From Vibrio ziniensis (GTDB taxonomy: Bacteria; Pseudomonadota; Gammaproteobacteria; Enterobacterales; Vibrionaceae), in NCBI RefSeq assembly GCF_011064285.1, contig NZ_CP049331.1, positions 992,001-1,056,000 on the forward strand: a stretch of DNA of 64,000 nucleotides, in the 5' to 3' direction. The position numbers and the translations under genes were made by a program. The notes below the pieces were generated by a model. The model worked only from the letters and a program-made list of their open reading frames with translations, searched no databases and was not told the DNA's origin. This document shows, piece after piece, positions 1-64,000 of the stretch; the first letter of the stretch is position 1, and every line of letters begins with the position of its first letter.

Positions 1-1
1 C

Positions 2-535
2 TCACCAGGAAGAAACTGGATGACTGCAACCTCTATGGTGATTAACGGTGAAGCGGGAATGCAGATAATGGGTGACTGGGCAAAAGGCGAATTTTCTGCG
101 GCAGGAAAGGTACCGGGAAAAGATTATGTTTGTGCTCCAGCCTTTGGTACGGCTGGAAAATTCACTTACAACGTCGACAGTTTTGCCTTCTTTGAGCTTC
201 AGGATGAAGAAAATTTTAAAGCACAAAAAGCGCTGGCATCTACCATCCTAGACCCCAAGTTTCAGGAAATCTTCAACTTAAATAAAGGCTCGATTCCTGT
301 TCGGCTTGATATGGATATGTCCCATTTCGACCAGTGTGCGTTGGATTCAATGAAAGATTTTAAATCATCGGCTCAAACAGGCGATCTTGTACCAAGTATG
401 GCGCATGGCATGTCGACCGCAGGCTATGTTCAAGGTGCGATGTTTGATGTGATAACCAATTTCTTTAACGACCAAAGTGCCGTTCCAGCAGAGGCGGTAC
501 AGCGACTTGCTAAGGTTGTTAAATCTGCAATGTAG
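2..535 (+). CDS. Carbohydrate ABC transporter substrate-binding protein (C-terminal part)
   Basis: The reading frame is open at the left edge, so only the last 177 residues are present and the true start lies outside the window. The fragment begins with an NWMTATSMVINGEAGMQ segment, followed by MGDWAKGEF and, later, YNVDSFAFF. This arrangement is typical of the C-terminal lobe of periplasmic sugar-binding proteins of the UgpB/MalE-like superfamily, which deliver sugars to an inner-membrane ABC importer. The sugar cannot be told from this part. The permease and ATPase genes would be expected upstream, outside the window. A long gap, an inverted repeat and a new promoter separate it from dctP, so it is not in that operon. 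Confidence 0.8.
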   Translation, partial: SPGRNWMTATSMVINGEAGMQIMGDWAKGEFSAAGKVPGKDYVCAPAFGTAGKFTYNVDSFAFFELQDEENFKAQKALASTILDPKFQEIFNLNKGSIPVRLDMDMSHFDQCALDSMKDFKSSAQTGDLVPSMAHGMSTAGYVQGAMFDVITNFFNDQSAVPAEAVQRLAKVVKSAM

Positions 536-604
536 CAGCATAGATTTTTACCTCTAAAACAGGTTTACCACTAAAACATATTCACCTCTAAAAAACTTGG
601 CGGG

Positions 605-638
605 AAATGACACATACGCTTTTTTTGATGTGTCATTT
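605..638. repeat. 11-bp inverted repeat downstream of the ABC gene
   Basis: AAATGACACAT at 605-615 is matched by ATGTGTCATTT at 628-638 around a 12-base, T-rich loop. It may act as the terminator of the preceding gene, although the T run lies in the loop rather than after the stem. It could instead be a binding site upstream of dctP. Confidence 0.45.
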
Positions 639-652
639 TCCACCCATTTCTC

Positions 653-666
653 AACACGTTCGTGTT
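653..666. promoter_or_regulatory. 14-bp palindrome upstream of dctP (possible activator site)
   Basis: AACACGTTCGTGTT is a perfect palindrome about 80 bases upstream of the -24 element of the sigma-54 promoter. Enhancer sites for NtrC-class activators such as DctD usually lie roughly 80-150 bases upstream, so this is a plausible DctD site. The assignment is inferred from position and symmetry only. Confidence 0.35.
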
Positions 667-699
667 TCTTTTATCGGTATGAAAATTGTAAATTAAATG

Positions 700-738
700 T
701 AATTAATTGTTTTTTTAATGATTGTTAATTAATTGTTT
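700..738 (+). repeat. 13-bp direct repeats in the dctP promoter region
   Basis: TAATTAATTGTTT occurs at 700-712 and again at 726-738, offset by 26 bases, just upstream of the sigma-54 promoter. The tract is very AT-rich and could bend or bind a protein such as IHF, but I see no good IHF consensus. Confidence 0.4.
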
Positions 739-742
739 CAAC

Positions 743-759
743 TTGGCTTACTCCTTGCT
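743..759 (+). promoter_or_regulatory. Sigma-54 (RpoN) promoter of dctPQM
   Basis: TTGGCTTACTCCTTGCT matches the -24/-12 sigma-54 consensus: GG at 745-746 and GC at 757-758 have the required 10 bases between them. It lies about 65 bases before the dctP start. Next to a gene pair for the sigma-54-dependent activator DctD and its sensor DctB, it explains how dicarboxylate induction would work. Confidence 0.85.
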
Positions 760-822
760 CTATAGAGTTTATGCAGCGCTCATTGATGAGTTTGCTGATG
801 ATATAAACCAAGGAGAATAATA

Positions 823-1821
823 ATGTTAAAGCCTCTTACTCTACTGACTGCCTCTATCCTAGCTGTAACTAGTTTCAACGCTGCTGCTAACTGTGACCCA
901 GGTGAAATCGTGATTAAATTCAGTCACGTAACCAACACAGATAAACACCCCAAAGGTATCGCAGCAACACTGCTTGAAAAACGCGTGAACGAAGAGATGA
1001 ATGGCAAAGCTTGTATGCAAGTTTACCCAAACTCGACGCTATACGATGATGATAAAGTTCTTGAAGCATTGTTGAACGGCGATGTGCAGCTAGCAGCTCC
1101 GTCTCTGTCTAAATTTGAAAAATTTACCAAAAAGTTCCGCCTTTTCGACTTACCTTTCCTTTTTGAAGACGTAGATGCAGTAGACCGTTTCCAGACCTCT
1201 GACGCTGGTGAACAGCTAAAGAACGCAATGACTCGCCGTGGTGTAAAAGGTCTTGAATTCTGGCACAACGGTATGAAGCAAATTTCTGCTAACAAACCAA
1301 TCCTTGTTCCAGCAGATGCAAAAGGTCTTAAATTCCGTGTTCAGGCTTCTGATGTTCTTGTAGCTCAGTTTGAACAGCTCAACGCTAACCCTCAAAAAAT
1401 GTCGTTTGCCGAAGTATATGGTGGCTTACAGACCAAAGTTATCGATGGTCAGGAGAACACTTGGTCGAACACTTACGGTCAAAAATACTTCGAAGTTCAA
1501 GATGGTATTACTGAAACCAACCACGGCATTCTTGATTACCTAGTCGTGACTTCTACCAAATGGTGGGACGGTCTACCAGCCGATGTTCGCGATCAGCTAG
1601 CGACCATTCTTAATGAAGTCACTGTGACTCGAAATGCTGAGTCAAACAAAGTTGAAGAGCAAAACAAGCAATACATTCTTGAAGCGGGTGGTGTAGTTCG
1701 TCAACTAACACCAGAACAACGCCAACAGTGGGTTGATGCTCTGAAACCAGTTTGGAAGAAGTTTGAGAAAGATATCGGTAGTGATCTGATTGATGCTGCT
1801 TTGGCTTCAAATAAGAAGTAA
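823..1821 (+). CDS. dctP: TRAP C4-dicarboxylate transporter, periplasmic binding protein DctP
   Basis: This 332-residue protein binds C4-dicarboxylates such as succinate, fumarate and malate in the periplasm and hands them to the DctQM permease. Residues 1-22 form a signal peptide ending near AAA-NC. The DctP family shows in the KFSHVTNTD start of the mature protein and in the ligand-clamping arginine (Arg172) in the KFRVQAS motif. The start is preceded by AAGGAG at about 9 bases. It is the first gene of dctPQM, driven by the sigma-54 promoter at 743-759, and is followed by a hairpin that should favour DctP over the permease subunits. The exact ligand is inferred from family and neighbours. 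Confidence 0.95.
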   Translation: MLKPLTLLTASILAVTSFNAAANCDPGEIVIKFSHVTNTDKHPKGIAATLLEKRVNEEMNGKACMQVYPNSTLYDDDKVLEALLNGDVQLAAPSLSKFEKFTKKFRLFDLPFLFEDVDAVDRFQTSDAGEQLKNAMTRRGVKGLEFWHNGMKQISANKPILVPADAKGLKFRVQASDVLVAQFEQLNANPQKMSFAEVYGGLQTKVIDGQENTWSNTYGQKYFEVQDGITETNHGILDYLVVTSTKWWDGLPADVRDQLATILNEVTVTRNAESNKVEEQNKQYILEAGGVVRQLTPEQRQQWVDALKPVWKKFEKDIGSDLIDAALASNKK

Positions 1822-1829
1822 TGACGTTT

Positions 1830-1858
1830 GCCCCTGCTTATTCGGGTAGGGGCTTTTT
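1830..1858 (+). terminator. Intercistronic hairpin terminator/attenuator between dctP and dctQ
   Basis: GCCCCT at 1830-1835 pairs with AGGGGC at 1848-1853, directly followed by TTTTT. The hairpin lies inside the operon, so it probably ends most transcripts after dctP and lets some continue into dctQM. That would match the need for excess binding protein. Confidence 0.75.
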
Positions 1859-1908
1859 ATGCCAATTACATTACGACAATAACGATTACAACAAGAGCTA
1901 AGTATCTT

Positions 1909-2571
1909 ATGGAACAGTCATTTTTTGCCAAAGTCGGTCGTATCACTGACAAAGCGGAAGAGACATTAATTGCCTTCTTCTTGGGTGCAATGACACTACT
2001 TACCTTCGCCAACGTAGTGTTGCGCTATCTGTTCAACGACAACATTCTCTGGGCGCTAGAGCTAACGGTATTCATGTTTGCGTGGATGGTACTCGTGGGA
2101 GCGTCTTATGGGGTTAAAAAACACTTTCACATTGGTGTTGACGTCATCATCAATAAAGCACCTCCTGCGGGTCGTAAAATCTATGCGTTGATTGCGATTT
2201 CATGCTGTTTAGCATTCTCGACTTTTCTGCTTATCGGCTCTTGGAACTACTGGTATCCGTTTGCTACCGAGCGAGCTTGGTATGAAACTGACGATATTCC
2301 TATGCCAGAGATGCTGCAATTTTTGTCGGACTGGCTCAATGAAGGTGAGCGCTACGAAAAGCTGCCTCGATTCATTCCTTACATGGCGCTGCCAGTCGGT
2401 ATGGCAATGTTGACGTTTCGCTTCCTACAGATCGCTTATCAGATTTTAACGGGCAAATTGGACCGTATGATCGCAGGTCATGAAGCGGAAGAAGATCTTG
2501 ATGCATTAAAAGCTGAATTGGCAGATGTGGAAGATGTCATGAGTGCTAATAATAAGAATAAGGAGCAGTAA
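1909..2571 (+). CDS. dctQ: TRAP transporter small permease subunit DctQ
   Basis: This 220-residue inner-membrane protein has about four membrane segments, including an AFFLGAMTLLTFANVVLRY helix and the FMFAWMVLVGASYG helix typical of DctQ. It forms the membrane complex with DctM. The reading frame is open from a TTG at 1828, but that codon lies in the dctP terminator hairpin. The ATG at 1909, starting MEQSFFAK, fits the family better. The C-terminal 40 residues are charged and cytoplasmic. Only three bases separate it from dctM. Confidence 0.92.
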   Translation: MEQSFFAKVGRITDKAEETLIAFFLGAMTLLTFANVVLRYLFNDNILWALELTVFMFAWMVLVGASYGVKKHFHIGVDVIINKAPPAGRKIYALIAISCCLAFSTFLLIGSWNYWYPFATERAWYETDDIPMPEMLQFLSDWLNEGERYEKLPRFIPYMALPVGMAMLTFRFLQIAYQILTGKLDRMIAGHEAEEDLDALKAELADVEDVMSANNKNKEQ

Positions 2572-2574
2572 GTC

Positions 2575-3936
2575 ATGGCTATTTTGTTGTTATTCCTACT
2601 CGTCATCGGCTTTATGCTGATTGGCGTACCGATTGCGATATCACTGGGCTTGTCGAGTATTCTATTTTTGATGTGGCATTCAGATGCTTCATTGGCTTCG
2701 GTGGCTCAGACTCTTTTTAACGCCTTTGAAGGTCACTATACCCTTTTAGCTATTCCATTCTTCATTTTGGCGTCGAGCTTTATGTCTACTGGCGGCGTAG
2801 CGAAACGTATCATTCGTTTCGCGATTGCGATGGTAGGTTGGTTCCGTGGCGGCTTAGCCGTTGCTTCAGTTGTCGCTTGTATGATGTTCGCAGCGCTATC
2901 CGGTTCTTCACCAGCAACGGTTGTGGCTATCGGTAGTATCGTTATTGCCGGTATGGTGAAAAATGGCTACAGCAAAGAGTTTGCAGCAGGCGTTATTTGT
3001 AACGCAGGTACACTGGGGATTCTTATACCGCCATCAATTGTAATGGTTGTGTACTCTGCTGCGACCAACGTGTCTGTTGGTCGTATGTTCCTTGGCGGGG
3101 TAATTCCGGGATTGCTAGCAGGTCTGATGTTGATCATTGCGATCTACATTACTGCACGTATCAAAAATCTACCAAGACAACCTTTTGTGGGTTGGAAAGA
3201 AGCAATATCAGCTGCGAAAGATGCAAGCTGGGGTCTGCTTTTGGTGGTCATTATACTTGGCGGTATTTATGGTGGTATCTTTACGCCAACCGAGGCGGCA
3301 GCAGTTGCAGCAGTGTATTCATTCTTTATTGCCAACTTTATCTATCGCGATATGGGACCGTTCGCCGATAAGAACAACACCAAACCATTCCTCGTTAAAG
3401 CGGTTGAAACTTTTGTTCATAAAGATACACAAAATACGCTGTATGACGCAGGTAAACTGACAATCATGTTGCTGTTTATCATTGCTAACGCTCTGATTTT
3501 GAAACATGTACTGACCGAAGAACGCGTCCCTCAGATGATCACAGAATCGATGCTTTCTGCTGGCTTAGGTCCAATTGCTTTCCTAATTGTGGTCAACGTA
3601 TTGTTGTTGATTGGTGGTCAGTTTATGGAACCATCAGGTCTGCTGATCATTGTGGCTCCATTGGTATTCCCAATCGCGATTCAGCTAGGCATCGACCCGA
3701 TTCACTTGGGTATCATGATGGTCGTGAACATGGAGATAGGTATGATAACGCCGCCTGTCGGGCTCAACCTCTTTGTAACTGCAGGGGTTGCGAAGATGTC
3801 GATGATGGATGTTGTCAAAGCCGCTTTACCATGGGTAGGCATTATGTTCCTATTCTTGATCATCGTAACTTATGTACCTATCGTATCGACTTGGTTACCA
3901 ACGTTACTGATGGGGCCGGAAATCATCACCAAATAA
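2575..3936 (+). CDS. dctM: TRAP transporter large permease subunit DctM
   Basis: DctM (453 residues) is the sodium-driven permease that moves the dicarboxylate across the inner membrane. It is hydrophobic throughout, with about 11-12 membrane helices. Family signatures include the ALSGSSPATVVAIG region, GILIPPSIVMVVY and the second half-repeat NMEIGMITPPVGLNLFV. There is a roughly 50-residue charged insert around residues 260-290. It follows dctQ by three bases and ends the operon at a strong hairpin. Confidence 0.95.
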   Translation: MAILLLFLLVIGFMLIGVPIAISLGLSSILFLMWHSDASLASVAQTLFNAFEGHYTLLAIPFFILASSFMSTGGVAKRIIRFAIAMVGWFRGGLAVASVVACMMFAALSGSSPATVVAIGSIVIAGMVKNGYSKEFAAGVICNAGTLGILIPPSIVMVVYSAATNVSVGRMFLGGVIPGLLAGLMLIIAIYITARIKNLPRQPFVGWKEAISAAKDASWGLLLVVIILGGIYGGIFTPTEAAAVAAVYSFFIANFIYRDMGPFADKNNTKPFLVKAVETFVHKDTQNTLYDAGKLTIMLLFIIANALILKHVLTEERVPQMITESMLSAGLGPIAFLIVVNVLLLIGGQFMEPSGLLIIVAPLVFPIAIQLGIDPIHLGIMMVVNMEIGMITPPVGLNLFVTAGVAKMSMMDVVKAALPWVGIMFLFLIIVTYVPIVSTWLPTLLMGPEIITK

Positions 3937-3960
3937 AAATGATGACGTGAGATGAAAAAA

Positions 3961-3985
3961 ACGCCTAGAATTGCTAGGCGTTTTT
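3961..3985. terminator. Terminator between convergent dctM and dctD
   Basis: ACGCCTAG at 3961-3968 pairs with CTAGGCGT at 3974-3981, with an A run before and a T run after. It can serve dctPQM on the plus strand and dctBD on the minus strand. Confidence 0.85.
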
Positions 3986-4004
3986 CTACTGTTTGGCACT
4001 ACTT

Positions 4005-5345
4005 TTAGTCTTTGTAGTTATCTTTATTTATCTGATATTTCTGCATTTTGTCATAGAGTGTCTTTCGCGGAATATTGAGAATTTCCATGGCGTCTTTAAT
4101 GCTGCCGGAACACTCAATCAGCGTTTGATCTATCAGTGATTTTTCGTACTCTGCTACTTGATCCGCAAGGCTGGTTAATACTTTAGCGTTGTTGCTCTGC
4201 TCACCAAGTTCTGAAAGCTTCCCAAGTAACACATAGCGTTCTGCTGCATTACGTAGCTCCCTCACATTCCCCGGCCAGTCATGACTGAGCAATGCTTGCA
4301 AAGCACTCTGAGGTAAAGCGGTTGCCGCTTTTCCGTAGCGAGCCGCTGCTACAAGCAGAAAGTGATGGAAGAGGGCTGGTATATCCTCTCGGCGTTCGCG
4401 AAGCGGTGGTATATCAAGGGTCACTATGTTGAGCCGGTAATAGAGATCTTGGCGAAAGTTTCCTTCTAACGCTGCCTTTTTCAAATCGACTTTGGTCGCT
4501 GCAATAACGCGAATATCCAGTGGGATAAGCTCATTCGAACCGACTCGTTCGATAACGCGTTCCTGCAACACACGTAGCAAACGAATTTGAGCTTGCATAG
4601 GCATTGATTCAATCTCATCAAGAAACAGAGTCCCGCCTTGAGCATGTTCAAACTTACCGATACGTTTGGTGTCCGCACCGGTAAAAGCACCTTTTTCGTG
4701 TCCGTAAAGTTCACTCTCAATGAGATTTTCCGGTACAGCTCCGCAGTTAACTGCCACGAAGTTTTTTTCACGTCGAGAGCTTTGTTCGTGCAGAGAACGA
4801 GCGATAAGCTCTTTTCCCGTACCAGTCTCACCAAACAGAAGAATGTCCGCGTTGGTGTCGGCAACGTGAGTAATGGTATCTCTTAACGCAATAATGCTGT
4901 TGGTCTCACCGATGATTCTCGGACCAAGAGTCTGGCTGGCTTTGAGGCTACGTTTTAACTGTTGGTTTTCCAACGTTAGTTTTCTGCGTTCAATAGCTCG
5001 ATTGACGGTTTCAATGAGTCTTTCTGGTGCGAAAGGTTTCTCGATAAAGTCATAAGCGCCGTCATGCATCGCTTGCACTGCCATGGATATATCACCATGA
5101 CCAGTGATGAGAATGACCGGCACATCACTGTCTTGATGATGAATAGAAGACAGAAGATTCTGCCCACTGATTCCCGGTAGACAGATGTCTGTCACGACGA
5201 CCATTGGCAACTTATCTTGCTTGATGGCTAGCAGCGCGTCTTCTGCGCTGGAGAAAAATTTGGCATCGATATCTGCCAGTTCAAAGCTCTGCTCGATTGC
5301 TATTCGAATGTCCGATTCGTCATCAATAAAAAATACATCGCACAT
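4005..5345 (-). CDS. dctD: C4-dicarboxylate response regulator DctD (sigma-54 activator)
   Basis: This 446-residue NtrC-class activator has three domains. A receiver domain covers residues 1 to about 120, with acidic residues Asp8/Asp9 and phospho-acceptor Asp53 in the VVTDICLPG motif. A central AAA+ domain follows, with GETGTGKE as Walker A, the sigma-54-contacting GAFTGA loop and the LFLDEIESM Walker B. The Fis-type helix-turn-helix at the end includes AMEILNIPRKTLYDKM. Phosphorylated by DctB, it should open the sigma-54 promoter of dctPQM, which lies on the other strand just beyond the operon. It sits 15 bases after dctB and both are probably co-transcribed. Confidence 0.95.
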   Translation of the reverse strand: MCDVFFIDDESDIRIAIEQSFELADIDAKFFSSAEDALLAIKQDKLPMVVVTDICLPGISGQNLLSSIHHQDSDVPVILITGHGDISMAVQAMHDGAYDFIEKPFAPERLIETVNRAIERRKLTLENQQLKRSLKASQTLGPRIIGETNSIIALRDTITHVADTNADILLFGETGTGKELIARSLHEQSSRREKNFVAVNCGAVPENLIESELYGHEKGAFTGADTKRIGKFEHAQGGTLFLDEIESMPMQAQIRLLRVLQERVIERVGSNELIPLDIRVIAATKVDLKKAALEGNFRQDLYYRLNIVTLDIPPLRERREDIPALFHHFLLVAAARYGKAATALPQSALQALLSHDWPGNVRELRNAAERYVLLGKLSELGEQSNNAKVLTSLADQVAEYEKSLIDQTLIECSGSIKDAMEILNIPRKTLYDKMQKYQINKDNYKD

Positions 5346-5360
5346 ACATTTCCCTTATTT

Positions 5361-7184
5361 TTATAATTCTGGACTGACTTGGGTTTGTTCTAGACTATTC
5401 TGATTTTTATTAAGGACAATAGTGAATCTTGCCCCACCGAGTAGAGAAGAGTGGGCGGTTAAATCCCCACCCATGCTATGCATGATTTGTTGGGATATAG
5501 ATAACCCCAAACCCAAACCATTTTTCTTCGTGGTATAGAAAGGTTCGAACAGATTCTTCATCTGTTCCAAATTAATACCCATACCTGTGTCGTCGACATG
5601 AATACAGATATGTTCTGGTTGTTCTTCTAAAGTAAGAACCACTTTTTTAATCTCCTGCTCATCAACGGCCTGCATTGCATTGGTCAGCAAGTTAATAATG
5701 ACCTGCTCTAACTGAATTGGGTTAATGCTGCAGCAAACTGGTGCTTCTGGAGCTTGAATTTCAAACTCTATGTAATGAGATTTAAACTGAGGCTGCATCA
5801 GTTCTTTGGCATTGATAATCAGAGGTAGCAACTGTGCTTCTACGTGTTCATCGCTTTCTGTTTTTCTGGCAAAGGATTTGAGCTGTTCGCTGATTTTGGC
5901 CATGCGAACGGTAAGTGCAGAAATACGTTCCAGATTTTCGTCAGTACGTTCAGGTTTGCCATTGGAAAGGAAGCGCCTGCCATTGTCAGCAAAGCTGCGT
6001 ATCGCTGCTAAAGGGTTGTTTAGTTCATGGCTTATGCTTGCTGACATCTGACCAAGGACAGCCAATTTAGCTGCCTGTATTAACTCATTTTGCGTTTGCC
6101 TTAGGATTTGTTCTGTTTTAATTCTCTCGCCAATTTCTACGTGCAATTTTGCAGTTCTTTCCATAACCAAAAATTCCAGTTTTTGCTTTGCTTCGACTTG
6201 TAGTCGCTCGATCTGACGTTGGCGGATCTGACGATGATGCAAAAGTAGAAAGGCAAGATAAACAATGGCAAAAATCATAGTCAGAATGATGAGGAAACCA
6301 AAGGTATCCCAGAACACATTAACTTTAGGTGACAGAACATGGATGTTGAGCGCGAGATTATTCAGTTTATTGGTTGAAACAATATAGTCGTCTTTAATCC
6401 AGCCCTGATTAGGTTTGACCCATTCAGTCTCCGCAAGGTTGACGTCACCATAGAAACCCAAAGATAGAATGGTGCTATCTAAATACTGGCGAGTGTCTGT
6501 TACTTTTTGGCGTGCTTCCTCGCTGAGCTCGGAAACACTATGGAACAGCCAGTCAGGTCGACTAGACATGAATACAATGTTGTTATCATCCGTAGCAACG
6601 AAATAACTGTTCTTGCTCTGCCAGTTTTCTTCAATAGATGAGAGATCCATTTTTACGACTACTACGCCAATGACTTCAGCTGCGTAGATCACCGGATAAG
6701 CATAGTAATAGCCCCTTTGCCCGGAAGTGGACCCAAGGGCAAAATACTGACTTTTTTTGCCAGAAATTGCATCATAGAAATAGGGGCGCCATGCGAAGTT
6801 ACGCCCGATAAAGGAACGATCCAAGTTCCAGTTGCTAGAAGCGATAGTATTCCCAATATCATCCAGTAAATAGGTATCGGCAGCCTGAATCACGTCGTTT
6901 ACTTGCTCTAAATAGAGGTTGGTTAAATCAATTTGTGCACTGTTTTCTGGATGACTCAACGCATCGACCAGTTCTTTATCTTTGGATAATAAGCGAGGAA
7001 TGTGGGCATATTTGTCCAGTTTGGTAGAAATGTGACTAGAGAAACGTTCAAGTTCTGACTGTTGCTCAATCAAGAGTGACTGGTAGCTATAGCGCCAAAC
7101 TAAATGTGCGGCCATCGCCGCGATGACGCTATAAATGATCAAAAACAACACTGAGAGTTGGCGTATAGACAGCATCCTTGTCAT
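5361..7184 (-). CDS. dctB: C4-dicarboxylate sensor histidine kinase DctB
   Basis: The protein (607 residues) has one membrane helix near the N terminus (about residues 8-30) and a large periplasmic sensing region with Cache/PAS-like features such as FIGRNFAWRPYF. A second membrane helix lies near residues 290-310. The cytoplasmic kinase has the phospho-accepting His in ISHELNNPLAAIRS, the N box NLLTNAMQAV and the glycine boxes DDTGMGI and GLGLGLSIS. It senses external dicarboxylate and phosphorylates DctD. The ATG start is supported by AAGGAA upstream. The transporter itself may help in sensing, as in rhizobial Dct systems; nothing here tests that. Confidence 0.94.
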   Translation of the reverse strand: MTRMLSIRQLSVLFLIIYSVIAAMAAHLVWRYSYQSLLIEQQSELERFSSHISTKLDKYAHIPRLLSKDKELVDALSHPENSAQIDLTNLYLEQVNDVIQAADTYLLDDIGNTIASSNWNLDRSFIGRNFAWRPYFYDAISGKKSQYFALGSTSGQRGYYYAYPVIYAAEVIGVVVVKMDLSSIEENWQSKNSYFVATDDNNIVFMSSRPDWLFHSVSELSEEARQKVTDTRQYLDSTILSLGFYGDVNLAETEWVKPNQGWIKDDYIVSTNKLNNLALNIHVLSPKVNVFWDTFGFLIILTMIFAIVYLAFLLLHHRQIRQRQIERLQVEAKQKLEFLVMERTAKLHVEIGERIKTEQILRQTQNELIQAAKLAVLGQMSASISHELNNPLAAIRSFADNGRRFLSNGKPERTDENLERISALTVRMAKISEQLKSFARKTESDEHVEAQLLPLIINAKELMQPQFKSHYIEFEIQAPEAPVCCSINPIQLEQVIINLLTNAMQAVDEQEIKKVVLTLEEQPEHICIHVDDTGMGINLEQMKNLFEPFYTTKKNGLGLGLSISQQIMHSMGGDLTAHSSLLGGARFTIVLNKNQNSLEQTQVSPEL

Positions 7185-7323
7185 AGTTTTCGTTCCTTGT
7201 TTATCTCGCCACTCATGATACTGGGAACTTCAATTTGGCTGTTTAAAAACATATCGAATATGGGAGGCAAAACAAGAGCCAGATCTCTTTTTGATTATTT
7301 GAGGAAAAAAATCCCTCGATTCT

Positions 7324-7351
7324 CTTGAAAAAGCCTATATTGTCCCCATTT
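7324..7351 (+). promoter_or_regulatory. Sigma-32-type heat-shock promoter upstream of tig
   Basis: CTTGAAA at 7324-7330 and CCCCATTT at 7344-7351, with 14 bases between CTTGAA and CCCCAT, match the RpoH consensus closely. It points toward tig, about 350 bases away, and could place tig and perhaps clpPX under heat-shock control. This is a sequence match only. Confidence 0.65.
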
Positions 7352-7648
7352 CAGAGCCATCAGGAGATCCATCCACTGGTTGTTTTTTTATCAGTTAAAG
7401 AGTTTTTTAGGACATTGGCTTTTTCTTGCCGGGTATTAGCTCGACAGCTAAAGCTGAGATCGGTAGTATATCGCGTCTAATTTTTAGTCCTGAGGCTAAT
7501 CAGAGATACCTTTATTCGGCGCAAATCGTCCAAAGATGTCACTCATTAGTTCGATATTTAGGTGAATATCACTGAGAGTATCGATGCTCAATATTTACAG
7601 TTAGTGTTCTACCGAGCACAAGATAAGGATGAAGCCAAACAGATATGT

Positions 7649-7678
7649 TGGCTCATGATGCTCAGGAATGCTGAGCCA
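7649..7678 (+). promoter_or_regulatory. Leader hairpin just before tig
   Basis: TGGCTCA at 7649-7655 pairs with TGAGCCA at 7672-7678; an alternative inner pairing is CTCAG (7661-7665) with CTGAG (7671-7675). No T run follows. It ends six bases before the GAGG ribosome-binding sequence at 7684-7687, so it might affect translation of tig. Confidence 0.4.
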
Positions 7679-7697
7679 GTTTTGAGGTTTAAATACA

Positions 7698-9002
7698 ATG
7701 CAAGTTACTGTTGAAACGCTAGAAGGCCTAGAGCGCCGTTTGAATATTACTGTTCCTGCTGCAAACATCGAAGATGCAGTAGCAGCTGAACTACGCAACA
7801 TCGCGAAAAATCGTCGTTTTGACGGTTTCCGTAAAGGTAAAGTACCGATGAAGATGGTTGCGCAAATGTACGGCAAAGCAGTACGTCAAGACATTCTTGG
7901 TGAAGTTATGCAACGTCACTTCATCGAAGCAATCGTAAAAGAGAAAATCAACCCAGCTGGCGCACCAACTTTCGCTCCAGTAGAAATTAAAGAAGGCGCA
8001 GATCTAGTATTCACTGCAACTTTCGAAATTTACCCAGAAGTTGAACTTAAAGGTTTATCAAACATCACTGTAGAAAAACCTGCAGCAGAAGTTCAAGACT
8101 CTGACGTTGAAGAGATGCTAGAAACTCTACGTAAGCAACAATCTACTTGGAGTGAAGTAGAAGAAGCTGCTGACAACGGTAAGCGCGTTTCTATCGACTT
8201 CGTTGGTTCTATCGACGGTGTTGAATTTGAAGGCGGTAAAGCTGAAAACTTCCCACTAGAAATGGGCGCAGGTCGCATGATTCCTGGTTTTGAAGACGGT
8301 ATCGTTGGCAAAACTAAAGGCATGGAATTCGAAATCGACGTGAACTTCCCAGAAGAGTACCACGCTGAAAACCTAAAAGGTAAAGCAGCTAAGTTCGCTA
8401 TCAAAGTGAACAAAGTTGAAGCTCGCCAACTACCAGAACTAAACGAAGAGTTCGTTGCTAAGTTCGGTGTAACTGAAGGCGGTGTTGACGCACTTAAAGC
8501 TGAAGTTCGTAAGAACATGGAACGTGAACTTAAACAAGCAATCAAAGCTCGCATCAAAGAGCAAGCGATTGAAGGCCTTGTGAAAGAGAACGCAATCGAC
8601 GTTCCAGCAGCTCTTGTCGATCAAGAAATCGACGTACTACGTCAACAAGCTGCACAACGTTTTGGTGGCAACATCGAAGCTGCAAACCAACTTCCACGTG
8701 AAATGTTCGAAGAGCAAGCTAAACGTCGCGTAGTTGTAGGTCTACTTCTAGGTGAAGTTATCAAGACTGAAGAACTAAAAGCTGACGAAGGTAAAGTGAA
8801 ATCACTTATCGAAGAAATGGCGACAGCTTATGAAGATCCAGCGGAAGTTATCTCTTACTACGAGCAAAACGAGCAAATGATGAACAACATGCGCAACGTA
8901 GCTCTAGAAGAACAAGCGATTGACGCGATCATTGCTAAAGCAACAGTTACAGAGAAAGCAATTAGCTTTAACGAGCTAATGAACCCTCAAGTTGCTGCTT
9001 AA
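7698..9002 (+). CDS. tig: Trigger factor, ribosome-bound chaperone and peptidyl-prolyl isomerase
   Basis: Trigger factor meets nascent chains at the ribosome exit tunnel. The 434-residue length matches the family (432 in E. coli). The N-terminal domain carries the ribosome-docking signature GFRKGKVPM near residues 43-51. An FKBP-type isomerase domain spans about residues 150-245, with the [16 protein letters not shown] segment, and a helical C-terminal arm domain completes it. Codon use is strongly biased, as expected of an abundant protein. It precedes clpP and clpX, as in E. coli, and has a sigma-32-like promoter far upstream. Confidence 0.97.
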
Positions 9003-9053
9003 TAAGCAATCTATAGCGTAGAAGGTTGACTTCACGTCAACTATTCTGCTAAC

Positions 9054-9094
9054 AATGGTCCGTATGATACTCATCATCCGGGCCATTTATTTTT
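9054..9094 (+). terminator. Terminator between tig and clpP
   Basis: AATGGTCCGTATGAT pairs imperfectly (G-U pairs, one bulge) with ATCATCCGGGCCATT, followed by a T-rich tract to 9094. It probably ends part of the tig transcripts, or partly separates tig from clpPX. Confidence 0.7.
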
Positions 9095-9109
9095 AGGGAT
9101 ATTAAGACT

Positions 9110-9736
9110 ATGAGCTACCAAGAAAAAAACGCAATGTCGCCGATTATTGATGCGCTAGTACCCATGGTGGTTGAACAAACTTCCCGTGGCGAACGTTCAT
9201 ACGATATCTATTCACGTCTTTTAAAAGAGCGAGTTATTTTCTTAACGGGTCAGGTAGAAGACCACATGGCAAACCTTGTCGTGGCTCAGCTGCTTTTCTT
9301 AGAATCTGAAAACCCAGACAAAGATATCTTCTTATACATCAACTCTCCGGGCGGTAGTGTGACTGCGGGCATGTCTATTTATGACACTATGCAGTTTATT
9401 AAGCCAAACGTAAGTACAGTATGTATGGGGCAAGCATGTTCTATGGGCGCATTCTTACTAGCTGGTGGTGCACCTGGTAAACGCTATGTTCTACCAAACT
9501 CGCGTGTAATGATTCACCAACCACTAGGTGGTTTCCAAGGCCAAGCTTCGGATATCCAAATTCACGCACAAGAAATTCTAACGATTAAGAATAAATTGAA
9601 TCGTTTGTTGGCAGAGCATACAGGTCAACCGCTTGAAATTATTGAGCGTGATACTGACCGTGACAATTTCATGTCAGCAGAACAAGCTGTGGAATACGGT
9701 TTGGTGGACTCAGTATTGACCCACCGCGGAGAGTAA
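9110..9736 (+). CDS. clpP: ATP-dependent Clp protease proteolytic subunit ClpP
   Basis: ClpP (208 residues) forms the tetradecameric serine-protease barrel that works with ClpX or ClpA. The catalytic triad is visible: Ser in [14 protein letters not shown], His in [10 protein letters not shown] and Asp in [11 protein letters not shown]. The first 14 or so residues resemble the cleaved propeptide of the E. coli enzyme. An AGGGAT sequence precedes the ATG. clpX follows after 83 bases, and the two gene products act together. Confidence 0.98.
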
Positions 9737-9819
9737 CAGTTCTGGTAATTGTTTAACGCAATTTAGAAGAAATTGTTATACACTCAAACCATAAAGAGTA
9801 AAGGCTAAGAGGTTAGCGA

Positions 9820-11100
9820 ATGACAGATAAAAGCAAAGAGGGTGGTAGTAGTAAACTGCTGTACTGCTCTTTCTGTGGCAAAAGCCAGCACGAAGTTCGC
9901 AAGCTGATTGCAGGTCCTTCTGTGTATATCTGTGACGAATGTGTTGATCTATGTAACGACATTATTCGCGAAGAGATTAAAGATGTTCTACCTAAGAAAG
10001 AGTCGTCAGCCTTGCCTGCGCCTCGTGAAATTCGTGCACATCTTGATGACTATGTAATTGGCCAAGAACACGCAAAAAAAGTGCTCGCTGTTGCGGTATA
10101 TAACCACTATAAGCGTTTACGTAATGGTGATACGACAAAAGATGGCGTCGAGCTAGGTAAAAGTAACATCTTACTTATCGGCCCTACAGGTAGTGGTAAG
10201 ACGCTACTTGCTGAAACACTTGCTCGTTTCCTAGATGTACCATTTACGATGGCTGATGCTACAACGCTAACAGAAGCAGGTTATGTTGGTGAAGACGTTG
10301 AAAACATCATCCAAAAACTGCTTCAAAAGTGTGATTACGATGTAGCAAAAGCTGAGCGCGGTATCGTCTATATCGATGAAATCGATAAGATTTCTCGTAA
10401 ATCTGAAAATCCATCTATTACACGAGATGTGTCAGGTGAAGGCGTACAACAAGCACTATTGAAACTGGTTGAAGGTACTATTGCTTCGGTTCCACCACAA
10501 GGTGGTCGTAAGCATCCTCAACAAGAGTTCTTACAAGTAGACACTTCTAAAATCTTGTTTATCTGTGGTGGTGCGTTTGCAGGCCTAGATAAAGTGATTG
10601 AACAACGTGTTGCAACTGGTACTGGTATTGGTTTTGGAGCTGAAGTTCGTTCTAAAGATCAAAACAGAACGGTTGGTGAATTGTTCACTCAAGTAGAACC
10701 GGAAGATTTAGTGAAATATGGTCTAATTCCAGAATTCATTGGACGTCTACCAGTAACTGCAACGCTGACTGAACTTGATGAGCAAGCTCTGATTCAGATT
10801 CTTTGCGAACCAAAGAACGCATTGACTAAACAGTATGCGGCGCTTTTCGAACTTGAAGATGTGGATCTTGAGTTCCGTGAAGATGCACTGCGTGCGATTG
10901 CGGCGAAAGCGATGGCTCGCAAAACAGGCGCTCGTGGTTTACGTTCAATTCTAGAGAGCGTATTGCTAGAGACTATGTACGAACTACCTTCAATGTCTGA
11001 TGTTGAAAAAGTGGTCATTGATGAGTCAGTGATCAATGGTGAATCTGAACCATTAATGATTCTCTCTGGCAACGAAAGCCAAGCGGCTGGCGCTGAGTAA
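9820..11100 (+). CDS. clpX: ATP-dependent Clp protease ATP-binding subunit ClpX
   Basis: ClpX (426 residues) is the AAA+ unfoldase that feeds substrates, including SsrA-tagged proteins, to ClpP. The N-terminal zinc-binding domain shows two CxxC pairs (CSFCGKS and CDECVD). The AAA+ core has Walker A GPTGSGKT, Walker [10 protein letters not shown] and the pore loop GYVGED. The IGF-type loop that docks on ClpP appears as [10 protein letters not shown]. The start is set by AGAGG seven bases upstream. A strong terminator follows. Confidence 0.98.
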
Positions 11101-11151
11101 ATGAGTTGGATCTTTTGGCGTGCTGAAGCCAGTAAATGCTAATAAATAATC

Positions 11152-11182
11152 AAAGGAGGTATTCATTACCTCCTTTTTTTTA
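11152..11182 (+). terminator. Terminator after clpX
   Basis: AAAGGAGGTA (11152-11161) pairs with TACCTCCTTT (11167-11176) around a five-base loop and runs into a T tract. It separates clpPX from lon. Confidence 0.92.
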
Positions 11183-11190
11183 TTCTGTTA

Positions 11191-11218
11191 TTGAATCCAG
11201 TTAGTTAGCCCCCATATA
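11191..11218 (+). promoter_or_regulatory. Sigma-32-type heat-shock promoter of lon
   Basis: TTGAA at 11191-11195 and CCCCATATA at 11210-11218, separated by 14 bases, fit the RpoH consensus. The site lies 35 bases before the lon start, and lon is a known sigma-32 gene in E. coli. Confidence 0.75.
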
Positions 11219-11252
11219 CTCGAATATATATCAAAGCGGAAGAGAGAATAAT

Positions 11253-13607
11253 ATGAACTTGGAGCGTTCCGAGCGTATAGAGATCCCCGTACTACCTTTG
11301 CGTGATGTGGTTGTATACCCACATATGGTGATCCCTTTGTTTGTTGGTCGTGAGAAATCTATTCAATGCTTAGAAGCGGCAATGGATAACAACAAGCAAG
11401 TTCTTCTGGTTGCACAGAAGCAGGCCGAAACGGATGAACCTACTATTTCGGACTTATTCGAAGTAGGTACGGTTGCAACAATTCTGCAGTTGCTTAAGTT
11501 ACCTGATGGCACGGTAAAAGTACTAGTTGAAGGCCAACAGCGAGCTAAAATCAATGAGTTTCATGAAGGCGAGTTTTTCTCTGCAAGCGCTGAATTCCTG
11601 ATCACCCCTGAATTAGATGATAAAGAACAGGAAGTCATAGTACGTAGTGCTATCAACCAGTTCGACGGATTCATCAAACTAAATAAAAAGATTCCTCCTG
11701 AAGTTTTAACTTCACTGAATGGTATTGATGAAGCTGCACGTTTAGCAGATACCATTGCAGCTCATATGCCACTCAAGTTGGCTGATAAGCAAAAAGTGCT
11801 TGAGATTTTAGATGTCACTGAACGTTTAGAGTTCTTAATGGGACAAATGGAATCTGAAATCGATTTGCTTCAAGTTGAAAAGCGCATTCGCACACGCGTT
11901 AAAAAGCAGATGGAAAAATCTCAGCGTGAGTACTATCTGAATGAGCAAATGAAAGCGATTCAGAAAGAACTGGGCGAGACAGAAGATGGTGTAGATGAGT
12001 TCGAAGTTCTAAAACAGAAAATCGATGATTCAAAAATGCCTGCGGAAGCTCGTGAAAAAACAGAGCAAGAACTACAAAAGCTAAAAATGATGTCTCCGAT
12101 GTCAGCAGAAGCTACGGTAGTACGTAGCTACATTGATTGGATGATCAACGTTCCTTGGACTAAGCGTTCAAAAGTAAAACGTGACTTAGCCAAAGCAGAA
12201 GAAATTCTAAATGCTGACCACTATGGCTTAGAACGTGTCAAAGAACGCATTCTGGAGTATTTGGCGGTTCAGAGTCGTATTAGTAAGCTAAAAGGTCCGA
12301 TCCTTTGTTTAGTGGGGCCTCCAGGTGTAGGTAAAACGTCATTAGGTCGCTCAATTGCGGCTGCAACAGGACGTAAATACACTCGCATGGCGCTAGGTGG
12401 CGTTCGTGATGAAGCTGAAATTCGTGGCCACCGTCGTACCTATATCGGTTCCTTACCGGGTAAGCTAATCCAAAAAATGTCGAAAGTTGGGGTGAAAAAC
12501 CCGCTATTCCTATTGGATGAAATCGATAAGATGGCATCGGATATGCGTGGTGACCCTGCATCTGCGTTGTTGGAAGTGCTCGACCCAGAACAAAACAATT
12601 CATTCAACGACCACTATTTGGAAGTGGATTACGATTTGTCTGACGTTATGTTCGTTGCGACGTCGAACTCAATGAACATTCCAGGGCCGTTGTTGGACCG
12701 TATGGAAGTAATTCGTTTGTCTGGTTATACCGAAGACGAAAAACTTAACATTGCTAAGCGTCACTTAGTTGAAAAGCAAATTGAACGCAATGGCCTGAAA
12801 CCTTCTGAAATAACCATCGAAGACTCAGCGATTATGGGTGTGATTCGTTACTACACGCGTGAAGCGGGTGTTCGTAGCCTAGAGCGTGAAATTTCGAAGA
12901 TTTGCCGTAAAGCAGTAAAGAATATTCTGTTGAATAAAGATGTTAAACACGTAACGGTGAATCAGGACAACTTGAAAGAGTACCTTGGTGTTCAGCGTTT
13001 TGATTTTGGTAAAGCGGACGAGCACAACCGCATTGGCCAGGTAACAGGTTTAGCGTGGACAGAAGTTGGCGGTGACCTTCTTACTATTGAAGCTCAGTCA
13101 ATGCCTGGTAAAGGCAAATTAACTCAGACAGGCTCACTGGGCGAAGTGATGCAAGAGTCTATTCAGGCTGCGATGACAGTAGTGCGTTCTCGTGCAGAAA
13201 AATTGGGAATTAACCCTGATTTCTATGAAAAACGTGATATCCATGTGCACGTGCCAGAAGGTGCAACACCAAAAGACGGCCCTAGCGCGGGTACTGCAAT
13301 GTGCACAGCTTTAGTATCTTGTCTAACGGGTAATCCTGTAAAAGCAGATGTCGCGATGACGGGTGAAATTACTCTTCGTGGTGAAGTGTTACCTATCGGT
13401 GGTTTGAAAGAAAAACTACTGGCGGCTCATCGCGGTGGTATCAAAACTGCCTTAATTCCAAAGGACAACGAGCGTGATTTGGAAGAGATTCCAGACAACG
13501 TTATTGCTGATCTTAAGGTAATACCGGTACGCTGGATTGATGAAGTTTTAAAGGTTGCACTAGAAAATGACCCTACGGGAGTGGCCTTTGAAGCCGTAAA
13601 AGAGTGA
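11253..13607 (+). CDS. lon: ATP-dependent protease Lon
   Basis: Lon (784 residues) degrades misfolded and regulatory proteins in the cytoplasm. The N-terminal substrate-binding region (about residues 1-210) starts with the typical [16 protein letters not shown] motif. A coiled coil is followed by the AAA+ module, with Walker [10 protein letters not shown] near residue 356 and Walker [10 protein letters not shown]. The protease domain has catalytic Ser near residue 680 in [11 protein letters not shown] and the partner Lys in [10 protein letters not shown]. The length matches E. coli Lon (784). The ribosome-binding site is GGAAGAGAG. It is flanked by terminators, so it is transcribed alone. Confidence 0.98.
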
Positions 13608-13633
13608 TGTGCAGCAAAAATAAGTAAAAGATT

Positions 13634-13673
13634 ACGCTGATAGGCTTAAAAAGGGCTTGTCAGCGTTTTTTTT
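13634..13673 (+). terminator. Terminator after lon
   Basis: ACGCTGA (13634-13640) pairs with TCAGCGT (13660-13666) and is followed by a long T run. Confidence 0.88.
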
Positions 13674-13799
13674 GGAGGCTACCGTTATCCACTATAGCTT
13701 TCAGCCCAGTTGTAACAAGGCTTTAGGTTATCTTTAAACATCAATGGAACGAATAGGCGCCGAACAAAATAATAAATTGGCGACCAAAGGGGAATCACA

Positions 13800-14072
13800 G
13801 TGAATAAAACACAATTAGTAGAAAAAATCGCAGCTAATGCGGATCTATCAAAAGCTTCAGCTGGTCGTGCTCTAGACGCATTTATCGAAGCAGTGAGCGA
13901 CACTCTTCAATCTGGCGACCAAGTAGCTCTAGTTGGCTTTGGTACTTTCGCAGTACGTACCCGTGCAGCTCGTACTGGTCGTAACCCAAAAACTGGTGAA
14001 GAAATCCAAATCGCAGAAGCTAAAGTTCCTGCATTCAAAGCTGGTAAAGCTCTTAAAGACGCTTGTAACTAA
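13800..14072 (+). CDS. hupB: Nucleoid-associated protein HU-beta
   Basis: HU-beta (90 residues) is a histone-like DNA-bending protein. The sequence is a full-length [13 protein letters not shown] at the N terminus, the [19 protein letters not shown] arm with the DNA-intercalating proline region, and [14 protein letters not shown] at the end. It starts with GTG at 13800, with AAAGGGG upstream; no better ATG exists. As in E. coli, it lies between lon and ppiD. The strongly biased codons suggest high expression. Confidence 0.97.
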
Positions 14073-14127
14073 TTTTTAAGTGATAATTTGCTGTAATTAG
14101 CAAATTCCATTTGAACCTTTTTTAATT

Positions 14128-14160
14128 ATGCGCATCCTACTGATGCGCATTTCTTTTTCT
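14128..14160 (+). terminator. Terminator after hupB
   Basis: The self-complementary arms ATGCGCAT at 14128-14135 and 14143-14150 form an 8-bp stem followed by a T-rich tract. A second hairpin lies just upstream (AATTTGCT at 14085-14092 with AGCAAATT at 14099-14106). Confidence 0.8.
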
Positions 14161-14224
14161 GGTATCATCGCGCTATTCATTTTTGGCTGAAGTGCAAACT
14201 TCAAATCCGGAGAGCAGTAAAATT

Positions 14225-16084
14225 ATGATGGATCGATTACGCGAGGGCGTTAACAGCATCGCGGTAAAAATTATCCTAGGACTAATCATCCTTTCTTTTA
14301 TCTTCGCAGGGGTAGGTAGCTACCTAGTCAGTGGCAGTAATAACGCGGCGGCTAAAGTTGGCAACACAGAGATTGACCGTGGTCAGTTCGAGCAAGCTTA
14401 CCAAAACGAAAGAAATCGTATGCAATCCCAAATGGGAGACTATTTTGCTAACTTACTAGCAGATCCAGCATATGTAGCTTCTTTCCGTAAATCTGTTTTA
14501 GACCGTATGATTAACGATGTACTCATCGAGCAGCATGCGAATTCTCTAGGTTTAACGGTCAGTGATGCGCAAGTGCGTAAGCTGATTTTAGACATGCCTC
14601 AGTTCCAATCTGCAGGTAAGTTTGACCAAGACATTTATCAAGCGGCGCTACGTCGTGCTGGTTTTTCCGCTGAATCATTTGCTGAGTACCTACGTCGTGA
14701 TTTGTTGCGTAGTCAGCTGACTTCTGCATTACAAGGCAGTGAGTTCATTCTTAAAGGCGAGATAGATACTCAAAGTGCATTAATTGCGCAAACACGTGAT
14801 ATTCGTACCGTGACTTTGTCTCTGAAAGATTTTGCTAGCAAAGCAACTATCAGTGATGAAGATGCTCAGAAATACTATTCTGAGAATACAGAGCACTATA
14901 CTCGTCCCGAACAAGTTAAAGTTGCTTATATTGAGCTATCAGCAGAGAAAATGGCTGAGCAAGTAGCAATCAGCGATGAACAAGTAAAAGAATATTATCA
15001 AGAGCATCTAGACAAGTATTCAACGGCTGAGCAACGTGAAGTTAGTCATATCCTTGTTCAAGGCGATGATGAAGCGAAAGCACAAGCGATTCTTGATGAA
15101 TTAAATGCGGGTGCAGACTTTGCGAAACTTGCTGAAGAGAAGTCTGAAGATATCGGTAGCTCAGACAATGGTGGCTCTTTGGGTTGGATTGAGCACGACA
15201 CTATGGATCCTGCTTTCGACGCGGCTGCGTTTAGTTTAGCTTCTGTAGGTGATGTTTCTGACCTTGTTAAATCTGATTTCGGTTACCACATTATCAAACT
15301 TGATGGTATCAAAGCATCTGTAGCAAAACCGCTCGCAGAAGTTGCGGCAGAAATTAAGACAGAACTAGCGTCTCAAAAAGCGGTAGATTCTTTCTATGAG
15401 TTACAAACGCAGTTAGAAAAAGTGGCATTTGAATACCCAGATTCTTTGGATGCAGCTGCTAAAGCAATTTCAGCTCAAGTGGTGAAGACGGATTTCATCT
15501 CTCAGTCAGACATGCCTGAATTGCTACAAAACGCTGCTGTTCAGCAAGCGATTCAATCTCCTGAAGTGAAAGAAGATGGCTTGAACTCTTCTGTGATTGA
15601 AGTTGCACCAGAACATATCGTAGTGGTGCGAGTTGAGGAAACTCGCCCAGAGATGGTTTTACCTCTAGAGGTTGTTAAAGAGCAAGTGATTGCTCAGCTT
15701 TCTAACGTAAAAGGTGAACAACAAGCACTAGAGTTAAGCGATAAATTGCTTGCCGCTCTTAAACAAGGCGATAAGTCTCTGCTAGAAGAAAATAAGTTAG
15801 CTTTTGGTGAGTTAGAAACGGTAGATCGTGGATACCCATTGGCTCAGGCTGTATATGCTATGCCTAAGCCGCAAGCGAACCAAGTGGTATACGCTCAAAC
15901 TAAAGACCTAGACGGGAATATTGTACTGGTTGAGTTAAGCAAGGTTGAAGCGAAGATTGAACCTCAATATCACAATCAAATTGGCGCTCAGCTTTCTCGT
16001 ATTGCTGTTCAACAAGATATAGCAGGTGTTCTTTCTGTCCTAAGAGCGAATACTGATATTGAGTACTATGTTGTGAGTCAATAG
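14225..16084 (+). CDS. ppiD: Periplasmic folding chaperone PpiD
   Basis: PpiD (619 residues from this start) is anchored in the inner membrane next to the Sec translocon and helps newly exported proteins fold. One membrane helix covers about residues 13-35 (KIILGLIILSFIFAGVGSYL). Large SurA-like segments follow, with one parvulin domain near residues 250-345 containing REVSHILVQ and SLGWIEHDTMDPAFDAA. The frame is open from a TTG at 14183, but GGAGAG at 14209-14214 is well placed for the tandem ATGs at 14225/14228, and MMDRLREG matches the family start. Length is close to E. coli PpiD (623). Confidence 0.95.
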   Translation: MMDRLREGVNSIAVKIILGLIILSFIFAGVGSYLVSGSNNAAAKVGNTEIDRGQFEQAYQNERNRMQSQMGDYFANLLADPAYVASFRKSVLDRMINDVLIEQHANSLGLTVSDAQVRKLILDMPQFQSAGKFDQDIYQAALRRAGFSAESFAEYLRRDLLRSQLTSALQGSEFILKGEIDTQSALIAQTRDIRTVTLSLKDFASKATISDEDAQKYYSENTEHYTRPEQVKVAYIELSAEKMAEQVAISDEQVKEYYQEHLDKYSTAEQREVSHILVQGDDEAKAQAILDELNAGADFAKLAEEKSEDIGSSDNGGSLGWIEHDTMDPAFDAAAFSLASVGDVSDLVKSDFGYHIIKLDGIKASVAKPLAEVAAEIKTELASQKAVDSFYELQTQLEKVAFEYPDSLDAAAKAISAQVVKTDFISQSDMPELLQNAAVQQAIQSPEVKEDGLNSSVIEVAPEHIVVVRVEETRPEMVLPLEVVKEQVIAQLSNVKGEQQALELSDKLLAALKQGDKSLLEENKLAFGELETVDRGYPLAQAVYAMPKPQANQVVYAQTKDLDGNIVLVELSKVEAKIEPQYHNQIGAQLSRIAVQQDIAGVLSVLRANTDIEYYVVSQ

Positions 16085-16114
16085 TAGCTACAAATGTAAT
16101 TGATATGTTTAACG

Positions 16115-16147
16115 AAAGGGGCTGCAACTGCAGCCCCTTTTATTTTT
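16115..16147 (+). terminator. Terminator after ppiD
   Basis: AAAGGGGCTGCA (16115-16126) pairs with TGCAGCCCCTTT (16129-16140), followed by a T-rich tract. Confidence 0.93.
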
Positions 16148-16219
16148 CTCGAAACTGAGTCGGATAGTTTGTTCAGCATGATTAAGATGATTCTGTCTAA
16201 TCAATAGAGCGAGGAAAAT

Positions 16220-16543
16220 ATGTTGAAAAATGGTGTTTTTTTAAAGCAGTGCATTTTGGCTTGCTTGTTAACATTTATACTGCCTGTAGCCAGTGTTTTT
16301 GCAGAAAGTAAAAGTGAGCAAGTGGTAGCTAAAACTGAAGAAATTGCAGTTACCGTTAATATAAATACTGCTTCGGCGGAAGAGATATCCACGCTGTTGC
16401 TAGGTGTCGGAATTAAGAAAGCGAAGGCCATCGTTGAATATCGAGATCAAAATGGGCCATTTACCGCTAAAGAACAACTGACCAAGGTAAAAGGTATTGG
16501 GGTTTCAACGTTACAGAAAAATGAAACACGAATTTTGATTTAG
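16220..16543 (+). CDS. comEA: ComEA-family helix-hairpin-helix DNA-uptake protein
   Basis: This small periplasmic protein (107 residues) has a signal peptide ending at about VFA-28. A C-terminal ComEA-type double helix-hairpin-helix follows, beginning at VNINTASAEEIS, with GVGIKKAKAIVEYR and KVKGIGVSTL as the two hairpins. ComEA binds incoming double-stranded DNA in the periplasm and ratchets it in during natural transformation. The place directly after ppiD is, as I recall, the comEA locus of Vibrio cholerae. ComEC, its inner-membrane partner, is encoded at 54603-56846. GAGG precedes the ATG. In vibrios this gene is expected to need TfoX/CRP induction. Confidence 0.9.
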   Translation: MLKNGVFLKQCILACLLTFILPVASVFAESKSEQVVAKTEEIAVTVNINTASAEEISTLLLGVGIKKAKAIVEYRDQNGPFTAKEQLTKVKGIGVSTLQKNETRILI

Positions 16544-16565
16544 TTAAATTGACCGAAATGTCTGC

Positions 16566-16593
16566 TAAGGCTTAGGGAACGACTTAAGCCTTA
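16566..16593 (+). terminator. Hairpin downstream of comEA
   Basis: TAAGGCTTA (16566-16574) pairs with TAAGCCTTA (16585-16593) around a ten-base loop. It lacks a clear T run, so its role as terminator is uncertain. Confidence 0.45.
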
Positions 16594-16746
16594 ATTCCTA
16601 CCAGCTCGCGTCACTCATGTGTTTGCTGAACAAAACTCGATATTATATAAATCCTTTCTAGCGCCTTCGTACTATTACCTCTATAATTTCACGCCGGTGA
16701 AACGTGGATATTCTTCGTCCATGAATAAAAATAAGTGGAGTAAAAC

Positions 16747-17427
16747 ATGCCCTCACACACACCGGTGATTACCGTTGATGGACCAAGCGGCGCAGGTAAA
16801 GGTACGCTTTGCATGCTGTTAGCAAATAAACTCGGTTTTCATCTTTTAGACTCTGGTGCTATTTATCGCGTATTAGCGCTTGCAGCCATTCATCATGGTG
16901 TTGACCTTGAGTCTGAAGACGCGTTAGTTCCATTGGCTATGCATTTAGACGTTCAATTTATTGCCGAAGGTGACTTAGTTAAAGTTGTTCTTGAAGGCGA
17001 AGATGTCTCAAAAGAATTACGTAAAGAAGAGACCGGAATGGCCGCTTCTAAAGTTGCTGCTTTGCCTAGAGTGCGTGAAGCTCTGTTGCGCCGTCAGCGT
17101 GCATTTGCAGAAGGTCAAGGCCTAGTTGCTGATGGTCGTGATATGGGAACCGTTGTTTTCCCAACCGCAGAAGCGAAGATTTTCTTAGACGCAAGTGCAG
17201 AAGAAAGAGCGCGTAGACGATTCAAGCAGTTGCAACTAAAAGGGCTTGATGTTAAATTTGACGCCCTTTTGAGCGAAATCCAAGAGCGTGACGATCGAGA
17301 TCGTAATCGCCCAGTGGCTCCGTTACGCCCTGCTGAGGATGCGCTAGTGCTAGATTCGACAGAAATGTCTATCGACGAAGTCGTGAAAAAAGCACTACAA
17401 TATATCGAATCGAAGTTGGCGGAATAA
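16747..17427 (+). CDS. cmk: Cytidylate kinase
   Basis: Cmk (226 residues) phosphorylates CMP and dCMP to the diphosphates. The P-loop is [11 protein letters not shown] at the N terminus. The NMP-binding and lid regions appear as [22 protein letters not shown] and [13 protein letters not shown]. The start has GGAG six bases upstream. It precedes rpsA, the usual gene pair in gamma-proteobacteria. Confidence 0.98.
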
Positions 17428-17532
17428 ACCACGTCAGCTAAGAGCGTTGGTTGCAAGGATGATGACCGGCGAATTTAATAACCCCCATGTGGTAGGATGC
17501 CCGTGGACGTTTAATTATTGAAGATTAAATAA

Positions 17533-19203
17533 ATGACTGAATCTTTTGCTCAACTCTTTGAAGAGTTCCTAAATGAAACTGAATTCCAACAAGGTAGTAT
17601 CGTTAAAGGTACTGTAGTAGCTATCGAGAACGGTTACGTTCTTGTAGATGCTGGCCTTAAGTCTGAATCTGCTATCCCTGCTGAACAATTCAAGAACGCT
17701 GCTGGCGAACTTGAAGTTGAAGTTGGTTCTCAAGTAGATGTTGCTCTAGACGCTGTTGAAGACGGTTTCGGTGAAACTCAACTTTCTCGTGAGAAAGCTA
17801 AGCGTCACGAATCATGGATCGTTCTTGAGAAAGCATACGAAGAAGCTGAAACTGTTGTTGGTATCATCAACGGTAAAGTTAAAGGCGGTTTCACTGTTGA
17901 ACTAAACGGTATCCGTGCATTCCTTCCTGGCTCTCTAGTAGACGTACGTCCAATCCGTGACACTGCTCACCTAGAAAACAAAGAGCTAGAGTTCAAAGTT
18001 ATCAAGCTAGACCAGAAACGTAACAACGTAGTTGTTTCTCGTCGTGCTGTTATCGAATCAGAAAGCAGCGTTGAGCGTGACGAACTTCTTGAAACTCTAC
18101 AAGAAGGTACTGAAGTTAAAGGTATCGTTAAGAACCTTACTGATTACGGTGCATTCGTTGACCTTGGTGGTGTTGACGGTCTTCTACATATCACTGATAT
18201 GGCATGGAAACGCGTTAAGCACCCATCAGAAATCGTTAACGTTGGTGACGAAATCCTAGTTAAAGTTCTTAAGTTCGATCGTGATCGTACTCGCGTATCA
18301 CTAGGTCTGAAACAACTTGGCGAAGATCCATGGGTAGCAATCGCTAAACGTTACCCAGAAGGTCACAAACTATCTGGTCGCGTAACTAACCTAACTGACT
18401 ACGGCTGCTTCGTTGAAATCGAAGAAGGCGTTGAAGGTCTAGTTCACGTTTCAGAAATGGATTGGACTAACAAGAACATCCACCCATCTAAAGTTGTTAA
18501 TGTTGGCGACGAAGTTGAGGTTATGGTTCTTGATATCGACGAAGAACGTCGTCGTATCTCTCTAGGTCTGAAACAGTGTAAAGCTAACCCATGGCAGTCA
18601 TTCGCTGAAGCGCAAGCTAAAGGCGATAAAGTTACTGGTAAGATCAAGTCAATCACTGACTTCGGTATCTTCATCGGTCTTGACGGCGGCATCGACGGTC
18701 TAGTTCACCTATCTGACATCTCTTGGAACGTTCCTGGAGAAGAAGCTGTACGTGAGTACAAGAAAGGTGACGAGATCTCTGCAGTTGTTCTAGCAGTAGA
18801 CGCAGAGCGTGAGCGTATTTCTCTAGGCGTTAAGCAAATGGAAAACGACCCATTCAATGCTTATGTAGCTGACAACAAGAAAGGTGCTCTAGTTAACGGT
18901 ACTGTTACTGCAGTTGACGCTAAAGGCGCAACTATCGAGCTAGAAGAAGGTGTAGAAGGTTACATCCGCGCTTCTGAAGTTGCTCGTGACCGCGTAGAAG
19001 ACGCTACTCTTATCCTAAGCGTTGGTGACAGCGTTGAAGCGAAATTTACTGGTGTTGACCGTAAAAACCGCGTAATCAACCTATCTATCAAAGCTAAAGA
19101 TGAAGCTGAAGAGCAAGAAGCTATGGCTTCTATCAACCAAGAAGATGGTGCTTCTTTCGGTAACGCAATGGCAGACGCTTTCAAAGCTGCTAAAGGCGAA
19201 TAA
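17533..19203 (+). CDS. rpsA: 30S ribosomal protein S1
   Basis: S1 (556 residues, 557 in E. coli) binds mRNA and helps load it on the ribosome. Six S1 RNA-binding domains run in series; examples are [38 protein letters not shown] and [18 protein letters not shown]. Codon use is highly biased, as for other ribosomal proteins. The upstream region lacks a strong Shine-Dalgarno sequence (AAGATTAAATAA), as is known for rpsA, whose leader is bound by S1 itself in E. coli. Confidence 0.98.
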
Positions 19204-19220
19204 TAGCTATCGCTAATAAG

Positions 19221-19248
19221 AAGGAGCCGTAAGGCTCCTTTTTTTTTG
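19221..19248 (+). terminator. Terminator after rpsA
   Basis: AAGGAGCC (19221-19228) and GGCTCCTT (19233-19240) form a stem with a GTAA tetraloop, followed by a long T run. Confidence 0.95.
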
Positions 19249-19500
19249 CACTTCTCAAAGATTAGAGAAATTGAACATTTAACTTGCTGAACTTAATGCG
19301 TTAATCACCTTTTTCGCAGAAATAGTGTACTTGCAAAGCACTTTGTTACTAAATGAGCTAATGTTTTAGTAAATAAACCGAAGATCTTTAGAAAAACTAT
19401 TAGGTGTTTTACTGGATCATTTTCTACAATACTAAGTAAGTGTTTGTTGGAATTGATATTACTTACTATAATAAGTAATAGAACATCTATGAGGGAAATT

Positions 19501-19779
19501 ATGACTAAGTCTGAATTGATCGAAAGGCTCTGTGCTGAGCAAACACATCTGTCGGCAAAAGAAATCGAAGATGCGGTAAAAGATATTCTTGAGCATATGG
19601 CTAACACTCTAGAGAGTGGAGATCGCATCGAAATTCGTGGTTTCGGTAGTTTCTCTCTTCACTTTCGTGAACCACGCGTTGGTCGTAATCCTAAGACAGG
19701 TGATAAAGTTGAATTGGAAGGTAAATACGTACCTCACTTCAAACCTGGTAAGGAATTACGCGAGCGAGTAAACGGTTAA
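19501..19779 (+). CDS. ihfB: Integration host factor subunit beta
   Basis: IHF-beta (92 residues) forms the sequence-specific DNA-bending heterodimer with IHF-alpha. It shows the HU/IHF fold: [10 protein letters not shown] start, [25 protein letters not shown] beta arm (split here for reading: [17 protein letters not shown]) and the [12 protein letters not shown] end. The frame is open from 19444, but GAGGGAAA before the ATG at 19501 and family length fix the start. It follows rpsA, as in E. coli. The roughly 300 bases in between hold the rpsA terminator and presumably the ihfB promoter. Confidence 0.97.
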
Positions 19780-19803
19780 TCTCTTCAAACGAATTGATTT
19801 AAT

Positions 19804-19836
19804 AAGCGGCATACTGATGAAGTATGCCGCTTTTTT
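19804..19836 (+). terminator. Terminator after ihfB
   Basis: AAGCGGCATACT (19804-19815) pairs with AGTATGCCGCTT (19821-19832), followed by T residues. Confidence 0.95.
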
Positions 19837-19912
19837 ATGACATATAGACATGGTTTGTCAGGGGATTTTCCTGCATAATCAGTAGAGCCGATTTATAGAT
19901 AGGTGATGGACT

Positions 19913-20200
19913 ATGAAAATTATAAAAATCGTGGTGGTACTCGCTCTCTTTTTGATTGCGCTAGCTTTGGGTTCTCAAAACCAAGCGGTAGTGACGTTCA
20001 ATTATTTACTTGCTCAAGGTGAGTTTAACCTATCTACGCTTCTCGGTTCTGTATTCGTCTCAGGTTTCGTTATTGCTTGGATTATTTTTGGCAGCTTGCA
20101 TCTAAAATCACAATTAAAAGTGCGCAAATTGAATAAACAGCTAAAAAAGATCACACCAGCCACCAAAGAACCATCTGAAAACAAAGTGAATATTGGATAA
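19913..20200 (+). CDS. lapA: Lipopolysaccharide assembly protein LapA
   Basis: LapA (95 residues, DUF1049) is a small inner-membrane protein with two membrane helices, at about residues 4-22 and 42-64, and a basic cytoplasmic tail. It works with LapB in controlling lipopolysaccharide synthesis. It is the first gene of a lapA-lapB pair; 12 bases separate the two. AGGTGA precedes the start. Confidence 0.9.
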   Translation: MKIIKIVVVLALFLIALALGSQNQAVVTFNYLLAQGEFNLSTLLGSVFVSGFVIAWIIFGSLHLKSQLKVRKLNKQLKKITPATKEPSENKVNIG

Positions 20201-20212
20201 GGCTTTTTTTAG

Positions 20213-21382
20213 ATGTTAGAAATTCTCTTCTTGTTATTGCCAATTGCCGCCGCTTACGGTTGGTACATGGGTAACCGTAGTGCCCAACATGACAAGCAGA
20301 AGCATTCACACCAAATTTCACGTCAATATGTGACGGGGTTAAATTTGCTACTGTCTGATCAGTCAGACAAGGCCGTTGACCACTTTATTGAACTTCTTCA
20401 AGTTGATAACGAGACTATCGATACTCACCTTGCTTTGGGTAACTTATTTCGTTCGCGAGGAGAAGTCGATCGAGCTATTCGAATCCATCAAAATCTTATT
20501 TCTCGTTCCGGATTAACCATAGATCAAAAGAACTTAGCTCTTCAGCAATTAGCTAAAGATTACATGGTATCGGGCTTTTTAGATCGAGCAGAGAAAATAT
20601 TTGAACAACTTGTCGATGAGCCTGAGCATCGTGAGTCGGCTATACAGCAATTGACATCCATTTATCAGCAAACACGAGAATGGCACAAAGCTATCGAATG
20701 TGCTTCAGTGTTGGTCAAAATGGGTCGTAAACGGATGAAAAGTAGTATTGCTCATTTCCTTTGTGAATTAGCAATGCAAGAAAAAGCGAATGGTAGCGAC
20801 AGCAAAAGTATTCAATTGTTTAAACGTGCACTGTCAGAGGATCCTAAATGTGTCAGAGCGAGCATTGCTCTAGGTAAGTCTTATTTAGAAAGTGACGATT
20901 ATAAACACACAATCCATTACTTAAAGATGGTTCTCGACCAAGATATTGACTTTATTGGTGAGGTATTACCAACACTTGCGGAGTGCTATCACCATCTTGG
21001 GCAAGAACAAGAATTAGTCGAATTTTTGCGTAAGTGTATTGAGAATAAAGCCGGAGTATCTGCAGAATTAATGTTGGCACAACTTGTCGCTCAACATGAA
21101 GGTGTTGCCACTGCGCAGGAGCTTCTGACTAGGCAGTTAGTAAAGAACCCAACGATGAAAGGGTTCTATCGTTTGATCGATTATCACATCGCTGAGGCTG
21201 AAGAAGGGCGAGCGAAAGCAAGCTTGTCTACGCTTAAAAAGCTTGTCGGCGAACAGTTAAAAGTGAAACCACATTATCGTTGCCGAAAATGTGGGTTTTC
21301 AACCCATTCCCTATATTGGCATTGTCCTTCTTGTAAAGGGTGGGGTTCGGTCAAACCTATTCGCGGTTTGGATGGTGAATAG
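20213..21382 (+). CDS. lapB: Lipopolysaccharide assembly protein LapB (YciM)
   Basis: LapB (389 residues) adapts the essential lipid A enzyme LpxC for degradation by FtsH. It has an N-terminal membrane anchor (LFLLLPIAAAYGWYMGNRS), a series of tetratricopeptide repeats over about residues 30-350, and a C-terminal rubredoxin-like metal site with two CxxC motifs (CRKCGFS and CPSCKGWG). The length equals that of E. coli LapB (389). It is coupled to lapA. Confidence 0.95.
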   Translation: MLEILFLLLPIAAAYGWYMGNRSAQHDKQKHSHQISRQYVTGLNLLLSDQSDKAVDHFIELLQVDNETIDTHLALGNLFRSRGEVDRAIRIHQNLISRSGLTIDQKNLALQQLAKDYMVSGFLDRAEKIFEQLVDEPEHRESAIQQLTSIYQQTREWHKAIECASVLVKMGRKRMKSSIAHFLCELAMQEKANGSDSKSIQLFKRALSEDPKCVRASIALGKSYLESDDYKHTIHYLKMVLDQDIDFIGEVLPTLAECYHHLGQEQELVEFLRKCIENKAGVSAELMLAQLVAQHEGVATAQELLTRQLVKNPTMKGFYRLIDYHIAEAEEGRAKASLSTLKKLVGEQLKVKPHYRCRKCGFSTHSLYWHCPSCKGWGSVKPIRGLDGE

Positions 21383-21432
21383 TCATAGGTCAAAAGACCC
21401 AAAATATTGGTGATTGATTAGCCAATAAGACT

Positions 21433-21458
21433 TGCAGCTCAAATAGCTGCATTTTTTT
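21433..21458 (+). terminator. Terminator after lapB
   Basis: TGCAGCT (21433-21439) pairs with AGCTGCA (21445-21451), followed by seven T residues. It lies just before pyrF. Confidence 0.85.
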
Positions 21459-21484
21459 AGCTCAATAGAGACTTAGGAGTAGAA

Positions 21485-22180
21485 ATGAACGACCAGAAAG
21501 TGATCGTTGCACTGGATTATGATAACCAAGCGGATGCGCTTGCATTCGTCAGTAGAATTGACCCAACAAGCTGTCGCTTAAAAGTGGGCAAAGAGATGTT
21601 TACACTCTTTGGTCCGGATTTCGTTCGTGAACTACACAAACGTGGCTTCTCTGTATTTTTGGACCTTAAGTTTCACGATATTCCGAATACCTGTTCTAAA
21701 GCAGTAAAAGCGGCCGCGGAACTTGGCGTTTGGATGGTGAATGTCCACGCAAGCGGTGGTGAGCGAATGATGGCGGCATCTCGCGAAATATTAGAACCTT
21801 ACGGTAAAGATCGCCCACTGTTGATTGGTGTTACGGTTCTCACTAGCATGGAACAAAGCGACCTTGCGGGTATCGGCTTGGATGTTAAACCTCAAGAGCA
21901 AGTTATGCGTTTGGCTAGCTTGAGCAAAAATGCAGGTTTGGACGGAGTAGTGTGTTCTGCTCAAGAGTCACAGATGCTAAAACAAAGCTTAGGTAAGGAT
22001 TTCAAATTAGTGACTCCAGGTATCAGACCTGCTGGCGCTGATGTCGGTGACCAACGCCGCATTATGACTCCATATGAAGCTGTCCAAGCTGGTTCAGACT
22101 ACCTTGTTATTGGCCGACCAATTACTCAGGCGACTGATCCTGCGGCAGTACTTGCAGAAATTAACGCATTGTTAGCGTAA
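21485..22180 (+). CDS. pyrF: Orotidine 5'-phosphate decarboxylase
   Basis: PyrF (231 residues) makes UMP from orotidine 5'-phosphate, the last step of UMP synthesis. The catalytic Asp-Lys-Asp set lies in [12 protein letters not shown]. The phosphate-binding end has [17 protein letters not shown] and [16 protein letters not shown] precedes the ATG. It has its own terminator and is convergent with miaE. Confidence 0.98.
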
Positions 22181-22196
22181 TATCATTGGAACCGAC

Positions 22197-22222
22197 AAAA
22201 GCCAGCGTATCGCTGGCTTTTT
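22197..22222. terminator. Bidirectional terminator between pyrF and miaE
   Basis: AAAAGCCAGCG (22197-22207) and CGCTGGCTTTT (22211-22221) form an 11-bp stem with A and T runs that can serve both strands. Confidence 0.93.
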
Positions 22223-22996
22223 CTATACTGGTGAGCCAGAGTGAAATCGAAACTCGTTATCGCGAGAAGAGATGAGTTCGGCTTCTATATCGCCAAAGAG
22301 TTTAATTCTATCGGTAATATCTTGTTCAGAGATTTGCTCAGCAAGTGCTAAGTAGTCTTGGTAGTGACGAGCTTCTGACCTAAGTAGGGAGATATAGAAC
22401 TTTTGTATCGTTTCCTCTAAATAAGGCGCAAGTTTAGCAAAGCGCTCACATGAACGTGCTTCGATATATGCTCCGATGATCAGTTTATCGATAAGAGCTT
22501 CAGGCTCATAGGTTCGAACGTGTTTAATCATTCCCTTAGCATAACGACTGGCTGTGATGGGACGATATTCTAATCCTTGCTGCTCTATTATCTCTAATAC
22601 CTGATAGAAGTGATGAAGCTCTTCTCTGATAAGCAGAACCATCTTGTCAATCATATCTTGTCCATATGAGCAGCCGTCTTTAGCTTTAATGGATTTGGAT
22701 AATTGACTTTTCCCTCGTAATGTATCGAGGCTTCCGATGCCTTTAAATGCAAACAACTCATAAGGCTCTACAAGTTGAGTTATTTGCTCTTTACCTTCAT
22801 CGGTAAGAACGTATCGCTTTAGCAAGAATACTGCGCTCTGAGCAGCTTTCAGCTCACATAGCAGGTGATCTCGTAGAATCCTGGATAAATTCTCAGGCTT
22901 TTGGGCTTCTTCAATCCAAGCATCAGGGGTTGTGCATTGTAGGAACTGATTTATTGGGTTGAGTAGTTTATTGACGGTGTGGTATTCGTTCATCAT
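22223..22996 (-). CDS. miaE: tRNA-(ms2io6A37) hydroxylase MiaE
   Basis: MiaE (257 residues) is a non-haem di-iron mono-oxygenase that hydroxylates the isopentenyl side chain of the modified adenosine at tRNA position 37. The ferritin-like helices carry the metal ligands in REELHHFYQVLE and SEARHYQDYLAL. Two adjacent ATG codons (22996 and 22993) could each be the start; the ribosome-binding site is weak for both. A minus-strand terminator separates it from the upstream gene at 23065. Confidence 0.9.
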   Translation of the reverse strand: MMNEYHTVNKLLNPINQFLQCTTPDAWIEEAQKPENLSRILRDHLLCELKAAQSAVFLLKRYVLTDEGKEQITQLVEPYELFAFKGIGSLDTLRGKSQLSKSIKAKDGCSYGQDMIDKMVLLIREELHHFYQVLEIIEQQGLEYRPITASRYAKGMIKHVRTYEPEALIDKLIIGAYIEARSCERFAKLAPYLEETIQKFYISLLRSEARHYQDYLALAEQISEQDITDRIKLFGDIEAELISSRDNEFRFHSGSPV

Positions 22997-23004
22997 TCTT
23001 ATAA

Positions 23005-23030
23005 GAAAAAAGGTTGCCGAGGCAACCTTT
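23005..23030 (-). terminator. Minus-strand terminator between the coiled-coil gene and miaE
   Basis: AAAGGTTGCC (23009-23018) and GGCAACCTTT (23021-23030) form a stem; the A run at 23005-23010 gives a T run on the minus strand. Confidence 0.88.
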
Positions 23031-23064
23031 CATTAAACTAAGTATTACGTTGGTAATGATTATA

Positions 23065-23829
23065 TTACCACTTTTTCTTTTCACCAAAGAGCGCTTCCAT
23101 ATCACTGTTACGTTCTTTTTCTTCGATCTCTTGTAGCTCCGTTGCGCTTTTTGTTTGACGTTTGTGTTCTAAATCATCATACATTTGTTGCAACTTCTCT
23201 CTTGCTTGGTTTGAGTAGTTGTCATTCTTTGTACTAAGAACATCAAGGCCTTTTCGTAGTAATTGAATAGCTGTGCCTGGTTGACCTCGAATAATAGAGT
23301 CATTTGCACGCTTAATAACGTTTTCAATGTTAATACGTATTTGGATGTTTTCTAAACGAGCATTTTCTGCGACATAAGCTTGGGTTTCGAATCGACCCTT
23401 GTTATGTTCACTTTTAATTGTATCGCGTAAGCGCTTAACCAGTTTAAGCATAACAATCGCTTGCTTGTCACTACTTGGAACTTTAAAGGTTGTGCTATCT
23501 CCACCGGAGTGGTGTTCTTTCAAATGTTTAATTTGTGCATTCATATGTTCGATGCGCTGTGCCAACTGTTTGTTTTTTGGCTCTAACTCAAACATATTTT
23601 GTAGACAATCTAAAATTCGGACATTTAGGCAAAGAAGTAACTCTTTGCTAAAAGGCAAGTGATGAGCATTACCTATAAGGTCTTCGGTCGCATCTATTAT
23701 CGCTAAATATCTCGAAGACTCTTGTTTTCTCGCGGCTTCCACTTTGAATTTGTATTGCAACATAATGTTGTAACCCAATACTAATATAAGCAGTATGGCA
23801 ACCAGTGCGATGATTAAACCTATATTCAT
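23065..23829 (-). CDS. Membrane-anchored coiled-coil protein of unknown function
   Basis: I do not recognise a named family with certainty. The 254-residue product has one N-terminal membrane helix (NIGLIIALVAILLILVLGY). A long charged, mostly helical region follows, with a heptad-like stretch around HMNAQIKHLKEHH. Near residues 185-210 the segment RGQPGTAIQLLRKGLDVLS resembles a single TPR-like helix pair, and the C terminus is rich in Glu and Lys. The frame extends to a TTG at 23853, but the ATG at 23829 leads straight into the membrane helix. Both choices have weak ribosome-binding sites. It stands alone, divergent from cysB, with its own terminator. Confidence 0.75.
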   Translation of the reverse strand: MNIGLIIALVAILLILVLGYNIMLQYKFKVEAARKQESSRYLAIIDATEDLIGNAHHLPFSKELLLCLNVRILDCLQNMFELEPKNKQLAQRIEHMNAQIKHLKEHHSGGDSTTFKVPSSDKQAIVMLKLVKRLRDTIKSEHNKGRFETQAYVAENARLENIQIRINIENVIKRANDSIIRGQPGTAIQLLRKGLDVLSTKNDNYSNQAREKLQQMYDDLEHKRQTKSATELQEIEEKERNSDMEALFGEKKKW

Positions 23830-25115
<1,286 letters not shown>

Positions 25116-25169
25116 GACTTTTACTTCATTTGCCTCTCCCTCTAAACTAATGCCAGTTTAGGGGGATCC

Positions 25170-26375
25170 ATGCAGTCTAGATTTCAAACACTCGATAAAT
25201 TCTTAATTACACACCAATCGCTTTGGCGCTTTGAAGCTTTCTTTCAATGCTTTGAAGGGACGCTATTGTGGCCGCAATATCCTCAATTAAATAATTGGCT
25301 TAACACTCTGAGCGTAGAGAATATCGATCGGCTGAAAAATAATCCTGATGAAATTCTTGACCAACTCTCTAATCTCATCCCTGAACTTCGTATCATTCCT
25401 GAACTCGCTTATTTACCGACAGCCCAGCATGCGGTACTAGAAAGAAATATAGCATTGGAAGCTGGCATACCAGGTAGAAAGCTTAATCAGATTCATGCGT
25501 TGGGGCAGTGTGTTCTTTCTCATCATCATGGCCGAGAATGGCTTGAATGGTGTTCTGGAAAAGGATACTTGGGGAGAATTCTGGCTTTCAATTCAAACCT
25601 ACCTGTCGTGAGCTTTGAATATCAACAGGAGCTTTGTGACTCTGGGCAAAAAGATGCTGAGCATCTTTCATTGCCGATGACATTTGTTCAAGGCGATGCA
25701 TTTGATCTTAAAAGCGCTGAGGTGTTTCACTCGGAACAGCATGCAGTGGCTTTACACGCTTGTGGGGATTTGCACGTTCAGCTTATGCGTTATGCCTCCC
25801 GCGCAAAGACCAAAACGATCAGTTTTTCACCGTGCTGTTACCATTTAACGCAAGGCGATACATATCTAGCGCAATCAATGTTGGGTAAGCACTCTAAGCT
25901 ACGATTAACGAAGCAAGAATTAAGAATACCACTGCAAGAGACGGTTACTGGAGGCGAGCGGGTAAAACGCCACAGACAACAAGAGATGAGTTTTAGGCTG
26001 GGCTTAAACGCTCTATTAAATGAAGCACTTGCAGTCAACGAATACATACCAATACCTAGCATTAAAAAGTCTTTGTTAAGCGAAGGCTTTGAAGCATTCT
26101 GTGTATGGGCGTCTGAGCAAAAAGGTTTTGATCTGCCCGATATTAATTTTTCTCACTATGAAAAGATAGGTGTTGAACGTTTCTGGCAAATGGAACGCTT
26201 AAGTTTGGTTCAACAATGCTTTCGTCGTTTATTGGAGATCTGGCTTGTGCTTGATAAGGCGATGTTTTTGCAAGAGAGCGGTTATCGAGTCGAACTAAGT
26301 GAATTTTGTAAACGAGAAAGTACGCCGAGAAACATTCTTATTCATGCGGTAAGAGATCAAAATCGGCAGTCATAA
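25170..26375 (+). CDS. SAM-dependent methyltransferase of unknown target
   Basis: The 401-residue protein has a class I methyltransferase core. The SAM-binding motif I is EWCSGKGYLGR near residues 124-135, followed by an acidic residue in VVSFEYQ, then QGDAFDL and ALHACGDLH. Near residue 218 the motif FSPCCYHL is notable: such a Pro-Cys-Cys-Tyr-His element occurs in a family of uncharacterised methyltransferase-like proteins with eukaryotic relatives (GSTCD-like). Its substrate is unknown to me. GGGGGA lies well placed before the ATG. It is convergent with ald and may be co-transcribed with cysB, 54 bases upstream. Confidence 0.75.
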   Translation: MQSRFQTLDKFLITHQSLWRFEAFFQCFEGTLLWPQYPQLNNWLNTLSVENIDRLKNNPDEILDQLSNLIPELRIIPELAYLPTAQHAVLERNIALEAGIPGRKLNQIHALGQCVLSHHHGREWLEWCSGKGYLGRILAFNSNLPVVSFEYQQELCDSGQKDAEHLSLPMTFVQGDAFDLKSAEVFHSEQHAVALHACGDLHVQLMRYASRAKTKTISFSPCCYHLTQGDTYLAQSMLGKHSKLRLTKQELRIPLQETVTGGERVKRHRQQEMSFRLGLNALLNEALAVNEYIPIPSIKKSLLSEGFEAFCVWASEQKGFDLPDINFSHYEKIGVERFWQMERLSLVQQCFRRLLEIWLVLDKAMFLQESGYRVELSEFCKRESTPRNILIHAVRDQNRQS

Positions 26376-26385
26376 AATAAGGATA

Positions 26386-26411
26386 GGATACCGAGTACAG
26401 ACTCAGTATCC
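26386..26411. terminator. Hairpin between convergent methyltransferase gene and ald
   Basis: GGATACCGAGT and ACTCAGTATCC form an 11-bp stem with one mismatch around ACAG. There is no T run, so terminator function is uncertain. Confidence 0.5.
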
Positions 26412-26418
26412 ATATCTG

Positions 26419-27543
26419 TCAGTTAAACATCGCAATCGCTTGTTTTGGGTCAAGGTAATCAATATGGAAAGCGTCAGCAACGGCTTTACAGGTAACCTTA
26501 CCGTGAATCACATTGAGCCCATTTAGCAACCCTAAGTCTTCCAATAATGCTCTTTGATAACCTTTGTTTGCCAGTTTGAGTATATAGGGTAGAGTGGCAT
26601 TGTTAAGAGCGTAAGTTGACGTTCTAGCAACGGCTCCGGGCATGTTGGCAACACAATAGTGGACTACATCATCAATGATATAGGTGGGCTCTGCGTGCGT
26701 TGTTGCGTGCGATGTTTCGAAACAACCACCTTGGTCAATGGCGACATCTACAATAGCAGAGCCTGCTTTCATTTGTTTGATGTTCTGTTTAGTGACCAAT
26801 TTGGGGGCCGCAGCTCCTGGGATTAAAACCGCACCTATAATTAGGTCCGCGTTTAGAACATTTTGTTCTACCGTATCTTTAGTTGAGAATAAGACTTTTG
26901 CGCGACCTTGAAATTCCTCATCAAGTTTGCGTAATGTATCAATGTTTTTGTCGATGATCGTAACGTCAGCTCTTAGCCCAACAGCCATCCTCGCGGCGTT
27001 CGCGCCGACCACACCACCACCAAGAATCACTATTTTTGCAGGCGCTACGCCTGGTACACCACTTAGCAATAAACCACATCCACCGCGTGATTTTTCTAAG
27101 GCTTGTGCACCTGCTTGAATAGACATTCTGCCTGCGACCTCAGACATTGGTGCTAATAGTGGTAAGCGACCCATATTATCTGTTACAGTCTCATATGCTA
27201 TACAGACAGCTTTGCTCTTGATTAGCTCTTCAGTTTGTGGAAAATCTGGAGCTAGGTGTAAATAAGTAAATAATATTTGCCCTTCTTTGAGCAATGCTCG
27301 TTCTACAGCTTGAGGTTCTTTAACCTTTACAATCATCTCTGCTTTCGCAAATATGTCTGCAGCGGTAGGAAGAATGGATGCGCCTGCGGCGGTGTAATCG
27401 TCGTCGGAAATACCAATGCCATTTCCGGCATTTGTTTCTATAAAGACTTGGTGGCCGTGAGAGATAAGTTCTCTCACACTTGAAGGGATCATACCGACAC
27501 GGTATTCGTGGTTTTTGATTTCTTTAGGTACACCAATGATCAT
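26419..27543 (-). CDS. ald: Alanine dehydrogenase
   Basis: Ald (374 residues) interconverts L-alanine and pyruvate plus ammonia with NAD. The N-terminal catalytic part begins MIIGVPKEIKNHEYRVGM. The Rossmann domain has KIVILGGGVVGANAARMA, and the catalytic His and Asp appear in FTYLHLAPD and VDVAIDQGGCFE. AAGGAG precedes the ATG. It is divergent from lrp; a neighbouring lrp often controls ald, so Lrp regulation is likely but inferred. Confidence 0.97.
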   Translation of the reverse strand: MIIGVPKEIKNHEYRVGMIPSSVRELISHGHQVFIETNAGNGIGISDDDYTAAGASILPTAADIFAKAEMIVKVKEPQAVERALLKEGQILFTYLHLAPDFPQTEELIKSKAVCIAYETVTDNMGRLPLLAPMSEVAGRMSIQAGAQALEKSRGGCGLLLSGVPGVAPAKIVILGGGVVGANAARMAVGLRADVTIIDKNIDTLRKLDEEFQGRAKVLFSTKDTVEQNVLNADLIIGAVLIPGAAAPKLVTKQNIKQMKAGSAIVDVAIDQGGCFETSHATTHAEPTYIIDDVVHYCVANMPGAVARTSTYALNNATLPYILKLANKGYQRALLEDLGLLNGLNVIHGKVTCKAVADAFHIDYLDPKQAIAMFN

Positions 27544-27699
27544 CCTGACTCCTTAGTCTAACTTGGTTGTATTGACTGTGTCTTGAGTTGCATGGCGAGT
27601 TTATTGCTAGTATATGCGCTATTGTTTAAGATTTGAAACTGCATATTAAAAAGTTGTAGTATATTTTTTGCAAGGAAGTAATTAAGGTGGAATATAAAA

Positions 27700-28194
27700 A
27701 TGGCAGACAACTATAAAAGGCCGTCCAAGGATCTTGACCGTATCGACCGCAACATCTTGAATGAGTTGCAGAAAGACGGTCGTATTTCGAACGTTGAATT
27801 GTCTAAGCGAGTAGGTCTATCTCCAACGCCGTGCTTGGAGCGTGTTCGTCGCTTAGAACGTCAGGGTTACATTACTGGCTATACAGCGTTATTAAACCCT
27901 CAATATCTTGATGCATCACTATTGGTTTTCGTAGAAATTACGCTAAATCGTGGTGCTCCAGACGTATTTGAACAGTTTAATACCGCAGTTCAAAAACTGG
28001 ATGACATCCAAGAGTGTCACCTAGTTTCAGGTGATTTCGACTACTTATTAAAAACTCGTGTATCAGACATGGGGGCTTATCGTAAGTTGCTTGGGGATAC
28101 ACTGTTACGTTTACCTGGTGTAAACGACACACGTACCTATGTAGTAATGGAAGAGGTCAAACAAACCAATCAGTTAGTTATCAAAACTCGTTAA
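27700..28194 (+). CDS. lrp: Leucine-responsive regulatory protein Lrp
   Basis: Lrp (164 residues, as in E. coli) is a global regulator of amino-acid metabolism. The N-terminal helix-turn-helix covers RIDRNILNELQKDGR to SKRVGLSPTPCLERVRRLE. The C-terminal RAM (ACT-like) domain binds leucine (QECHLVSGDFDYLLK). AGGTGG precedes the start. The 156-base gap to ald is the likely shared control region. lrp next to ftsK matches E. coli order. Confidence 0.97.
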   Translation: MADNYKRPSKDLDRIDRNILNELQKDGRISNVELSKRVGLSPTPCLERVRRLERQGYITGYTALLNPQYLDASLLVFVEITLNRGAPDVFEQFNTAVQKLDDIQECHLVSGDFDYLLKTRVSDMGAYRKLLGDTLLRLPGVNDTRTYVVMEEVKQTNQLVIKTR

Positions 28195-28288
28195 TCATAC
28201 TTTAGTTCAGAATAGTGGTATTTCTTTCCGCATTCTGACTTTAGTTAATTGGGTTTTTGACCTTGATATGGTTAAATCTTCGAACAAA

Positions 28289-28310
28289 CCGAGCGGCTTT
28301 TGCCGCTCGG
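28289..28310 (+). terminator. Terminator after lrp
   Basis: CCGAGCGGC (28289-28297) and GCCGCTCGG (28302-28310) form a GC-rich stem with a TTTT loop. The downstream T run is weak. Confidence 0.7.
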
Positions 28311-28382
28311 ACTGTTTTCACCTATCCAATATGAGTATAGTGTTACTCACGTTGGCCATAATAATCATAGTCAAGTTGGTTT

Positions 28383-31256
28383 ATGTTCAAAGAGAACAAA
28401 AATAAAGTCGAAACTATTATCAAAACGAGTGAAGAGATGAACTCCTCGCGTTTGAACGGTATTCAAAGACTTAAAGAGTGCGGGCTTATACTGACCGTTC
28501 TGGCTTCTATATTGTTAGCAGTTGCACTATTCACTTTTAATCCTGCAGATCCTTCATGGTCACAAACTGCATGGGGTTCTGATATTCAAAACGGCGGCGG
28601 AATCGTCGGCGCTTGGGTTGCGGATACACTATTTTTTGTATTTGGCTCTTTGGCTTACCCTTTACCTATTATTTTAACTGCTGGCGCGTGGGTTATTTTT
28701 CGCAAGCGCCGTGAAGATGAAAACATCGATTTAATGCTTTGGGGAACACGCTTACTCGGTTTAGTTATTCTCTTATTAACGAGTTGCGGTTTGGCTGATA
28801 TCAATTTCGATGATATTTGGTATTTCTCGTCTGGTGGTGTTGTTGGCGATGTGCTAACCAGCCTTGCTTTGCCTACTCTGAATGTGCTCGGAACAACACT
28901 TGCTCTTTTATTCTTCTGGGGTGCAGGTTTTACGCTTTTAACTGGAATTTCATGGCTTAGTATCGTTGAAAGACTTGGCGATATGAGTATTGCTTGCCTT
29001 CATTGGGTTCTTAACCGAATACGTGGGCAGAAAGAGGAGATTGTTGAACCTCAATTAACATCACCTTCGCTCATAGAACCTCTACTAACTAGAGGGTTAG
29101 CGCATAAAGATAACGATGAAGCTTCAGATGCTGTGGAAAGTATTTCAGTATTGCCACAAGATACAGAGCAAGAGAATCAGCCTGTCGCTCGACGTTTCAA
29201 TATTCACCTGCCAAAAGAAGAACCTGCGCCAAAAGCGTCAATAGAGTCTGATGATTTTGCTATAGAGCAAGTTTCGCAGGCACCGAACTATCACTTCGAC
29301 GACGAGGAAGAAGATCTTCCGCCACGTAGTAAGCAACTTACTTCGACAATTGAAGAGCTTGATATGGTTGCTCGTGAATCGGATGATTTTGCTCAAGATG
29401 AAATGCCTTGGGATGAATCAGAACAAGAGAATTTAGTGGAAGAAGTTAGCTCTGATGATCCTGTTGTGAACACTAGCTATCTTGATGATGTGGTGGATAC
29501 AGTCGATTTCGACGATGAGTCTCATATTGAACCAACTATTTCTAATTTTGATGTTCTCGATGATGAGGATGAATGGCAGCCTGAGTCTCAATCTTTAGAG
29601 TCTGAGTATGATTTTGAAGGTTATGACGATGAAGACAGCGATGAGATTGAACAGGACAAAGATCTGGCGGCTTTCCAGAGTTTAGTTTCAGAAGCTCAAG
29701 CCAATCTGGCAGGGCAACAAAATCCATTCTTGATGCAAAAAAATGTGAACTTGCCAAAACCGGCGGAACCAATGCCGACTTTGGAACTGCTTTATCATCC
29801 TGAAAAACGCGAGAACTTTATTGATAGAGAAGCGTTGGAAGAGATTGCTCGTCTTGTTGAAGCGAAGTTGGCTGATTATAAGATTCAAGCAGAAGTGGTT
29901 GATATCTTCCCAGGACCCGTTATTACGCGTTTTGAGCTGGACTTGGCACCAGGAGTTAAGGTTAGCCGTATCTCAAGCTTATCAATGGATTTAGCGCGTT
30001 CTCTGTCTGCGATGGCAGTACGTGTCGTCGAGGTTATTCCTGGGAAACCGTATGTAGGTCTGGAATTACCTAACATGAGTCGTCAAACGGTATACCTGTC
30101 TGATGTTATCGCCAGCCCTCAATTTAAAGAGTCAAAGTCTCCGACAACGGTCGTATTGGGACAGGATATTGCTGGTGACGCTGTCGTAGCAGATCTAGCG
30201 AAAATGCCACACGTCTTAGTTGCTGGTACCACAGGCTCCGGTAAGTCAGTGGGTGTGAACGTCATGATCCTAAGTATGTTGTATAAGTCGACACCAGAGG
30301 ATGTTCGTTTCATCATGATCGACCCGAAAATGTTGGAGCTTTCTATTTATGAAGGTATTCCACACTTACTGGCTGAAGTGGTGACAGACATGAAAGATGC
30401 TTCAAATGCACTACGCTGGTGTGTGGGAGAAATGGAGCGTCGTTATAAGCTCATGTCCGTATTGGGTGTGCGGAATATTAAAGGTTTCAATGATAAGTTG
30501 AAGATGGCGGCAGAAGCTGGTCACCCGATTCATGACCCATTGTGGAAAGAAGGTGACAGTATGGATGCCGAAGCGCCATTGCTTGAAAAGTTACCTTATA
30601 TCGTCGTGGTTGTGGATGAGTTTGCCGACTTGATGATGGTTGTAGGTAAAAAAGTAGAAGAGCTTATTGCTCGACTAGCTCAAAAAGCACGTGCGGCAGG
30701 TATTCATCTGATTTTGGCTACTCAGCGCCCATCGGTTGATGTTATTACCGGTTTGATTAAAGCGAATATTCCAACTCGTGTAGCCTTTACTGTGTCCACT
30801 AAAACTGACTCTCGCACTATTCTTGATCAGGGTGGGGCGGAATCTCTGCTTGGTATGGGTGATATGCTTTACCTTCCGCCAGGTTCAAGTCATACCATTC
30901 GTGTACACGGTGCGTTTGCTTCTGATGATGATGTTCATGCTGTAGTGAATAACTGGAAAGCGCGTGGTAAGCCGAATTATATTAGCGATATTATCAGTGG
31001 CGATCAAAGCCCGGATATGATGTTGCCGGGTGAAAGAATGGAGAGCGACGAAGAAGTTGATCCTCTGTTTGACCAAGTAGTAGAGCACGTTGTTGAAACA
31101 CGCCGTGGTTCAGTTTCTGGCGTGCAACGTCGATTTAAGATTGGTTACAACCGAGCTGCGCGTATTGTTGAACAATTAGAAGCCCAAGGAATAGTAAGTG
31201 CTCCGGGTCATAATGGCAACCGAGAGGTGCTTTCTCCTGCACCGATACGAGACTAG
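28383..31256 (+). CDS. ftsK: DNA translocase FtsK
   Basis: FtsK (957 residues) sits at the division septum and pumps chromosome ends toward dif for XerCD resolution. Four or more membrane helices lie in residues 30-200. An acidic, low-complexity linker spans about 215-450; it is shorter than that of E. coli FtsK (1329 residues in all). The RecA-like motor has Walker [12 protein letters not shown] near residue 614 and Walker [13 protein letters not shown]. The gamma winged-helix domain (about 890-957, [19 protein letters not shown]) reads KOPS sites. The ATG at 28383 has a poor ribosome-binding site; an in-frame ATG at 28437 is a possible alternative. Confidence 0.96.
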
Positions 31257-31277
31257 CTCAGATCATCATACAGAATG

Positions 31278-31303
31278 CAAAAGGCGCCGACTGGCGCCTT
31301 TTG
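31278..31303. terminator. Bidirectional terminator between ftsK and dsbB
   Basis: CAAAAGGCGCC (31278-31288) pairs with GGCGCCTTTTG (31293-31303). It lies between convergent genes. Confidence 0.85.
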
Positions 31304-31331
31304 TTCATTTTAAAGCTCTAAAAATAGAATC

Positions 31332-31865
31332 TTAGCTGAAGAAACGTCTTTGCTCTTTGAAGAATTGTGCGATAACGATAATCGCTAATGCAACTAAATT
31401 GCCGGCAAAAATAATGACTAGCCATTGAGGCATAGACAAATCGAATAACTGCCAAACGATCTTACTACAGTCACCGTAAGCTTCAAACATCCAAGGGAAC
31501 CATTGATTTAGTGGTGCCCAACTAGGGAACTGAACAAAAACATCACACGTAGCAAAAGGCGAGGGATTAAATTGGTATTGAACGTGTTGAAGAGATAGTA
31601 GTAGTCCTTTGTATGCACTATAGCCCCAACCTGCAAATCCTAACCAACGAAATAGTGGGTTCTTCGGTGCAATTAGCCCTACAATTGCTGCCCCACCAAT
31701 CCCTAACATCGCTACACGCTCATAAATACACATTACACAAGGTGCTAGAACCAATACATGTTGGAAGAAAAGTGCACTCGCTTCGAAAAACAATACAAAT
31801 CCCAATAACAATATCCATGAGACTCGGTTTTTAGAAAAGGTATGCAAATTAGAAAAGAAATTCAC
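31332..31865 (-). CDS. dsbB: Disulfide bond formation protein DsbB
   Basis: DsbB (177 residues) reoxidises DsbA in the periplasm and passes electrons to quinones. Four membrane helices are visible. The first active pair is Cys43-Val-Met-Cys46, and the second pair of cysteines lies in FATCDVF and YGDCSKI in the second periplasmic loop. The start is GTG at 31865, with AAGGAT upstream. It follows nhaB on the same strand, as in E. coli, but a hairpin separates them. Confidence 0.96.
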   Translation of the reverse strand: MNFFSNLHTFSKNRVSWILLLGFVLFFEASALFFQHVLVLAPCVMCIYERVAMLGIGGAAIVGLIAPKNPLFRWLGFAGWGYSAYKGLLLSLQHVQYQFNPSPFATCDVFVQFPSWAPLNQWFPWMFEAYGDCSKIVWQLFDLSMPQWLVIIFAGNLVALAIIVIAQFFKEQRRFFS

Positions 31866-31890
31866 AGTTAATCCTTAGTGTTTAAATAGA

Positions 31891-31916
31891 AAAGCTCTGA
31901 CTTATCAGAGCTTTTT
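31891..31916 (-). terminator. Terminator between nhaB and dsbB
   Basis: AAAGCTCTGA (31891-31900) and TCAGAGCTTT (31905-31914) form a 10-bp stem; the flanking A/T runs fit termination on the minus strand after nhaB. Confidence 0.8.
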
Positions 31917-31948
31917 ATCTCGAAATAGTTTCCTATTCAATACAAATT

Positions 31949-33541
31949 TTAGTGACCTTCAGGAACAAGATTGCCAACGGCATTAACTGAATGATGAGAA
32001 AGCCAGCCAAAGTCGTAGAACATATGTGTCATAGGTTCAGCCAGGAAGACGATACCAGCTAGGCCTACTAAGGTCAGCACTATGGTGTATGGTAATGCCA
32101 TAAGCACCATTCTACCGTATGAAAGACGAATTAAAGGCGCAAGAGCTGAAGTCAACAAGAACAAGAATGCAGCCTGACCGTTTGGTGTTGCCACTGATGG
32201 AAGGTTTGTCCCGGTATTGATTGCAACTGCAAGTAAGTCAAATTGATCACGAGAAATGATTCCTTGCATCATCGCTTCTTTCACTTCGTTGATATAAACC
32301 GTACCTACGAACACGTTATCCGAAACCATGGATAGTAAACCATTGGCTACATAGAATAGGGCTAACTGAGTGCCGTTATCTTCAATATGTAGTACCGCGT
32401 CGATGATCGGTTTGAACAGATGCTGATCGATGATTACGGCAACAATCGAGAAGAACACGGCAAGCAGTGCGGTAAAGGGCAATGCTTCTTCAAATGCTTT
32501 ACCCATAGAGTGTTCTTCAATAATACCAGTAAAGGCAGTAGCAAGTATGATGACAGAAAGACCAATTAGACCGACGGCTGCAAGGTGCAACGCTAAACCA
32601 ACAATTAGCCAAACGGCAATAATGCCTTGTATCCAAAGTTTAGCAATATCCTGATTAGTACGAGTTTTACGCTCTTCAGTATCGAAATCGATCAGTATTT
32701 GACGAACGTTGACGGGCAAGTTACTTCCATATCCAAAAACTTTAAATTTTTCGACTAAGATACAAGTCAAAATGCCGCAGAAAAACACAGGCACCGTTAC
32801 TGGTGACATTCGAATTAAGAATTCGCCGAAGAACCATCCTGCTTGATCTGCAATGATAAGGTTTTGCGGTTCGCCAACCATCGTCATTACGCCGCCAAGA
32901 GCGGTACCTACACCGGCATGCATAAGCAAAGAACGCAAGAAACCACGGTAGTTCTCTAAATCATCACGTGTCAATTCTGAAATATGCTCATCATGGGTGT
33001 GGTCATGTGATGAGTTGAATGTCTGCCCAGACGCTACTTTGTGATAGATAGAGTAGAAACCTACTGCAACACTAATGATTACGGCGATAACGGTCAGAGC
33101 GTCTAGAAAGGCTGATAAGAACGCAGCTGTTATACAGAATGCAACTGAAAGAGCAACTTTTGAACGAATGCCGAGTAGTATCTTAGTGAAAATAAATAGC
33201 AGCAAGTTCTTCATGAAGTAGATACCTGCAACCATAAATACCAACAGTAGCAGTACTTCAATATTGGCAACTAATTCATGTTTTACTTGAGCTGGACTTG
33301 TCATCCCAATTGCAATCGCTTCGATTGCTAATAAACCACCGGGCTGAAGTGGGTAACATTTTAATGCCATGGCTAAAGTGAAAATAAATTCAATGACAAG
33401 AAGCCAGCCAGCAATAAACGGATTGATGAAGAAGAAAACGATCGGATTAATAATAAGAAAGGCAATTATGGCAACTTTGTACCAATCAGGTGCTTTTCCT
33501 AGGAAATTCTTGATAAAAGCGTTTCCAAGGGACATCGGCAT
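31949..33541 (-). CDS. nhaB: Sodium/proton antiporter NhaB
   Basis: NhaB (530 residues) exports Na+ in exchange for protons and supports growth in salt at neutral to alkaline pH. It has about 12 membrane helices. Signature segments are [39 protein letters not shown] and [16 protein letters not shown]. The frame is open to 33622, but the ATG at 33541 (MPMSLGNAF) has GTGAGAG upstream and matches the Vibrio family start. It is divergent from fadR, as in E. coli. Confidence 0.97.
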
Positions 33542-34182
33542 GGTAATTACTCTCACTGTTATAATAAATTTAACAAGGATATGTGCCAGCTTTGATTGGA
33601 ACTTTAAAAGCTCATGAATCAAAGTATTATCAACAGCGACTTAGGGAGGTAATAAAGAAAATTACCTATTTAGAACCTTGCCAAGTCACTCCCTGATCAA
33701 AACAAGCACTCTAGACTCTGACCGCAACTCTACCTGCATAACTTATTTAGTCAACAAGCTGCTTAGCGGTATGGAAGTCAGTATTAATCATCATTTGGGG
33801 TGATATTGTGGCTTCATTTATAATATGAAGCTAATTAAAAAATTCTTTTCAAGCCTATATGAAGAATAAATGTACGTAAATACAACCAAGCTCACGTAAC
33901 TTGCTCTATTTAAGTAAGTTTATTTTGCGATTGCATAAATAGTTAATGTGATAAAACTCTCTTTTTTAGTGTGGTTTTTGTGCATCAAAAGTTACGAGTT
34001 GAAATGTTTTGAAACATATTTTAAGCATTTATATGACGTGTTGAATCTAGTCATTAAATAATTCTATTGCCATTCGACAGCTTTGTGACAAGTTTAGGGT
34101 TGCTTTGTTTCCGCTTGGTGATAACTAGTGGTATGATGAGTCCCTATCAAATCTAATAAATAGAAAACTGGATAAGTACTTA
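33542..34182. other. 641-bp gene-free region between nhaB and fadR
   Basis: No coding region is convincing. The sequence is AT-rich, especially 33820-34080. A small hairpin is formed by GCTTCAT (33811-33817) and ATGAAGC (33825-33831). The fadR promoter probably lies near TATGAT at about 34132-34137. I see no clear FadR operator. Confidence 0.5.
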
Positions 34183-35022
34183 ATGGTTATTAAGGCAAAA
34201 AGCCCAGCAGGTTTTGCAGAAAAATACATTATTGAAAGCATTTGGAACGGTCGATTCCCACCTGGTTCCATCCTACCTGCAGAACGAGAACTCTCTGAGC
34301 TTATAGGTGTAACTCGAACAACTTTGCGTGAAGTTCTTCAGCGTTTAGCTCGTGATGGATGGCTTACTATTCAGCATGGTAAGCCAACAAAAGTGAACCA
34401 GTTTATGGAAACATCTGGCTTACATATTCTAGATACATTAATGACGTTGGATGCAGATAATGCAACCAGTATTGTTGAGGATCTGCTAGCGGCCCGTACG
34501 AATATAAGTCCGATTTTCATGCGCTATGCATTTAAGATCAATAAAGAGAATTCTGAACGTACGATTACTAATGTTATTGAATCCTGTGAAGCTCTTGTAG
34601 CTGCAGAATCGTGGGATGCATTTATGGCTTCTTCACCATTTGCAGATAAATTGCAGCAACATGTTAAAGATGATGGTGAAAAAGACGAAGAAAAGCGTCA
34701 ATCAGTGTTGATTGCTAAGACCTTTAACTACTATGACTATATGTTGTTTCAGCGTTTAGCATTCCATTCTGGCAACCAAATATATGGTTTAATCTTTAAT
34801 GGAGTGAAAAAGTTATACGACCGTGTTGGTAGTTACTACTTCTCTAACCCTGAAGCTCGCGAGCGTTCACTAGCATTTTACCGAGATCTATTAGAGATTT
34901 GTCGGTCAGGAGATCGCGAGCAGTTACCAGGAGTTATTCGCCACTATGGTATTGATAGTGCTCAGATCTGGAACAAGATGAAAGATACATTGCCTTCGAA
35001 CTTCACTGAAGACGATTCTTAA
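34183..35022 (+). CDS. fadR: Fatty acid metabolism regulator FadR
   Basis: FadR (279 residues) represses fatty-acid degradation genes and activates unsaturated fatty-acid synthesis; acyl-CoA releases it from DNA. The GntR-type winged helix covers about residues 1-75 ([31 protein letters not shown] split: [22 protein letters not shown]). The remaining helical domain binds acyl-CoA. It is about 40 residues longer than E. coli FadR (239). The extra stretch, around [20 protein letters not shown], corresponds to the insertion known in Vibrio FadR, which adds a second ligand site. It is divergent from nhaB. Confidence 0.96.
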
Positions 35023-35025
35023 TAG

Positions 35026-35050
35026 AAAAAGCCCGCAAGCGGGCTTTTTT
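35026..35050. terminator. Terminator between fadR and the DUF1887 gene
   Basis: AAAAAGCCCGC (35026-35036) and GCGGGCTTTTT (35039-35049) form a strong stem with A and T runs on either side. It serves the two convergent genes. Confidence 0.93.
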
Positions 35051-35079
35051 AATACCTAACGCATTTTAGAGTTGGTAGT

Positions 35080-36240
35080 TTATATATTTTCTCTACCGCC
35101 AGCTTCTTTAAACCAAGCGGTAAGATGAGTTTTGAGGTCTTTCAACTCATCAGGGCCGATAAGTGCGAGACCTAGATCCTCTGCCCTTGTAATATCGTTA
35201 TGACGAAGAGGTCGGAAGCTAACTAACATAGCTCGTGCTTGTAACCCACCTAATAGATCGCGAAGAGACTCCAATTTATATAATGTGTCATCGCCATCAT
35301 CACGCATGCCTTTAGTTTTACATTCGATGATATACAGTTTGTTGTTCACAACCGTTGCGATGTCGAGTTCATTACGGACTTCTTTATCACCCAGTTGACG
35401 GTAAACCTGTACGTTTAAAGAACGATCCTGAATTGTCGGCAAATCATCTTGAATCTGTTTAACGGTACTGTGTACAAGCGTTTCTAACCATTCACCATTT
35501 GAGAATCGACGAGCATCTTCGTTCGCAAAAGTCAGTACGCCATTTTTATAGATGGCGATGTCAGTTTCAACTAAATCGTTAAGCAACATATTCAGTTCAC
35601 GATAGCCTTGTTGCTTCTCAGAGAGCTCCACATCCAAACGCTGCTCTTTTCTACAGGTTGTAGCTAAGTAATTCAGTGTTGCTAAACCTGGACCTAATTC
35701 CAAGGCGTTACTTGCCCAGCGTTCACCTAGGTTATAGAGCTTTTCGTCCAACTGAGGCGGAATGTTCTGCTCACTAAATTCTCCACGTGCACCGAATATC
35801 GTCAAGTAATCAGAAATAGTAATATGGTCCTGTACTTGAGTATCTGCATTACCGTCAGGATATAGCCAGCATAAACAGTCGCTGTTCGGTTCCACGACGA
35901 AAATCGGCCAGTGGTAGGTGCGGAAAACTTCATATACACAAAGTAGCCTGTGTCTGAGACCGCAACTCGCATTAAGCTTAATAGGCAAATTACGTTGTTT
36001 TAGGTCTTCAGCAAGAACGTTAATCGCTTTTTTAATGTCAGCAACGTTAGAGCCTGCTGGTATTTCGAAAAATTCGGAAGTGATATCGCGCTGACTGAGC
36101 ACTGAGTGTAAACGTGCATACATTACTTGTTGCGAACGATCTCCAATAAAAACGATGTGGCTACTTGCGGTTCTATTATCTAAAAGCGGGGTAACCAAGC
36201 GAACGGGGTCTTGGTCAATAATGCCAACATGAACGGCCAT
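35080..36240 (-). CDS. Stand-alone DUF1887 protein: CARF-like domain plus PD-(D/E)XK nuclease
   Basis: The 386-residue protein belongs to DUF1887, the family that includes V. cholerae VC1899 and the CRISPR-linked nucleases Card1/Can2. Residues 1 to about 150 form a Rossmann-like CARF domain. At residues 90-98 it reads NASCGLRHR, whereas I recall CRISPR-linked members having an N-x-TGGTK type motif. The C-terminal part carries a PD-(D/E)XK signature: NELD (Asp293) followed by IIECK (Glu306, Lys308). In Card1, binding of cyclic tetra-adenylate activates a single-strand nuclease. Here no CRISPR, cas10 or cyclic-oligonucleotide synthase gene is nearby. GAGGAAAA precedes the ATG. The fold is well supported; the signal and target are unknown. 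Confidence 0.88.
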   Translation of the reverse strand: MAVHVGIIDQDPVRLVTPLLDNRTASSHIVFIGDRSQQVMYARLHSVLSQRDITSEFFEIPAGSNVADIKKAINVLAEDLKQRNLPIKLNASCGLRHRLLCVYEVFRTYHWPIFVVEPNSDCLCWLYPDGNADTQVQDHITISDYLTIFGARGEFSEQNIPPQLDEKLYNLGERWASNALELGPGLATLNYLATTCRKEQRLDVELSEKQQGYRELNMLLNDLVETDIAIYKNGVLTFANEDARRFSNGEWLETLVHSTVKQIQDDLPTIQDRSLNVQVYRQLGDKEVRNELDIATVVNNKLYIIECKTKGMRDDGDDTLYKLESLRDLLGGLQARAMLVSFRPLRHNDITRAEDLGLALIGPDELKDLKTHLTAWFKEAGGRENI

Positions 36241-36324
36241 AGTTTTTCCTCATGTTCGGCTTGCAAAAAGAGTTAAGTATGAAAGGTTTGCCGCAAGCCA
36301 TAGCTATCATATAACGGCGCTATG

Positions 36325-36363
36325 CGGAAAAAACAAGGGTGACCTTACAGAAAAGGTCACCCT
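36325..36363 (-). terminator. Minus-strand terminator after the chemoreceptor gene
   Basis: AGGGTGACCTT (36336-36346) and AAGGTCACCCT (36353-36363) form an 11-bp stem; the A run at 36328-36333 becomes a T run on the minus strand. Confidence 0.85.
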
Positions 36364-36417
36364 AAGAGTGGTTTTTACTTAATGATTACAATTTGGTTTT
36401 TATAATGAACAGCTCAA

Positions 36418-38409
36418 CTAGAGTTTAAATCTATGTACTAGCTCACTTTGTTGCGACGCAAGTTGAGTAAGGTTCGTGCTGTTCGATGCAATTTCCGCCA
36501 TTGCCCGATAGCTATCATCAGCAATAAGATTGATGTCTTCAATACTTCGAGCGATGTTAGCTGTCGTTTCGTTTTGTTCTGCTGCTGCTTGAGAAATATG
36601 TGTACTCATTTGGCTGATTTCGATGATCAGAGCCTGAATTTCTTCCATTGCACTATTTGCGTTTGAAGCTTGCTCAACCGATTGTTCCATATCCTTCATG
36701 CAGCTTTCGATCACTTGACTTGCTGATGTTGAACTTGATTGTAGGTTACTGATCATATTTTCAATTTCAGTGGTCGATTCGGTCGTGCGCTTAGCGAGAA
36801 CGCGAACCTCATCCGCAACGACAGCAAAGCCTCGTCCTTGTTCTCCAGCTCGAGCTGCTTCAATTGCTGCATTTAGTGCAAGCAGGTTAGTCTGTTCGGC
36901 GATATTACGAATAACATCAAGAATACTACCAATCTGGCTACTCATTCGACGCAAATCGTTAGTCGCTTCTACTGACTCATTCAAACGAGCTTCAAGCTGG
37001 TTAATTGTCGAAATGTTTTGGCTCATCACTACGCGACCTGATTCAGATGCGGTTTCGACTTGTTGAACCATTTGCAGTGAATTTTGTGCACTATTGGCGA
37101 CCTCTTCAACCGAATGAGCCATCTCTGTCATTGCTGTTGCCACACTTGCTGTTTGTTCGCGTTGGCTATTTAACTGAGACTGTGCACCTTGAGATGTAGT
37201 CTGGTTATTATTTGCTGTAGACGTTAGAGCATCTGAAGCATGATTTAGCTTTTTCAGAATGTCATGCAGGCTATCGGCTAGAGTATTAATATGGCCGCTG
37301 ACTCGACTAAATTCGTTGTTATAACGAATGTCGATGCGTTGAGTCATATCACCGTCAGTTAAGCTTTCTAACGTATTCAGAATACGTTTTAGAGGTTCGC
37401 GTACACTTTGAGCTAAATGGTAGCCAATGGCTAGAGCGACCACGAGTACGGCGATACCAATTCCCACAGCTTTATAAAGTCCTTGATGATAGACTTCACC
37501 TGCATCGACTAATGATTCATTTAAGTCATTAGTCGCTGTTTCGTTAAATGAATCTAAGATGGTCATCGCGTTATCAATTTCGACCGCAAGGTTGCCGATA
37601 TTTTCATACAAAGCAGTTCGTGCTTTTAGATATTCGTTGTGTTGATCGAGCACTCCGCCTTTCTGACCGATGTCTTGGGTAAATTGTTCAACTTTCTTTT
37701 CGAAAGCATTTTTAATATCAGGAAGCTGTGTCACTAATCCTCGGTAGGCATAGTTCAAGTGGGTCACTGCTTTCTTGTTAAGGGCTACGGCGTTTTCAAC
37801 AAATTCAACATCGTTACTTGCTAACGCATCCGAAGTGATCACCTCTGCATCACGTAGCTTCATAAAATAGCTTTTTGCCATGACCTTAATAGCGATGTTG
37901 TTTTGGCCGTCAACCGCTTCTTTCATCCCAGCACTTAATTCCGCTTGTAAGCGCTGAAATTCCCGTGTTGATTTCTGCACTTTAGATTGAGCATCAAACA
38001 TTGCTTGATAGTTATTCATGGCGTTATCTGCTTCGCTAAAATATCTATCTTCCAGTTGTTTAAGTGCTTCAATGCGTTCAATGAGATCAGGATGTGTAGA
38101 ACTTGCTTGCTCAAGTTGGTTTAAGGTATCACTGAACTTATTTTTTGCAGCCGCAAATGAATTGCGCATGTCACTCATTCGTTCCAGATTTTGAGTAGTT
38201 AGAAAGTCTTTGAAGGACTTGTCGGCTGACAATAGTTGGACGCTAGTTTTATTCGATAAAGAAACAAGCGGTAAGGCTGTGTTAGAAACACTTTCAAAAT
38301 TGGAATGAATCTGGTTCATTCCACTAGTCATGATAGCAACGGTCACGGCAAACATGATGACGATTAATGCAAATCCAGCATACATCCGCCTAATAACGGA
38401 ACCTTGCAT
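36418..38409 (-). CDS. Methyl-accepting chemotaxis protein
   Basis: This 663-residue chemoreceptor has an N-terminal membrane helix (about 11-31) and a long helical periplasmic domain of the four-helix-bundle kind. A second membrane helix lies near 310-330, followed by a HAMP domain ([14 protein letters not shown] region). The cytoplasmic signalling hairpin has the highly conserved tip [20 protein letters not shown]. It signals to CheA/CheW. There is no NWETF-type CheR-tethering pentapeptide; the protein ends SELVHRFKL. The frame reaches a GTG at 38430, but the ATG at 38409 has GGGGGTAG before it and is preferred. The ligand is not predictable. Confidence 0.94.
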
Positions 38410-38668
38410 ACTTCTACCCCCGGTAAACACATACTCAAAACAAAAAAATAATAAAAATGCTCTATGGCAAATAATCTTAAATTAAGTGATGTGCATTCTA
38501 TTCGGCATTAATTGTCACTTTTTAGACTAAAGTTACAAGTTAGGAAAATTCTCACAAAAAAAGTTTAAATTTGTTAACTGGACATTGTTTTGTATTGAGC
38601 TTTAAAGGGCCTTGACGCATACTCACTCCCACATTGAACTATAAAAAATACCTACTATGGAGCACCTT

Positions 38669-39019
38669 ATGGCTGAGGAAACCATTTTTAGTAAAATTAT
38701 TCGTAAAGAGATCCCAGCAGACGTTCTATATCAAGATGATCTAGTCACCGCATTCAGAGATATCAATCCTCGTGCTCCTAGCCACATACTTATTATTCCG
38801 AATAAGCTGATCCCAACGGTTAATGATGTGCAAGAAAGTGATGAACTCGCTCTTGGTCGTATGTTTACAGTAGCTAGGAAATTGGCAAAAGAAGAGGGGA
38901 TTGCAGAAGATGGCTATCGTCTATTAGTGAACTGCAATTCTCACGGTGGACAAGAAGTCTACCACATTCATATGCACCTTGTTGGTGGACGTCCACTTGG
39001 CCCACTTTTAATGAGTTAA
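38669..39019 (+). CDS. hinT: HIT-family purine nucleoside phosphoramidase HinT
   Basis: HinT (116 residues) hydrolyses AMP-lysine and other purine phosphoramidates. The histidine triad appears as [12 protein letters not shown]. The N terminus [17 protein letters not shown] matches the family. An ATG at 38657 is in frame, but it overlaps the GGAG ribosome-binding sequence (38659-38662) of the ATG at 38669. It precedes the lpoB lipoprotein cluster, as hinT does in E. coli. Confidence 0.96.
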
Positions 39020-39023
39020 AATG

Positions 39024-39054
39024 AATAATGCCCTGTTGCGGGGCGTTATTGTTT
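39024..39054 (+). terminator. Terminator after hinT
   Basis: AATAATGCCCT (39024-39034) pairs, with a G-U pair, with GGGGCGTTATT (39040-39050), followed by GTTT. It leaves only about 30 bases to the next gene. Confidence 0.75.
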
Positions 39055-39081
39055 CCATCCTAATTTATTACGGAGTGTGTG

Positions 39082-40470
39082 GTGAAGGCTAAAGTACGAC
39101 ACATTACGATTTCCATCACCAGCTTACTGCTCAGTGCCTGCGCTAACATGACTGCTGGCAATTTGTTCAGTCATTACAGTGCACAAAATCAAAACTTCTA
39201 TCAAACGGTTAAGCAGGGTCAATACGCAGAGGCTACAGATCAGTTCGAAGATTACGTTGCAGGCGATATTCTAGATAATTTAGAAAAAGGGCGCGTTTAT
39301 TTTTTGAATGAGCAGTATGCCGAAAGTAAAGCGACATTTGAGCTTTCGGACGCGGCGATAAAAGAGCAGCAAAGTAAAGCGCTAATCTCCATTTCAGATA
39401 CGGCGACAAGTGTCGGTTCACTGGCGGTTAACGACAATTTGAATGATTACCAACCAGCAGATTACGAGCTAGGATTTTTGCATCTTTATCTCGGCCTTAA
39501 CTACGTTCAAGCTAACGATCTGGATGGCGCATTAGTTGAGATGCGACGAGCTAATCAGGTTCAGGAACAAGCTCGTGCCAACCGCGAAGCTGAATTGGAA
39601 AGTGCCCAAAATCAGCTACGAGAAAATGGTGTCAGCGCTAATCTAGGTAGTGTACTTTCAAAGTATCCAGACGCAGGCAAAACTTTGCAGGCCGTGCAGA
39701 ATGGATATCTGCTCTATTTGTCTGCTCTTCTTTATGAAGCTTCAAATGATCTTAATAGTGCCTATGTCGACTATAGGCGAGCGTTGACTGTTGCGCCTGA
39801 TAACAAAGCCGTTATCGAAGGAACATTACGGGTTGCAGAGCGTCTTGCGATGAAAGAAGACTTATCTCTGCTGGAAAAACAGTACGGTTTAGCAAAAACT
39901 CTGCGGCAAGGCGAAGGCAGAGTCATTATTTTAGATGAACAAGGCATTGTGAAAGCAATGGAAAGTTGGCGATTATCTTTACCTCTTTATGACAGTCGAG
40001 GGCGTAGTGCTCTGTATTCTTTGGCTTTGCCATACTATAACAATATGGTGCAACAAAAGTTTTATTTGCAGTTGAATGGACAACAGATTAATTCTTCAGT
40101 ACTAGCTAATGTTGACTTAATGGCACAGCGTAACTTATCTGAAAAAATGCCAGCGATAGCTATCCGACAAGCCTTACGTGTAATAGCGAAAGATCAGTTG
40201 CGTAAAGAAACTACTAATGGAAATGATATTGGTAACTTAGTGTTAAATGTGTGGAATACATTAACAGAACAACCAGATACACGTAGTTGGATTACGTTAC
40301 CAGCATCGGTTTATGGCACAACAGAAATTGTTCCATCAGGTGAGCAAACATTGAATGCTGCCGGTAAGACATACCATTTCAATGTGCCGGATCAAGGGAC
40401 TACTCTTGTTTGGGTATCCCAACAAGGGTCGAATGCAACTATGTGGCATAAGCAACTAGGGAAATTGTGA
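39082..40470 (+). CDS. COG3014-type lipoprotein with TPR-like repeats
   Basis: The 462-residue product has a lipoprotein signal peptide with lipobox LLSAC and lipidation at Cys20. The middle has helical, TPR-like segments such as YELGFLHLYLGLNYVQANDLDGAL, best seen as LHLYLGLNYVQ and the SAYVDYRRALTVAP repeat. The C-terminal part is beta-rich. It resembles COG3014, a family without assigned function. Two adjacent GTG codons (39079, 39082) could start it; GGAG at 39072-39075 favours 39082. It overlaps ycfL (ATGA), so it belongs with ycfL and lpoB. Confidence 0.8.
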   Translation: MKAKVRHITISITSLLLSACANMTAGNLFSHYSAQNQNFYQTVKQGQYAEATDQFEDYVAGDILDNLEKGRVYFLNEQYAESKATFELSDAAIKEQQSKALISISDTATSVGSLAVNDNLNDYQPADYELGFLHLYLGLNYVQANDLDGALVEMRRANQVQEQARANREAELESAQNQLRENGVSANLGSVLSKYPDAGKTLQAVQNGYLLYLSALLYEASNDLNSAYVDYRRALTVAPDNKAVIEGTLRVAERLAMKEDLSLLEKQYGLAKTLRQGEGRVIILDEQGIVKAMESWRLSLPLYDSRGRSALYSLALPYYNNMVQQKFYLQLNGQQINSSVLANVDLMAQRNLSEKMPAIAIRQALRVIAKDQLRKETTNGNDIGNLVLNVWNTLTEQPDTRSWITLPASVYGTTEIVPSGEQTLNAAGKTYHFNVPDQGTTLVWVSQQGSNATMWHKQLGKL

Positions 40471-40859
40471 TGAAAAAATGGCTTGTAGCTGTACTGACGA
40501 CGTTAGTGATTATGGGGTGTAGCAATAACACCGCAGGATTAAGTGTTGAAGGTGAATCGCAGAGAGTGCTATTTGCGGACAACGTATTAGGAAGCCGACT
40601 GGTTATTGATGATATTTCGACTGTAGAAACAGACGGACACGCAAGAGGTGTTGTTCGTTTGGTCAGTAAATACAATGGTGATCAACATATTCAGTACCGA
40701 TTCTACTGGTATGACGATAACGGTTTGGAAGTGAATACTCGTCTTGCACCTTGGAAGCAAGCAATTGTTCGGGGTATGGAAAGTATCTCTATTTCAGAGG
40801 TATCGGTAAATCCAAATGGAAAACAATTTCGTATTCAGATCCGTGAATCTGACGACTAG
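40470..40859 (+). CDS. ycfL: YcfL family lipoprotein
   Basis: This 129-residue lipoprotein has a signal peptide with Cys17 in VIMGCSNN. The remainder is a small beta-rich domain (QHIQYRFYWYDDNGLEV, WKQAIVRGMESISI) that matches YcfL, the neighbour of lpoB in E. coli. The ATG overlaps the stop of the upstream gene, with AGGG upstream; an in-frame GTG three bases earlier is less likely. The function is unknown, but the constant place next to lpoB suggests a role at the envelope. Confidence 0.85.
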   Translation: MKKWLVAVLTTLVIMGCSNNTAGLSVEGESQRVLFADNVLGSRLVIDDISTVETDGHARGVVRLVSKYNGDQHIQYRFYWYDDNGLEVNTRLAPWKQAIVRGMESISISEVSVNPNGKQFRIQIRESDD

Positions 40860-40879
40860 GTAATTTTAGAGGAAGCCAA

Positions 40880-41470
40880 ATGAAAAAGAGTGTTATTGCG
40901 TTGCTTGGATTAGCTGTGATTCTTGGTGGATGTTCAAACAAAGTCAGTTACGGTGATGCGCAAGCAGTAGAAACAGTGACGGTTGATTTTGGTTCGACGG
41001 ACCTACAAAAAATCGCTGGCGAAATGGTTGATAGCATGATGATGTCGGGTTCTGTCGCAGCGATTACTCGTGATTCTCGCCCTATCGTATTTGTTGAGCG
41101 AATCAAGAACAAAACTAGTGAGCATATAGATACTGAATCGATTACTGATACGATCAGCACTAAAATGCTGAATTCTGGTAAATTCCGATTTGTTGATATG
41201 GACCGCGTAGAATCTGTTCGTGAACAACTGAACTTTCAAAATAATGATGAACTCGTCAACCAAAGTACAGCGATTCAGTTCGGAAAAATGGTTGGTGCAC
41301 AATATATGTTGTATGGAAATCTAGCCAGTATCGTAAAAAATGCGGGTAGTGATAAAGACGTCTACTACAAAATGACAATGCGTTTAATGGACTTGCAAAC
41401 TGGTCTAATCGAATGGGCTGATGAAACTGAAATTCGTAAACAAGAGTCTAAGAGTTTACTTGGTCTTTAA
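40880..41470 (+). CDS. lpoB: Penicillin-binding protein activator LpoB
   Basis: LpoB (196 residues) is an outer-membrane lipoprotein that reaches through the peptidoglycan to stimulate the synthase PBP1b. The lipobox is ILGGC, with Cys18. The globular domain resembles LpoB and TolB N-terminal folds: FVERIKNKTSEHIDTESIT (read as ERIKNKTSEHID), SGKFRFVDMDRVE and MVGAQYMLYGNL. AGAGGAAG precedes the ATG. In V. cholerae PBP1a is activated by LpoA instead, so the partner of this LpoB is likely a PBP1b, not visible here. Confidence 0.9.
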   Translation: MKKSVIALLGLAVILGGCSNKVSYGDAQAVETVTVDFGSTDLQKIAGEMVDSMMMSGSVAAITRDSRPIVFVERIKNKTSEHIDTESITDTISTKMLNSGKFRFVDMDRVESVREQLNFQNNDELVNQSTAIQFGKMVGAQYMLYGNLASIVKNAGSDKDVYYKMTMRLMDLQTGLIEWADETEIRKQESKSLLGL

Positions 41471-41503
41471 GCCGAATTAGTCTCGGAAGTAATGAGGTGA
41501 GCG

Positions 41504-42358
41504 ATGGCAAGAATGTCTTGGCATGAAGCGTGTCATTTAGACACAACATTGCAGTCTGTTGCTCACTTTTTCCCTTTGCCTCCTGAGTACGCACAAACCT
41601 TAACCGGTGGGTTAACTAACCGTTGTTGGAAAGTGGTCAGTCAAAAAGGCAAAGCGTACGTTTGGCGGCCAACCACAGCTATCACCAAAGCATTTTCAAT
41701 CTCTCGTTTACAGGAACATCAAATTCTCAAGGCCATTGAGCCCACCCACATAGGACCTAAGCCTGAATATATTAGCGATCAAGGGCTATTGGTTGAATGG
41801 GTCGAAGGGGCGTCTCTTCACCATGGAATTGATTTTGACTCATTGCTAAAGATCCAAACAAAAATCCACGCTATCGATGCCACAAAAATTCCAGTCGTAC
41901 CGTTTTCGTTTTCTGCTCGGATCGACCATTATTGGTTCCAAATAAAAGATAACTTAAAAACCCCTGAGTTTGAGAAACTGTATAAAGCCTGGAGAAATCC
42001 TCCAGGCTTAACTAATGTAGGAAGTTCGCTGTGCCATTTTGATTTAGCGGGTTATAACATGGTTAGAACCGATGAAGGGCTCAAAGTGATTGATTGGGAA
42101 TATGCTTCTATTGCTGATCCAAGAATGGATTTAGCTCTAAGCATTGATGTCGCTGGTGAAAACCCAGTGAAAGCGATTGCTCGTTATTGTCAGTTGCGAG
42201 AAATAGAAGATATTGATCCATGGATAGAAGGTGCACAAGCTTGGTTACCTAGAACTACAGTAATGGCAATGCTTTGGTATTTACTTGCTTTTCAATTGTG
42301 GGGAGATGAGTACTATTATCATCAGGCTCTTAAAATAAAAGAAACATTTTGTAGTTAG
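41504..42358 (+). CDS. thiK: ThiK-like phosphotransferase (thiamine kinase family)
   Basis: The 284-residue protein has the aminoglycoside/choline kinase fold. The catalytic loop is His178-Phe-Asp180 to Asn185 (HFDLAGYN), and the metal-binding motif is VIDWEYA. The N terminus has LTGGLTNRCWKV, typical of the family. The place lpoB-thiK-ycfP matches E. coli, where ThiK phosphorylates salvaged thiamine. The acceptor is inferred from context; choline or another alcohol cannot be excluded. GAGGTGA precedes the ATG. Confidence 0.78.
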   Translation: MARMSWHEACHLDTTLQSVAHFFPLPPEYAQTLTGGLTNRCWKVVSQKGKAYVWRPTTAITKAFSISRLQEHQILKAIEPTHIGPKPEYISDQGLLVEWVEGASLHHGIDFDSLLKIQTKIHAIDATKIPVVPFSFSARIDHYWFQIKDNLKTPEFEKLYKAWRNPPGLTNVGSSLCHFDLAGYNMVRTDEGLKVIDWEYASIADPRMDLALSIDVAGENPVKAIARYCQLREIEDIDPWIEGAQAWLPRTTVMAMLWYLLAFQLWGDEYYYHQALKIKETFCS

Positions 42359-42458
42359 GATCACTGTTTCTCATTTATGTATCGTTAGTTTTCGTACGAT
42401 TTACTTTAAAACCTTATTGTTCGTGGTAGATTAAAACTTCAAGGAGCGGGGGAGTATT

Positions 42459-42998
42459 ATGATTATTTATTTACACGGTTTCGACTCAACCAGTCCAGGG
42501 AACCACGAAAAAGTTCTGCAACTACAATTTATCGATGATGATGTTCGTTTTGTCAGCTATAGCACCTTACATCCAAAGCACGACATGCAGCACCTTCTGA
42601 AAGAAGTCCACAAAGCGATTGAGCATTCTAATGATCCAAACCCGATTATTTGTGGTGTAGGTTTAGGTGGTTATTGGTCAGAGCGTATTGGTTTTCTATG
42701 TGGTATCAAGCAAGTGATTCTTAACCCGAATCTGTACCCAGAAAATAATATGAGCGGTAAAATTGATCGTCCTGAAGAGTACGATGATATAGCAACCAAA
42801 TGTGTGGAGCAGTATCGTGTTAAGAACAAAGGACGCTGTTTAGTTATTTTGTCTCGTAATGATGAAATGCTAGATAACTTGCAAACAGCAAAAGCACTAG
42901 AAGATTATTACGACATCATTTGGGATGATACACAGTCTCATAAGTTCCGGAAAATATCACAACATCTTCAAGCGATAAAAGCGTTCAAAACTGCTTGA
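42459..42998 (+). CDS. ycfP: YcfP family alpha/beta-hydrolase-like protein
   Basis: The 179-residue protein is close to E. coli YcfP, starting [19 protein letters not shown]. It has an alpha/beta-hydrolase-like fold, but the nucleophile elbow reads CGVGLGGYW, with no Ser in the GxSxG position. The later NDEMLDN and QSHKF supply Asp and His. Whether it is an active enzyme is therefore unclear. GGGGGAG precedes the ATG. In E. coli nagZ lies between thiK and ycfP; here it does not. Confidence 0.88.
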
Positions 42999-43018
42999 TT
43001 GCAAAGGTTTAAAATAAA

Positions 43019-43047
43019 AAAACGGCCGTTTTTATGGCCGTTTTTTA
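43019..43047 (+). terminator. Terminator after ycfP
   Basis: AAAACGGCC (43019-43027) pairs with GGCCGTTTT (43036-43044), followed by more T residues. Confidence 0.9.
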
Positions 43048-43340
43048 TTGTGTTGCATATCGTTTAATTCCCTACAATTTGAATGAATATAAGGTTGCGT
43101 AGAGGATTTAGCTCTATATAATGTGAGCCTCGAAATAAATTTGATGTAAGTCAAAAAAACGACCAAGAGCAAGATACAAAACTTGCCTAGAATTTAGATA
43201 TAAATCTTGTTTAGCCCCGGACCAGTAACATTAAAAAATTAGCCTCGGAATCGTTGAGCTTAGTACGAACTTAAGAATTTTTTCAGTGTGAATCTATCAT
43301 GCTGGACTTTGATTTTTCATTATTTTTGAGGAATGTTGTT
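43048..43340. other. Intergenic region upstream of ndh
   Basis: Just under 300 bases between the ycfP terminator and the ndh start hold no gene. An FNR-like box lies at 43141-43154, and AT-rich possible -10 sequences occur near 43195-43205. Confidence 0.5.
43141..43154. promoter_or_regulatory. FNR-like binding site upstream of ndh
   Basis: TTGATGTAAGTCAA differs from the FNR consensus TTGAT-N4-ATCAA at one base. It lies about 190 bases before the ndh start. In E. coli FNR represses ndh under anaerobic conditions, so the same logic is likely here. A CRP half-site reading is possible but weaker. Confidence 0.65.
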
Positions 43341-44630
43341 GTGACACGAATTATTGTAGTCGGTGGTGGTGCCGGTGGTCTTGAGCTTGCCACTAAGCTT
43401 GGACGTACTTTGGGCCGCAAGAACCGAGCAGATATTACTCTTGTAGACCGCAAATCAAGCCATCTATGGAAGCCTTTACTACATGAAGTAGCCACTGGCT
43501 CGTTAGATGAGGGGGTTGATGCGCTAAGCTATCGTGCTCACGCTAAAAATCACAGCTTTGATTTCCAGTTGGGTAGCCTTGAGTCGATTGACCGTGACAG
43601 CAAAAAAATCGTGTTGAGCGAGTTATGTGACGATAACGGTGAGTTGCTGATGCCTAAACGTGAATTGGCTTATGACATTCTGGTGATGGCTATTGGTTCT
43701 ACTTCAAACGATTTTAACACTCCAGGTGTTCGAGAAAACTGTATTTTCCTAGATAGCCCAGAACAAGCTCATCGTTTCCGTACAGAAATGAACAATGAGT
43801 TTTTGAAGCTACATGCGAAAAATGGCCAAGGTACTGTAGACATCGCTATTGTTGGTGCTGGTGCAACAGGTGTTGAGCTCTCAGCTGAGCTTCACAATGC
43901 GGTGAAAGAACTTCGTACATATGGCTTTGGTGACTTAGATTCAAGCAAGTTGAACGTAAACCTAGTTGAAGCAGGTGCACGTATTCTTCCAGCTTTGCCT
44001 CCTCGTATCTCTTCTGCTGCGCACAGTGAGCTAACTAAGCTTGGCGTTAATGTACGCACTGCAACAATGGTGACTCAAGCTGATAAAGACGGCTTAACCA
44101 CTAAAGATGGTGAGAAAATCACTGCACAGATCATGGTTTGGGCGGCAGGCATCAAAGCGCCTGATTTCATGAAAGATATCGCAGGTCTAGAGACTAACCG
44201 CATCAACCAGCTGGTGGTAAAAGATACTCTGCAAACTACTCGTGACGATAATATTTTTGCTATCGGTGACCTTGCTCAATGTACACAGCCTGATGGTTCA
44301 TTCGTGCCACCACGTGCTCAAGCTGCTCACCAGATGTCTTCACAAGCGTTTAGAAACATCGTTGCTATGCTCAATGGCCGTGAACTAAAACCTTACGTTT
44401 ACAAAGACCATGGTTCACTTGTATCGCTGAGCCGTTTCTCTACCGTAGGTAGCTTGATGGGTAACTTAACCAAAGGTTCGATGATGGTTGAAGGGCGCAT
44501 TGCGCGCGTAGTATATATTTCTCTATACCGTATGCACCAGATGGCTCTTCACGGCATTTTCAAAACAGGTTTGATGATGTTGGTTGGTCGTATCAACCGA
44601 GTGTTACGCCCTAATTTGAAACTGCATTAA
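43341..44630 (+). CDS. ndh: NADH dehydrogenase, type II (non-proton-pumping)
   Basis: Ndh (429 residues) transfers electrons from NADH to quinone through FAD at the inner membrane. Two Rossmann motifs are present: [12 protein letters not shown] for FAD and [15 protein letters not shown] for NADH. The C-terminal membrane-associated part has [17 protein letters not shown]. The frame opens at an ATG at 43299, but the GTG at 43341 has TGAGGA at the right distance and gives the family N terminus, so it is preferred. A good terminator follows. Confidence 0.95.
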
Positions 44631-44651
44631 TCAGTTTGGTTTAGATTAAAG

Positions 44652-44678
44652 ATCCCACTCACGGTAGTGGGATTTTTT
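44652..44678 (+). terminator. Terminator after ndh
   Basis: ATCCCACT (44652-44659) pairs with AGTGGGAT (44666-44673), followed by a T run. Confidence 0.9.
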
Positions 44679-44720
44679 ATGCTTGTAGATTTTATTTATT
44701 GATCTACAAACTTAGCTTTA

Positions 44721-44892
44721 TACCATTATCCTAGATAAAAATATGCTCAGACTGAGCATCGGTAGAACAGCGAATAGGCGTCAAACGCAAACGCGCATTC
44801 ATTCGTCCCTGAAGCTCCGCCGAGCCATCCATGGCTCGGAGGGTTTGCTTATCGACGCCCATTCACTGATCAGGAAATTTTCCAGAATGGTA
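44721..44892 (+). mobile_element. MITE-like palindromic repeat, copy A
   Basis: This 172-bp element is bounded by TACCATT at the left and AATGGTA at the right, so it has short terminal inverted repeats and a possible TA target duplication. Inside are two short palindromes: TGCTCAGACTGAGCA and CGAGCCATCCATGGCTCG. It is about 90% or more identical by eye to copy C and matches copy B in reverse. It has no coding capacity. It lies between ndh and the GNAT gene and touches that gene's stop codon. Confidence 0.8.
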
Positions 44893-45432
44893 TCAGTCAG
44901 GAATAAGTGAGAAAACGATTCCGTCTTTCGGTTGGTCGTTAAACAAGAAGCGGTTGCGGGCAACATTTTCTTTTAAAGCTCCGCAGGCTAGTGCTAACTT
45001 TTGGCTAGGCAAGTTTTCGGTATCGCACACAATTTCGATTCTAGTGAGTTTTAGCTGACTAAAACAAAATTCAATCAGTGCATTGACGGCCTCTTTTCCA
45101 AATCCTTTATGTTGAGACTTATCCGCTATCCAATAACCTAAACTCGCCATGTTGAAAATTCGATAGAATTCATTGATGGCAACCATCCCAACTAATTGTT
45201 GCTGCTGTTTTTCAAAAACGCCAAAGCCATAAGCGTCGGCTTTTACCCAATTTAAGCGATTCGCTAAGATAAACTGTTCGGCATCTTTTTTTGAAAACTG
45301 TTCGTGGCACCAGTCTACCCACTGATGAAGTGAAGGAGAGCACCGAATGCAATCGGAGAAAGCCTCGGCTTCATCAAGTTTGAGTAGTCTTAACTGTAAT
45401 CGCTGAGTCACGATTTGAAAATCAGGCAACAT
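44893..45432 (-). CDS. GNAT family N-acetyltransferase (RimJ/RimL-like)
   Basis: The 179-residue protein has the GNAT fold of the RimJ/RimL branch: TQRLQLRLLKLDEAEAF at the start, LGYWIADKSQHKGFGKEAV as the acetyl-CoA loop (Q/R-x-x-G-x-G/A form: QHKGFGKE) and CDTENLPSQKLALACGA at the end. RimL acetylates ribosomal protein L7/L12, but the substrate here cannot be read from the sequence. AGAAGAGA precedes the ATG. It may be read with csiV upstream, although a terminator lies between. Confidence 0.85.
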   Translation of the reverse strand: MLPDFQIVTQRLQLRLLKLDEAEAFSDCIRCSPSLHQWVDWCHEQFSKKDAEQFILANRLNWVKADAYGFGVFEKQQQQLVGMVAINEFYRIFNMASLGYWIADKSQHKGFGKEAVNALIEFCFSQLKLTRIEIVCDTENLPSQKLALACGALKENVARNRFLFNDQPKDGIVFSLIPD

Positions 45433-45473
45433 AGTCTCTTCTCTTACTCACAATATAATTACAGCTACATACG

Positions 45474-45496
45474 AAAAAGCGCCCGTGGGGCGCTTT
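45474..45496 (-). terminator. Terminator after csiV
   Basis: AAAGCGCCC (45476-45484) and GGGCGCTTT (45488-45496) form the stem; the A run at 45474-45478 is a T run on the minus strand. Confidence 0.82.
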
Positions 45497-45501
45497 AGGT
45501 T

Positions 45502-46275
45502 TTATTGTTCTTCTACTTTTCGCACTTGGATAATCATTCCCATCAAAGGGTGATCCAGATAGTGTGTTTCACTACTGCGCATGCGTCTTTTCTGATCGAT
45601 GCGATAGCTTTTCAAGTAAGTTTCAACTTTTCGAGTTGGAGATACTGGCGCTAAGTTGCCGGCTTGAACTGTTCCATCAGCCTGTTCATCTGTTGACGTC
45701 AACACTAGCGGTTCATCTTGCATAAGCACTTCACGTACGCTTGGCTCTTTTAAATCCATCATCACTTCAGCGTAGAGATAGTGTTGTACGTAAATTTGCA
45801 ATAAGCCGTCTAATTCGTAAAACGGTTTAGCGATGCTTTTTTCTGTCACGCCGTCAATTGATGTTTGTGTCACATCACTTTCGATCGCGCTGCCATCAGG
45901 ATGATATTGACGCGAATAGTCTTGACCCGCTTGAATATGGAATACAGGAGCCGCATTTCTGGCTTCGTCTCCCTGACGCCATGCTGTGTGCAACAATACG
46001 TCAAAACCAGCGTGTTTCTTCAGCTCTGCGACTTGGTCATTAAGCTGATAATCAGAATAGGCAAGCATCTTAACGCCTTTTGCTTGACGGTAAGTAGCGT
46101 CCGAAAAGGCGCCCGCTCTCGCCATATTAATTTCAGGCAAGGTATCTGGCCAAGATTCGCTGATTTTTTCTGCATCTACTGCTCTTTTGAAGATGATGAC
46201 TTCAATATCGAATTGTCTCTCAGCCAAGCTAGGCATAGAAACAAGTAAAAGCAGTAATGGGATCAGTTTTTTCAT
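45502..46275 (-). CDS. csiV: Peptidoglycan-binding protein CsiV
   Basis: CsiV (257 residues) is a periplasmic protein with a signal peptide cleaved after SLA-18. It was described in V. cholerae as a cell-shape factor needed for LpoA to activate peptidoglycan synthesis by PBP1a. Family features are FDIEVIIFKRAVD near the mature N terminus and SETHYLDHPLMGMIIQV at the C terminus. CGGAGT precedes the ATG. It lies 75 bases after mfd on the same strand. Confidence 0.88.
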   Translation of the reverse strand: MKKLIPLLLLLVSMPSLAERQFDIEVIIFKRAVDAEKISESWPDTLPEINMARAGAFSDATYRQAKGVKMLAYSDYQLNDQVAELKKHAGFDVLLHTAWRQGDEARNAAPVFHIQAGQDYSRQYHPDGSAIESDVTQTSIDGVTEKSIAKPFYELDGLLQIYVQHYLYAEVMMDLKEPSVREVLMQDEPLVLTSTDEQADGTVQAGNLAPVSPTRKVETYLKSYRIDQKRRMRSSETHYLDHPLMGMIIQVRKVEEQ

Positions 46276-46350
46276 TATGACTCCGTCATTCGGTGCTCAG
46301 CACCTTACATCATTTTCTAAGGCTTTAACTTATGATCTCAGGAAAAGCCT

Positions 46351-49300
46351 TTACGCTGTTGGAAGTAGATTCTGCTGGAATTCACCCAGCATGTCTGCAA
46401 CAAACTGAATTCGTTCTCTTCTGTCGACTAATGGTACCGCATACTTAAATTTGGTTGGACCATCCATCGCAAATTTTTTCGGTTGAGACTGCAACAGTTT
46501 AACCAAAAACATAGGGTTAATGTCAGCATTTGGATAGAACTCAATGTAGCCACCTTTTTCGTGGGCTTCAATCTTACGAATTTTAAGTTCTGCAGCATCA
46601 AGTTTAAGCTGTGCAAGAGCGAGTAAATTTAACGCCGCATCCGGTAGTTTGCCGAAGCGGTCAATAAGCTCAACTTTCAGCTCTGCTAGCTCATCTTCAT
46701 CATGTACGCTGGCAATTTGTTTATACATGGATAAACGTGTGTTGATATCAGGGATGTAGTCTTCCGGTAACAGTGCCGGTAAGCGCATTTCCACTTCGGT
46801 CTGCTCACGGAGTAAGTCATCCAACGATGGCTCTTTACCCGATTTTAACGCTTCAACGGCTTGTTCCAGCATTTCCATATAAAGCGTAAAGCCAATTGAT
46901 TGGATCTGACCACTTTGTTCATCACCCAATAACTCACCAGCACCTCGAATTTCTAGGTCGTGGGTCGCCAAAGTAAATCCAGCACCAAGGTCTTCTAATG
47001 ACGCAATCGCTTCAAGACGCTTGACCGCATCTTTGGTAATCGCCTTAGGTGGAGGTGTGAGCAAGTAAGCGTACGCTTGGTGGTGAGAACGACCCACTCG
47101 TCCACGTAACTGGTGCAACTGTGCCAAACCTAATGAATCCGCTCGGTTCATGATAATGGTGTTGGCGGTTGGAACGTCAATACCCGTTTCAATAATAGTA
47201 GTACACACTAACAGATTGAAACGCTGGTGGTAGAAGTCATTCATCACTCGTTCAAGTTCGCGTTCACGCATTTGTCCATGAGCAGTGGTTATTCGTGCTT
47301 CAGGAATCAGCTTTGCTAAGTCTTCGGCTGTTTTTTCTATGCTTTCTACTTGATTGTGTAGGAAGTAAACCTGACCACCACGCATAATTTCTCGCAATGC
47401 GGCTTCTCGGATTACACTGTCTTCACTTTGACGCACAAAGGTTTTTATAGCCAAACGACGTGCAGGTGGTGTTGCGATTATCGATAGGTCACGCATACCA
47501 CTCATCGCCATATTTAATGTACGAGGAATTGGCGTAGCAGTCAGTGTAAGAATATCCACATCGGCGCGCATTGCTTTCACTTTCTCTTTTTGACGAACAC
47601 CAAAGCGGTGTTCTTCATCAACGACAAGTAATCCTAAATCTGCAAATTGGATATCGTTAGAAAGCAGTTTGTGAGTTCCAACCAGAATATCTACTTTTCC
47701 ATCGGCGACATCTTGTAGAATTTGCTTCTGTTCTTTTGTTGACTTGAAACGCGATAGTACCTCGACACGAATAGGCAGGTTAGCAAATCGGTCTCGGAAG
47801 TTTTCAAAGTGTTGCTGCGCCAGTAGAGTTGTTGGGACTAATACTGCAACCTGTTTGTCGTTGTCTGTACATAAGAATGCGGCGCGCATAGCCACTTCGG
47901 TTTTACCGAAGCCCACATCACCACACACTAGCCTGTCCATCGCTTTTGCTTGGCACATGTCAGACAATACAGCGTTGATAGCCATTGCTTGATCGTCAGT
48001 TTCTTCAAACGGGAAACCGGCTTTGAACGTCGCGTATTGGTCTCTGTTCAGCGTGAATTTAAAGCCTGGTTTGAGTTCTCGTTTGGCATAGACGTCTAAC
48101 AATTCAGCTGCGACATCACGAACTTTTTCAGCAGCTTTTCGGCGTGCCTTGGTCCATGATTCGCTTCCGAGCTTATGCAAAGGTGCACTCTCTTCAGCAC
48201 CACCTGAATATCGGCTAATCAGATTTAATGAAGAAACAGGAACATAGAGTTTTGCATCATTCAAGTATTCTAGAGTTACGAATTCAGTGGTTAAGCCACC
48301 AGCCTCTAAAGTTTGCAACCCAACATATCGTCCAATTCCATGGTCAATATGAACGACAGGTTGCCCTGGTTTCAGCTCAGCAAGGTTGCGAATGACAGAA
48401 TCACTGTTTGTCGTTTTACGTTCTTTTCTGCGTCTTTGAATGACTCGATCGCCGAGTAAATCGCTTTCACAAATAAGTGCAAGCTTATCGGTACCGAAAA
48501 TGAAGCCATGCTCTGAAGAACCCAGTACCAACGAAAATTTGTCGCTACTTTCTAGCGCTCCGTCGAACGAGTTTTTACTGTGTGGCCGTAGCTTAATTTG
48601 TTGCAATAACTCTAGCAGTGCCTCTCGACGACCTTCTGATTCGACAGAAAAGATCACTTGGCCTTTGAATTGCTCACCAAATTGGCGTAGTGCTGCCAGC
48701 GGTTCTTTATTTTGATGTTGAACTGCAAGCGGGGGAAGTGCGCTAATATCAAGATTGCTGCGGCCTGATTTTTCGGCTACAGGGTCGATACTCATTATGG
48801 TATGAGGCAATGCTTTGAACTGAGTAAACAGATCATCTTTTTTGAGCCACAGTTCGTCAGGCGGAAGCAACGGGCGCAGTGGGTCCACTTTGCGCTGATC
48901 GTAGCGATAAGCAACGTCTGTTAAGAATTGGTCGATGGATTTCTCTAAATCACCGACAGAAATGAGCTGACTGTTCGTTGGTAAATAATCGAATAGCGTT
49001 TCTGTGTGTTCAAAAAACAGCGGTTGCCAGTATTCGATGCCCGCAGGCCAAGTGCCTTTAGACACTTGCATGTAAACGGATTCAGGTTCGCGGCGTGCTT
49101 CAAACCTCTGACGCCAGCGAATGCGGAAATCTTCTATCGCACTTTCTGTCGTTGGGAACTCGTGCGCAGGTAGCAGGCAGATATCCTCAATCTCTTCAAT
49201 CGAACGTTGGTTTTCAGGATCGAAGGTGCGGATGGTGTCAATCTCATCATCAAAAAAATCGATGCGATATGGAGCAGCACTACCCATCGGGAAAAGGTCG

Positions 49301-49812
49301 AGAATAGAACCTCGACTTGCGTATTCACCAGGGCCAAACACTTGATCAACATGACGATAGCCAGATTTCTCAAGTTGGATTCGCAGTTTCTCTAGGGAGA
49401 AAAGATCACCACGTTTAACTATCAAAGTGTACTGCAGCAGAAAATCTCGTGGAGATTGGCGTTGTAATAGCGTACTTACAGGTACAATCGTGATACCAGT
49501 TTTTAACGTCGGCAGATTATACAGGCGAGCAATTCGGTCAGAAATAATCTCTTGATGTGGAGAAAAATTATCGTACGGTAAGGTTTCCCAATCGGGGAAA
49601 AGAGCAACTTCGCCATGGCTGAATTGTTCCATTTCGTGCAGCAATTTGAGAGCCGTCTGTGGGTCGGGTACCGCGAGAAGTGTGTGTCCAGTATGGCTGT
49701 TCGCGATTTCAGCAATCGCCAACGCCAGACTAGCACCTATTAGGTTGCCTACGTGCTTTTTGTCTCCGGCTTTCAATGCCGAATTGACTGAGAGTCGTGT
49801 TTTTTTAGTCAT
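46351..49812 (-). CDS. mfd: Transcription-repair coupling factor Mfd
   Basis: Mfd (1153 residues, 1148 in E. coli) removes stalled RNA polymerase at DNA lesions and recruits UvrA. The N-terminal UvrB-homology region has FPDWETLPYDNFSPH and FGPGEYASRGSILD. The RNA-polymerase-binding domain begins near LKPGQPVVHIDHGIGRY. The RecG-like motor has Walker A GDVGFGKTEVA and motif II VVDEEHRFGV, and the TRG motif follows. The TRCF C-terminal domain completes it. It begins eight bases after the PilZ-like gene and probably shares its transcript. Confidence 0.97.
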   Translation of the reverse strand: MTKKTRLSVNSALKAGDKKHVGNLIGASLALAIAEIANSHTGHTLLAVPDPQTALKLLHEMEQFSHGEVALFPDWETLPYDNFSPHQEIISDRIARLYNLPTLKTGITIVPVSTLLQRQSPRDFLLQYTLIVKRGDLFSLEKLRIQLEKSGYRHVDQVFGPGEYASRGSILDLFPMGSAAPYRIDFFDDEIDTIRTFDPENQRSIEEIEDICLLPAHEFPTTESAIEDFRIRWRQRFEARREPESVYMQVSKGTWPAGIEYWQPLFFEHTETLFDYLPTNSQLISVGDLEKSIDQFLTDVAYRYDQRKVDPLRPLLPPDELWLKKDDLFTQFKALPHTIMSIDPVAEKSGRSNLDISALPPLAVQHQNKEPLAALRQFGEQFKGQVIFSVESEGRREALLELLQQIKLRPHSKNSFDGALESSDKFSLVLGSSEHGFIFGTDKLALICESDLLGDRVIQRRRKERKTTNSDSVIRNLAELKPGQPVVHIDHGIGRYVGLQTLEAGGLTTEFVTLEYLNDAKLYVPVSSLNLISRYSGGAEESAPLHKLGSESWTKARRKAAEKVRDVAAELLDVYAKRELKPGFKFTLNRDQYATFKAGFPFEETDDQAMAINAVLSDMCQAKAMDRLVCGDVGFGKTEVAMRAAFLCTDNDKQVAVLVPTTLLAQQHFENFRDRFANLPIRVEVLSRFKSTKEQKQILQDVADGKVDILVGTHKLLSNDIQFADLGLLVVDEEHRFGVRQKEKVKAMRADVDILTLTATPIPRTLNMAMSGMRDLSIIATPPARRLAIKTFVRQSEDSVIREAALREIMRGGQVYFLHNQVESIEKTAEDLAKLIPEARITTAHGQMRERELERVMNDFYHQRFNLLVCTTIIETGIDVPTANTIIMNRADSLGLAQLHQLRGRVGRSHHQAYAYLLTPPPKAITKDAVKRLEAIASLEDLGAGFTLATHDLEIRGAGELLGDEQSGQIQSIGFTLYMEMLEQAVEALKSGKEPSLDDLLREQTEVEMRLPALLPEDYIPDINTRLSMYKQIASVHDEDELAELKVELIDRFGKLPDAALNLLALAQLKLDAAELKIRKIEAHEKGGYIEFYPNADINPMFLVKLLQSQPKKFAMDGPTKFKYAVPLVDRRERIQFVADMLGEFQQNLLPTA

Positions 49813-49820
49813 GGAAACGC

Positions 49821-50390
49821 TTATATTTTGTCTCTATCCAAAGAGCGCTGACGCAGGAGCTTCTGCTGTTGATAGAGGGCTGCTTTGATCAGCAAATCTT
49901 GGTCTGTGTCACGCAGCAAATCGTATTTTACGGTGACCAATTTATCAGTATCGTGTTGTTCAACACCGTGTACGGTTGCGTAGCAATAAATGGCAGCCGC
50001 AGGATGTTCTATAAATAGCTTGATGCGAAGTTTAGTGCCGACAGTTGGAGCAGTGCTGGCTACGTAGGATAATTGGCTCGCACCAAAAGTCATCGTTTGG
50101 TGGCGTAGCGCGGGATCATCTTGTTGAGACAACATGAATGTTAATAACAGATTCAGCTTAGAGTTCTGAGTATCCAGTAACTGTACAACATGTTTGAAGT
50201 CGCTGTTTTTAAGTTCTAACTTGGCTGCATCATTGAGTTGGTCCAGTTGGCTAAACTCACTGGCGACAACAAATGGTGCCGGAATCTCTGTGACGAAATG
50301 CTCATATGAAGGAAAGGTGAAATCGTCCGATAATGGTTCGACGTTAATGGTGAGCGAGTGGTGTACAGTAAAAAATTCTTGATCTGTCAT
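49821..50390 (-). CDS. Degenerate PilZ-domain protein (PlzB-like)
   Basis: The 189-residue protein resembles Vibrio PlzB, which I recall lying beside mfd in V. cholerae. The C-terminal half fits a PilZ barrel (VGTKLRIKLFIEH, IYCYATVHGVEQ, ending in LIKAALYQQQKLLRQRSLDR, read as KAALYQQQKLLRQR). The canonical c-di-GMP motifs are absent or changed: no RxxxR ahead of the barrel, and FGASQLSYVAS in place of DxSxxG. It may not bind c-di-GMP. AAGGAAGGAA precedes the ATG. It is divergent from lolC and leads into mfd. Confidence 0.75.
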   Translation of the reverse strand: MTDQEFFTVHHSLTINVEPLSDDFTFPSYEHFVTEIPAPFVVASEFSQLDQLNDAAKLELKNSDFKHVVQLLDTQNSKLNLLLTFMLSQQDDPALRHQTMTFGASQLSYVASTAPTVGTKLRIKLFIEHPAAAIYCYATVHGVEQHDTDKLVTVKYDLLRDTDQDLLIKAALYQQQKLLRQRSLDRDKI

Positions 50391-50619
50391 ATAAGTTCCT
50401 TCCTTTCTCTGTTGATTATCGTCATACCGACCAAGTAATCAAGCTAAGCCTGTGTATCGGACGCAATTAATTGTTTTTCTCGCAAATAATGGAATTTTGA
50501 TTAGATATTTGTCTTCAACGTAAAATAATTCGGCTGTTACATTTATTTGGCAAAGAAAAACTACAACCTTGGCGTGATTATCGTTACAGTATCGCCATCT
50601 TTTTCGATTGGTTTTTATT

Positions 50620-51828
50620 ATGTTTCATCCGATATCGACCTTCATCGGTCTGCGTTATTTGCGAGGACGCTCTGGTGATAGGTTCAGTCGATTCGTGTCT
50701 TATATGTCTACGGCCGGCATTACTATAGGTGTGATGTCGTTAGTGACTGTACTTTCTGTTATGAATGGCTTTGAAGCGCAGCTAAAAAGTCGCATTCTGG
50801 GCGTGTTGCCTCAGGCTGTAATTAGTCAATCTCAAGATAAAACACTGCTGACACCACAAGTACCCGATTTTATTTCTCAACTCTCCAGTCAGCGTGCTCC
50901 AGAACCGATTGTTCGCAGTGAGGCTGTTGTACAGAGTGCATCTCAGCTAACCGCAGGACTGATGATTGGCATCGAACCTAGCGAAAATGATCCGATAGAG
51001 AATCATCTTATTGCTGGAAGTCTTTCAGATTTAACCGCAGGGGAATACCAAATCTTTCTGGGGCATACATTAGCTCGCAGTCTTAACGTGTCACTTGATG
51101 ATAAAGTCAGATTGATGGTTACTAGCGCCAGCCAGTTCACCCCACTAGGCCGTATTCCAAGTCAACGTAACTTTACTGTTGCCGGCATTTTCAATACAGG
51201 GTCTGATGTAGATGGTCAGTTGATGATTACTCACATTAGTGATGCAGGAAAACTTCTGAAATTTAACGCTAATACGGTATCTGGATGGCGCCTGTTTTTT
51301 GAAGACCCATTTGTAGTCGGAGAGCTCTCCAATAAAACGCTACCAGAAGGGTGGCATTGGACTGACTGGCGGGAACAACGAGGTGAACTTTTTCAAGCGG
51401 TTAGTATGGAAAAGAACATGATGGGCTTAATGCTAGGGCTGATTGTTGGCGTTGCGGCTTTTAATATCATTTCGGCGTTAATTATGGTGGTCATGGAGAA
51501 ACAAGCCGAAGTCGCTATTTTGAAAACACAAGGCATGACCGACCGCCAGGTGTTGGCAATTTTTATGGTGCAAGGTGCCAGTAGTGGAGTTATTGGTGCC
51601 ATCATCGGTGGTACGTTAGGTGCACTGCTGGCAAGCAACTTAAATGCATTTTTAGATAGCTTGGGTGTAGCTTTATTCTCGTTAGGTGGTGAGTTACCCG
51701 TCGTGATTAACACAACCCAAATTTTTATAGTGATCATGCTGGCGATATGTTTAAGCCTTCTAGCTACACTTTTCCCGTCTTATCGAGCATCTTCTGTTAA
51801 ACCTGCTGAGGCTTTACGTTATGAATAA
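50620..51828 (+). CDS. lolC: Lipoprotein-releasing system permease LolC
   Basis: LolC (402 residues) forms, with LolE and LolD, the ABC transporter that extracts outer-membrane lipoproteins from the inner membrane and gives them to LolA. It has one N-terminal membrane helix, a large periplasmic domain (about 50-265) and three C-terminal helices. [20 protein letters not shown] is typical (key part: [13 protein letters not shown]). The frame extends to a TTG at 50608, but the ATG at 50620 fits the family start. It overlaps lolD by eight bases. Confidence 0.95.
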
Positions 51829-52507
51829 CCTTTTACGTTGTCACCAAGTTTGCAAAACTTACCAAGAAGGTGAATTACAAACTCAGGTATTAAAAGGCGT
51901 CAGTTTTGATGTTCAGCGTGGAGAGCTGGTATCAATAATTGGTTCATCAGGTTCAGGTAAAAGTACTTTGCTGCATATTCTTGGGGCTCTTGATGACGCA
52001 TCTGAAGGTAGCGTAGAGTTTTTAGGGCAGGATCTGACAAGTTTGCATTCCAATAAGCAGGCAAAAATTCGTAATAAGCATTTGGGCTTTGTTTATCAAT
52101 TTCACCATCTGTTAGCGGATTTTACGGCCTTGGAAAACGTGGCTATGCCACTACTTATTGGTGGCATGAAAGTTTCTGATGCAAAAGCAGCTGCGCAAGC
52201 ATTGTTAGAAAGAGTCGGGTTAAGCCATCGACTAGAGCACCGTCCATCGGAATTGTCAGGTGGTGAGCGTCAGCGTGTCGCGATCGCCAGAGCACTGGTT
52301 AACAAACCCGACTTAGTCTTGGCTGATGAACCAACAGGTAACTTGGATCATACAACTGCTTTATCCATTTATGATTTGATGCGAGAACTGAACAGAGAAT
52401 CAGGGACTGCGTTCCTAGTGGTTACTCATGATGGAGAGCTGGCAGCGAAAATGGATCGCCAGATGCATATGAGAGATGGTTTGCTACTTGATGTGGAGGA
52501 GGCTTAG
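51821..52507 (+). CDS. lolD: Lipoprotein-releasing system ATP-binding protein LolD
   Basis: LolD (228 residues) is the ATPase of the Lol transporter. It has Walker [10 protein letters not shown], signature [15 protein letters not shown] and Walker [13 protein letters not shown]. Its start overlaps the end of lolC, and its stop shares one base with the lolE GTG start, so the three genes are translationally coupled. Confidence 0.97.
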
Positions 52508-53751
52508 TGTTCTCTTCACTATCAATGTTTATCGGAGGCCGTTTTAGTCGCGCCAAGCAGCGTAACAAAATGGTTTCTTTCATCTCTCTTTCATCAACCA
52601 TAGGTATTGCAGTTGGTGTTGCGGTCATCATTGTCGGTCTTTCTGCTATGAATGGTTTTGAACGCGAGTTGCAAAACCGTGTTTTGTCTGTAATTCCACA
52701 TGGTGAGTTTGAAGGTGTTCGAGAACCAATTGAAAATTGGCAAGACATCGTTCTAAAGGCAAATCAAAACGCTGAAGTTATCGCTGCCGCTCCTTATGTA
52801 AAAATGACGGCATTGGCAGAGAAAGGCGCTCAGCTTAAAGCCATAGAAGTGAGAGGTATTGACCCCCAAATGGAGCGTGCGGTCTCCAGTTTGTCACAAT
52901 ATGTGACAGAGAATGCGTGGCAGTCTTTTACTTCTGGTCAACAACAAGTGATTTTGGGCAAAGGTGTTGCTGATAAGTTAGATGCTAACGTCGGCGATTT
53001 CATAACACTAATGATTCCTAGCTCTAACAGTGAGAACAAGGTGCAAGCTCCTAAGCGTGTGCGTGTCAAAATTGCAGGACTTTTGGCGCTTAATGGGCAA
53101 ATTGACCACAATTTAGCATTACTTCCCATTGAAGATGCGCAGCAATATTCTAATTTAGGGTATGGGGTTACGGGTGTTTCTATCAAAGTTCGAAATGTTT
53201 TGAATGCAACTGACGTGGTTCGTCAAGTGGGTACCACACTCAATGAGTATGTTTATCTACGGAGTTGGAAGCAAAAATTTGGTTTCCTATATCGCGATAT
53301 TCAAATGGTGCGCAGCATTATGTATCTCGTGATGGTGTTGGTGATTGGTGTCGCAAGCTTTAACATCGTTTCAACCTTGATGATGGCGGTGAAAGACAGA
53401 GCAGCTGAAATTGCAATTCTTCGTACCATGGGGGCGAGTGATGGTCTCATTAAGCGTATTTTTGTTTGGCAAGGCGTTTTTTCTGGCGTACTTGGTGGTG
53501 TGGTAGGCAGTATCTTTGGTGTGCTGGTTGCTTTGAATTTAACGCCTATGCTGAAAGGTCTAGAGTCGTTGATTGGACATCAGTTTTTATCGGGTGATAT
53601 CTATTTTGTTGATTTCTTACCTTCACAGGTTATTGCTGGGGATGTGCTGTTAGTTTCAGGTACTGCGATAACATTAAGTCTGCTAGCAACTTGGTATCCG
53701 GCTTCGCGTGCAAGCAAGCTTAACCCTGCGGCTGTATTAAGCAGTAAATAG
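52507..53751 (+). CDS. lolE: Lipoprotein-releasing system permease LolE
   Basis: LolE (414 residues, as in E. coli) is the second permease subunit and binds lipoproteins. It shares the LolC layout: FIGGRFSRAKQRNKMVSFIS near the start (key part: GGRFSRAKQRNKM), a periplasmic domain, and three C-terminal helices around SIMYLVMVLVIGVASFNI. It starts with GTG overlapping the lolD stop. Downstream lie a MITE-like element and a strong terminator. Confidence 0.96.
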   Translation: MFSSLSMFIGGRFSRAKQRNKMVSFISLSSTIGIAVGVAVIIVGLSAMNGFERELQNRVLSVIPHGEFEGVREPIENWQDIVLKANQNAEVIAAAPYVKMTALAEKGAQLKAIEVRGIDPQMERAVSSLSQYVTENAWQSFTSGQQQVILGKGVADKLDANVGDFITLMIPSSNSENKVQAPKRVRVKIAGLLALNGQIDHNLALLPIEDAQQYSNLGYGVTGVSIKVRNVLNATDVVRQVGTTLNEYVYLRSWKQKFGFLYRDIQMVRSIMYLVMVLVIGVASFNIVSTLMMAVKDRAAEIAILRTMGASDGLIKRIFVWQGVFSGVLGGVVGSIFGVLVALNLTPMLKGLESLIGHQFLSGDIYFVDFLPSQVIAGDVLLVSGTAITLSLLATWYPASRASKLNPAAVLSSK

Positions 53752-53757
53752 TGTTCA

Positions 53758-53943
53758 TATCAATCTGGAAAATTCATTGGTCAGTGATTGCGCATTGATA
53801 AGCAAACCCTTCGAGCCAAGGGTGGCTCGGCGGAGTTTCTTGGACGCTTTGTTATAAAAAAAGAAGGGATGCGAGCTTGCGTTTGATGTCTAATAGCTGC
53901 TGCACCGAAGCTTAATCTGAGCATATTTTTAACTAGAATGGCA
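53758..53943 (-). mobile_element. MITE-like palindromic repeat, copy B (reverse orientation, diverged)
   Basis: The reverse complement of this roughly 186-bp stretch aligns with copies A and C along its length, beginning at the AATGGCA end. It is more diverged and has a short insertion in the middle (a run of A and T near 53850-53860). The central hairpin is kept as CGAGCCA with TGGCTCG. It starts about seven bases after the lolE stop codon. Confidence 0.7.
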
Positions 53944-53971
53944 TCACTTTCGAAATAACCGACTCAATGAC

Positions 53972-53998
53972 AAAAAAGGACCTTATGGTCCTTTTTTC
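53972..53998. terminator. Bidirectional terminator between lolE and the DUF2062 gene
   Basis: AAAAAAGGACC (53972-53982) and GGTCCTTTTTT (53987-53997) form an 11-bp stem with a TTAT loop. It lies between convergent genes. The remaining bases up to 54078 show nothing recognisable. Confidence 0.9.
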
Positions 53999-54078
53999 AT
54001 CTTCACACTACATTCGTTGCACTAATGAGCAATGGGCTCATCTCAAGTTAGAATGTATATCATTTTATCCGTTTGATT

Positions 54079-54594
54079 TCAGGTTACTTTTGTACGTCGC
54101 TTCTGCCAACTTCTTACAACAGAGTAACGCCATAAACCACGAATACCAAAGTAGCCAATGACTGATGCAATTACCGAGCAAACAGCACAACCTAACAGAA
54201 ATGGTGGGGCAATAGTGCCCATTTGATGGATCAGAAAATCCCACGTAAGTTCAAAGTGAAAGTGTTGCGGTGGGATATTCATTAACCATGCACCAAGTTT
54301 ATAGGCGATGTAGAAAATGAAGGGCATGGTAATTGGGTTGGTAATCCATACCAGTGCAACGGACAACGGCAGATTGACACCTAAGGCAATGGCTAGACCG
54401 GCAGACATGATCATTTGGCTTGGAAGTGGAACAAATGCCATGAAAAGGCCAACAGCAAATGCACCTGCAGCTGAACGTCGATTTAGACACCACAAGTTAG
54501 GGTTGTATAAGACATTGCCAAAAACTTTTAATGCCTTTTGACGTTTAATAACGTCATGGTTAGGCATAAATTTTTTGATGAATTTTCTTGGCAT
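54079..54594 (-). CDS. DUF2062 membrane protein
   Basis: The 171-residue protein belongs to DUF2062, small membrane proteins of unknown function. Features are a basic N terminus (PRKFIKKFMP), NPNLWCLNRRSAAGAFAVGLF, FVPLPSQMIMSAGLA and VWITNPITMPFIFY. Three or four membrane helices are visible. Its ATG lies only eight bases from the divergent comEC start, so its promoter must lie within comEC. Its own ribosome-binding site is weak. Confidence 0.85.
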   Translation of the reverse strand: MPRKFIKKFMPNHDVIKRQKALKVFGNVLYNPNLWCLNRRSAAGAFAVGLFMAFVPLPSQMIMSAGLAIALGVNLPLSVALVWITNPITMPFIFYIAYKLGAWLMNIPPQHFHFELTWDFLIHQMGTIAPPFLLGCAVCSVIASVIGYFGIRGLWRYSVVRSWQKRRTKVT

Positions 54595-54602
54595 AGGGGA
54601 CC

Positions 54603-56846
54603 ATGACTCTCTTATCGAAAAATTGGACGCTTGCTTCGTTTTCGCTCACTGTTTTGTCATCGCCCTATTGGCCGAGTATGCCAGTTTTGGGTTTTGCGCT
54701 ATTTTGCCCACTTTTATTCATCCTTAGTGCTCGATTCACTAAGTTAAGAAACTGGGGCGGGATCGTACTAGGATTGCTAGTGATAATAACACATGGCAAC
54801 GCAGTAAAAACTCAATCCAGTAGCATTTTTCAAGCAGGGCAGGATATTACCATAAAAGGGAAAGTTGACAGCTTTTTTAAACAAATTAGTTTTGGATACG
54901 AAGGTTCCGTTGTTGTGCATCAAATAAATGACCATTTTATCACTACATGGTTCCCTGCTCGTATTCGTTTATTTTCACCTATCCCTTTAGAAATAGGTGA
55001 CCACTTTGAATTTTCAGTGAAAGTGAAACCTATTATTGGTCGATTAAATGAGGTTGGGTTCGACGCTGAGAAATATTCTCTAAGCCAAGGGTGGGTAGCG
55101 AGAGCATCAGTTAATAAAAATGCTCGTTTTCAAGTTACGTCAAGAATGAACTTGCGATCATGGATTTATGCCAAAGTAGAAAGTTACATCACCAATAGTC
55201 GACATAAAGGGATGATTACCGCTTTGGTATTTGGCGAGCGTTCAGGTCTTAGTCAGACTGATTGGATGCAATTGAGAAATAGTGGATTGATTCATTTGGT
55301 CGCCATTTCAGGTTTACATATCGGTATAGCTTTTGGTATCGGTTATACGTTGGGTGTTGGATTATCAAGACTGAATTCGAACTTACTTTGGTTTCCCTTT
55401 CTGTTAGGCGCAGCTCTAGCTGTCAGCTATGCGTGGTTAGCCGGCTTTACTGTCCCTACTCAACGTGCTCTTATCATGTGTCTGTTAAACGTAGCGATGA
55501 TTTCATTACGTGTACAAGTGTCTATTTCTCGTCGAATTTGGCTTACGTTGAGTGCAGTGCTTATCGTTGATCCCTTTGCTTCTTTAGCTAGCAGCTTTTG
55601 GCTTTCTTTTACTGCTGTTTGTATTGTTATTTATCTCTACACTATGATGTCACAATGGAAATGCTGGTGGGTGAAGTTGATCTTGGGGCAGGTGATTTTA
55701 GTACTGCTTATGGCACCGATAAGCGCTTACTTCTTTGGCGGTGTAAGTTGGATATCCATATTGTTCAATATGGTTTTTATCCCTTGGTTTTCTTTCATTG
55801 TCGTGCCCTTATTGTTTATCGCGGTAATTGGCTCTTGCTTTACTGTTCCGCATATCAACTATTTGTGGCGAATTGCTGACAGTGTATTTGAGCCTGTCGC
55901 TTGGGCTCTTCAATATTCAAGCTCAGGTTGGTTTGCAATAAACGAAACTAATCTCTATGTAATAGTTACATTAGCATTAATCTGGCTGTCAAGATTCGTC
56001 ATTAGTAGCTTTAGTCAAGTATTGATAAGTTCGATTCTGATAGGGGTGTTTATCTTTAGAGAGCCCTCTTATGACTGGCGAATGGATGTGCTTGATGTCG
56101 GGCATGGATTAGCCGTGTTAATTGAAAAGGGTGGGAAAACCTTACTCTACGATACGGGAAGCAGTTGGGAAAATGGTAGTTATGTTCGTTCAGTGATAGC
56201 TCCATTACTTACAAAAAGAGGAACAGAAACGATTGATACGGTGATTTACAGCCATCTTGATGATGATCACGCTGGTGGTAGGTTCGATGTTAATCAATGG
56301 TTTCTACCTAAACACGTCTATTCTAGTCAGACTATAGAAAACTCATCAGCCTGTATCCGAGGAGAGGCTTGGGAGTGGCAAGGTTTGTCCTTTACTGTGT
56401 TGTGGCCGCCACAAAGAGTCGTTCGAGCTTACAATCAGCATTCATGTGTTATTCGTATTGTAGATACTCAGTTTGGCCATAGTGTTTTGCTTTCTGGTGA
56501 TGTCACTGCTGTTGGTGAGTGGTTACTTACAAGAGACAAGGCTGTCGTGCAAAGTGATGTGATGCTAGTTCCTCACCATGGCAGTCAAACTTCTTCTACA
56601 GAGGATTTTATTGAAAGAGTTTCCCCCGAGATTGCGATTGCCTCACTAGATAAAGGTAACCGCTGGAAACTTCCCCATCCGAAGGTCATTAATAGGTATT
56701 CGAGTTTAGGTGTTGTTTGGTATGACACAGGCGATGCAGGACAGATTACTCTGAGCTATAGAGCAGAAAGTCGTCATTTATCTACTTTGCGACAAGAAGG
56801 GTACATTCCTTGGTATAGGCAGATGCTGCGTAAAGGGGTAGAATAA
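54603..56846 (+). CDS. comEC: DNA internalization channel protein ComEC/Rec2
   Basis: ComEC (747 residues) carries single-stranded DNA across the inner membrane during natural transformation. An N-terminal membrane region and OB-like DUF4131 domain (about 25-170) come first. The multi-helix Competence domain follows, with [21 protein letters not shown] and [15 protein letters not shown] (split for length). The C-terminal metallo-beta-lactamase-like domain starts at [13 protein letters not shown], with [11 protein letters not shown] and [17 protein letters not shown] precedes the ATG. ComEA, its periplasmic partner, is at 16220. It heads a run into msbA-lpxK-ycaR-kdsB. Confidence 0.94.
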
Positions 56847-56878
56847 CGGGCAATATTGAAACAAGAATAAGCACTTAT

Positions 56879-58627
56879 ATGTCATTGAATACCGACGAAA
56901 CCACATGGCAGACCTTTAAACGTCTTTGGACCTACATCAGACTTTATAAATCTGGTTTATATGTTGCTGTCGTAGCTTTAATCGTTAATGCTGTGTCAGA
57001 TACTTATCTGATTTCGTTGCTAAAACCTCTTCTTGATGAAGGTTTTGGTCAGACAGAATCTAATTTTCTTCGAACGCTTCCATTTATCATTTTTGGTGTA
57101 ATGGCCGTAAGAGGTGTCAGTAGCTTTGTCTCCGATTACTGTTTGAGTTGGGTGTCAGGAAACGTAGTTATGCAGATGCGCAGAGCTATTTTCAAACACT
57201 TTATGCACATGCCTGTTACCTTTTTTGATAAAGAACCAACCGGTAGTTTGCTGTCTAGAATCACTTATGATTCGGAACAAGTCTCTGCGGCAACGAGTAA
57301 AGCATTAGTTAGTATCGTGCGCGAGGGCGCAAGTATCGTAGGTTTACTGGCTCTTATGTTCTGGAATAGCTGGCAGTTGTCGTTGGTATTGTTATTCGTT
57401 GCGCCAGTCGTCGCTGTTGGCATAAGCGTCGTATCTAAACGTTTTCGCAAAATTTCAAAGAATATGCAGACAACAATGGGTCATGTGACTTCTTCAGCAG
57501 AACAAATGCTAAAAGGTCATAAAGTTGTTTTGAGCTACGGTGGTCAAGAAGTTGAACGGAAACGCTTCAACGAGGTAAGTAATCGCATGCGTCAGCAAAC
57601 AATGAAATTGGTGTCTGCACAAGCGATAGCTAACCCAGTGATTCAAATGATCGCATCAGTTGCACTGGTTGTGGTTTTGTTTTTAGCGAGCTTTGATAGT
57701 ATTCGCACTGATCTTACTCCTGGTACTTTCGGTGTTGTTTTCTCAGCAATGTTTGGCTTGATGCGTCCGTTAAAAGCGTTAACTAACGTCACATCTCAGT
57801 TTCAACGAGGTATGGCCGCAAGCTCGACATTATTCAATCTGATGGATTTGGAAACTGAGCGTGATAACGGCACTTTCGAGGCAGATAAAGTGCGTGGTGA
57901 AGTGGCCGTTAAAGATGTCACTTTCACTTATTCTGGTAAAGAAAAGCCAGCGCTATCGCATGTGAGCTTTGAAATCCCTCAAGGTAAAACTGTTGCTCTG
58001 GTTGGTCGTTCAGGTTCAGGTAAGTCAACCATTGCTAACCTGTTTACACGCTTTTATGACGTTGATTCAGGTTCCATTGAACTTGATGGACATGATGTTC
58101 GCGACTTTAAACTCACTAACCTGCGTAAACACTTTGCGCTTGTTTCGCAGAACGTACATTTGTTTAACGATACTATCGCTAACAATATTGCTTATGCTGC
58201 TGAAGGTGAATACACCCGTGAGCAAATTGAAGAAGCGGCTCGTTTAGCCCATGCCATGGAGTTCATTAATGGTATGGAAAATGGTTTAGATACCATTATT
58301 GGTGAAAATGGTACGAGCTTGTCTGGTGGTCAGCGTCAGCGTGTTGCTATCGCTCGTGCGTTGCTACGAGATGCTCCTGTACTGATTCTTGATGAAGCAA
58401 CGTCTGCTTTGGATACTGAATCAGAACGCGCTATTCAAGCTGCGTTAGATGAGCTGCAAAAAGATAAAACTGTATTGGTTATCGCCCATAGGCTTTCAAC
58501 TATCGAGCAAGCGGATGAAATTTTGGTCGTTGATGAAGGTGAGATTATTGAGCGCGGTAAGCACGCTGAACTCATTGAAAAAGATGGTGCTTACGCACAG
58601 CTGCACCGAATTCAATTTGGTGAGTAG
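56879..58627 (+). CDS. msbA: Lipid A flippase MsbA
   Basis: MsbA (582 residues, as in E. coli) is a homodimeric ABC exporter that flips lipid A-core to the outer leaflet of the inner membrane. Six membrane helices lie in residues 1 to about 320. The nucleotide-binding domain has Walker [10 protein letters not shown], signature [16 protein letters not shown] and Walker [13 protein letters not shown]. It is 32 bases after comEC and nine before lpxK. Confidence 0.98.
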
Positions 58628-58636
58628 GTTCTAGCC

Positions 58637-59644
58637 GTGATTGAAAAAATCTGGTTTCAACATCATCCTATTCGCTTTGTTTTATGGCCACTACTATGGC
58701 CATTAAGCCTTGTATTTAAAGCGATTAGCCGCTCACGTAGAGAAGCTTTTCAAACAGGTAAGAAGAAAAGTTATAAAGCACCTGTGCCTGTCGTTATTGT
58801 CGGGAATATTACTGCTGGTGGTAATGGTAAAACCCCTGTGGTTATCTGGTTAGTTGAAACTTTGCAAAGTCTAGGTTTCAGACCGGGTGTGGTTTCTCGT
58901 GGCTATGGTGCAAAAGCGCCTTCGTATCCGCTTCTTGTCTCTGATAGTACATCGACTTCTCACTGTGGTGACGAGCCAAAACTGATTTTCCAACGCACTA
59001 AGGTGCCGGTTGCGGTTGATCCTATTCGCTCGAATGCAGTAAAGGCGCTACTCTCACAAAACGTCGATATCATAATTACAGACGATGGGTTACAGCACTA
59101 CGCACTGGATCGTGATATTGAATTTGCTGTGGTTGATGGCGTGAGACGATTTGGCAATGAGCAATTACTGCCTTTGGGTCCTCTTCGAGAACCTGTATCT
59201 CGTTTAAAAGAAGTGGATTTTACCATTACCAATGGTGGTACACCTCTCGCAGGTGAAGTCGCGATGACATTGCTACCGGATTTAGCTGTGAACATAGTGA
59301 CTGGCGAGCGCGTATCGGTAGACACTTTATCAAATATCGTCGCTTGGGCGGGTATTGGTCATCCGCCACGCTTTTTTAATACATTGAAATCGTTAGGAGC
59401 CAAGCCTATTGTTGAACATGGGTTTGCAGATCACCAAGATTTTGATTCCTCAGTGCTGTTTGCCTTGGCAGAGCGTGGGGATAATGTCGTTATGACAGAA
59501 AAAGACGCTGTAAAATGTGCTGCGTTTGCAAAAGAGAACTGGTGGTATTTACCTGTCTCGGCGCAAATTTCTCATGTTGATGAGCAGCATATTGTGGAAA
59601 CAATTAAAGAGGTTATGGAACAGTATGGATCACCGTCTGCTTGA
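58637..59644 (+). CDS. lpxK: Tetraacyldisaccharide 4'-kinase LpxK
   Basis: LpxK (335 residues) adds the 4'-phosphate to the lipid A precursor at the inner membrane. It has an N-terminal membrane-associated segment ([17 protein letters not shown]), the P-loop [14 protein letters not shown] and [12 protein letters not shown]. The start is GTG at 58637. It overlaps the small ycaR gene by 20 bases. Confidence 0.97.
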
Positions 59645-59804
59645 AATCGTTGCTTGTCCGGTATGTAAAGGCAAGCTGACTTACGATAAAGATAAACAAG
59701 AGCTTATTTGTAAGCTTGATCGTCTTGCTTATCCAATCAAAGAGGGCATTCCTGTTCTCCTTGAGCCAGAAGCTCGCACTATGTCAATGGACGAGGGACG
59801 CTAA
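59625..59804 (+). CDS. ycaR: Trm112 family protein YcaR
   Basis: This 59-residue protein starts at the ATG at 59625, inside the end of lpxK ([18 protein letters not shown]). It carries one CxxC pair (CPVC) plus a later Cys and the [16 protein letters not shown] end typical of the Trm112/YcaR family. Its role is unknown, but the place between lpxK and kdsB is conserved in gamma-proteobacteria. Its stop overlaps the kdsB ATG. Confidence 0.9.
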
Positions 59805-60559
59805 TGTCATTTACCGTTGTTATTCCAGCTCGTTATCAGTCAACGCGTTTACCGGGTAAGCCGCTCGCGGATATCGGCGGAAAACCTATGATTCAATGGG
59901 TTTACGAGCAGTCACTGCTTGCTGGTGCTGAAAGAGTGATCATCGCGACTGATGACGCTCGTGTCGAAACGGTTGCGGAAGCGTTTGGTGCTACGGTTTG
60001 TATGACGTCTCCAGATCATCAGTCAGGTACTGAACGTTTGGCTGAAGTGGTAGCTTTGATGGGTATTGAAGATGATCACATCATCGTAAACGTGCAAGGT
60101 GATGAGCCATTAATTCCTCCAGCAATTATTCGTCAGGTGGCGGATAACTTGGCGGCGAGCAAAGCGCCTATGGCGACCTTAGCCGTTGAAATAGACCATG
60201 AAAGTGAAGTGTTTAATCCAAATGCCGTGAAAGTGGTCACCGACAGTGAAGGTTATGCTCTTTACTTCAGTCGAGCTACGATTCCTTGGGACCGCGATAA
60301 CTTCGCCGCTAAAGACAAAGCTATTGTACAACCATTGATGCGCCACATTGGAATCTACGCTTACCGAGCAGGCTTTATCAATACTTACATTAACTGGCAG
60401 CCTAGTCAGCTTGAAAAGATTGAGTGTTTAGAGCAGTTACGCGTTCTTTGGTATGGTGAGAAAATCCATGTTGCGGTTGCATTAGAAGCGCCTCCTGCTG
60501 GAGTTGATACGCCTGAAGATTTAGAACTGGTACGCAGTATTGTGGCAAAACAAGTGTAG
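59804..60559 (+). CDS. kdsB: 3-deoxy-manno-octulosonate cytidylyltransferase KdsB
   Basis: KdsB (251 residues) activates Kdo as CMP-Kdo for the inner core of lipopolysaccharide. The nucleotide-binding signature is [20 protein letters not shown], where [13 protein letters not shown] is diagnostic. [10 protein letters not shown] and [12 protein letters not shown] follow. It is the last gene of the comEC-to-kdsB run and is followed by repeat copy C and then a terminator. Confidence 0.98.
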
Positions 60560-60564
60560 CCTAG

Positions 60565-60732
60565 TACCATCCTAGATAAAAATATGATCAGACTGAGCAT
60601 CGGCGAGCAGCGAATGGGCGTCAAATGCACACGCGCATTCATTCGTCCCTGAAGCTCCGTCGAGCCATCCATGGCTCGGAGGGTTTGCTTATCGACGCCC
60701 ATTCACTGATCAGGAAATGTTCCAGAGTAGTA
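60565..60732 (+). mobile_element. MITE-like palindromic repeat, copy C
   Basis: This 168-bp copy is nearly identical to copy A, with about a dozen differences by eye. It starts five bases after the kdsB stop. It keeps the inner hairpin CGAGCCATCCATGGCTCG and the GATCAGACTGAGCATC region. The right end reads AGTAGTA instead of AATGGTA. Confidence 0.8.
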
Positions 60733-60751
60733 TAAAGTGTTCAAATAAAGA

Positions 60752-60780
60752 AAAGCCCCAGATGAGAGTCTGGGGCTTTG
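60752..60780 (+). terminator. Terminator after kdsB
   Basis: AAAGCCCCAGA (60752-60762) pairs with TCTGGGGCTTT (60769-60779). It lies beyond repeat copy C. From here to 60881 the sequence is AT-rich; the only structure is an imperfect direct repeat of TTTTACAACTA with nothing further recognisable. Confidence 0.85.
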
Positions 60781-60881
60781 TTCGTTTTACTAAGTGTCTA
60801 TTCTGTCGAACACTTATTTTTACAACTACTTACTTTTACAACTAATTGTTAGGTTAGATGTTTTGGTTGTCGCAACGATAA

Positions 60882-62441
60882 TCACTTTTCGTGATCACCT
60901 TTCTTAGGACAGGTTGCGAGGATTTCTCTTCTTCCAGTGTCTTTTACCTCCTCCAATTTGACTTCAAAACCCCATAGGCGATGCATGTGTTTAAGTACCT
61001 CCTCGTAGCTTGGGTCTAAAGGAATTCGGTCGTGGGGGACATACTGTAGCGTAATGGAACGGTCTCCACGAACGTCGACGCTGAATACTTGGATGTTAGG
61101 TTCCAAGTTACTCAGATTATATTGAGCAGCGAGTTTCTCTCGGATGAGTTGATAACCGCTGTCATTGTGAATGGCTGTTACTTCAATAAAATTCTTTCTG
61201 TCATCGTCAGTAATCGCGAACAGTTTAAAGTCACGAATCAGTTTTGGTGATAAATATTGGCTGATAAAGCTTTCATCTTTAAAGTTGTGCATGGCGAAAT
61301 GCACTGCATCCAACCAGTCTGATCCCGCTAATTCAGGGAACCATTCATAGTCTTCAGTCGTTGGGTTTTCACAAATACGTTTAATATCGGTAAACATGGC
61401 AAACCCTAAAGCATACGGGTTGATACCGCTGAAATAGCGACTGTTATAAGGTGGTTGGGCAACCACACTGGTATGGCTGTGTAGGAACTCGAGAATAAAC
61501 TTGTCTGACACTAATCCTTCATCGTACATATGGTTCAATATGGTGTAGTGCCAGAATGTCGCCCAACCCTCATTCATGACCTGAGTTTGTTTCTGCGGAT
61601 AGAAATACTGGCTGATTTTTCGCACGATACGTACGATTTCACGTTGCCAAGGCTCAAGCAGTGGCGCGTGCTTTTCAATGAAGTAAAGAATGTTCTCTTG
61701 CGGTTCACTCGGGAAACGCGGTTGATCGTCTTCCGCTCTCGCTTTACGAGGAACGGTGCGCCATAGAGCATTAACTTGCGACTGCAAATACTCTTCGCGT
61801 TCTTCTTGGCGGGCTTTCTCTTCAGCTATCGAAATCTTCTCTGGGCGTTTGTATCTGTCCACACCGTAGTTCATTAGAGCGTGGCAAGAATCCAGCAGTC
61901 GTTCTACTTCGTTGACACCGTATTTTTCTTCACACCCAGAAATGTAGTTTTTAGCGAACAAGAGGTAGTCGATAATCGAGCTAGCATCTGTCCATGTTTG
62001 GAACAGATAGTTGCCTTTAAAAAAGGAGTTGTGACCATAACAAGCGTGTGCCATAACCAAAGCCTGCATAGTAACGGTATTCTCTTCCATCAGGTATGCG
62101 ATACAAGGGTCGGAATTGATAACGATTTCATACGCTAATCCCATTTGTCCATGCTTATAGTTTTGCTCGGTATGAATAAATTTTTTGCCAAACGACCAGT
62201 GGTTATAGTTGATTGGCATACCGATGCTCGAATAAGCATCCATCATTTGTTCAGAAGTGATGACTTCAATTTGGTTTTCATAAGTATCAAGCCGATACAG
62301 TTCTGCCACACGTTTAATTTCGGTGTGGTACTGCTCTAGAATGTCAAAGGTCCAATCTGGGCCGTCGGGTAAAACAGTCGATTTGGTTGCGCGTTTCTTT
62401 GGCGCAGCTTTGGTCTTTTTTGTCGTAGCATTAGTCGTCAT
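60882..62441 (-). CDS. ycgB: SpoVR family protein (YcgB)
   Basis: The 519-residue protein is a full-length SpoVR/YcgB: PDWTFDILEQYHTEIKRVAE near the start, then MAHACYGHNSFFKGNYLFQ, MNEGWATFWHYTILNHMYDEG and NPYALGFAMFTDIKR (each read in part). In Bacillus SpoVR acts in spore cortex formation; in proteobacteria its role is unknown. It lies 12 bases after yeaH and probably shares its transcript. AGGGAGA precedes the ATG. The His and Glu pattern HxxxH/NEGWA hints at a metal site, which is inferred. Confidence 0.93.
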   Translation of the reverse strand: MTTNATTKKTKAAPKKRATKSTVLPDGPDWTFDILEQYHTEIKRVAELYRLDTYENQIEVITSEQMMDAYSSIGMPINYNHWSFGKKFIHTEQNYKHGQMGLAYEIVINSDPCIAYLMEENTVTMQALVMAHACYGHNSFFKGNYLFQTWTDASSIIDYLLFAKNYISGCEEKYGVNEVERLLDSCHALMNYGVDRYKRPEKISIAEEKARQEEREEYLQSQVNALWRTVPRKARAEDDQPRFPSEPQENILYFIEKHAPLLEPWQREIVRIVRKISQYFYPQKQTQVMNEGWATFWHYTILNHMYDEGLVSDKFILEFLHSHTSVVAQPPYNSRYFSGINPYALGFAMFTDIKRICENPTTEDYEWFPELAGSDWLDAVHFAMHNFKDESFISQYLSPKLIRDFKLFAITDDDRKNFIEVTAIHNDSGYQLIREKLAAQYNLSNLEPNIQVFSVDVRGDRSITLQYVPHDRIPLDPSYEEVLKHMHRLWGFEVKLEEVKDTGRREILATCPKKGDHEK

Positions 62442-62453
62442 GCGCGCGTCTCC

Positions 62454-63725
62454 CTATGCCGTTTCCTTCTGGAACAACTCCCTAAATACAGGGAAAATAT
62501 CCTCAACACTGCGGATGTTCTTCATTGCAAAATTGCCAAAGCCAGGTTGCAGTTTTTCATATTCATGCCATAAGGTTTGATGCGAACGACGCGTAATCTC
62601 AATATAGGCATAGTATTGGCAGTAAGGTAATAGCTGATTGGTGAGTAACTCTCTACAACGAGGTGAATCGTCTGCCCAGTTATCACCGTCAGAAGCTTGT
62701 GCACCGTAGATGTTCCATTCTCCAAGTGGGTAGCGTTCTTTAATGATTTCATGCATCAGTTTCAGTGCGCTCGATACAATGGTACCGCCAGTTTCTTGAG
62801 AGTAGAAGAATTCCTGCTCATCCACTTCTTTGGCTTGAGTGTGATGGCGTATAAACACAACTTCTACGTTCTGGTAGGTACGGGTTAGGAACAGATAAAG
62901 CAAAACATAAAAACGTTTCGCGATGTCTTTAGTTGCTTGGTCCATAGAACCAGAGACATCCATCAAGCAGAACATGACGGCTTGGCTTGATGGAATAGGG
63001 CGTTTTTCGTAATTTTTAAAACGCAAATCGAACGTATCAATAAAAGGTACGCTTTCAATTTTTGCGCGCAGCTCTTCAATCTCCTGTTTAATGCGTTTTT
63101 CTTCCAGAAGCAGAGCGGGTTCAGTGGTTTTGATTCTCTCTAGCTCTTCTTCCAGTTCTCTCATTAAACGGCGTTTATTGGCTGTCATGGCTGTACGACG
63201 AGCCAACGATTGTTGAAGAGAACGGACAATAGCGATATTTGATGCCGAGCCTGCGGTTTGATAACCAGCACGGTGTGTTTTCCACTCGGTGATTTTGTTT
63301 ATCTGGTTCTTTTCAAGGTTCGGCAGCTCAAGGTCTTCAAACAGAATATCCAAATACTCATCTTTGGATATTTGGAATACAAATTCGTCTTCACCTTCTC
63401 CATCCTGACTGGCTTCGCCTTCGCCTGATCCGCCTCCTTGTCCGCCACCTTTAGGACGTTCGATCTTGTCTCCACGTATAAATTGGTCGTTACCAGGATG
63501 GACGCGCTCCCGCATGCCGCCCTGACCTTGATGAAAAATAGGTTCTTTGATGTCTTTATTCGGGATAGAGACATCTTCGCCGGTTTCTGTATTCGTGATT
63601 GAGCGACGGTTTACCGCGTCGGAAACCGACTCTTTAATCTGGTCTTTATAACGGCGTAAAAAGCGTTGTCGGTTTACCGCGCTTTTATTTTTACCGTTTA
63701 ATCGTCTATCGATGAATTGCGGCAT
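62454..63725 (-). CDS. yeaH: YeaH/YhbH family protein (DUF444, VWA-like)
   Basis: The 423-residue protein is a DUF444 member. The C-terminal half has a von Willebrand A-like domain with the MIDAS-type motif MDVSGSMDQ and [12 protein letters not shown]. The N terminus starts [15 protein letters not shown]. The frame opens further up at 63773, but the ATG at 63725 has AGGGGAAG in front. A Gly-rich low-complexity patch lies near residues 90-110 ([20 protein letters not shown]). In Escherichia, yeaG and yeaH are induced under nitrogen starvation and stress. Confidence 0.93.
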
Positions 63726-63856
63726 GAGTCTTCCCCTGTATACGTCACCTGAATCGTTCCTCCAACTAGGCATCCAATCCGTGGATGCCTATCGTGATGT
63801 TAGATATCAGATATACCCTTCCTACAATCTGTTATTAGGTCATAAGCAGACTGTGT

Positions 63857-64000
63857 TTAAGAGGATTTACGAACACGTAAATACCACTCAGACAATAGCC
63901 TCACTTGTTTCTCGGTATAACCTTTCTCCATCATACGAGCGACAAAGTTGTCGTGTTTTTTCTGATCTTCAGAAGAGGTTTTCGCATTGAAGGAGATGAC
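63857..64000 (-). CDS. prkA: PrkA serine protein kinase (YeaG), C-terminal end
   Basis: The frame is open at the right edge. The last 47 residues are present, starting VISFNAKTSSEDQKKHDN and ending LSEWYLRVRKSS. The GYTEKQVRLLSEWY ending is characteristic of PrkA/YeaG, an AAA-type Ser/Thr kinase. Its place directly upstream of yeaH confirms the assignment. The main kinase part lies outside the window. Confidence 0.85.
   Translation of the reverse strand, partial: VISFNAKTSSEDQKKHDNFVARMMEKGYTEKQVRLLSEWYLRVRKSS

What the first reader, a model, noticed from the sequence alone, without database searches (positions are those of the whole stretch)
35080..36240. Stand-alone CARF-nuclease protein with an altered ligand-pocket motif and no CRISPR partner
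Sequence: the gene encodes a CARF-like N-terminal domain and a PD-(D/E)XK nuclease with intact Asp293, Glu306 and Lys308. At residues 90-98 it reads NASCGLRHR, where CRISPR-linked DUF1887 nucleases have, from memory, an N-x-TGGTK type motif. Known: Card1/Can2 nucleases of this family are switched on by cyclic tetra-adenylate made by type III CRISPR Cas10. Here the gene sits between core genes (fadR and a chemoreceptor) with no CRISPR locus in 64 kb. Inference: it may answer a different nucleotide signal, or act as a house-keeping or phage-stress nuclease. This is the best candidate here for an undescribed system.
Basis: partly seen in the sequence, partly recalled or inferred. Interest (0 to 1): 0.72.

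Follow-up and report, generated by a model that had tools for sequence, protein, structure and literature searches.

The report
Core Vibrio nuclease with unknown trigger
This gene is the local copy of VC1899, an already described relative of CRISPR-linked nucleases that Vibrio-family bacteria keep almost universally and under strong selection although the usual CRISPR partner is missing, so the open question is which signal switches it on.

Summary
The ORF (35080-36240, minus strand, 386 aa) is the orthologue of Vibrio cholerae VC1899 (PDB 1xmx, E 5.7e-220), whose NASCGLRHR is identical. VC1899 is in print as an orphan CARF nuclease with an altered pocket and weak RNase activity that cA4 does not regulate (PMC7969007, passages). 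This genome shows no Cas1, RAMP or SMODS gene. What I add argues against the published guess that it is 'degenerate'. Orthologues occur in 191 of 197 Vibrionaceae genomes, 12 of 13 genera; only 14 of 197 genomes have a RAMP gene. Five catalytic residues and 8 of 10 listed pocket positions are at least 98% conserved in 131 distinct sequences. dN/dS is 0.007-0.031 in nine species pairs, the range of fadR and nhaB. The altered pocket marks one branch of the family (58 of 95 rows, labels set after inspection), but one member sits beside a type III-D locus with a GGDD Cas10, so an altered pocket does not imply a CRISPR-free life. Best reading: a core nuclease gated by an unidentified ligand other than cA4.

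The parts
35080..36240 (-). VC1899 orthologue: CARF domain + PD-(D/E)XK nuclease, 386 aa
35791..36240 (-). CARF-type N-terminal domain, residues 1-150 (approximate limits)
   Evidence: PADLOC match over residues 1-378; limits by analogy with Can2 CARF residues 3-151 in PMC7969007
36199..36216 (-). strand-1 pocket loop, residues 9-14 (D9, D11, P12 and R14 invariant in 131 distinct sequences)
   Evidence: coordinates worked out by hand from the ORF
35947..35973 (-). residues 90-98 NASCGLRHR (canonical members: NATGGTK)
   Evidence: coordinates worked out by hand
35107..35523 (-). Card1_endonuc nuclease domain, residues 240-378; catalytic E253, E291, D293, E306, K308
36258..36299 (-). 5'-UTR hairpin (arms GGCTTGC / GCAAGCC) upstream of the ribosome-binding site, conserved in part of genus Vibrio
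36336..36363 (-). terminator-like stem with T run after the chemoreceptor gene, suggesting the nuclease gene is transcribed on its own
   Evidence: consensus match only; 2 terminator-like sites found, 1.1 expected
35026..35050 (.). palindrome AAAAAGCCCGC-AA-GCGGGCTTTTTT between the convergent fadR and nuclease genes, probable shared terminator
   Evidence: sequence; not listed by the scan; function inferred

Best explanation
A core, stand-alone, ligand-gated nuclease of the Vibrionaceae. Shown here: orthology to VC1899, near-universal presence in the family, intact catalytic site, conserved altered pocket, strong purifying selection, no type III CRISPR genes found in this genome. Inferred: as in Can2, the CARF domains form a dimer whose pocket binds a small, probably nucleotide-derived ligand, and binding brings the two PD-(D/E)XK domains together to cut RNA (perhaps DNA). 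Also inferred: the ligand is not cA4, because the serine and tyrosine that in Can2 bond to cA4 phosphates are Asp9 and Val115 here, and published assays saw no regulation of VC1899 by cA4. The signal would come from a host or stress pathway shared by the family rather than from type III CRISPR.
For: Match to VC1899 over residues 1-382 at 733 bits. 191 of 197 Vibrionaceae genomes have it, each with best E of 9.1e-98 or lower; of the six without, G026, G242, G062 and G079 are 1.0-2.6 Mb, G221 is 3.1 Mb and G063 4.4 Mb. RAMP genes occur in 14 of 197 genomes, all 14 among the carriers, which leaves 177 of 191 carriers without one if both calls drew the same 197 (the listings are capped). 103 of 386 columns are invariant in 131 distinct sequences (132 rows, the query entering twice), including D9, D11, P12, R14, N90, A91, S92, G94, R96, Q334 and the catalytic residues. 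The nine CARF positions that PMC7969007 places round the modelled cA4 average 0.940 conservation against 0.786 for residues 1-150 (resampling P 0.011; 7 of 9 at least 98% conserved, P 0.0012; 4 of 9 invariant, P 0.043). dN/dS 0.007-0.031 over nine pairs, with fadR 0.017-0.032 (six pairs) and nhaB 0.006-0.030 (five pairs). No match in 50,697 phage records, one partial match (29%) in 72,556 plasmid records. Purified VC1899: no DNA nicking, weak RNase not regulated by cA4 (PMC7969007 passages).
Against: Ligand gating is not shown for any VC1899 orthologue in what I read. Asp34, one of the listed pocket residues, is conserved in only 63% and Gln10 in 87%, and conservation can reflect dimer packing rather than a ligand. 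Purified VC1899 had little nuclease activity on the substrates tried. No conserved operon partner points to a signal. A type III-D-linked member in the same altered-pocket branch suggests that a Cas10 product may still fit such a pocket. In 2 of the 37 carriers (G010, G019) the gene is split into pieces; several further genomes show two matches that I did not examine.
Confidence: 0.58

Rival explanations
1. Degenerate defence enzyme 'cast adrift' from a type III CRISPR system, without its original function (the suggestion in PMC7969007).
For: Purified VC1899 neither nicked DNA nor responded to cA4; cA4-contact residues are replaced; split copies in 2 of 37 carriers.
Against: Present in 191 of 197 family genomes; catalytic residues invariant in 131 distinct sequences; dN/dS in the range of fadR and nhaB. 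A gene without any function would not stay like this. The data do not exclude that its original, CRISPR-linked function is gone.
Confidence: 0.07
2. The CARF domain senses a nucleic-acid end or RNA fragment (as RtcR senses 5' tRNA fragments with cyclic phosphate) or a partner protein, and the nuclease trims or destroys RNA in stress.
For: [quoted passage not shown] House-keeping-like conservation fits.
Against: Fold and pocket position follow Can2 and Can1, which bind cA4 (passages); I saw no test of RNA-end binding for VC1899.
Confidence: 0.2
3. An anti-phage effector triggered by a non-adenylate cyclic nucleotide (CBASS-like or phage-induced), fixed in the family.
For: Family kinship with type III effectors; Asp9 and Asp11 could read guanine-like edges (inference only).
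Against: No SMODS nucleotidyltransferase in this genome (the DncV-like search, rang in no control and so says nothing). Core presence and very low dN/dS are unlike most defence genes (general knowledge).
Confidence: 0.12
4. It still answers a cyclic oligoadenylate and works only when a type III system is acquired.
For: A type III-D-linked member with a GGDD Cas10 lies in the same altered-pocket branch; two further relatives in type III-like loci, L218 and L225, fall near it on long branches.
Against: Only 14 of 197 family genomes have a RAMP gene while 191 of 197 have the nuclease; cA4 did not regulate VC1899.
Confidence: 0.05

Closest known systems
VC1899 of Vibrio cholerae (PDB 1xmx)
   Same: Orthologue, same NASCGLRHR motif and catalytic residues; same fadR/chemoreceptor setting in the close relatives V. 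metoecus and V. mimicus (L099, L118; the setting of VC1899 itself is recalled)
   Different: Only ordinary sequence divergence (733 bits over 382 residues)
Can2 of type III CRISPR (PDB 7bdv)
   Same: CARF + PD-(D/E)XK architecture; profile match E 4.1e-58; catalytic Glu/Asp aligned
   Different: Can2 binds cA4 with Ser19, Thr42, Lys99 and Tyr118 among others; the matching residues here are Asp9, Asp34, Arg96 and Val115. No CRISPR neighbour here
Card1 (PDB 6wxw) and the dual-activated CARF nuclease 8z4i (by its name Cdn1)
   Same: Same family of CARF nucleases; profile matches E 4.5e-18 and 2.3e-18
   Different: Far more distant; Cdn1 is type III-B-linked and activated by cA4 and cA6 (PMC12825302 passages); Card1 as cA4-activated is recalled
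RtcR
   Same: A CARF domain working outside CRISPR (PMC7790460 abstract)
   Different: A transcriptional activator of RNA repair genes, not a nuclease

Membership tests
DUF1887 / Card1-Can2 nucleases (PF09002) | Card1_endonuc domain above the curated cut-off | tested here: met
   209 bits against 26.4
DUF1887 / Card1-Can2 nucleases (PF09002) | PD-(D/E)XK residues intact | tested here: met
   E253, E291, D293, E306 and K308 identical in 131 distinct sequences
VC1899 orthologue group | Full-length match and shared pocket motif | tested here: met
   E 5.7e-220 over residues 1-382; NASCGLRHR in both. NASCGLRHR in 156 of 164 Vibrionaceae loci, NAS-x-G-x-R in 164 of 164 (the loci include this genome's own and some genomes twice)
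cA4-activated type III effector (Can2 sense) | Linked to, or in a genome with, type III cas genes | tested here: not met
   No RAMP or Cas1 hit in the genome; four of six Cas10-palm hits scanned, all GGDEF
cA4-activated type III effector (Can2 sense) | cA4-contact residues Ser, Thr, Lys, Tyr | tested here: not met
   Asp9, Asp34, Arg96 (a like-charged change) and Val115
cA4-activated type III effector (Can2 sense) | cA4-dependent nuclease activity | not testable with these tools
   Published for VC1899 as absent (PMC7969007 passages)
CBASS effector | CD-NTase gene beside it or in the genome | tested here: inconclusive
   SMODS 0 hits with controls ringing; DncV-like 0 hits but no control rang
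Ligand-gated CARF nuclease with a new ligand | A bound ligand that switches the nuclease | not testable with these tools
   none

The most novel reading that the evidence does not exclude
A nuclease kin to CRISPR effectors has become a core enzyme of a whole bacterial family and answers a signal molecule that no known CARF protein reads; a single change of pocket chemistry (loss of both conserved phosphate contacts, mostly with acidic residues in strand 1) separates its branch from the canonical cA4 readers.
Probability: 0.3. Interest if true: 0.8.

Novelty: already known. Interest (0 to 1): 0.42.

Why it matters
PMC7969007 calls VC1899 the founding member of its family and says it has remained uncharacterised. 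Showing that its orthologues are core, intact and strongly constrained turns 'degenerate relic' into a testable question: what ligand does this pocket hold, and what does the nuclease cut in ordinary Vibrio life? A CARF nuclease outside CRISPR with a new messenger would widen the known range of nucleotide signalling.

Tried and rejected
Operon or neighbour partner: fadR follows the gene in 39 of 79 named Vibrio loci with enough flank, uridine phosphorylase (udp) in 28, neither in 12; the chemoreceptor precedes it in 76 of 79. In the other genera fetched the commonest neighbours are udp (Pfam PNP_UDP_1) and a zntA-like heavy-metal P-type ATPase, convergent with the nuclease gene where adjacent (the names udp and zntA are my reading). 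No operon partner seen, so the fadR link is not functional evidence.

LexA control: 0 of 80 upstream stretches carry CTGTN8ACAG. Strong 5'-UTR folding as a family-wide feature: mean z -0.94 for 124 upstream stretches, with controls from -0.16 to -1.44, so not exceptional; the 7-bp hairpin within genus Vibrio does show covariation (95.8% of cells paired, 42.4% at most when slid, 4 of 7 pairs changed on both sides, 0 of 500 shuffles as high on percentage paired). The 39 sequences (38 distinct) were picked by me.

Cas10 by palm model: 161 of 197 genomes 'hit', largely GGDEF by the look of the scores; I used the RAMP model instead.

Tree: with the plain label 'GG at 93-94 or not' the tree of 102 rows needs 4 changes. 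The single-change result (58 altered, 37 canonical, SH-aLRT 99.9, quick method without bootstrap) uses labels that I set after seeing motifs and tree: P0204, P0214 and P0232 (C93 but T-K and S-type strand 1) counted as canonical and P0167 (GG but acidic strand 1) as altered. Seven rows (L218, L225, L080, L073, L072, L078, P0213), long-branched or short, were dropped for that tree; two of them, L218 and L225, are type III-linked with non-GG motifs. Motif columns were left out of both trees. The root is unknown, so the direction of change is not shown. Rows over 80% identical to a kept row or under 330 residues had been dropped before (102 rows kept). The listings that fed the tree were capped at the best 120 of 648 proteins.

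The conservation set comes from loci that the searches returned (best 30 per search, the best 80 of 221 named loci, and 30 genomes I chose for diversity), so broken or divergent copies are under-sampled. Many dS values exceed 0.4 and some 1, so dN/dS ratios are rough; 2 of 19 pairs were saturated.

Not done: structure prediction (1xmx exists), metagenome or viral-contig scans. The 2020 classification paper of the CARF superfamily is not held and was not read.

Full report
What is there. The ORF at 35080-36240 on the minus strand is intact and encodes 386 residues. Its C-terminal part is a Card1-type PD-(D/E)XK nuclease (PF09002, 209 bits), and residues 1-378 fit PADLOC's CARF4--CARF_PDDEXK model (E 2.5e-144).

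What it is. By sequence it is the orthologue of V. cholerae VC1899, PDB 1xmx (E 5.7e-220, residues 1-382); the motif NASCGLRHR is the same in VC1899. This protein is not undescribed. In PMC7969007 (passages read) VC1899 was purified and tested: it did not nick DNA, showed weak RNase activity that cA4 did not regulate, and the residues round the modelled cA4 are Asp9, Gln10, Asp11, Arg14, Asp34, Leu95, Arg96, Val115, Pro118 and Gln334. [quoted passage not shown] PMC6981274 (passages), a year earlier, had modelled cA4 into VC1899 with few clashes, with the caveat that binding was not shown. My paper searches for VC1899 (8 papers), 1XMX (8), DUF1887 (5), CARF/Card1/Can2/DUF1887 (107, of which 30 listed) and a combined CARF/orphan/Vibrio query (10) showed no later functional study of VC1899 in their listings; most listed papers were not opened, and the library holds only open-licence papers.

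No type III system found in this genome. Cas1 0 hits with nine of 14 control genomes ringing, RAMP 0 hits with four ringing, SMODS 0 hits with three ringing. The DncV-like search also gave 0 hits but no control rang, so it says nothing. The Cas10 palm model gives six hits in this genome; four were scanned and are GGDEF cyclases, two were not scanned.

Is it a relic? The distribution argues against it. 191 of 197 Vibrionaceae genomes, from 12 of 13 genera, carry it, each with best E of 9.1e-98 or lower. Missing are G026 and G242 (1.0-1.1 Mb), G062 and G079 (2.1-2.6 Mb), G221 (3.1 Mb) and G063 (4.4 Mb, 94% complete). RAMP genes occur in 14 of 197, all of them carriers. Outside the family homologues are sporadic: 23 of the other 368 genomes of the class sample, at 42% identity or less, and in the order sample 47 of 394 genomes, 34 of the 47 being Vibrionaceae by their codes. 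No phage record and one plasmid record (29%, half the query) match.

Selection. Among 131 distinct sequences (132 rows, the query twice) 103 of 386 columns are invariant: 25 in residues 1-150, 25 in 151-240, 53 in 241-386. Of the ten listed pocket positions five are invariant and eight at least 98% conserved; Asp34 is kept in only 63% and Gln10 in 87%. The nine CARF positions among them are better conserved than the domain average (0.940 against 0.786, P 0.011). dN/dS is 0.007 to 0.031 in nine species pairs, while fadR gives 0.017-0.032 in six, nhaB 0.006-0.030 in five, the chemoreceptor 0.008-0.026 in seven and hinT 0.000-0.028 in eight (saturated or missing pairs left out). In a larger set of 19 pairs VC1899 gives 0.002-0.035 in 17, with two saturated. 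In 2 of 37 carriers the gene is split (G010, G019).

Pocket. Homologues in other gammaproteobacteria mostly read S-x-Q-P or S-x-Q-A in strand 1, NATGGTK after strand 4 and FYVHP. Three of their loci were looked at: L226 and L227 are type III by Cas10 and Csm5 matches, L228 by eye from its ORFs only. The VC1899 branch reads D-x-D-P, NASxGxR and mostly VVEP or VIEP. In Can2 Ser19 and Tyr118 each bond to a phosphate of cA4. At the matching positions the canonical set has Ser in 32 of 37 and Tyr in 36 of 37, while the altered set of 58 has Asp 38, Gly 15, Asn 4, Glu 1 at the first, and Val 28, Ile 14, Cys 5, Met 5, Thr 3, Leu 2 and one other at the second; the five nuclease residues are identical in all 95. 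On a tree built without the motif columns the altered rows form one side of a single branch (SH-aLRT 99.9). That label was set after inspection and seven awkward rows were left out; with a plain GG/non-GG label on 102 rows four changes are needed. The root is not known.

A complication that goes against the simple reading. In G679 (its protein is identical to Neiella P0134) the altered-pocket gene lies next to a membrane CARF gene, Cas6 and Cas7 type III-D genes, and the locus holds a Cas10 with GGDD (607 aa, best PADLOC E 4.2e-68). So an altered pocket may still serve a Cas10 product. Other probable altered-pocket members outside Vibrionaceae (G724, G890, G906, G615 and the partial G830, classed by best match, not placed on the tree) have no RAMP gene in their genomes. 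G074 of the same family carries a second, 36% identical copy (L217, on the tree) and is not among the 14 RAMP genomes.

Mechanism. Most likely the CARF dimer binds a small ligand and thereby activates the paired nuclease domains, as in Can2; the ligand is unknown and, by residue chemistry and published assay, not cA4. Asp9 and Asp11 might read a guanine-like edge, which makes c-di-GMP, cGAMP or ppGpp worth testing; this is speculation. A CARF domain that answers RNA ends is known in RtcR (PMC7790460, abstract). Ligand gating, substrate and biological role remain inferred.

Verdict. Already known protein with an open function; the points I did not find in the searches above are its core status, its constraint, and the single branch on which the pocket differs.

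Noticed in passing
36258-36299 (minus strand): A 7-bp hairpin in the leader of the nuclease mRNA, GGCTTGC/GCAAGCC, kept with some compensatory changes in 39 chosen Vibrio sequences. It could protect the mRNA or serve self-regulation.
   Followed up: partly
L217:8001-9140: A second, 36% identical altered-pocket nuclease (NASCGPRH) on contig C2 of genome G074, identical to a Thaumasiovibrio occultus record; G074 is not among the RAMP-bearing genomes.
   Followed up: partly
L269 and L218: Type III-D loci in which an altered-motif nuclease lies convergent to a membrane CARF gene; in L218 a further CARF5-type gene follows.
   Followed up: partly
L268:6413-9149: A Thalassotalea altered-pocket nuclease directly follows a TraG/TraD-like coupling protein gene, as if carried by a conjugative element.
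   Followed up: no
G000:C1:717488, G000:C2:372523, G000:C1:3071048: The Pfam Cas10 palm2 model scores diguanylate cyclases above its curated cut-off, so it overcalls Cas10 in genomes rich in GGDEF proteins.
   Followed up: yes
G010:C2:1123577-1124732 and G019:C63:44658-45811: The orthologue appears split into two overlapping matches, possibly frameshifted or interrupted copies.
   Followed up: no
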